From the IMG/VR virus record IMGVR_UViG_3300000101_000184, positions 1-20,679 of that record: a DNA stretch of 20,679 nucleotides. One strand, written 5' to 3'. Below the pieces are notes generated by a model. The model worked only from the letters and a program-made list of their open reading frames with translations. It made no database searches and was not told the DNA's origin. Source of the stretch: a virus. Shown in pieces: positions 1 to 20,679 of this stretch; the first letter of the stretch is position 1, and the number at the start of each line of letters is the position of its first letter. A program made the translations under genes and the position numbers.

Positions 1-1683
1 ACCAATGTTACGTGCACTTTCAAGAGCGGAAGCTGTAGCTGCGTTACCTGAAACATTACCTGTAATATTACCTGTTACGTTACCTTCTAAGTTTGCAACA
101 ACAGTACCTGTGACATAACTTGAATGTCCTGTGTTAATAGTACCTGCAGGTACAGGGTCATATTCATCAACTAAGCGCCACTTAGATTCACTTGCGTCAT
201 AGAACAAACCCATATGAGTGTATCCTACGCCGCTTGTACCTGTATTCCTATTAGAAAAGAAACCTGTATCTACGTTAGTAGGTGCGGCTGTACCTGTCCA
301 AACATCGTTAAGCGTGTGGCCTGTAGTAGCACCAAACTTTACAGATATATTATCTGCGCTGTGGATCATCTGCTCACTACCAGTAATAGCATTACCTGTA
401 GTAATAGTCGTAGTAAAGTTATCAGTACTTACTGCAAAAGTATCAGGCGTTCCTACACTATCAATTTTTACATAGTAATTAGTAGACGCTGTTCCTGTAA
501 AGTGACCTGCAAAGAAGGCGTCATCTAGTCCAGAACCTGTAAAGGTTGTGTTGGCATCACCAATAGCATCACCTTCATTGGCACGATAGAAAGGCGCACC
601 AGCAGTAACATCAGATGTAGAGGTTGTATTTGTAGAGCCTGTGACGTTCAAATCACCATCAATGGTTAGGCTACCACCAATATGTTGATCCATTTGAACA
701 CGGAAAGATTTAATAGAGTGATTTTGTTGAGCAAGAAAGGCTACACCATTTGTGGCATCTGACCTAACAACAAAACCAAGACACATAGGAAAGTTAGGAT
801 AAACAGGAGCAGCAGTTTGGGTAGCCCCATCTGTAATACCAGTAAAGAATTGACCTACACTTAAATGGCTAGTATCAATACCCTCTAACCTGCCTGCAGT
901 AATTATGTATCCATAAGAGTTGTTTGTTATATCAGCGGCAATCAAGCCTTCTGATTTATACTTTGTACTACTTGTAGCATTAGCAGCAGCCACAGTAGGT
1001 ACATATGTCCCATTAGAAGTTTTAGTACCTGCAAAATATACAGGTGTACCTTTTGACAGGGTAGCACCTGTCTCATTGTACACTCTAGCATGTTCTTCAA
1101 TACCTAACTCGTGTACAACTCCCGCATCGTCAGAGTAGTAGTTAAGCGTTTTATGTATGTTATCATACCATAAGCGACCTTCACCATGCGCAGGATGGGA
1201 TGCTTGTGCAGCAAGATCTATCCAATCATCTACGTCAAGTTGACCACCAACAGTAACATTTCCAGTAGCATCTACCGTAGTAAAATTAGAAGCGGCAGCT
1301 TGGGCAGCACCAATAATAGCACCATCAATAGCACCGCCATTAATATCAACATTACCATTGGCATCCGTATATACAGCTTTGTCTGAAGGGTATGTCATAA
1401 AGACATCTTTTTTACCTGCACCAAAGTTTACAGCACTAGTTCCGTTAGACCCAGACAGCACTGTAGTACGAGTAATAGTATTACCCGTATTCCATGTACC
1501 TAAACCTACTTCCCATTCGTCTGTACCCGAGACAGTAGTTATAATAGCATAGTAAGTAGTATCGCCATTTGTCATATAGGACTGAAATGAATCAAATGTT
1601 TCAGAAGAACCCTCTAAAGATACCGCTCCAGTACCTGTAGTAAGAGTATATTCCTTAACCCTGTCTTTTAATATAAATGCCAT
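1..1683 (-). CDS. Tail fibre-like virion protein (3' end outside window)
   Basis: The frame is open from an ATG at 1683 down to base 1, giving 561 residues with no stop, so the C-terminus lies outside the window. The start (MAFILKDRVKEYT) follows a weak AAGGTAG ribosome site. The protein is rich in Thr, Gly, Asn and Ser and low in Cys. Its visible C-terminal end carries a run of GNVTGN/GNITGN/GNVSGN units followed by ATASALESARNIG. That pattern is typical of the shafts and spacers of phage tail fibres and appendage proteins. Its place downstream of the capsid genes fits a tail role, probably host contact. Which part of the tail it forms cannot be told without the missing C-terminus, which may carry a receptor-binding or chaperone domain. 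No catalytic motif is seen. Confidence 0.75.
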   Translation of the reverse strand, partial: MAFILKDRVKEYTLTTGTGAVSLEGSSETFDSFQSYMTNGDTTYYAIITTVSGTDEWEVGLGTWNTGNTITRTTVLSGSNGTSAVNFGAGKKDVFMTYPSDKAVYTDANGNVDINGGAIDGAIIGAAQAAASNFTTVDATGNVTVGGQLDVDDWIDLAAQASHPAHGEGRLWYDNIHKTLNYYSDDAGVVHELGIEEHARVYNETGATLSKGTPVYFAGTKTSNGTYVPTVAAANATSSTKYKSEGLIAADITNNSYGYIITAGRLEGIDTSHLSVGQFFTGITDGATQTAAPVYPNFPMCLGFVVRSDATNGVAFLAQQNHSIKSFRVQMDQHIGGSLTIDGDLNVTGSTNTTSTSDVTAGAPFYRANEGDAIGDANTTFTGSGLDDAFFAGHFTGTASTNYYVKIDSVGTPDTFAVSTDNFTTTITTGNAITGSEQMIHSADNISVKFGATTGHTLNDVWTGTAAPTNVDTGFFSNRNTGTSGVGYTHMGLFYDASESKWRLVDEYDPVPAGTINTGHSSYVTGTVVANLEGNVTGNITGNVSGNAATASALESARNIG

Positions 1684-1701
1684 ACTATAATTCTACCTTA
1701 A

Positions 1702-2208
1702 TTAAACTAGTCGAATAAGTGCTGTTGCGCCCTCTGAACCTACTGCTGGGAAGTCTACTGTAAAGTTACCCGCTGTAGATGTAACCGTTTGACCAAAGCT
1801 AAACACTGCAATAGCGTTATGGTTAGCTAAAGAATGGTTATATATAAGAGCACCTTCTGCTGAAGTTGTAATATCTGCCCAAACTTTATCTGAAAAAGTT
1901 ACGTATGCACGGTCATCTGCTGTAGAAAGTGCAATAGAAACTCCTGCTAAAGTATTATTGGTGACACTATAAGCAGCACCTGTAACAACGGCTTCATCAT
2001 TTGTGCCTGTTGTTAAACCCGCACCTGCAGGAAGTGTGCCACCTGAATATGTACTATCAGCATTATCATATGTTTTTGTTTCTGCGCCGTAAGATTCGGT
2101 TGAACTCGCTTTAATTAATGCAATCTTTATTGTGTGATTGTCCAAGTCGTGCAAACCTTCAAGAAGTTCTTTCTTAAAAGTATTACACATTGCCGTTGTT
2201 ACACCCAT
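1702..2208 (-). CDS. Small beta-rich virion protein (168 aa)
   Basis: The protein begins MGVTTAMCNTFKKELLEGLHDL and continues with NHTIKIALIK. It then has a long Thr/Ala/Gly-rich part with alternating hydrophobic residues and ends AVGSEGATALIRLV. This layout matches a family of small structural proteins I know from marine phages that sit next to head or tail genes; I know of no biochemical role. A GGAG ribosome site lies 8 nt before the ATG. The gene lies between a capsid-associated protein and the tail protein, 18 nt before the latter. A head-surface, neck or tail-tube role is equally possible. Virion association is inferred from position and composition only. Confidence 0.65.
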   Translation of the reverse strand: MGVTTAMCNTFKKELLEGLHDLDNHTIKIALIKASSTESYGAETKTYDNADSTYSGGTLPAGAGLTTGTNDEAVVTGAAYSVTNNTLAGVSIALSTADDRAYVTFSDKVWADITTSAEGALIYNHSLANHNAIAVFSFGQTVTSTAGNFTVDFPAVGSEGATALIRLV

Positions 2209-2231
2209 TGTTTTTCTCCATGTAAGGGTAA

Positions 2232-2254
2232 GGGGCCAGCATTAAGCCAGCCCC
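2232..2254 (-). other. Intergenic hairpin, possible processing site
   Basis: The arms GGGGCTGGC and GCTGGCCCC (minus strand) pair over 9 bp, including two tandem G-U pairs, around the loop TTAAT. The hairpin fills most of the 55-nt gap between two virion genes. No U-run follows, so a simple Rho-independent terminator is unlikely. It may block 3' decay or tune the expression ratio between capsid-side and tail-side genes. Confidence 0.5.
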
Positions 2255-2263
2255 GAACTTAAT

Positions 2264-2662
2264 TTATGCTAATGCATCACGTGCTACTTCGGCAGCACCT
2301 TCTCCATCAACGTTCATCAACAAAGCCCAAACACGCAGTTTACCTGCAGTTGCTGTGCCTGTCAGTGTGTCTACGGTGATGTCCAATGTGTCAGCCGCTC
2401 CCATGTATGAAATGCCAGCAATTGAAGGTGCAACAGCACCTACAGCTTTACTAGCCATTTCATACGCAGCAACAAAAGCATCATCATCGGCAGCACCAAT
2501 GTCGAAAACCAGTGAAGACGCACCAGTTAGTGCTTCAGTAACTTCAACACCAGCAGCCAGTACGACTGTTTGTGCAGGAAGAGACATAACACTATTAGCG
2601 CCTGCACTTAGTGCAGTTGCGGCAACTTCGACAGAAACATTACGAATACCTTCTAAAGCCAT
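2264..2662 (-). CDS. Putative capsid-associated virion protein (132 aa)
   Basis: This is an Ala/Val/Thr-rich protein (MALEGIRNVSVEVAATALSA...). Short hydrophobic strands alternate with Gly/Asp turns and there is almost no Lys, which suggests a small beta-sandwich. It begins 14 nt after the major capsid gene with a strong GGGAGGA ribosome site 8 nt before the ATG, so it should be made from the same transcript at a high level. A small acidic beta-rich protein directly after a capsid gene is a common position for a capsid decoration (head-stabilising) protein, so that is my best guess. There is no motif that proves it, and a head-completion role remains open. Confidence 0.6.
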   Translation of the reverse strand: MALEGIRNVSVEVAATALSAGANSVMSLPAQTVVLAAGVEVTEALTGASSLVFDIGAADDDAFVAAYEMASKAVGAVAPSIAGISYMGAADTLDITVDTLTGTATAGKLRVWALLMNVDGEGAAEVARDALA

Positions 2663-2676
2663 TTGTTATTCCTCCC

Positions 2677-3732
2677 TTATGCCAAGTGGTACTTAGCGTT
2701 CACAAGAGCTTCAGGACGAAGGATCTTGCGACCATATAGATGCATACCGCGAACAATGTCAGCGAATGAATCTGGGTCACGATAAGTTTCAGTTTTGTTG
2801 ATCTGCTCTGCAGTTGCAACGGCTGAATCGTGACCAGCAACAATCATACCATAGTTAGTGCTGGAGTTAGTGCCTGTAAAGGACGGACCATCATTAGCGG
2901 CAGGTAGATTGTTTGATTGATAAACACGGAAACCATGAATGTTCATACCAACTTGACCATTAGCCAAACCAGAACCACCAAAATCAGCGTTAAACAAACG
3001 TGAGTCTTCATCTTTCAGAAGTTCCATAAACACAGGATCGACTACCAACCAACGGCCTTGTGTATCCACATTTTGTTGATCTAACAAACGTGACATACGT
3101 GCAATAACAGTCAGTGGGAAAGTATCACCAGCAGCAGGAGTAGTATCGGTTGCTCCACCAGCACGAGGCTGAAGGGCAAGCGCATCACCTGCAGAACCAC
3201 CAAAGGATGCTGCATCAATTTTCATTGAAGCAATCAATTCGTCAGTAGTTGAGCCAACAGCGTTTGTACCATTAACCACATTGTTTACCGTATCAGGTGT
3301 ACCGTGAATAGCTGACTGTTTGAAACCTGTCAAGTAGCCAAGTACATCTTGGTCAAACTGATCTGACAAACGATAGGCTGCACGATCACTTGCAAGGCTT
3401 TGGAAGTTTACGTGACTATGGGCTTCCTCAATATCATCGACTTTGAAAGCAAAGTAGTTAGCTTTATCAATGGTTAATGAGAAATCTTCATCGTCAAGAT
3501 CTTGTGGTGTGATAGTTGTACCACGCTCATATGCTTTAACGGTGATCTCAGGTTCTTTAATAATTTTAACTGAGTCGCCCATTGCAGCGATTTCTCCGAA
3601 ATAATCAGAGTTAGTGATTGCTTCACAAATAGATGCCTTGCGGAATGCAAGCTGCACCTGTTTGCTATAAATTACTGGTGAGAAGTTACCATTGGGTAAG
3701 TTGCCATAACCAGCAGCGGATGTAAATGCCAT
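2677..3732 (-). CDS. Major capsid protein
   Basis: The 351-residue protein begins MAFTSAAGYGNLPNGNFSP. Features typical of HK97-fold coat proteins encoded after a scaffold gene are visible: an N-terminal segment with YSKQVQLAFRKASICEAITN (about 23-42), a strand-rich part with GDSVKIIKEPEITVKAYERG, and acidic E-loop-like text (TPQDLDDEDFSLTIDKANYF). Later come the conserved SDQFDQDVLGYL stretch and RWLVVDPVFMELLKDEDSR. It would assemble into the procapsid shell around the scaffold protein. A strong AAGGAG site lies 8 nt before the ATG. Its own promoter and a 5' hairpin lie upstream, as expected for the most abundant virion protein. No N-terminal protease-processing signal or prohead protease gene is evident. 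Confidence 0.87.
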   Translation of the reverse strand: MAFTSAAGYGNLPNGNFSPVIYSKQVQLAFRKASICEAITNSDYFGEIAAMGDSVKIIKEPEITVKAYERGTTITPQDLDDEDFSLTIDKANYFAFKVDDIEEAHSHVNFQSLASDRAAYRLSDQFDQDVLGYLTGFKQSAIHGTPDTVNNVVNGTNAVGSTTDELIASMKIDAASFGGSAGDALALQPRAGGATDTTPAAGDTFPLTVIARMSRLLDQQNVDTQGRWLVVDPVFMELLKDEDSRLFNADFGGSGLANGQVGMNIHGFRVYQSNNLPAANDGPSFTGTNSSTNYGMIVAGHDSAVATAEQINKTETYRDPDSFADIVRGMHLYGRKILRPEALVNAKYHLA

Positions 3733-3816
3733 TTCTATTTCTCCTTAGCATTGTATCACAGATGCAAACTGACAATATCTTATTAGGGGCTAAAGCTATA
3801 TTGGGTGCACTATTAT

Positions 3817-3834
3817 AAACATCGGCCAATGTTT
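3817..3834. repeat. 18-bp near-palindrome in the capsid leader
   Basis: AAACATCGGCCAATGTTT is an inverted repeat with one mismatched pair around GGCC. It lies in the roughly 220-nt predicted leader of the capsid mRNA. A second inverted repeat, CTAATG...CATTAG (3838-3859), lies beside it on the upstream side of the transcript. Either could fold in RNA or bind a dimeric protein. Confidence 0.4.
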
Positions 3835-3903
3835 AAGCTAATGGGCCATAAGACATTAGGTTGTCCGTAAGGTTTTATTGCTGTTTGCTGTAGTATAGTT
3901 ATT

Positions 3904-3947
3904 CCTGTGTGGGTAACTGTAGTTGATACCTAGCAGGGCCACACAGG
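3904..3947 (-). other. 5'-end hairpin of the capsid mRNA leader
   Basis: CCTGTGTGG and CCACACAGG form a perfect 9-bp stem with a 26-nt loop that could itself close a GGTA/TACC pair. The predicted transcription start (about 3953) lies 6 nt upstream of the stem, so the hairpin would sit at the mRNA 5' end. A stem there commonly protects a transcript from 5'-end-dependent decay. No U-run follows, so a terminator is less likely. Confidence 0.5.
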
Positions 3948-3960
3948 GATTGTACATATA

Positions 3961-3988
3961 GTTATATCATATATATTCTATATGTCAA
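3961..3988 (-). promoter_or_regulatory. Predicted sigma70-type promoter for the capsid gene
   Basis: Minus strand: consensus TTGACA (3988-3983), a 16-nt spacer, then TGATATAAC, which supplies an extended -10 (TG-A-TATAAC, -10 at 3966-3961). The 260-nt gap in which it sits is the largest inside the leftward block. It would drive the capsid gene and the genes after it separately from scaffold and portal. The same ATGATATAACTAT core occurs before the DUF1127 gene. Confidence 0.65.
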
Positions 3989-3992
3989 TAGT

Positions 3993-4853
3993 CTAACGCG
4001 CAGAACCCGATACATCGTATACAAATTTTCCAGTTCGTATAGCGTCCATAATGTCGTCAGCTTTACTTTCGTACTCACTTGGTGACATTCTTTGCACTTG
4101 AGATTCTCTATAGGCTATATTAGAATCTGCACTGTCGGGAGCACTGCGTGTATTTTTTGTAGACACAGACTTGGCTGCATCTTTATTAGAAGATTTTTTA
4201 GTCTTAGTAATACCACGATCTACTTTGTATAGGTCTATGGCACGTGCAGCGGAACGGGCATCTTCTGAATTTTCGTACAAAGCATCTTGAACCCACTTAG
4301 GCTGTTCGTCTGCCCATTCGTGAAAGTCATCGCTGTCTCGAATTTCTGTAAAGTCAGGATGAATACGAAGTAATTCTACTTCTGCTTTTTCTTTAGTTGC
4401 CTCAAACCGCATTTCATCAATCATCTTTACACGATCTTCTAATTCTGCAGAATGTTCCTTAGCTTTTTTAATAGCAATAGTCTCTACGATAGCAGCTACA
4501 TCTGGGTATTCAGAAATCCATTTCTCTAAATCTTCATCGGATGTAGGTAACTTAATGTTATTCTTAGTTGACTGATTAAGCTGGCCCTCTAAAACACTAA
4601 TACGTTCTTCGTAGCTACGTTCTTTTTCTTGTGTGTGTCGTCGTAAATCACCATATCGTTTTTTAAAACTTTTTTCTTCTGCGTTAGCTGGCTCTTGTTC
4701 TACCACTTCTTCAGAAGGTTTTTGTCTAGCTTCAATTAACTGATCTAGTTCCTCTTGTTCACGTTGTCGTTTTTCTTCGTTAGTATATTTTTTATTAGCA
4801 AATGCTACCTTTTTAGGAGTTTGCATTTCTTCTGCCATAACTGTATCGTTCAT
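3993..4853 (-). CDS. Scaffold protein
   Basis: This is a highly charged, Glu/Lys/Arg/Gln-rich protein with no Cys and strong coiled-coil character (KRQREQEELDQLIEARQ, KERSYEERISVLEGQLNQ). It carries FKKRYGDLRRHTQEK, a sequence I recognise from capsid scaffold proteins of marine phages. The C-terminal part (DAARSAARAIDLYKVDRG...MDAIRTGKFVYDV) is short, helical and basic, as expected for a coat-binding end. It lies between the 800-aa virion protein and the capsid gene, the usual scaffold position. I place the start at the ATG at 4853 (MNDTVMAEEM, 286 aa), because GAAGGAAG lies just upstream. A longer frame from GTG at 4877 would put that ribosome site inside the gene. Confidence 0.8.
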   Translation of the reverse strand: MNDTVMAEEMQTPKKVAFANKKYTNEEKRQREQEELDQLIEARQKPSEEVVEQEPANAEEKSFKKRYGDLRRHTQEKERSYEERISVLEGQLNQSTKNNIKLPTSDEDLEKWISEYPDVAAIVETIAIKKAKEHSAELEDRVKMIDEMRFEATKEKAEVELLRIHPDFTEIRDSDDFHEWADEQPKWVQDALYENSEDARSAARAIDLYKVDRGITKTKKSSNKDAAKSVSTKNTRSAPDSADSNIAYRESQVQRMSPSEYESKADDIMDAIRTGKFVYDVSGSAR

Positions 4854-4926
4854 TTTAGTACTTCCTTCTGGGGCCACCGTAGCCTAGTGTTGGTAGGGGG
4901 ATGAGTAGCCAGACAAATATAACAGA

Positions 4927-7329
4927 TTACTTACGTACTGCTAAACCACGTTTCTTTTTAGGCATACCACCTTTTGATAATCCAGATATACCAAAGGCAC
5001 TATCTAACGCTGCACCACCTTGTTTTTCTGTAGGTGATAAATTAAATGTTTTACGAGAAGCTTCTTTCGTAGCTTTTTTTGCTGCTTTAGCTACAGATTG
5101 AGGACTAAACACATTAGAAGGGCCATCGTCATTTCCACTATTTTGATTTGTAGATATTACTCTTGGGGCTGTAACTACAGGTGCTGCTGGAGTAGGTGGG
5201 GAAGAATCTTGACTATCTTGCCCTGTCAACTTTAGTATTTGTTTCCGTCTTTCTTCAGCCCTGTTAGTATTATAATTATCTGAATCTATATCTACGGTTG
5301 GTTCAACGGTAGATGTAACACGAGGATCTTTACTTGTACCTGCAATAGGGGCATCTCCTAGTGTGTTCATACCTACTAGTTCTTTAATCCTGTCTGATAA
5401 GCTACTTTGCTCCCTAGCTAAACTTCTAGCGATTAACTCATTTGCATTATTTTGTGCAATGCTAGTCCTAGATGCTAACGTATCGGGATTTATAAGAGAT
5501 GGGGGCCTATTGACATCTGTCTTTGCTGCACCATCTAGGGATAATGTTACAGGACTAGTATCTGGCATCTGTCTTCGCCGCAAAGCTTCATCTTGAACGA
5601 AGTTAGGAAAGCCTGTCTTAGGTGAGTAAGAAAGATAAGGATTTTCATAGGAGTATATAGTAGGACCATTAGCTCTATATTCAGCGTTCTTCTCAGCAAC
5701 TCCTAATGCCATTTCACCAGCAGCATCTCTTCCCTCAGATGTAATTGGTGGATAGTCTTGTACTTTGGAATCTACAGGAATTGTTCTTGTTAGTCTATTC
5801 ATGGAAGAAGGAATTTCGTCATAAGAAGAACCCATAACCATACTCTCTACAGTAGCAGCAGCAGTTTCAGCATCACCTGTACCCACAGTAGACCTTGCCA
5901 TATTTCTTTTTTCTTCATCAGATAATTGAATGTTTCCATTTTCTAATACTGCATTTACAACATCTTGATCGGTTTCTTCTAAAGATACTGTCGGAGCAGA
6001 ACTAGTAGGAGTAGCTTGCGCCGCAATAGCAACTTTTTTAACTTTGTCTTTTTGTTCAGTTGTTAACCCTAAAGACTCACCTATACTATCTACAACATTA
6101 GAAAGCACGTCACCTATTTTACCTAATATACTTTGATTATCAGCTTTACCTTCTAGTTTATCTTTCATAGCCATTAGTGCAGCTACTTGTCCAGGAACAG
6201 TGGTCTTCTTAGCCTCTTCAATTCGAGCATCTATAGTAGCTAGTATTTTATTCTTATTAGCTTTTTGTGCTAGGTGAGCAAAAATACCAACTACAGGACC
6301 GCCAATAACCGCGACAACACCTGACATAATAGAACCAGTTAAGCCTGTAATTTTTTCTGCTTCACTAATATAAGTTTCTAAAGGTGCACTATTCCAACCG
6401 CCTGCTTCTACAAATTTATTTACAGGTGTTGGAGTGGAATCATTATCGTTACTAACAGCTCTTTGTGGCGCTGTAAATGCAGTAGGTTGTGTAACAGGTG
6501 TAGTAGGAGTGACAGGCGTAGAATCAAATAGTACAAATCCTTCAGGTACAGCATCTATGGGTACGCCTTGTTGTGTACGAACTTCTATTTTTTCACCTGT
6601 TTCTGGGTTGTGGTATGTTACAGTTTCAACAGGAATAGTTGGATGTGTAGGCCAAACTATACCACCTGTATTATATTCATCAACCATTCCCCCATGAGCT
6701 TTTTCTTCTGGCTCTTCTACAATAATTAAATCCGCCATACCAAATGGTAAGTCATCAGGCATAGTAGCTTCGTCAGAGTTACCCATCTGACCCATAGCTT
6801 CCATTTCTTTTAGACCCATCTTAGCATCTTGACGTATACGCATTAGTTTATCTAGGCCAATGTAACGCACAACATCTGCAGGAAAAATAAACTCACCCTC
6901 ACTGATCATTGCAGGTATATCATCTCGAACTTCTTTACGAGTACTTCCTGATGGGACATCGTTACCAGATTCTTCATCTATCATACCGCCCTCATCTCTA
7001 AGACCGCCATCTTCAAAAAGTTCCATTTGATCTTTCATAGTAGTTCCACCTTTACTAAACTCAAGAGAATTACTACGTCTTTGCGCAGCTTCAATAGCTT
7101 CCTCTAATTCATTATGCATACTAGTAGGTTCTATTAAACCTTCATCTAACATTTCTATTAATTGATTTTCAGAGTATTGCTTACCGCCATGTATAGTAGG
7201 AACATTAATCCACTTACCTTTATACTCTATAGTTGTAGATTTTTCAGATACCATTTCACCTTCGGCAGTTTCATAAACATCCCTACCTGCTTGTGTTTGT
7301 TTACCTGTTCTTTTACCTACATCAGCCAT
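4927..7329 (-). CDS. Large modular virion protein (800 aa)
   Basis: Three parts are visible. The N-terminal module (about 35-90) reads YKGKWINVPTIHGGKQYSE...EEAIEAAQRRSNSL, a motif common in phage structural proteins. A second module (about 120-195) contains SGNDVPSGSTRKEVRDDIPA and EGEFIFPADVVRYIGLDKL, then DEATMPDDLPF, which I know from large virion proteins of marine phages. The rest is low-complexity Pro/Thr/Ser/Asp sequence interrupted by one hydrophobic stretch (about 328-353, GSIMSGVVAVIGGPVVGIFA) that could enter a membrane. The C-terminus (GGMPKKKRGLAVRK) is strongly basic. The gene sits between portal and scaffold, so the product is probably packaged or portal-attached and may be ejected with the DNA. 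Its start overlaps the preceding gene by 8 nt (ATGGCTGA). Confidence 0.7.
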   Translation of the reverse strand: MADVGKRTGKQTQAGRDVYETAEGEMVSEKSTTIEYKGKWINVPTIHGGKQYSENQLIEMLDEGLIEPTSMHNELEEAIEAAQRRSNSLEFSKGGTTMKDQMELFEDGGLRDEGGMIDEESGNDVPSGSTRKEVRDDIPAMISEGEFIFPADVVRYIGLDKLMRIRQDAKMGLKEMEAMGQMGNSDEATMPDDLPFGMADLIIVEEPEEKAHGGMVDEYNTGGIVWPTHPTIPVETVTYHNPETGEKIEVRTQQGVPIDAVPEGFVLFDSTPVTPTTPVTQPTAFTAPQRAVSNDNDSTPTPVNKFVEAGGWNSAPLETYISEAEKITGLTGSIMSGVVAVIGGPVVGIFAHLAQKANKNKILATIDARIEEAKKTTVPGQVAALMAMKDKLEGKADNQSILGKIGDVLSNVVDSIGESLGLTTEQKDKVKKVAIAAQATPTSSAPTVSLEETDQDVVNAVLENGNIQLSDEEKRNMARSTVGTGDAETAAATVESMVMGSSYDEIPSSMNRLTRTIPVDSKVQDYPPITSEGRDAAGEMALGVAEKNAEYRANGPTIYSYENPYLSYSPKTGFPNFVQDEALRRRQMPDTSPVTLSLDGAAKTDVNRPPSLINPDTLASRTSIAQNNANELIARSLAREQSSLSDRIKELVGMNTLGDAPIAGTSKDPRVTSTVEPTVDIDSDNYNTNRAEERRKQILKLTGQDSQDSSPPTPAAPVVTAPRVISTNQNSGNDDGPSNVFSPQSVAKAAKKATKEASRKTFNLSPTEKQGGAALDSAFGISGLSKGGMPKKKRGLAVRK

Positions 7330-7540
7330 TTTTTAATACTTCATCCCTAAGTAACTGTAGTCTACGTAACTGATAGATTGCACCCTGTGCTCTATGTATT
7401 GCCACGACATTATCTGACTGTTCTATTGCACGATGCTGTTGAGCAATAATAAAATTTAAGTACTCTTTAAAATCATTCCATTGCTGGGGGTTGTTGACCA
7501 GCGGCTTGAGCTTGTTCAGGTGCTCCTTGTCCTTGTTCAT
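7322..7540 (-). CDS. Small helical protein overlapping the portal 3' end (72 aa)
   Basis: The product is helical (MNKDKEHLNKLKPLVNNPQ...AIHRAQGAIYQLRRLQLLRDEVLKNG), with a conserved-looking NNPQQWNDFKEYLNFIIAQQHR core. I recognise the pattern from small proteins found between portal and structural genes in marine phages, but no function is known to me. A connector-associated or packaging-accessory role is only a guess from position. I place the start at the ATG at 7540, which has AAGGA about 10 nt upstream; a GTG at 7546 is the alternative. The first 68 nt lie inside the portal gene in another frame, and the last 8 nt overlap the next gene. Confidence 0.65.
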   Translation of the reverse strand: MNKDKEHLNKLKPLVNNPQQWNDFKEYLNFIIAQQHRAIEQSDNVVAIHRAQGAIYQLRRLQLLRDEVLKNG

Positions 7541-9611
7541 TTCCACTAAATCCTTGTTCTTGTGGAGTAGGTACTTGACCTGTTCCTATGTTTCCTCCAC
7601 CTGCGCCTGTTGGGTCCATAGGATTTGCCCCTTGCGCAGGCGCTCCATCGGGTGCTGGTGCTGCAAAACCTTTCATAAGTTCTGCCTGTAGTGCAGCTTC
7701 GTCTGTATTATTAGTAACCTTATCTGGGTCAAGTTCCATAGACTTAGCAATCTCACGAATAATATATTGGAACTTTGCAAAGGGAGCTAAAGAAGGTTGT
7801 GAAGCTACTTGTAAAAATTGCATCAGGCGTTGGCTACGTACTTCGTTAGCCATAAGACTTTCTGTGCCACGGGCTTTAACTTCAAGATCACCTTTAATTG
7901 CAGGGTCATGGTCAAACTGCATATTAAAACTAAACAAACCTTCGCCTAAAGGACGAAGTAAGTAATCATCAATGTTTTTAATTACAGTTTTAATACCGCC
8001 CTGAGCCGCACCCATAAGCATGGAAATTCCTGAAGCAGTACGCCCTACTCCACTTACACCTGTTTGACCGTGTGCGAAAGATGGAAAACCTGTTGATTCA
8101 TCTGCTAATACTCTTGCCTTATCAAATAGCTGTAGGTTTTCACCTGCAACGTTGGGGAACTTAGTACCAAAGATTGCTTGTCCAGGAGCACCCCCTTGAC
8201 GCCTAAAGACTTTTCCAGGATATACTGATAAGTCTTGTCCAGGAACTAGATTAGTTTCATCTACCTCAATTAAAAGATTACCAGATAATACAGCATTGTC
8301 AACAGCCATTCGCATAAAGCCGTTCATTAATGTTTGCGTATCATCCATGTTTTCAGCTAAACCTACTCCAAAGAAACTATAAGGATTTAATTCATAGGGT
8401 GCAGCATGATAAGGAATGCGGGATGGTTTGAATGGATTTAGTACCATACGAAGTAAGTTACCATTACATACCCAAACATTTGCCTGTAACTCGTCAAACC
8501 CTTTTAACTCTTCTGGTATATCAACATTCTGTTCCTCAAGAAGCTCAATGTCTACCATGCCCCAATATTCAAGTACTTCAAAACGTTCTATACCTGAGTC
8601 AGTTGAGTAATCAGAAAGATCTTCTTCCCAATATTTTTTAGTGTAGTTTTCCCCAAGTGAAATAGTATTGTCAATTACAGCAGACCTAAAATAGGGGCGG
8701 CGCTTTAAAGCACGTAGCTGTGTTCTAGATAGTTTATGGCGTTCAATTACATACTGCGCTTCGTCCATATTGTTTGCATCTGGGTCTGGAAAGAAATTCC
8801 AAACAGATACATGAGATACTTGGGGAACAGTTTTAATAGTAGGGGAATACTCACCATCATCATTCCAGTTAGGATACTCTTTGTCTACTGCGAACGGACC
8901 CTTCATAATGCCTGTACCAAATAATGACATTTCAAATGCGGTGCTACGTAAATGTTTAGATGCACTAGATTCCTCTAGTTGGTCATGTATTTTTTTCTGC
9001 ATAGTTTTAGCGGCTATCATAGCAGGGCTAAATGTTACAGAGGAAGGTGTAAGTCCTGTTGTTCCCCGCAAACCTTCTACATCTTTTAGTTTATCTTCTA
9101 GTGGACCCAAACTTTCCATAAGGGTTTTTTCAGTTGCGCCCTTGAACCATTCTTTGCCATCCCCTTTATACCCATAAGGAGACACTGTATCCTCAGAATC
9201 TTTAGACTTTAATTGTTCTGGTTCTTTGGGATCGAAGCTTACATTAGAAACAACCCCATCAGGCAATTCTGTGGGGTCTACACTAAGTGGGAATTTATTG
9301 TTTGCAAATAGTACGTCTACAATCTGACCATAAGCTGCTAATGTTTTAGTCTTAGTTACTTTAATAAATACTCGTGACTTTTCTGCTTCAGTAAACTGTA
9401 CGTCACTTCCATACTGTCCACGATAATTACGATAGGAACGCAACCATCTTTCTTCATCTTGATTTCTAAAATCTTCAGATCGTTTATAACGCTCCATAAC
9501 ATAGGGAATAATACTAGACACAGAAGAATCTTCTGACGTACTTTCGGTATCTTCAATGTCCTCTAAAGCAACAGAGTCATCTTCTATAAAAATTTCGTTA
9601 TCTTGCGCCAT
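7473..9611 (-). CDS. Portal protein
   Basis: At 712 residues this is the size of the larger P22-like portals. An acidic N-terminal tail is followed by RYKRSEDFRNQDEERWLRSYRNYRGQY, then a long alpha/beta body. A segment typical of portal proteins reads LADESTGFPSFAHGQTG followed by VSGVGRTASGISMLMGAAQGG, with IKNIDDYLLRPLGEGLFSFNMQF after it. The last 50 or so residues are a Gly/Pro/Gln tail and are the part overlapped by the next gene. Twelve copies would form the DNA entry vertex, bind the terminase and nucleate head assembly. The gene follows the large terminase by 10 nt and has an AAGGA ribosome site. The long body and no separate protease gene fit a phage that builds its head on a scaffold. 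Confidence 0.85.
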   Translation of the reverse strand: MAQDNEIFIEDDSVALEDIEDTESTSEDSSVSSIIPYVMERYKRSEDFRNQDEERWLRSYRNYRGQYGSDVQFTEAEKSRVFIKVTKTKTLAAYGQIVDVLFANNKFPLSVDPTELPDGVVSNVSFDPKEPEQLKSKDSEDTVSPYGYKGDGKEWFKGATEKTLMESLGPLEDKLKDVEGLRGTTGLTPSSVTFSPAMIAAKTMQKKIHDQLEESSASKHLRSTAFEMSLFGTGIMKGPFAVDKEYPNWNDDGEYSPTIKTVPQVSHVSVWNFFPDPDANNMDEAQYVIERHKLSRTQLRALKRRPYFRSAVIDNTISLGENYTKKYWEEDLSDYSTDSGIERFEVLEYWGMVDIELLEEQNVDIPEELKGFDELQANVWVCNGNLLRMVLNPFKPSRIPYHAAPYELNPYSFFGVGLAENMDDTQTLMNGFMRMAVDNAVLSGNLLIEVDETNLVPGQDLSVYPGKVFRRQGGAPGQAIFGTKFPNVAGENLQLFDKARVLADESTGFPSFAHGQTGVSGVGRTASGISMLMGAAQGGIKTVIKNIDDYLLRPLGEGLFSFNMQFDHDPAIKGDLEVKARGTESLMANEVRSQRLMQFLQVASQPSLAPFAKFQYIIREIAKSMELDPDKVTNNTDEAALQAELMKGFAAPAPDGAPAQGANPMDPTGAGGGNIGTGQVPTPQEQGFSGNEQGQGAPEQAQAAGQQPPAME

Positions 9612-9621
9612 TTATTTTTCC

Positions 9622-11211
9622 TTAATAGCCAAATACACTATCTGCTACCTGCATACTAGATTTATTTAGTGTAGATGAATCCCCGAAGTCAAATATGTTA
9701 AATCGTGGTCTAGACATAATACCATACCTTAAAGCATCATACAAGTGGTCTTCTGATGTAGTATCAATATCTTCAGGATTTTTCTTGTCTATTGGTAGTG
9801 CGGGTAGTTGTGATATTGTATTAGTGCAAGTATTAAAAAATACTAGTCGAGGTTCGTTTGTAAACTCGTCTACCTGCAAGCGTCTATGTATTTCGTTTTT
9901 ACCCGATACCCTAGATCCCCTAGATCTATCAGACGGCCTAAACCTGCATCCCTTCATAATCATCTGTTCCGCCAGACTAGGGCCAGTATCACCACGTTTG
10001 TGCCACAAAGAAGAGTCGAGAACTCCGTACTTAATATTTCCATCTGAAGCTTCTGCCTCTAATATCATATCAGCTAAATCTGCAGCAAGAACCTTACCTA
10101 CATAAAGCTCTCTATATACAACTAGTTGTTCACTTGGAGTAACAGCAAACCAAATAACGCCTGACTTACTTCCGTACCCATAGTCACATGCCCTAAATTT
10201 AATCCAGTTATTCGGAATATCAAACGGCTCTACTACATGAATGTTTCTATCAAACTCAGTAAAGGCTGCACCTTCTTTAATATCCCAATCACCGTCTAGT
10301 AACTGCCTACGTTGTTGCTCTGGAAGTGACAACAACATTGCTTCGTAGTCACCTTGTTCTGCTAAATAAGGATTGTCTGAAAGCCGTGCAGGTATAAACC
10401 TACGTTTAAATAATGATGTGCCTGCCTTGGCATGTCCTGCAGGATACCGTAAAACTTCTCCAGTTTCAATATCAGTAGCATCAAAACTTTTTCCTGTTGA
10501 TGAAGGGTCAATAAACATTTTCTTAACCCAATGATGACCTCTTCCTCCTGGGTTAGTAGTTGCTCTCATGTATACAGGTAGATCACTTGCTGTAGATCTC
10601 AAGCGACTTCGCATATAGTTCCATGCAAAAGGAGTAGGCCATTGAGTAAGTTCGTCGAAGCCAATCCAACTAAATGCTAAACCTTGATAGCGTAGTGCAT
10701 CATCTTCTCTATCAAGGTAAGACATCCAGAGCCTAGCACCAGAGGGTGCAGTCCATTGCATCTTTCGTTCTGACCATTTAATTCCAGGCCAGATCTTAGG
10801 GTACATTTCTTGTGACTTAAATACAAGTTCCCTTAGTTCTTCTGTGGTATGGCGTAGGAGCAATCCTGAGAAGGCTGGGTGGCCCATAAAGCGTAAAGGG
10901 TCAGCTAACATAGCGTAGCTCTTTCCACCCCCTGCAGAGCCTCCGTATAGCACCTCACGCTCACTTGCCGCAAGGAACTCAGTCTGAGGCCCATCGTTAG
11001 GTTTAAATATAATATTATGCTGCTCTTCTATAGGAGCTAAGTCATATATTATATTTGCAGGTTCAGGCTGCGCTGTTTTCTTGCGAGACTTTGTTTTGGG
11101 AGGTTGCTCCGATGCGGCTGTTTTCGATTTCTTCCGCTTTGGCGATTGCCTTTTTCGCATAGTCTGCCCATCTGCGTAGGCTTCCAGCTTTGTTTTTTCT
11201 TCTTCGTTCAT
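9622..11211 (-). CDS. terL: Large terminase subunit (packaging ATPase-nuclease)
   Basis: All expected motifs are present in the 529 residues. The ATPase has Walker A GGSAGGGKS (90-98), Walker B WIGFDE with D186-E187, and coupling motif RATTNPGG (216-223). The RNase H-like nuclease has candidate metal ligands D343 (CDYGYG), D399 (GVLDSS) and D488 or D492 (SEDHLYDALRYG). It would translocate DNA into the prohead and cut the concatemer. The first 50 residues are Lys/Arg/Ser-rich and probably disordered. The ATG at 11211 and a second at 11160 are the only usable starts before Walker A, so the gene must overlap the upstream HTH gene: 149 nt with the first start, about 98 nt with the second. Motifs and length fit the Terminase_6 group. 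Confidence 0.95.
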   Translation of the reverse strand: MNEEEKTKLEAYADGQTMRKRQSPKRKKSKTAASEQPPKTKSRKKTAQPEPANIIYDLAPIEEQHNIIFKPNDGPQTEFLAASEREVLYGGSAGGGKSYAMLADPLRFMGHPAFSGLLLRHTTEELRELVFKSQEMYPKIWPGIKWSERKMQWTAPSGARLWMSYLDREDDALRYQGLAFSWIGFDELTQWPTPFAWNYMRSRLRSTASDLPVYMRATTNPGGRGHHWVKKMFIDPSSTGKSFDATDIETGEVLRYPAGHAKAGTSLFKRRFIPARLSDNPYLAEQGDYEAMLLSLPEQQRRQLLDGDWDIKEGAAFTEFDRNIHVVEPFDIPNNWIKFRACDYGYGSKSGVIWFAVTPSEQLVVYRELYVGKVLAADLADMILEAEASDGNIKYGVLDSSLWHKRGDTGPSLAEQMIMKGCRFRPSDRSRGSRVSGKNEIHRRLQVDEFTNEPRLVFFNTCTNTISQLPALPIDKKNPEDIDTTSEDHLYDALRYGIMSRPRFNIFDFGDSSTLNKSSMQVADSVFGY

Positions 11212-11491
11212 TATCCAACCGTTTCTTTAGTCCTACGTGGGAAATAGATCTGCCCGTGTTTCGTGTAAGCCAATTGGCTACTTCACGATAGGAGTACTGT
11301 TTTATGTACTTCTTGGCTTCCATAAGCATATCAAGTTCTAATTGAATTGGCAAGAGTATTCCATTATCTTTTGGATCTATTTTATACCCAAAGGGTACAG
11401 TTCTTGCTACACGTGGAATTGGAACCCATTCATTTTCTTCTTGTAGGTCTGTTGGTTGTGGTAGTTTCCATTGTCCTAATGGTTTAGTCAT
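11063..11491 (-). CDS. HTH protein, probable packaging partner (142 aa)
   Basis: The N-terminal part reads EWVPIPRVARTVPFGYKIDP, then a helical segment (LELDMLMEAKKYIKQ) leads into a helix-turn-helix (about 66-93, YSYREVANWLTRNTGRSISHVGLKKRL). A very basic tail follows. I know this architecture from genes directly before the large terminase in marine phages, where it is usually taken as a small terminase-type DNA-binding protein. Recognition of the packaging start site is therefore likely but not proven. Its start overlaps the preceding gene by 8 nt (ATGACTAA). Its last 49 codons or so lie inside the large terminase gene in another frame, an unusually long overlap. Either this protein or the preceding 124-aa protein could be the true small subunit. 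Confidence 0.7.
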   Translation of the reverse strand: MTKPLGQWKLPQPTDLQEENEWVPIPRVARTVPFGYKIDPKDNGILLPIQLELDMLMEAKKYIKQYSYREVANWLTRNTGRSISHVGLKKRLDNERRRKNKAGSLRRWADYAKKAIAKAEEIENSRIGATSQNKVSQENSAA

Positions 11492-11858
11492 CTTCTTCCT
11501 GTGCTTGTTTAGCTGGCATAAGCATTACACCGCCCTTAGCTTCTACCTGCATCTTCTCTGTTTTAACAAGACCAGTACGATCTAACAGTTCTTTTGCTGC
11601 AGCCATCTTATCACGAATACCTAATTCAGTAGGATCATACAAAGCACTTACCATAGCCATAGCAGCTTTAGGTACGTTACGTGCTAGGTAACTGTGTGTC
11701 ACATCAATAATCTCTTCTTTAAGACTATTAGTTATTTCTGTATTAGTTGTGTTAGGTGAATATCCAGCAAGCTTTTTAGCGGTGGTAATATCTCCACCTG
11801 CTTCATCCATAAGTACATCTAAAAACTTTTGTTGGCGTTCTGTTAATTCACGAGCCAT
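11484..11858 (-). CDS. Small terminase subunit candidate (124 aa)
   Basis: The N-terminus ELTERQQKFLDVLMDEAGGD, followed by TTAKKLAGYSP, resembles the DNA-binding start of Terminase_2-type small subunits, in which a short helical domain binds the packaging site. A helical middle (NVPKAAMAMVSALYDPTELGIRDKM) could form the oligomerisation ring. The C-terminus (KTEKMQVEAKGGVMLMPAK) is the kind of short strand that contacts a partner. The gene lies two before the large terminase and overlaps the HTH gene by 8 nt, so these three should be made together. An AAGGA ribosome site lies about 8 nt before the ATG. The small-subunit call is by resemblance; no motif here is unique to it. Confidence 0.65.
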   Translation of the reverse strand: MARELTERQQKFLDVLMDEAGGDITTAKKLAGYSPNTTNTEITNSLKEEIIDVTHSYLARNVPKAAMAMVSALYDPTELGIRDKMAAAKELLDRTGLVKTEKMQVEAKGGVMLMPAKQAQEEDD

Positions 11859-11867
11859 AATTATTCC

Positions 11868-12320
11868 TTACATCAACTCAAAGTGAGGACCGTCAATAAA
11901 AGGTCTACGGCCTTGTGACCTACGCAAATCTACGTATGCCATCATTGCATCTTCCGCTGTACCTTCGTATGTACGGATGTCACCCTCTGACCAAGCTGCA
12001 CCCCACTTGATTGCTACACCAAGTTCCTTAGCTGCCTCTTTCATTGCGTCACAGAGATCGTCATAAACATTCAGTTCCCAACAACCCTTACCATCTACAT
12101 AAGCCATGAGATCTACTGCACGACCTTCAAGATGTTTTGATTTCATAGTCTGAGATTTACCTGCAGCCACAAGTTTCTTTTGTTCGTCTACAGTACGGAG
12201 GCCGTAGATAACACCAAAGTCTACTTTAGTTAATTCAATAGCACGTTTAACTACAGCTACTAAGTTATCGTCTACGCCTTCCATTTTTCCAAGGCTACGG
12301 TTTGATAATTTAAAAGTCAT
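11868..12320 (-). CDS. M15-family peptidase endolysin
   Basis: The 150-residue protein carries the M15 metal site pattern SKHLEGRAVDL (H63 and D70) and the C-terminal DGPHFEL (H146), with YGLRTVDEQ around R42 before them. This matches single-domain L-alanyl-D-glutamate/VanY-type peptidases (Peptidase_M15_4). It would cut peptide bonds in peptidoglycan at the end of infection. No signal peptide is present, so a holin would be needed for export; two membrane proteins lie just upstream in the operon. There is no cell-wall-binding domain, as is usual for phages of Gram-negative hosts. The start overlaps the preceding stop by 4 nt (ATGA), with GAGG upstream. Confidence 0.87.
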   Translation of the reverse strand: MTFKLSNRSLGKMEGVDDNLVAVVKRAIELTKVDFGVIYGLRTVDEQKKLVAAGKSQTMKSKHLEGRAVDLMAYVDGKGCWELNVYDDLCDAMKEAAKELGVAIKWGAAWSEGDIRTYEGTAEDAMMAYVDLRRSQGRRPFIDGPHFELM

Positions 12321-12763
12321 TTTACTGGCCTCGCTTTAGGACGTGGTGATTTTTTAGGAGCTTGCGCAGTCGGCTTAGATTTTTGTTCTTCCAGCATAAC
12401 TTTAGCTAATGTTTTTTCAATAGCTGTTTGCAGCTTAGCACGTTCCATTTCGGTCTTTGCTGTTTTTAATTTAGCGCGCATATCTTTGACTTTATTTTTC
12501 ATAGCTACTGCACCACCAATAGCACCTGCAGTAGCACCCACACCTGCAGCTACGCGAGTACCTGAGCGATAAGCACGTTGACCTTTTGTAGCGGCCTTAA
12601 CTTGAATTTGGCCTGCTTTAGGTTTAGTAACTATATCCTGAGCGTGTTTCTTTCCTTCAGAAAGGGCTTTCTTAGTATACTTCTTTGCCGCAGCCCGTAA
12701 GCCATATTTTGCAATGTACCTTGCGACTACTGCCGCTCCTGCTGCGATTAATGGTAATGGCAT
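12317..12763 (-). CDS. Basic membrane-associated protein in the lysis group (148 aa)
   Basis: The start MPLPLIAAGAAVVARYIAKYG is hydrophobic and then basic. A Gly/Ala-rich stretch (about 67-87, RVAAGVGATAGAIGGAVAMK) could span a membrane. It is followed by a heptad-like charged helix (MRAKLKTAKTEMERAKLQTA) and a Lys/Pro tail. I do not recognise a family. Its place between a holin-like protein and the M15 peptidase suggests a lysis or envelope role, for example an inner spanin, but the long N-terminal part is atypical for a spanin. An internal virion protein is an alternative. The ATG at 12763 is preferred because GGGGGAAAG lies upstream; a longer frame from 12808 would overlap the previous gene heavily. 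Confidence 0.6.
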   Translation of the reverse strand: MPLPLIAAGAAVVARYIAKYGLRAAAKKYTKKALSEGKKHAQDIVTKPKAGQIQVKAATKGQRAYRSGTRVAAGVGATAGAIGGAVAMKNKVKDMRAKLKTAKTEMERAKLQTAIEKTLAKVMLEEQKSKPTAQAPKKSPRPKARPVK

Positions 12764-12764
12764 T

Positions 12765-13154
12765 TTATTTCTTTCCCCCAAAAAACTTAGTGGCTGAACG
12801 TACACCAAAGGACGCAGCCACGATTACTCCTAATGTATAACTGTACCATTGCGGCATAGTATCTAATGCGACAAATCCATTTTGCACAACCTGCCTCCCC
12901 CACTCTCCAGTAAATACTAGAATTAAAGGGATCGAAAATAAAATAGTTAGCCACTCGTCCTTCCAAGAAGCTTGGCTACCTTGAGCCATAATCTTTTCCC
13001 AATCTGCTTCACTCGTTGCACGACTGACCATAATCTTTGCTTCAGCTTCAGATTTGGCAACCTTAGCTTTAGTTTCGGCAGCTTTAGTTTCAACTTTACC
13101 ATTTAACCATGTTCCTGCTAAATTAGCGATAGGTCCAATAAGAGCTTGTATCAT
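12765..13154 (-). CDS. Holin-like membrane protein (129 aa)
   Basis: An amphipathic N-terminus (MIQALIGPIANLAGTWLNGK) and a charged helical region (about 20-60) precede two predicted membrane segments, about 69-83 (LTILFSIPLILVFTG) and about 103-118 (WYSYTLGVIVAASFGV). The C-terminus is KFFGGKK. The order (short amphipathic start, cytoplasmic helix, WKDEW before the membrane segment, basic end) resembles Holin_3TMs-type proteins. It would form lesions in the inner membrane that let the downstream endolysin reach the wall. The start overlaps the preceding stop by 4 nt (ATGA) and has AAGGAT 6 nt upstream. The holin call rests on topology and context. Confidence 0.65.
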   Translation of the reverse strand: MIQALIGPIANLAGTWLNGKVETKAAETKAKVAKSEAEAKIMVSRATSEADWEKIMAQGSQASWKDEWLTILFSIPLILVFTGEWGRQVVQNGFVALDTMPQWYSYTLGVIVAASFGVRSATKFFGGKK

Positions 13155-13405
13155 CTGGAATCCTTATCTACATATACTTCTTTAGGTGCGGGGGGAGTAC
13201 TTCTATCTGTCTTAGCTTCCTTATTCATCCAGATACCAAAACAACCAGTGAGTGCTCCCATACAAACTGACACTAACCCTGCTTGTCCGTTAGTAGGATC
13301 AGGTAATGCCATATACCAATGCACAGATTGATACGTTAATACAGTCACAACTAACATCATAATACGTGGAAATAATTTATAGTCATCAATAATAGTATGT
13401 GCCAT
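13151..13405 (-). CDS. Small two-span membrane protein (84 aa)
   Basis: Two hydrophobic segments are visible: about 12-30 (FPRIMMLVVTVLTYQSVHW) and about 42-60 (AGLVSVCMGALTGCFGIWM), joined by a short Pro/Asp loop. A charged Pro/Lys/Asp tail follows. This fits a small holin or antiholin that pairs with the next gene, and I recall similar proteins in marine phages. No experimental role is known to me. Two adjacent ATGs exist; the second (13405) lies 6 nt after GAAGGGG and is preferred, while the first (13408) overlaps the preceding stop as TAATG. Confidence 0.6.
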   Translation of the reverse strand: MAHTIIDDYKLFPRIMMLVVTVLTYQSVHWYMALPDPTNGQAGLVSVCMGALTGCFGIWMNKEAKTDRSTPPAPKEVYVDKDSR

Positions 13406-13407
13406 CA

Positions 13408-13653
13408 TTATCCCCTTCTGTATCTAGCGGTTTTCTTTGCAACGCCTTTAGGTTGAGCCACATGCTGCTTACCTGCCTTCGTGCCTTTTCGTTTAGCTCT
13501 GGTTGTAGCGGCATACTCATTGCTGCTAAGAGACTCAATAGCCTTAGCAGGTAAATAGCGCTCACCAGTTTTAGCACTAGGCTTTCCACTTTTAGTTCGC
13601 CAATCTTGCTTAGTCCATTTTTTTAAAGACTTTTGTGAATTAGCGAGGGTCAT
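13408..13653 (-). CDS. Basic WTKQDW/TGERYLP-motif protein (81 aa)
   Basis: The protein is strongly basic, with SLKKWTKQDWRTKSGKPS, then TGERYLPAKAIESLSSNEYA, then a Lys/Arg-rich C-terminus. I recognise these motifs from small uncharacterised proteins of marine viruses. In some of them I recall this block following a GQWSARKAQLL block in one polypeptide; here the two blocks are separate genes joined at TAATG. The charge suggests nucleic-acid binding, possibly packaged with DNA, but no function is established. GGGGG lies about 9 nt before the start, and the next gene starts at the stop. The shared-origin idea with the preceding gene is from memory. Confidence 0.65.
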   Translation of the reverse strand: MTLANSQKSLKKWTKQDWRTKSGKPSAKTGERYLPAKAIESLSSNEYAATTRAKRKGTKAGKQHVAQPKGVAKKTARYRRG

Positions 13654-13838
13654 TATTTATAACCCCCGCCAGCTTTTTTGTATTCGGCTGCGAGAAGCTG
13701 TGCCTTACGCGCAGACCATTGACCCGCCTTCCCGCCTTTGGTTCCCCGCTTAATCCGCTCAAACAAACGTTTGCGCATAGTAGGCTTAGTATAATTTCCT
13801 GCCTCATTAACCTTGGATCTTGGTTTTGATTTCGCCAC
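13653..13838 (-). CDS. Basic GQWSARKAQLL-motif protein (61 aa)
   Basis: The product reads NYTKPTMRKRLFERIKRG, then TKGGKAGQWSARKAQLLAAEYKKAGGGYK. I recognise this block from small Lys/Arg-rich proteins of marine phages and from proteins of some large eukaryotic viruses; no activity is known to me. The start must be the GTG at 13838 or an ATG inside, because a TAG stops the frame four codons upstream. The first 32 nt lie inside the DUF1127 gene in another frame. The stop overlaps the next start as TAATG, which suggests that ribosomes reinitiate. Net charge and size suggest a nucleic-acid-binding protein. Confidence 0.65.
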   Translation of the reverse strand: MAKSKPRSKVNEAGNYTKPTMRKRLFERIKRGTKGGKAGQWSARKAQLLAAEYKKAGGGYK

Positions 13839-13947
13839 GAGTAATACCTATATCTTTTAACTCTTTGTCCGTCATATTGCTCAAGATCCAATAGTCGGCT
13901 CTGCGTTGTTGGTTGGTCTGTAGATTTCGTAAAAAACGTTTAAACAT
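13807..13947 (-). CDS. DUF1127-family small basic protein (46 aa)
   Basis: The ATG at 13947 opens a 46-residue frame ending in TAA at 13807. It begins MFKRFLRNLQ. Its C-terminal half, ILSNMTDKELKDIGITRGEI, matches the DUF1127 signature of a W or L position, then L-S-x-M-[ST]-D-x-E-L-x-D-I-G-[IL]-x-R-x-[ED]-I. An ideal AGGAG ribosome site lies 9 nt before the ATG, and a -10 element and hairpin lie before that, so this looks like the first gene of a transcript. DUF1127 proteins are small Arg-rich proteins abundant in Alphaproteobacteria. One of them, CcaF1 of Rhodobacter sphaeroides, binds RNA and affects sRNA maturation and RNA turnover. A phage copy could act on host or phage RNA; that role is inference. 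Confidence 0.85.
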   Translation of the reverse strand: MFKRFLRNLQTNQQRRADYWILSNMTDKELKDIGITRGEIKTKIQG

Positions 13948-13968
13948 ATTCTATCTCCTATTATGTTT

Positions 13969-13987
13969 AGGTAAGCAATACTTACCT
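13969..13987 (-). other. 5'-end hairpin of the DUF1127 transcript
   Basis: AGGTAAG and CTTACCT form a perfect 7-bp stem around the 5-nt loop TATTG. The stem begins about 4 nt after the predicted transcription start (about 13991) and ends 21 nt before the DUF1127 ATG, leaving the AGGAG site free. The placement parallels the hairpin in the capsid leader. Confidence 0.5.
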
Positions 13988-13997
13988 TACAGAGATA

Positions 13998-14005
13998 GTT
14001 ATATC
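13998..14005 (-). promoter_or_regulatory. Predicted extended -10 promoter before the DUF1127 gene
   Basis: Minus strand TGATATAAC is an extended -10 (TG-A-TATAAC). The core ATGATATAACTAT is identical to that before the capsid gene. No good -35 hexamer is found at 16-18 nt, so activity may rely on the extended -10 or an activator. It sits in the 107-nt gap after the beta-rich 124-aa gene, one of few real gaps in the block. Confidence 0.5.
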
Positions 14006-14054
14006 ATAGTTAGTTATACCACACTACAGACAATAGCGCAACCCCGTTATGCAA

Positions 14055-14429
14055 TTAACGTGTAGGGTTAAAGTATTCTTTACAAGAAAGTGTAGCATCT
14101 AGTGTACCAGCGTCTTTGCTGCATATTATCTTATCACCTGCGTGTAGATGAAACCTATCAGCATTTAGCATGTGGTAGGTATCATTGCCTGCTATACTGT
14201 GTGCAGATGTTAGCTTATGATATTCTGCTGTATCCTTATGGAAAAACTCTACAGTTATCTTAGCTGTAGAATTACCCCCATTAGCTATGCCTAAATACTC
14301 TAGAGTTGCATCGTGGTTAGCAGGACACGTATATAGAGTATCGCCATTAGGTGTTGTGGCTGTACCTCCCGTAGTAGTGGAAGTAACACTAATGCTTTCA
14401 GAATTTGTAGTATACGTTAGAGCTACCAT
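14055..14429 (-). CDS. Small beta-rich protein, probably virion-associated (124 aa)
   Basis: The protein starts MVALTYTTNSESISVTSTTTGG and consists of short alternating strands: TLYTCPANHDATLEYLGIAN, then STAKITVEFFHKDT, then FHLHAGDKIICSK. It ends TLDATLSCKEYFNPTR. I know near-identical layouts from small proteins in marine phage structural regions. The fold looks like a small beta-sandwich or jelly-roll, as in head fibre or tail accessory proteins. No catalytic motif is seen. Its start overlaps the preceding stop as TAATG. A promoter and hairpin follow it, so it is the last gene of its small group. Virion location is inferred. Confidence 0.6.
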   Translation of the reverse strand: MVALTYTTNSESISVTSTTTGGTATTPNGDTLYTCPANHDATLEYLGIANGGNSTAKITVEFFHKDTAEYHKLTSAHSIAGNDTYHMLNADRFHLHAGDKIICSKDAGTLDATLSCKEYFNPTR

Positions 14430-14617
14430 TATGTATTACTTCCTACGGGTACACAAGAAGGCGCAGCTATAGCACCTCTGTCGATTAAGTACACAGCCAT
14501 CTTACCTGCATCTTTTGAACAAACAGCTTCAGTCATGTGCAATTTTTTACTATTAGCTATTACCTGACAAGAGGAAGCAGCTTGATTAGCACACACAAGG
14601 ACTACAGCCAGCCACAT
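14429..14617 (-). CDS. Exported-type Cys-rich peptide (62 aa)
   Basis: A short hydrophobic start (MWLAVVLVCANQAASSC) looks like a signal or lipoprotein leader, with a possible but non-ideal lipobox ASSC at Cys17. The rest contains further Cys residues (C33, C55) and little charge, consistent with a periplasmic or outer-membrane-anchored peptide. I do not recognise a family. A lipoprotein with an o-spanin-like or superinfection-exclusion role is possible, but the gene lies away from the lysis group and lacks the Pro-rich part of typical o-spanins. Both ends are TAATG junctions with neighbours, which supports it being translated. Confidence 0.5.
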   Translation of the reverse strand: MWLAVVLVCANQAASSCQVIANSKKLHMTEAVCSKDAGKMAVYLIDRGAIAAPSCVPVGSNT

Positions 14618-15042
14618 TACTTCTTACCCTGTGTTCCTGCTACAGAAGCACCACAGTTAGCGTAGCCACCTTTGTTCATAGCCATGCTCATGTCAGGCTT
14701 AGAAGGTGCTCGTTTACCTTTAGGCCGATCAGATTTAGGTGGTACTTCAGAAGCCTGCTTTTTTTCAATCTTCTTTTTTTCCTTAACAAACGCAGACAAC
14801 ATATCTTTTTCATCAGATGTTAATGAGTCTTTAGCTTCTAGCTTACGGATAGCAATACTTAGCTGTGAAAGACTTTTACCTTCTGCCATAGCTGTAAAAG
14901 ATGTAGGAGTATTACTCCTTGCTATTACTTTATCCGATGATGACGACAGTGCGTCTGGGGCAGTAAATGCATCTGGGTTAGTCGTCCTACGCGGCCTACC
15001 TTTAATACCTAATGCTCTTGCTGCTTTACTTTTTACTGACAT
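14617..15042 (-). CDS. Basic low-complexity protein ending NKGGYANCGASV (141 aa)
   Basis: The protein begins MSVKSKAARALGIKGRPRRTTNPDAF. It has a helical middle with SQLSIAIRKLEAKDSLTSDEKDMLSAFVKEKKKIEKK, then a Pro/Lys/Ser linker, and ends in NKGGYANCGASVAGTQGKK. I recall that C-terminal motif from small proteins of marine phages, where it is conserved without a known role. The composition suggests a disordered basic protein with one helical hairpin, perhaps a packaged or nucleic-acid-binding protein. It lies 12 nt after the preceding gene and ends on a TAATG. Confidence 0.55.
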   Translation of the reverse strand: MSVKSKAARALGIKGRPRRTTNPDAFTAPDALSSSSDKVIARSNTPTSFTAMAEGKSLSQLSIAIRKLEAKDSLTSDEKDMLSAFVKEKKKIEKKQASEVPPKSDRPKGKRAPSKPDMSMAMNKGGYANCGASVAGTQGKK

Positions 15043-15054
15043 TTTTTTGGTTCC

Positions 15055-15339
15055 TTACCATTTAACTTTGTCTGCCCAGTAAGCTGCACTTAACTTACCA
15101 CGCTTAATGTTTTTCTGATGACGCGCTTTAAAACTCGCACGTTTCTTTTTCATTTTATCTGATTCACCTGCTTTAGGTTTACCTGCAGTACTTGCGCCTT
15201 GCTCACCAAAGCGAATAGTCTTTATGGTGTCACCCTCTTTGGCTACAACTATGTGTGATTTCTTAGGATGACTAGGTGTACGCTTAGGTTTGTTAAAGCC
15301 TGACACACCTGCACGTTCTAGTCTAGGATCTTTAGCCAT
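15055..15339 (-). CDS. Conserved phage protein MAKDPRLERAGVSGFNKPKRTP (94 aa)
   Basis: The start region MAKDPRLERAGVSGFNKPK and the later SHIVVAKEGDTIKTIRFGEQG and SFKARHQKNIKRGKLSAAYWADKVKW are familiar to me from many marine phage genomes. No function is known to me. The protein is basic, has no Cys, and looks like a small beta/alpha domain followed by a basic helix, consistent with nucleic-acid binding or virion packaging. I choose the ATG at 15339 because it forms an 8-nt overlap (ATGGCTAA) with the preceding stop and follows GAAGGATGGAGAG. A longer start at 15357 would add six residues. Confidence 0.7.
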   Translation of the reverse strand: MAKDPRLERAGVSGFNKPKRTPSHPKKSHIVVAKEGDTIKTIRFGEQGASTAGKPKAGESDKMKKKRASFKARHQKNIKRGKLSAAYWADKVKW

Positions 15340-15538
15340 CTCTCCATCCTTCTTCACGCATAGCCCACTCTACATGCTCTAATGTAAATGGCTTACCATA
15401 ATAATTCTGTACAGCTTCTCGTACATAGAATACATCACTATGCGGTATGTGTAAATTTTCTAGATTGTTGTTCATAAGATGCTCATAAAACTTTGTAAGA
15501 ACATCGTCAGTGTATAGTTTTACTGATTTTCTTGGCAT
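15332..15538 (-). CDS. First gene of the leftward block, unknown function (68 aa)
   Basis: The protein reads MPRKSVKLYTDDVLTKFYEH, then NLENLHIPHSDVFYVREAVQN, then PFTLEHVEWAMREEGWRDG. It is mainly helical and rich in aromatic and His residues. I do not recognise a named family, though similar short proteins occur in marine phages. The longer frame from 15601 would add 21 residues rich in basic and aromatic residues; the ATG at 15538 is preferred because AGGG lies about 10 nt upstream and the added part looks noncoding. It should be the first gene of the leftward transcript. No convincing promoter is found just before it, but an AT-rich stretch with a TATAAT (minus strand, 15654-15649) lies about 110 nt upstream. 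Confidence 0.6.
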   Translation of the reverse strand: MPRKSVKLYTDDVLTKFYEHLMNNNLENLHIPHSDVFYVREAVQNYYGKPFTLEHVEWAMREEGWRDG

Positions 15539-15609
15539 TGTCAACCCTAATATACAAAAAACTTCTCGCTTACGCGACTTAACACGTATATGTCTATACA
15601 AATACCTAC

Positions 15610-15818
15610 ACTGTACGTGTATACTTATATGATATATACTTATATGTAATTATAATATAGTAAATGTAGTACTTATAGTATGTACTGTACGTGTATCACT
15701 TAAGTGACCCAACCCAAATTCTATTATATATAGTTTTACACATTAAATATAGCATGTCAATCCCTATAATGCATACTGTAACATAACGTGACACCTTGTA
15801 ACGTAGCGTGATACACTT
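15610..15818. repeat. Iteron-like repeats
   Basis: ACTGTACGTGTATACTTA (15610-15627) and ACTGTACGTGTATCACTTA (15684-15702) differ by one inserted base. Near the right end, GTAACATAACGTGACACCTT (15778-15797) is followed directly by GTAACGTAGCGTGATACACTT (15798-15818), an imperfect tandem pair that shares the GTGATACACTT-like end. ATACTTATATG also occurs twice (15621-15631, 15637-15647). Such short related repeats in AT-rich DNA resemble initiator-binding iterons. Confidence 0.5.
15696..15707. promoter_or_regulatory. 12-bp perfect palindrome TCACTTAAGTGA
   Basis: TCACTTAAGTGA is its own reverse complement and overlaps the end of the second iteron-like repeat. It is operator-like in size and could be a half of an initiator or repressor site. 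Confidence 0.4.
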
Positions 15819-15943
15819 ATTCTGTAATATATAGCCAGTTTAGACACCCATTTAGTACCAGCTTGTGTGTTAATCACCATGTATGTAAAGTGGTTTACAC
15901 CCCATTTTACTGATCTGTGTAGATATTCATGCATATATACGCA

Positions 15944-15974
15944 CCCACCCCCCGTGGCCCCTGCCCGTCCCCCC
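15944..15974 (-). other. Potential G-quadruplex tract
   Basis: On the minus strand five G-runs follow each other: G6-AC-G3-CA-G4-CCAC-G6-T-G3. All loops are 1-4 nt, which meets the usual G3+N1-7 rule for an intramolecular G-quadruplex. The surrounding hundred or so bases on the left are AT-rich, so this is a sharp local change in composition and strand skew. Confidence 0.6.
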
Positions 15975-16051
15975 TCACTGCGCGTGATGTGCGCCCATAA
16001 TGCACCTATATGACCTGCGGTGAAGGCAAATGCTGTGCCTCATTCCACCAT

Positions 16052-16297
16052 TACATCATAGATGTACATAGTTTCAGTAGGTTACTTGTCTACGACAACT
16101 GTTATGCAATCAGTTGCCACCACTTGTGGTGATAAGATGGGCTAAGTTGTCACATCAGAGATGTGTTGCAGCGACGATGCACATAATTACCCTACCCACC
16201 ACCTTCAGTGGTCAGATGTATGATCATACGAGCCGTGCGCCGCTCTGCCAATGGCTCACTGACCGTCCAACATTGGACACTTTACATCTAAAGATGT
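16052..16297. repeat. Cluster of short inverted repeats
   Basis: Seven short inverted repeats lie within about 250 nt: TACATC-ATA-GATGTA (16052-16066), CAACTG-9 nt-CAGTTG (16096-16116), CACCAC-TT-GTGGTG (16118-16131), CACATC-AGA-GATGTG (16151-16165), ACCAC-CTTCA-GTGGT (16198-16212), GTATGATCATAC (16218-16229) and ACATC-TAAA-GATGT (16284-16297). The ACATC/GATGT pair occurs three times and the ACCAC/GTGGT pair twice, so they are families rather than unrelated palindromes. Confidence 0.6.
16265..16278. repeat. GTCCAA-TG-TTGGAC palindrome, copy 1
   Basis: GTCCAACATTGGAC, the reverse-orientation form with CA centre, followed by ACTTTA. It lies in the noncoding control region about 170 nt before the first rightward promoter. 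Confidence 0.7.
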
Positions 16298-16366
16298 GTC
16301 TTTGATGCAACACAATTGATGTCCTACCACAATCTGAGCCTCATACGAGTTTAGCGCAGGTACTTC

Positions 16367-16384
16367 GTAATTACTTGTAATTAC
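16367..16384. promoter_or_regulatory. Tandem GTAATTAC palindromes, probable operator
   Basis: GTAATTAC-TT-GTAATTAC: two copies of a perfect 8-bp palindrome, repeated every 10 bp, so both face the same side of the helix. They lie about 50 bp upstream of the -35 of the first rightward promoter, a normal place for an activator or repressor. Confidence 0.55.
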
Positions 16385-16436
16385 TGCAGTGGCGCGTGAA
16401 ACGGCAGGCGCAGAGGATCGCGCTATGAGAACCGAC

Positions 16437-16467
16437 TTGACAAACTTATACTATCTTCTTACATAAT
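16437..16467 (+). promoter_or_regulatory. Predicted promoter for the rightward genes
   Basis: Consensus TTGACA (16437-16442) and CATAAT (16462-16467, five of six bases matching TATAAT) are separated by 19 nt, slightly longer than ideal. The predicted transcription start is near 16474, about 77 nt before the first ATG. The -10 lies inside the left arm of the long hairpin. Confidence 0.55.
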
Positions 16468-16534
16468 TAATGATAGAACTATATCTCACTTCTTGTGAGA
16501 GATATAGGTTCTCTCATATAATTATAGAAGATAG
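16451..16534 (+). other. 84-nt imperfect hairpin before the first rightward gene
   Basis: CTATCTTCT (16451-16459) pairs with AGAAGATAG (16526-16534). ATAATTA (16463-16469) pairs with TAATTAT (16519-16525). ATGA and AGAAC (16470-16479) pair with 16508-16517, and TATATCTC (16480-16487) pairs with GAGATATA (16499-16506), with loop TTCTT. About 35 bp pair in total with a few bulges. The ribosome site AAGGA and the ATG at 16551 follow directly. With a start near 16474 only the inner half would be in the mRNA, at its 5' end. Confidence 0.65.
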
Positions 16535-16550
16535 ATAAAGGAACTGCCAA

Positions 16551-17123
16551 ATGACAAATTCAGCAACAACAACAACTACCGAAGGTACTACAATATCAGC
16601 TCTCGTTAAAGAAGGCAAAGCCTTAGCATCAATCTGGAAGCAGACTAACAGTCTGAAGCACACTATCAAAGCCTCTGGCTTCGACACTAGACTTGGCAAA
16701 CTCTTACAAGAGTTAAAGGCTCAATCCACTTTGGATAGTGGTCAGATCAGCCGTCAAACTCTGACGATGTACGGTATCAATATCATTGATCGTCGTCGTC
16801 GTTCTGAAGCTTTGTGGTTCGTTGAAAACGAAGTAGAGTGCCGCAAATTCATCGAAGATGGTAAGTTCAAAGGCACTTCACTTACTGCTTTGCAGAAAGC
16901 AATGCGGGATGCTGAGAAGGCATCAGAAGAAACCACCGAAGGTGAAACGTCCAATGTTGGACAGTCTGAGGCAGAACAGCCAAAGGCTGAAACAATCAAG
17001 CCACGTATCACTCACAAGGTGATGGTTAATACCATCCTTGCTCAAACCGAATTGAATGAGCTGGATCTCGAAGAGATTATCACAGACTTGATGTCAGCTC
17101 TCGAACAGCGTCAAGCGGCATGA
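16551..17123 (+). CDS. First rightward gene, unknown function (190 aa)
   Basis: The protein starts with a Thr/Ser-rich tail (MTNSATTTTTEGTTIS). A helical, basic domain follows (about 15-118) containing ALASIWKQTNSLKHTIKASG, NIIDRRRRSEALWFVENEVE and KFKGTSLTALQKAMRDAE. Residues 120-150 are an acidic linker, and the C-terminus (about 150-190) is another helical segment. I do not recognise a family. The charge pattern and the place as first gene after a control region fit a DNA-binding regulator or replication-associated protein, but that is a guess. One GTCCAATGTTGGAC copy lies inside the gene (encoding TSNVGQ in the linker). AAGGA lies about 9 nt before the ATG. Confidence 0.75.
   Translation: MTNSATTTTTEGTTISALVKEGKALASIWKQTNSLKHTIKASGFDTRLGKLLQELKAQSTLDSGQISRQTLTMYGINIIDRRRRSEALWFVENEVECRKFIEDGKFKGTSLTALQKAMRDAEKASEETTEGETSNVGQSEAEQPKAETIKPRITHKVMVNTILAQTELNELDLEEIITDLMSALEQRQAA
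16949..16962. repeat. GTCCAA-TG-TTGGAC palindrome, copy 2
   Basis: GTCCAATGTTGGAC inside the first rightward gene, followed by AGTCT as in copy 6. It encodes SNVGQ in the acidic linker, where sequence is probably free to vary. Confidence 0.7.
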
Positions 17124-17329
17124 GATACAAAGTATCCACAGTCAAGGCTAGTGTTGAGCAAGACATGCTTGACACAGCTATGGCACAGTTCCACGATCTC
17201 GCACAAGAGATAAACCGTCCAATGTTGGACACTTCAATTGATAACACGTTCACCCCAGAGGAGTTGAAACATCGTATTCCCACGTTGATCCACGACAGTG
17301 GTTGGAAAGATGTTGAAAATGACTCTTGA
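17120..17329 (+). CDS. Small acidic protein of unknown function (69 aa)
   Basis: The protein reads MRYKVSTVKASVEQDMLDTAMAQFHDLAQEINRPM, then LDTSIDNTFTPEELKHRIPTLIHDSGWKDVENDS. It appears helical with an acidic C-terminus. I do not recognise a family. The start overlaps the preceding stop by 4 nt (ATGA), so it should be coupled to the first gene. Copy 3 of the palindrome encodes RPMLDT here, a different reading frame from copies 2 and 6. Its stop codon lies inside the TTGACA of the next promoter. Confidence 0.65.
   Translation: MRYKVSTVKASVEQDMLDTAMAQFHDLAQEINRPMLDTSIDNTFTPEELKHRIPTLIHDSGWKDVENDS
17217..17230. repeat. GTCCAA-TG-TTGGAC palindrome, copy 3
   Basis: GTCCAATGTTGGAC followed by ACTTC, inside the 69-aa gene, about 100 nt before the next promoter. 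Confidence 0.7.
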
Positions 17330-17355
17330 CAAGTAGTATTACATAGTTATATAAC
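17326..17355 (+). promoter_or_regulatory. Predicted promoter for the second rightward group
   Basis: TTGACA (17326-17331) and TATAAC (17350-17355) with an 18-nt spacer. The -10 lies in the left arm of a 13-bp inverted repeat. The predicted start is near 17362, about 90 nt before the 63-aa gene. Confidence 0.6.
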
Positions 17356-17385
17356 ACTAATACTTTAGTGAAAGTGTTATATAAC
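17346..17385. promoter_or_regulatory. Inverted repeat over the promoter, probable operator
   Basis: GTTATATAACACT (17346-17358) and AGTGTTATATAAC (17373-17385) are perfect inverted copies 14 nt apart. Each arm contains GTTATATAAC, itself a palindrome, so two equal sites flank the predicted start, one covering the -10. In the transcript ACTTT-AGTG-AAAGT (17362-17375) could form a small 5' hairpin. Confidence 0.6.
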
Positions 17386-17387
17386 AT

Positions 17388-17411
17388 ATGTTTAATACTA
17401 ACACTGATTGA
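17388..17411 (+). CDS. Seven-codon leader ORF or relic (MFNTNTD)
   Basis: ATG TTT AAT ACT AAC ACT GAT TGA. The sequence GTTATATAA then ATGTTTAATACTAA also starts the 57-aa gene at 17678, so this looks like a partial duplicate that stops after seven codons. It lies in the leader of the 63-aa gene and lacks its own clear ribosome site. It could be a leader peptide or just a relic. Confidence 0.35.
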   Translation: MFNTNTD

Positions 17412-17415
17412 AACC

Positions 17416-17429
17416 GTCCAATGTTGGAC
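17416..17429. repeat. GTCCAA-TG-TTGGAC palindrome, copy 4
   Basis: GTCCAATGTTGGAC followed by ACTTTAAA, in the leader of the 63-aa gene, 21 nt before its ATG and just before its ribosome site. Confidence 0.75.
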
Positions 17430-17450
17430 ACTTTAAACGGAGTTTATACA

Positions 17451-17642
17451 ATGAATATCACTCGTACTTCTCGTCTTACTGGTAAAACCTGTGTAATGGA
17501 TTTGAACATTACTAAAGCACAGCTTGATGCTTGGGTTGACGGTATGCTCATTCAAAATGCATTCCCACAATTGGATGCCGATGAACGTGAGTTCCTGATG
17601 ACAGGTATTACACCTGCTGAATGGAACGAGGCATTTGCTTAG
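17451..17642 (+). CDS. Small conserved phage protein (63 aa)
   Basis: The product is MNITRTSRLTGKTCVMDLNI, then TKAQLDAWVDGMLIQNAFPQ, then LDADEREFLMTGITPAEWNEAFA. I recognise this pattern (TGKT..MDL, then W..G.LIQ.AFP, then DEREFLMTGITPEEW) from short proteins scattered through many phage genomes. No function is known to me. The ATG at 17451 is chosen because ACGGAG lies 8 nt upstream; a longer frame from 17421 would start inside the palindrome. It is the first full gene after the second rightward promoter. Confidence 0.75.
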   Translation: MNITRTSRLTGKTCVMDLNITKAQLDAWVDGMLIQNAFPQLDADEREFLMTGITPAEWNEAFA

Positions 17643-17655
17643 TCCGATGTCGGAC
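17642..17655. repeat. Palindrome copy 5 (variant)
   Basis: GTCCGATGTCGGAC. The two altered bases (A to G and T to C) keep the arms complementary, so symmetry is preserved. It lies in the 35-nt gap between the 63-aa and 57-aa genes. Confidence 0.65.
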
Positions 17656-17677
17656 CTAACTATAACGGAGTTATATA

Positions 17678-17851
17678 ATGTTTAATACTAATGAATTGCG
17701 ATTGATTGAGGAAGCTATAGAAAACTATGGCTCACGTTGCAGTAATAACGAGTGGCGTGAGTTACTTGAAAAGGTACGCCGTGAAAGGTTTGACAGTCAA
17801 ATCAATCCATTTGTGGACGATGCTGGCAATAAAATTGAGGAATTAGTATAA
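17678..17851 (+). CDS. Small acidic helical protein (57 aa)
   Basis: ATG at 17678 to TAA at 17849-17851. The protein reads MFNTNELRLIEEAIENYGSR, then CSNNEWRELLEKVRRERFDS, then QINPFVDDAGNKIEELV. It is mostly helical and I do not recognise it. ACGGAG lies 8 nt before the start, the same ribosome site as the 63-aa gene, and the stop overlaps the next start as TAATG, which supports translation. The first five codons match the seven-codon leader ORF at 17388. Confidence 0.65.
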   Translation: MFNTNELRLIEEAIENYGSRCSNNEWRELLEKVRRERFDSQINPFVDDAGNKIEELV

Positions 17852-18507
17852 TGTATCAACGTGATGTAAATGAAATCAAAGCCTTTGTGAAATGGCGTGG
17901 TCCAGATGCCTTGGTAAACAATGGCCTATTCGTATTGCTAACGATACAAGCTGGCCTATCCACTGTCCGTGGTGCCATGACTAAGGTTAGTCGATATGGT
18001 GAGGATGCTGATTGTTTGTGGGGTAAAAAGTGTGAAGGTTATGTATACCTAATGGAGCACAAAGATTACCTGTATAGTAAGGTGTATCAGATTGCAGACA
18101 AGCACGGTTATGAATCCAAGCAAGGCTGCATTGAGATCATACGTTTGTTTGTTAATGTGCCTAACTTTGGCATGGTCAAGGCAGCATTTATGGCTCAATG
18201 TTTAGGCTTTGACACCGCCTGTTTAGATGTACACAATCTGACACGGTTTGGAATACCTGTTAGTGCAACTAAGATTGACATGAAAGCTAAAGAAGCTACT
18301 ATACTTCGTAAGATTGAGGCTTACGTTCACCTCTGCCATACTTATGCAGAGCATGGAGAAAACCACGAACTTTCAACCGCTGAATACTGGTGGAATACAT
18401 GGTGTATTTATGTAGCTGGCAATCGTGCCAACCGTGCCTTAGATACTGGTGATGTAGTGTCTAGGTATCATGTAGAGTGTGTAACATATGGATTTGAACA
18501 TGGCTAA
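17851..18507 (+). CDS. Possible HhH-GPD (DNA glycosylase-like) protein (218 aa)
   Basis: The middle of this helical protein reads FVNVPNFGMVKAAFMAQCLG (about 100-119), followed by FDTACLDVHNLTRFGI (about 120-135). This resembles the helix-hairpin-helix and catalytic loop of base-excision glycosylases, where a hairpin like LPGVGxKxA is followed about 17-19 residues later by a catalytic Asp in V-D-x-H. Here D126 would be that Asp. The position of the Lys used by bifunctional enzymes such as OGG1 holds V109, so if the fold is right the enzyme would be monofunctional or inactive. No iron-sulfur Cys pattern is seen at the C-terminus. The start is coupled to the previous gene as TAATG. The call rests on a short motif and could be wrong. 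Confidence 0.5.
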   Translation: MYQRDVNEIKAFVKWRGPDALVNNGLFVLLTIQAGLSTVRGAMTKVSRYGEDADCLWGKKCEGYVYLMEHKDYLYSKVYQIADKHGYESKQGCIEIIRLFVNVPNFGMVKAAFMAQCLGFDTACLDVHNLTRFGIPVSATKIDMKAKEATILRKIEAYVHLCHTYAEHGENHELSTAEYWWNTWCIYVAGNRANRALDTGDVVSRYHVECVTYGFEHG

Positions 18508-18670
18508 AAAAATATCTGTGGGGATTGTAAATCCTGTGGCTAAGGCTATGCTGCAAGAGCGCAAGTCTCCACAGGTAGTGCCACCTAAGAAAGGTAGCAA
18601 AGCTAAACGTAACCGCAAACAGGAGAAGCACAATGCAATACGAGATGCAAAACTTCATCAAGATGACTAA
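18500..18670 (+). CDS. Small basic NPVAK-motif protein (56 aa)
   Basis: The product starts MAKKISVGIVNPVAKAMLQE, then Lys/Arg-rich RKSPQVVPPKKGSKAKRNRK and a charged end. I recognise the start, followed by KKGSK and basic residues, from short early proteins in phages. No function is known to me; basic charge suggests nucleic-acid binding. The ATG at 18500 gives an 8-nt overlap (ATGGCTAA) with the preceding stop. An in-frame ATG at 18488 is the alternative start. Confidence 0.65.
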   Translation: MAKKISVGIVNPVAKAMLQERKSPQVVPPKKGSKAKRNRKQEKHNAIRDAKLHQDD

Positions 18671-18800
18671 ACGAAAACCGTCCAATGTTGGACAGTCTAA
18701 GTTCAATGACGATTGGAAACGTGATCGTGACAAAGAACGTAAACGTAAACAAACATTACGTAACAGTATAATTAATTATCGTAGCAATAAGGTAGCTTAA
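18663..18800 (+). CDS. Small basic protein with palindrome in its start (45 aa)
   Basis: ATG at 18663 to TAA at 18798-18800. The protein reads MTKRKPSNVGQSKFNDDWKR, then DRDKERKRKQTLRNSIINYR and SNKVA. It is strongly basic. The start overlaps the preceding stop by 8 nt (ATGACTAA), which supports it. Codons 6-10 are the GTCCAATGTTGGAC palindrome. I do not recognise a family; the part after the palindrome is the only candidate functional region. Confidence 0.55.
   Translation: MTKRKPSNVGQSKFNDDWKRDRDKERKRKQTLRNSIINYRSNKVA
18680..18693. repeat. GTCCAA-TG-TTGGAC palindrome, copy 6
   Basis: GTCCAATGTTGGAC followed by AGTCT, as in copy 2, inside the start of the 45-aa gene, where it encodes SNVGQ. 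Confidence 0.7.
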
Positions 18801-18802
18801 CT

Positions 18803-19198
18803 ATGTCGGTATATATGATTTACCAACGAACAAACGTAGACAGTGAGCGTATCAACAGTATGCCAACATCTGTGTATGCCAAGACTTACTTTAAATTGGG
18901 TATGCTTACTGTTAATGAAGCAGACGATGCAGTGCATGACGGTCTGTATCACGATATGTATGAACCTACCATGATCATGCATGATGTAGAAACACGAGAT
19001 CGTACACCATTTGAGGCCATCTTTGATGAAGGCAATGGGTATGGGGACGGTAGTATTACGACAGCCAACATTCGTAACCGTCCCAGTATGTCCGTAGGAG
19101 ATATACTTATGGACTTGACAACTGGCTATGCCCATGTATGTATGCCAATAGGCTGGCATAGCCTCGACCTAGAACTAAATCTTACAACAGCAGCTTAA
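18803..19198 (+). CDS. YodL-like-motif phage protein (131 aa)
   Basis: An N-terminal part (MSVYMIYQRTNVDSERINSM...) leads to NRPSMSVGDILMD (about 92-104), then GYAHVCMPIGWHSLDLEL. The pattern R-S-[LM]-S-V-G-D-[VI] followed by C/H-hydrophobic-G-[WF]-x-x-L resembles the C-terminal part of YodL-like and related small phage and conjugative-element proteins; their activity is not known to me. The ATG at 18803 lies just after the previous stop; AAGG lies about 11 nt upstream. It is likely one of the early genes. Confidence 0.6.
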   Translation: MSVYMIYQRTNVDSERINSMPTSVYAKTYFKLGMLTVNEADDAVHDGLYHDMYEPTMIMHDVETRDRTPFEAIFDEGNGYGDGSITTANIRNRPSMSVGDILMDLTTGYAHVCMPIGWHSLDLELNLTTAA

Positions 19199-19210
19199 GG
19201 AGCTATCAAC

Positions 19211-19447
19211 ATGACAAACACAACCAACACAACCCGCCCAGTAGTTAAATCCATGAAGCCTGAGTTGTATGTACAGCATACATTCCACATGAAAAAAGCA
19301 CGTAAGTACACTTACAACTACTCTGTATCAGACGACTACATCTTACAGAACTGGAGTACCTCTACGGTCAAAGCTATGGCTAATGAACTCAATGAGTATA
19401 CACACCGTATTTCCTACCGTGTTGAGGTACTAAGGCAGTTGGTTTGA
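19211..19447 (+). CDS. Unknown basic protein (78 aa)
   Basis: The product begins MTNTTNTTRPVVKSMKPELYV and continues with QHTFHMKKARKYTYNYSVSD, then a helical C-terminus with MANELNEYTHRISYRVEVLR. The family is unknown to me. AAGGAG lies 8 nt before the ATG, which is convincing. Its stop TGA overlaps a possible TTG start of the next gene. Confidence 0.65.
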   Translation: MTNTTNTTRPVVKSMKPELYVQHTFHMKKARKYTYNYSVSDDYILQNWSTSTVKAMANELNEYTHRISYRVEVLRQLV

Positions 19448-19551
19448 TTGAGCGAAAAGTTGTACGCCGTAGCACTAAGCTGTTGGCACAACGCAAGCAG
19501 TTAGTAACGTGGCTGGCAAAAGTTAATGAGAAACTAGAAGGAGTATCATAA
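19444..19551 (+). CDS. Possible TTG-started small helical protein (35 aa)
   Basis: From TTG at 19444 (TTGA overlap with the previous stop) the frame reads LIERKVVRRSTKLLAQRKQL, then VTWLAKVNEKLEGVS, ending TAA. It is basic and helical. It fills the gap of about 105 nt between two solid genes, and AAGG lies about 10 nt before the TTG. No ATG is available after the last upstream stop. The next gene's ribosome site lies in its last codons. I do not recognise it. Confidence 0.45.
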   Translation: MIERKVVRRSTKLLAQRKQLVTWLAKVNEKLEGVS

Positions 19552-19552
19552 T

Positions 19553-19774
19553 ATGTTTGTAATCTTTGCAACTAAACCATTGAATGATGGCACAAAAGGT
19601 TTTCGTTTTAATATCCTTGGACGTAAAGGTTTGTATCGTAAGCGTAAAGCAATGTCCCGTGGATGGTTCAAGTATCAACCACTGGACAGCATGAATGCCT
19701 ATCACTTTGGCAAGCGTACCTTGTACGTTGAACATGCATACAATCGTAAGAAACTATTTCATTTTGCAGGATAG
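19553..19774 (+). CDS. Small basic aromatic-rich protein (73 aa)
   Basis: The product reads MFVIFATKPLNDGTKGFRFN, then ILGRKGLYRKRKAMSRGWFK and YQPLDSMNAYHFGKRTLYVEHA, ending KLFHFAG. It looks like a small beta-strand protein rich in Arg, Lys and Tyr/Phe. Family unknown. AGAAGGAG lies about 10 nt before the ATG. A small nucleic-acid-binding or host-takeover role is possible but not shown. Confidence 0.6.
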   Translation: MFVIFATKPLNDGTKGFRFNILGRKGLYRKRKAMSRGWFKYQPLDSMNAYHFGKRTLYVEHAYNRKKLFHFAG

Positions 19775-19786
19775 GAGAACATTAAC

Positions 19787-20056
19787 ATGGATAAGAAATT
19801 AAAAACAGAATTGACCCGTGAAGAAGTAGAAAAACTATTGGAGGTATTTAACACAATAGACAATATGGTGGACGATACAATGGAGATGATGGATGTACGT
19901 TTGTCACAGCTAAGTAATGTAAGGGATAAGGCGTACTCATTACAGCACATATTTGACTTCCGCCCCCAAATAGGTGAGGATGGTAATCCTAAGCATTGGT
20001 TGCCTAAGGTAATGCCTGACGATGATAGCGCATGGTTTTATGAGAATAAGGAGTAA
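19787..20056 (+). CDS. Acidic helical protein (89 aa)
   Basis: An N-terminal helical part (MDKKLKTELTREEVEKLLEV, then FNTIDNMVDDTMEMMDVRLS) could form a coiled coil. The C-terminal part is DFRPQIGEDGNPKHWLPKVMPDDDSAWFYENKE. Family unknown to me. AGGAGAACATTAAC before the ATG gives a good ribosome site. The acidic composition contrasts with the basic neighbour on its left. Confidence 0.6.
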   Translation: MDKKLKTELTREEVEKLLEVFNTIDNMVDDTMEMMDVRLSQLSNVRDKAYSLQHIFDFRPQIGEDGNPKHWLPKVMPDDDSAWFYENKE

Positions 20057-20062
20057 ATACAT

Positions 20063-20299
20063 ATGGCTGTAACAGCATATGATGTAACTTTAGAAATAGA
20101 TGAATATAAATCTGTGGTAAAACTGGACACTACGTATCCCGCTGTGTCTGATTGGGTGACTGCTACAGAGTTCGCTATACATCTAGCTCTGTACGAACAC
20201 CCAGATGCTCACATAGAATTTGTAGACTGTGCTGAGTATGAACACAAAGAGTATTCAAAGTATGGACACATACATGCCGCACCTGTTGTACTACAGTGA
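20063..20299 (+). CDS. Unknown acidic protein (78 aa)
   Basis: The product reads MAVTAYDVTLEIDEYKSVVK, then LDTTYPAVSDWVTATEFAIH, then HIEFVDCAEYEHKEYSKYGH and IHAAPVVLQ. It appears to be a small alpha/beta protein rich in Asp, Glu and Tyr. Family unknown. Its AAGGAG ribosome site, 8-9 nt before the ATG, contains part of the stop of the preceding gene. Confidence 0.6.
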   Translation: MAVTAYDVTLEIDEYKSVVKLDTTYPAVSDWVTATEFAIHLALYEHPDAHIEFVDCAEYEHKEYSKYGHIHAAPVVLQ

Positions 20300-20378
20300 C
20301 GATCCTAAACCTGTACCTGCCGATGATCCATGTGATGATTGGTCAGGTACACCCCTACCCAAGAGGAAAGATAAATGA
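20274..20378 (+). CDS. Small Asp/Pro-rich peptide (34 aa)
   Basis: ATG at 20274 to TGA at 20376-20378 gives MPHLLYYSDDPKPVPADDPC, then DDWSGTPLPKRKDK. It overlaps the preceding gene by 26 nt and the next start by 4 nt (ATGA), and otherwise fills the 75-nt gap. I recall the PADDPCDDWSG type of sequence from phage small proteins but cannot give a function. No strong ribosome site is seen before the ATG. Confidence 0.4.
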   Translation: MPHLLYYSDDPKPVPADDPCDDWSGTPLPKRKDK

Positions 20379-20679
20379 TTAGTGCAGCATTAATATGCCT
20401 TGCTTTAAATGTGTACCATGAATCACGTAGTGAACCTATGATAGGACAGTACGCTGTAGCACAGGTAACTTTGAACAGGGTCAGCAGTAACAAGTGGCCT
20501 AATGATGTGTGTAAGGTAGTTAAACAAGGTTATCATAAAGGGAAACACCGATGCCAGTTTAGCTGGTACTGTGACGGTAAGTCCGACAAACCATTAGAAG
20601 AAATAGCATGGGCTAAGTCACTGATTGTAGCTGATAATGTACTATCAGGCGTAGTTGAAGACTTGACTAATAATTCTAC
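20375..20679 (+). CDS. SleB-type cell-wall hydrolase (3' end outside window)
   Basis: The 101 visible residues show the SleB/Hydrolase_2 core: ALNVYHESRSEP with catalytic Glu16, then GQYAVAQVTLNRV, then WPNDVCKVVKQG, and CQFSWYCDG (60-68). This family cleaves peptidoglycan glycan bonds. The hydrophobic start (MISAALICLAL) looks short for a signal anchor. The gene sits in the rightward block, away from the lysis group with holin-like proteins and the M15 peptidase, so it may serve a different step or be a second lysis enzyme. AGAGGAAAG gives a ribosome site. The frame is still open at the window edge. Confidence 0.8.
   Translation, partial: MISAALICLALNVYHESRSEPMIGQYAVAQVTLNRVSSNKWPNDVCKVVKQGYHKGKHRCQFSWYCDGKSDKPLEEIAWAKSLIVADNVLSGVVEDLTNNS

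Follow-up and report, generated by a model that had tools for sequence, protein, structure and literature searches.

Proteins of the DUF1127 family are puzzling small regulators, reported as binders of RNA or of sensor kinases. The locus described here raises the question of whether a phage encodes a genuine member of this family and, if so, how the production of the protein is controlled and what it might do in the infected cell. The window, i.e. the whole stretch of DNA that was analysed, comprises 20,679 bases out of a 23,116-base IMG/VR record. It derives from an HMO-2011-type phage related to Roseobacter-infecting isolates; its packaging region is nearest to those of the HMO-2011-type phages CRP-345, CRP-1 and HMO-2011, and its portal and terminase genes are of the SU10 type. 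The DUF1127 gene, the lysis genes and the packaging genes all lie on the minus strand, with the DUF1127 gene preceding the rest:

13807..13947, minus strand: DUF1127 protein, 46 aa (Pfam PF06568, AlphaFold, conservation in relatives)
13653..13838, minus strand: basic protein of 61 aa, phrog_17747 (E=4.6e-34)
9622..13653, minus strand: basic protein, membrane and spanin-like proteins, M15-type endolysin, TerS and TerL, downstream of the DUF1127 gene

This order agrees with an earlier note on the same DNA, made from the sequence alone, which had placed the gene ahead of basic proteins, a lysis group and packaging genes. It also extends to the relatives: TerS, TerL, a lysin or a TerS-adjacent gene is found downstream on the same strand in 124 of the 127 that have at least 2.5 kb of sequence following DUF1127. 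Since the GTG start of the phrog_17747 gene falls within the DUF1127 gene, translational coupling of the two is possible.

The earlier note had described a 46-codon gene with a ribosome-binding site and assigned it to DUF1127 by the signature in its C-terminus. The ORF (13807-13947, minus strand; translation MFKRFLRNLQTNQQRRADYWILSNMTDKELKDIGITRGEIKTKIQG) indeed starts with an ATG at 13947-13945 and has the Shine-Dalgarno (SD) sequence AGGAG at 13959-13955, while a profile search matched its 46-aa product to Pfam PF06568 with an E-value of 1e-8 and 35.2 bits, against a gathering cut-off of 23.3. The ORF is thus a true DUF1127 protein. The L..(S/T)D.EL.DIG..R core of the family is present as LSNMTDKELKDIGITR; residues Q14, A17, L22, L30, D32, G34 and R37 are invariant across 41 phage DUF1127 sequences, and R15 and R16, located in an RRAD stretch, are retained by many relatives. 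With CcaF1, YjiS and the Agrobacterium SDPs the phage protein shares a basic domain of ∼50 aa carrying a DIG-(I/L)-R motif near the C-terminus; unlike them, it occurs in marine phages, at the head of lysis and packaging genes. The protein of the window is short, arginine-rich and basic (46 aa, 5 Arg, net charge of +5). Its AlphaFold model (mean pLDDT 83, pTM 0.49) contains three predicted helices (residues 2-23, 27-32 and 37-45). A fold search of the PDB with this model produced no significant match (best E=4.9), and a profile search of PDB sequences returned chance-level matches only. A likeness of the C-terminal half to SAM domains was considered and dropped, the matches to SAM_1 in Pfam (E=0.02) and to the tankyrase SAM domain (E=0.47) being below the cut-off.

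In order to get insight into the distribution of the gene, we searched for its homologues in phages and in their potential hosts. Relatives were retrieved by tblastn from 32 phage records, belonging to roseophages (of the CRP, SIO1, ICBM and P12053L types) and to the Methylophilales phages Melnitz, and pattern scans of IMG/VR with three query alignments yielded overlapping sets of 553, 392 and 381 confirmed stretches. To avoid selecting on DUF1127 itself, contigs were also drawn by their terminase. The gene was present in 36 of the 37 eligible contigs drawn with the TerL of the window and in 0 of 38 contigs drawn with the HMO-2011 TerL. It is thus conserved at this position, so that neither of the two outcomes which the earlier note had named as refuting (no significant DUF1127 profile hit, no related gene at this position in related phages) was observed. 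Among cultured phages, the Pfam model detected DUF1127 in all six HMO-2011-type roseophage isolates examined and did not detect it in HMO-2011 (SAR116 host) or in HTVC033P, HTVC115P and HTVC104P (SAR11 hosts). Therefore, DUF1127 tracks one phage clade and, among the isolates, also their hosts; as this is a single clade, host and ancestry are not separable. On the side of the hosts, the gene was found in 80 of 80 genomes sampled from the Shimia family and in 51 of the 142 that represented its class. A tree including host DUF1127 proteins, as proposed in the earlier note, placed the HMO-2011-type copies apart from the sampled host genes, although its 32 columns can neither prove one origin nor date a transfer; the phage label changes twice on this tree, which still allows for one origin.

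DUF1127 is already annotated in GenBank for CRP-603 and the Melnitz phages. Two unannotated DUF1127 ORFs were noticed, one in SIO1 (L011, 1492-1674), immediately preceding the gene for ribonucleotide reductase, the other in CRP-13 (L003, 3001-3165), immediately preceding TerS. In the open-access papers searched we found no discussion of DUF1127 as a phage gene, and no description of a function or a leader for the copies of CRP-603 and Melnitz.

The region preceding the gene contains the following elements, the promoter hexamers having been recognized by sequence:

14036..14041, minus strand: predicted −35-like hexamer TTGCGC of promoter P1
14013..14018, minus strand: predicted −10 of P1, TATAAC, extended (TGg), 17 nt from the −35
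13998..14003, minus strand: predicted −10 of P2, TATAAC, extended (TGa), abutting the anti-SD strand
13991..13998, minus strand: anti-SD strand CTATCTCT, 5' strand of a helix with 13951-13958 (covariation)
13969..13987, minus strand: inner hairpin AGGTAAG/CTTACCT, present in both folded RNAs
13951..13959, minus strand: SD AGGAG and 3' strand GGAGATAG of the helix (sequence, folding)

The earlier note had credited the gene with a promoter of its own and with a leader hairpin. A promoter-like sequence (TTGCGC, 17 nt, TGgTATAAC) is in place, the promoter as such being a prediction. The hairpin is also there, and the leader folds better than its shuffled versions (z=-3.1; equally good folding in 2 of 200 shuffles). 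That note had seen the inner hairpin only and missed an outer helix, in which CTATCTCT (13998-13991) pairs with GGAGATAG (13958-13951), SD included. The putative P2 begins 15 nt downstream of P1 (TGaTATAAC versus TGgTATAAC), and many relatives have TTGCAA or TTGCAT as the −35 of P1. A generic promoter scan listed neither P1 nor P2, because it demands a T at the last position of the −10.

To find out whether the outer helix is conserved, leaders of related genes were collected by a simple rule (the start codon with the best SD was taken, together with the nearest TATAAC, TATAAT or TAAAAC upstream of it), which left 45 leaders after dereplication. The mean helix score was 18.1, compared with 11.9 ± 0.8 when the 3' strands were swapped among the 45 leaders (z=7.9), and 0 of 20,000 permutations attained the observed value. 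Kinship makes the leaders less than fully independent of one another, but the swap control retains this kinship within columns. Each of the positions SD+4 to SD+7, located between the SD and the start codon, displays at least three standard pair types, and compensating strand pairs are found, for example, in L323 (TAGTCTCCAGTT/AACTGGAGACTA), L031 (ACTACTCCT/AGGAGTAGT) and L264 (TATATGTAC/GTACATATA). The helix is conserved through compensatory changes in the 45 dereplicated leaders. It merely borders the SD in the L313 and L316 groups, and the SD-masking arrangement is missing in L346.

Inverted repeats can bind dimers, and one arm of the repeat overlaps the promoter region, so that the element might be read as a DNA operator beside a promoter instead of an RNA structure. 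We consider this very improbable, because the distance between the −10 and the start codon varies from 26 to 58 nt among the leaders and the two arms change together; moreover, nearly every leader has its second arm at the SD or adjacent to it.

The arrangement was then sought at other genes using a pattern that consisted of a −10 with, immediately after it, a strand pairing with the SD. The 3.4 Mb of strand sequence contained 167 matches, of which 165 were at DUF1127 genes and 2 elsewhere; the shuffled control gave 2. Because the scanned loci had been chosen around DUF1127 or its neighbour, the scan was extended to three nearly whole roseophage genomes, and in these genomes and in the window the arrangement was found at no gene except DUF1127. 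The SD-masking arrangement is therefore essentially restricted to DUF1127 genes. This does not favour the suggestion of the earlier note that DUF1127 might recognize the 5' hairpins of several other leaders of the phage. An Rfam search with the window and five relatives returned no match at the gathering score.

A structured leader was also observed at the coat-protein gene; it is long (230-330 nt) and has a TTGACA promoter at its head. Only a few bases downstream of where this RNA is expected to begin, there is a strong hairpin (CCTGTGTGG/CCACACAGG in the window; 3966-3900, minus strand); its sequence varies among phages (also L357 at ∼39002, L358 at ∼39192 and L359 at ∼40420), and it does not cover the SD.

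The predicted pairing of the SD depends on where the RNA begins. Across 43 leaders it averaged 0.83 with the anti-SD strand present and 0.28 in RNA starting after that strand, compared with a mean of 0.46 for other genes of these phages (2.5% of which exceed 0.9); the leaders of host DUF1127 genes (n=21) were at this background, with a mean of 0.47. In the window, the SD is paired when the folded RNA starts upstream, whereas in the RNA that starts directly past P2 the inner hairpin still forms and the SD is free. In L229, L236 and L264 the SD is predicted to stay paired even in the P2 RNA.

An SD that is held in a helix in the longer RNAs is the hallmark of the T4 gene e type of control, to which the folding results for the window and the 43 leaders conform in silico. 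In T4, long early RNAs of gene e are folded and poorly translated, while the 5' strand of the helix is missing from the late RNAs that start locally (PMC3014915). As in gene e (and likewise soc, 49 and I-TevI), the 5' strand here is encoded beside a predicted local promoter, albeit in another phage group and for another product, with TATAAC in place of the T4 late promoter TATAAATA; the present case is predicted from sequence, on 45 dereplicated leaders with strong covariation. The genes upstream of DUF1127 are on the same strand. RNA entering from them, co-transcription being assumed, or RNA begun at P1 would carry the anti-SD strand and hide the SD. RNA begun at P2 would start ∼7 nt past the −10, close to the inner hairpin; at this usual distance it would lack the anti-SD strand and leave the SD open. 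Translation of DUF1127 would then be set by which promoter is active, similarly to T4 gene e, and, in what is the least certain step, the protein would tune a regulatory circuit of the host in which DUF1127 proteins take part. Folding of the leader back over the SD probably lets the phage time the production of DUF1127. To the more complete proposition, namely that a phage DUF1127 regulator heads the lysis and packaging genes and that its leader masks the SD in RNA begun upstream, we assign about an even chance.

Control through the leader has a precedent in the family itself: in S. meliloti the leader RNA of duf1127_1 governs expression by means of an upstream ORF and Rho-dependent attenuation (PMC12218461). 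The phage gene is likewise leader-controlled in our model, by direct pairing of the SD and without an upstream ORF; between the upstream gene and DUF1127 there is no translated uORF, ATG-ATA-TAA only.

TATAAC or TATAAT is found at the place of P2 in 41 of the 45 leaders, where it abuts the anti-SD strand, and TAAAAC in 4, counts that are to be read with the collecting rule in mind, since the rule itself searched for these three hexamers. P2 usually has no −35, and the TG extension is missing in 18 of the 39 TATAAC copies. A comparable P1 (at least 5/6 of the −10 and a fair −35) is present in 24 of 45 leaders, and in about half of them P1 is the better-looking sigma-70 promoter (TTGCAA/T, 17 nt, TGnTATAAC). 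As the RNA begun at P1 would contain the anti-SD strand and be masked, a serious rival to the choice of promoter is a mask present in every transcript and opened by a factor; candidates for this factor are DUF1127 itself, which would then be an autoregulator, an RNA-binding protein of host or phage origin, an RNase and temperature. L031, L098 and L318, which keep the helix and have TAAAAC as P2, are consistent with such a mask, as is the RNA binding of a DUF1127 protein, CcaF1 (PMC10253847). On the other hand, the opening factor is hypothetical, and P1 is not recognizable in about half of the leaders, in which the −10 beside the anti-SD strand persists. We regard the factor-opened mask as rather unlikely, and retain promoter-dependent masking as the working model.

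The protein probably adjusts host regulation via either PhoR or RNA, the two kinds of target reported for its cellular relatives. The SDPs of Agrobacterium and YjiS of E. coli bind the sensor kinase PhoR, and DUF1127 proteins of other species, CcaF1 included, can replace the SDPs, restoring the control of pstS in Agrobacterium (PMC12501420). We place PhoR first because this model has been demonstrated in more than one species and because phoH or a phosphate transporter is found in related phages (for the Na/Pi transporter, PMC9038755). A phage copy of a host DUF1127 protein is accordingly predicted to modulate PhoR and phosphate uptake, either shutting down the Pho regulon or acting as a competitor of the host DUF1127 so that the regulon opens. 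The presence of DUF1127 in every one of the sampled Shimia-family genomes suits this prediction, as does the basic character of the window's protein (net +5), a property that the PhoR model requires. Extra DUF1127 would, however, be expected to lower phosphate uptake, seemingly against the needs of a phage unless the protein acts as a competitor, and we hold the PhoR reading to be possible, a little short of an even chance.

The earlier note had suggested that the phage protein could reprogram RNA decay during infection; in this reading it is a CcaF1-like RNA-binding factor that alters RNA processing or decay. CcaF1, from the alphaproteobacterium R. sphaeroides and of the same family, is an RNA binder (PMC10253847), and the R15/R16 pair of the RRAD stretch is kept by many relatives. 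Against this stand the lack of evidence for RNA binding by Salmonella YjiS (PMC11707872), the fewer arginines in the shared core of the phage proteins than in that of the host proteins (5.1 versus 6.3), and the finding of no conserved RNA target beyond the leader of DUF1127 itself. This reading is doubtful, and a role of the phage DUF1127 in RNA decay is speculative.

The protein belongs to a known family, and its leader adds a new example to a kind of control that was already known. Taken together, we tentatively suggest, at clearly less than an even chance, that widespread marine roseophages have captured a host DUF1127 gene that re-sets phosphate or RNA control during infection, its timing being set by a new, covarying SD-masking leader peculiar to this gene; such a switch would resemble that of T4 gene e and would have arisen independently in another phage group. 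If true, the leader would carry the logic of T4 gene e over to abundant ocean phages. It is a compact, covariation-supported control element open to simple reporter tests, and the stripped-down phage copy of ∼46 aa, from a clade with roseobacter-infecting cultured members, offers a natural test of a minimal DUF1127.

Several other features of the locus were observed. Relatives of phrog_17747 occur without a DUF1127 gene found nearby in 75 of 80 viral loci. The endolysin (11868-12320) matches the peptidase M15 family, and HMO-2011 has a PF00959 lysozyme at the same place, an instance of lysis gene exchange. Finally, ∼1 kb with few credible genes (15600-16550) separates divergent gene blocks and contains recurring TATAAGTA words as well as short inverted repeats.
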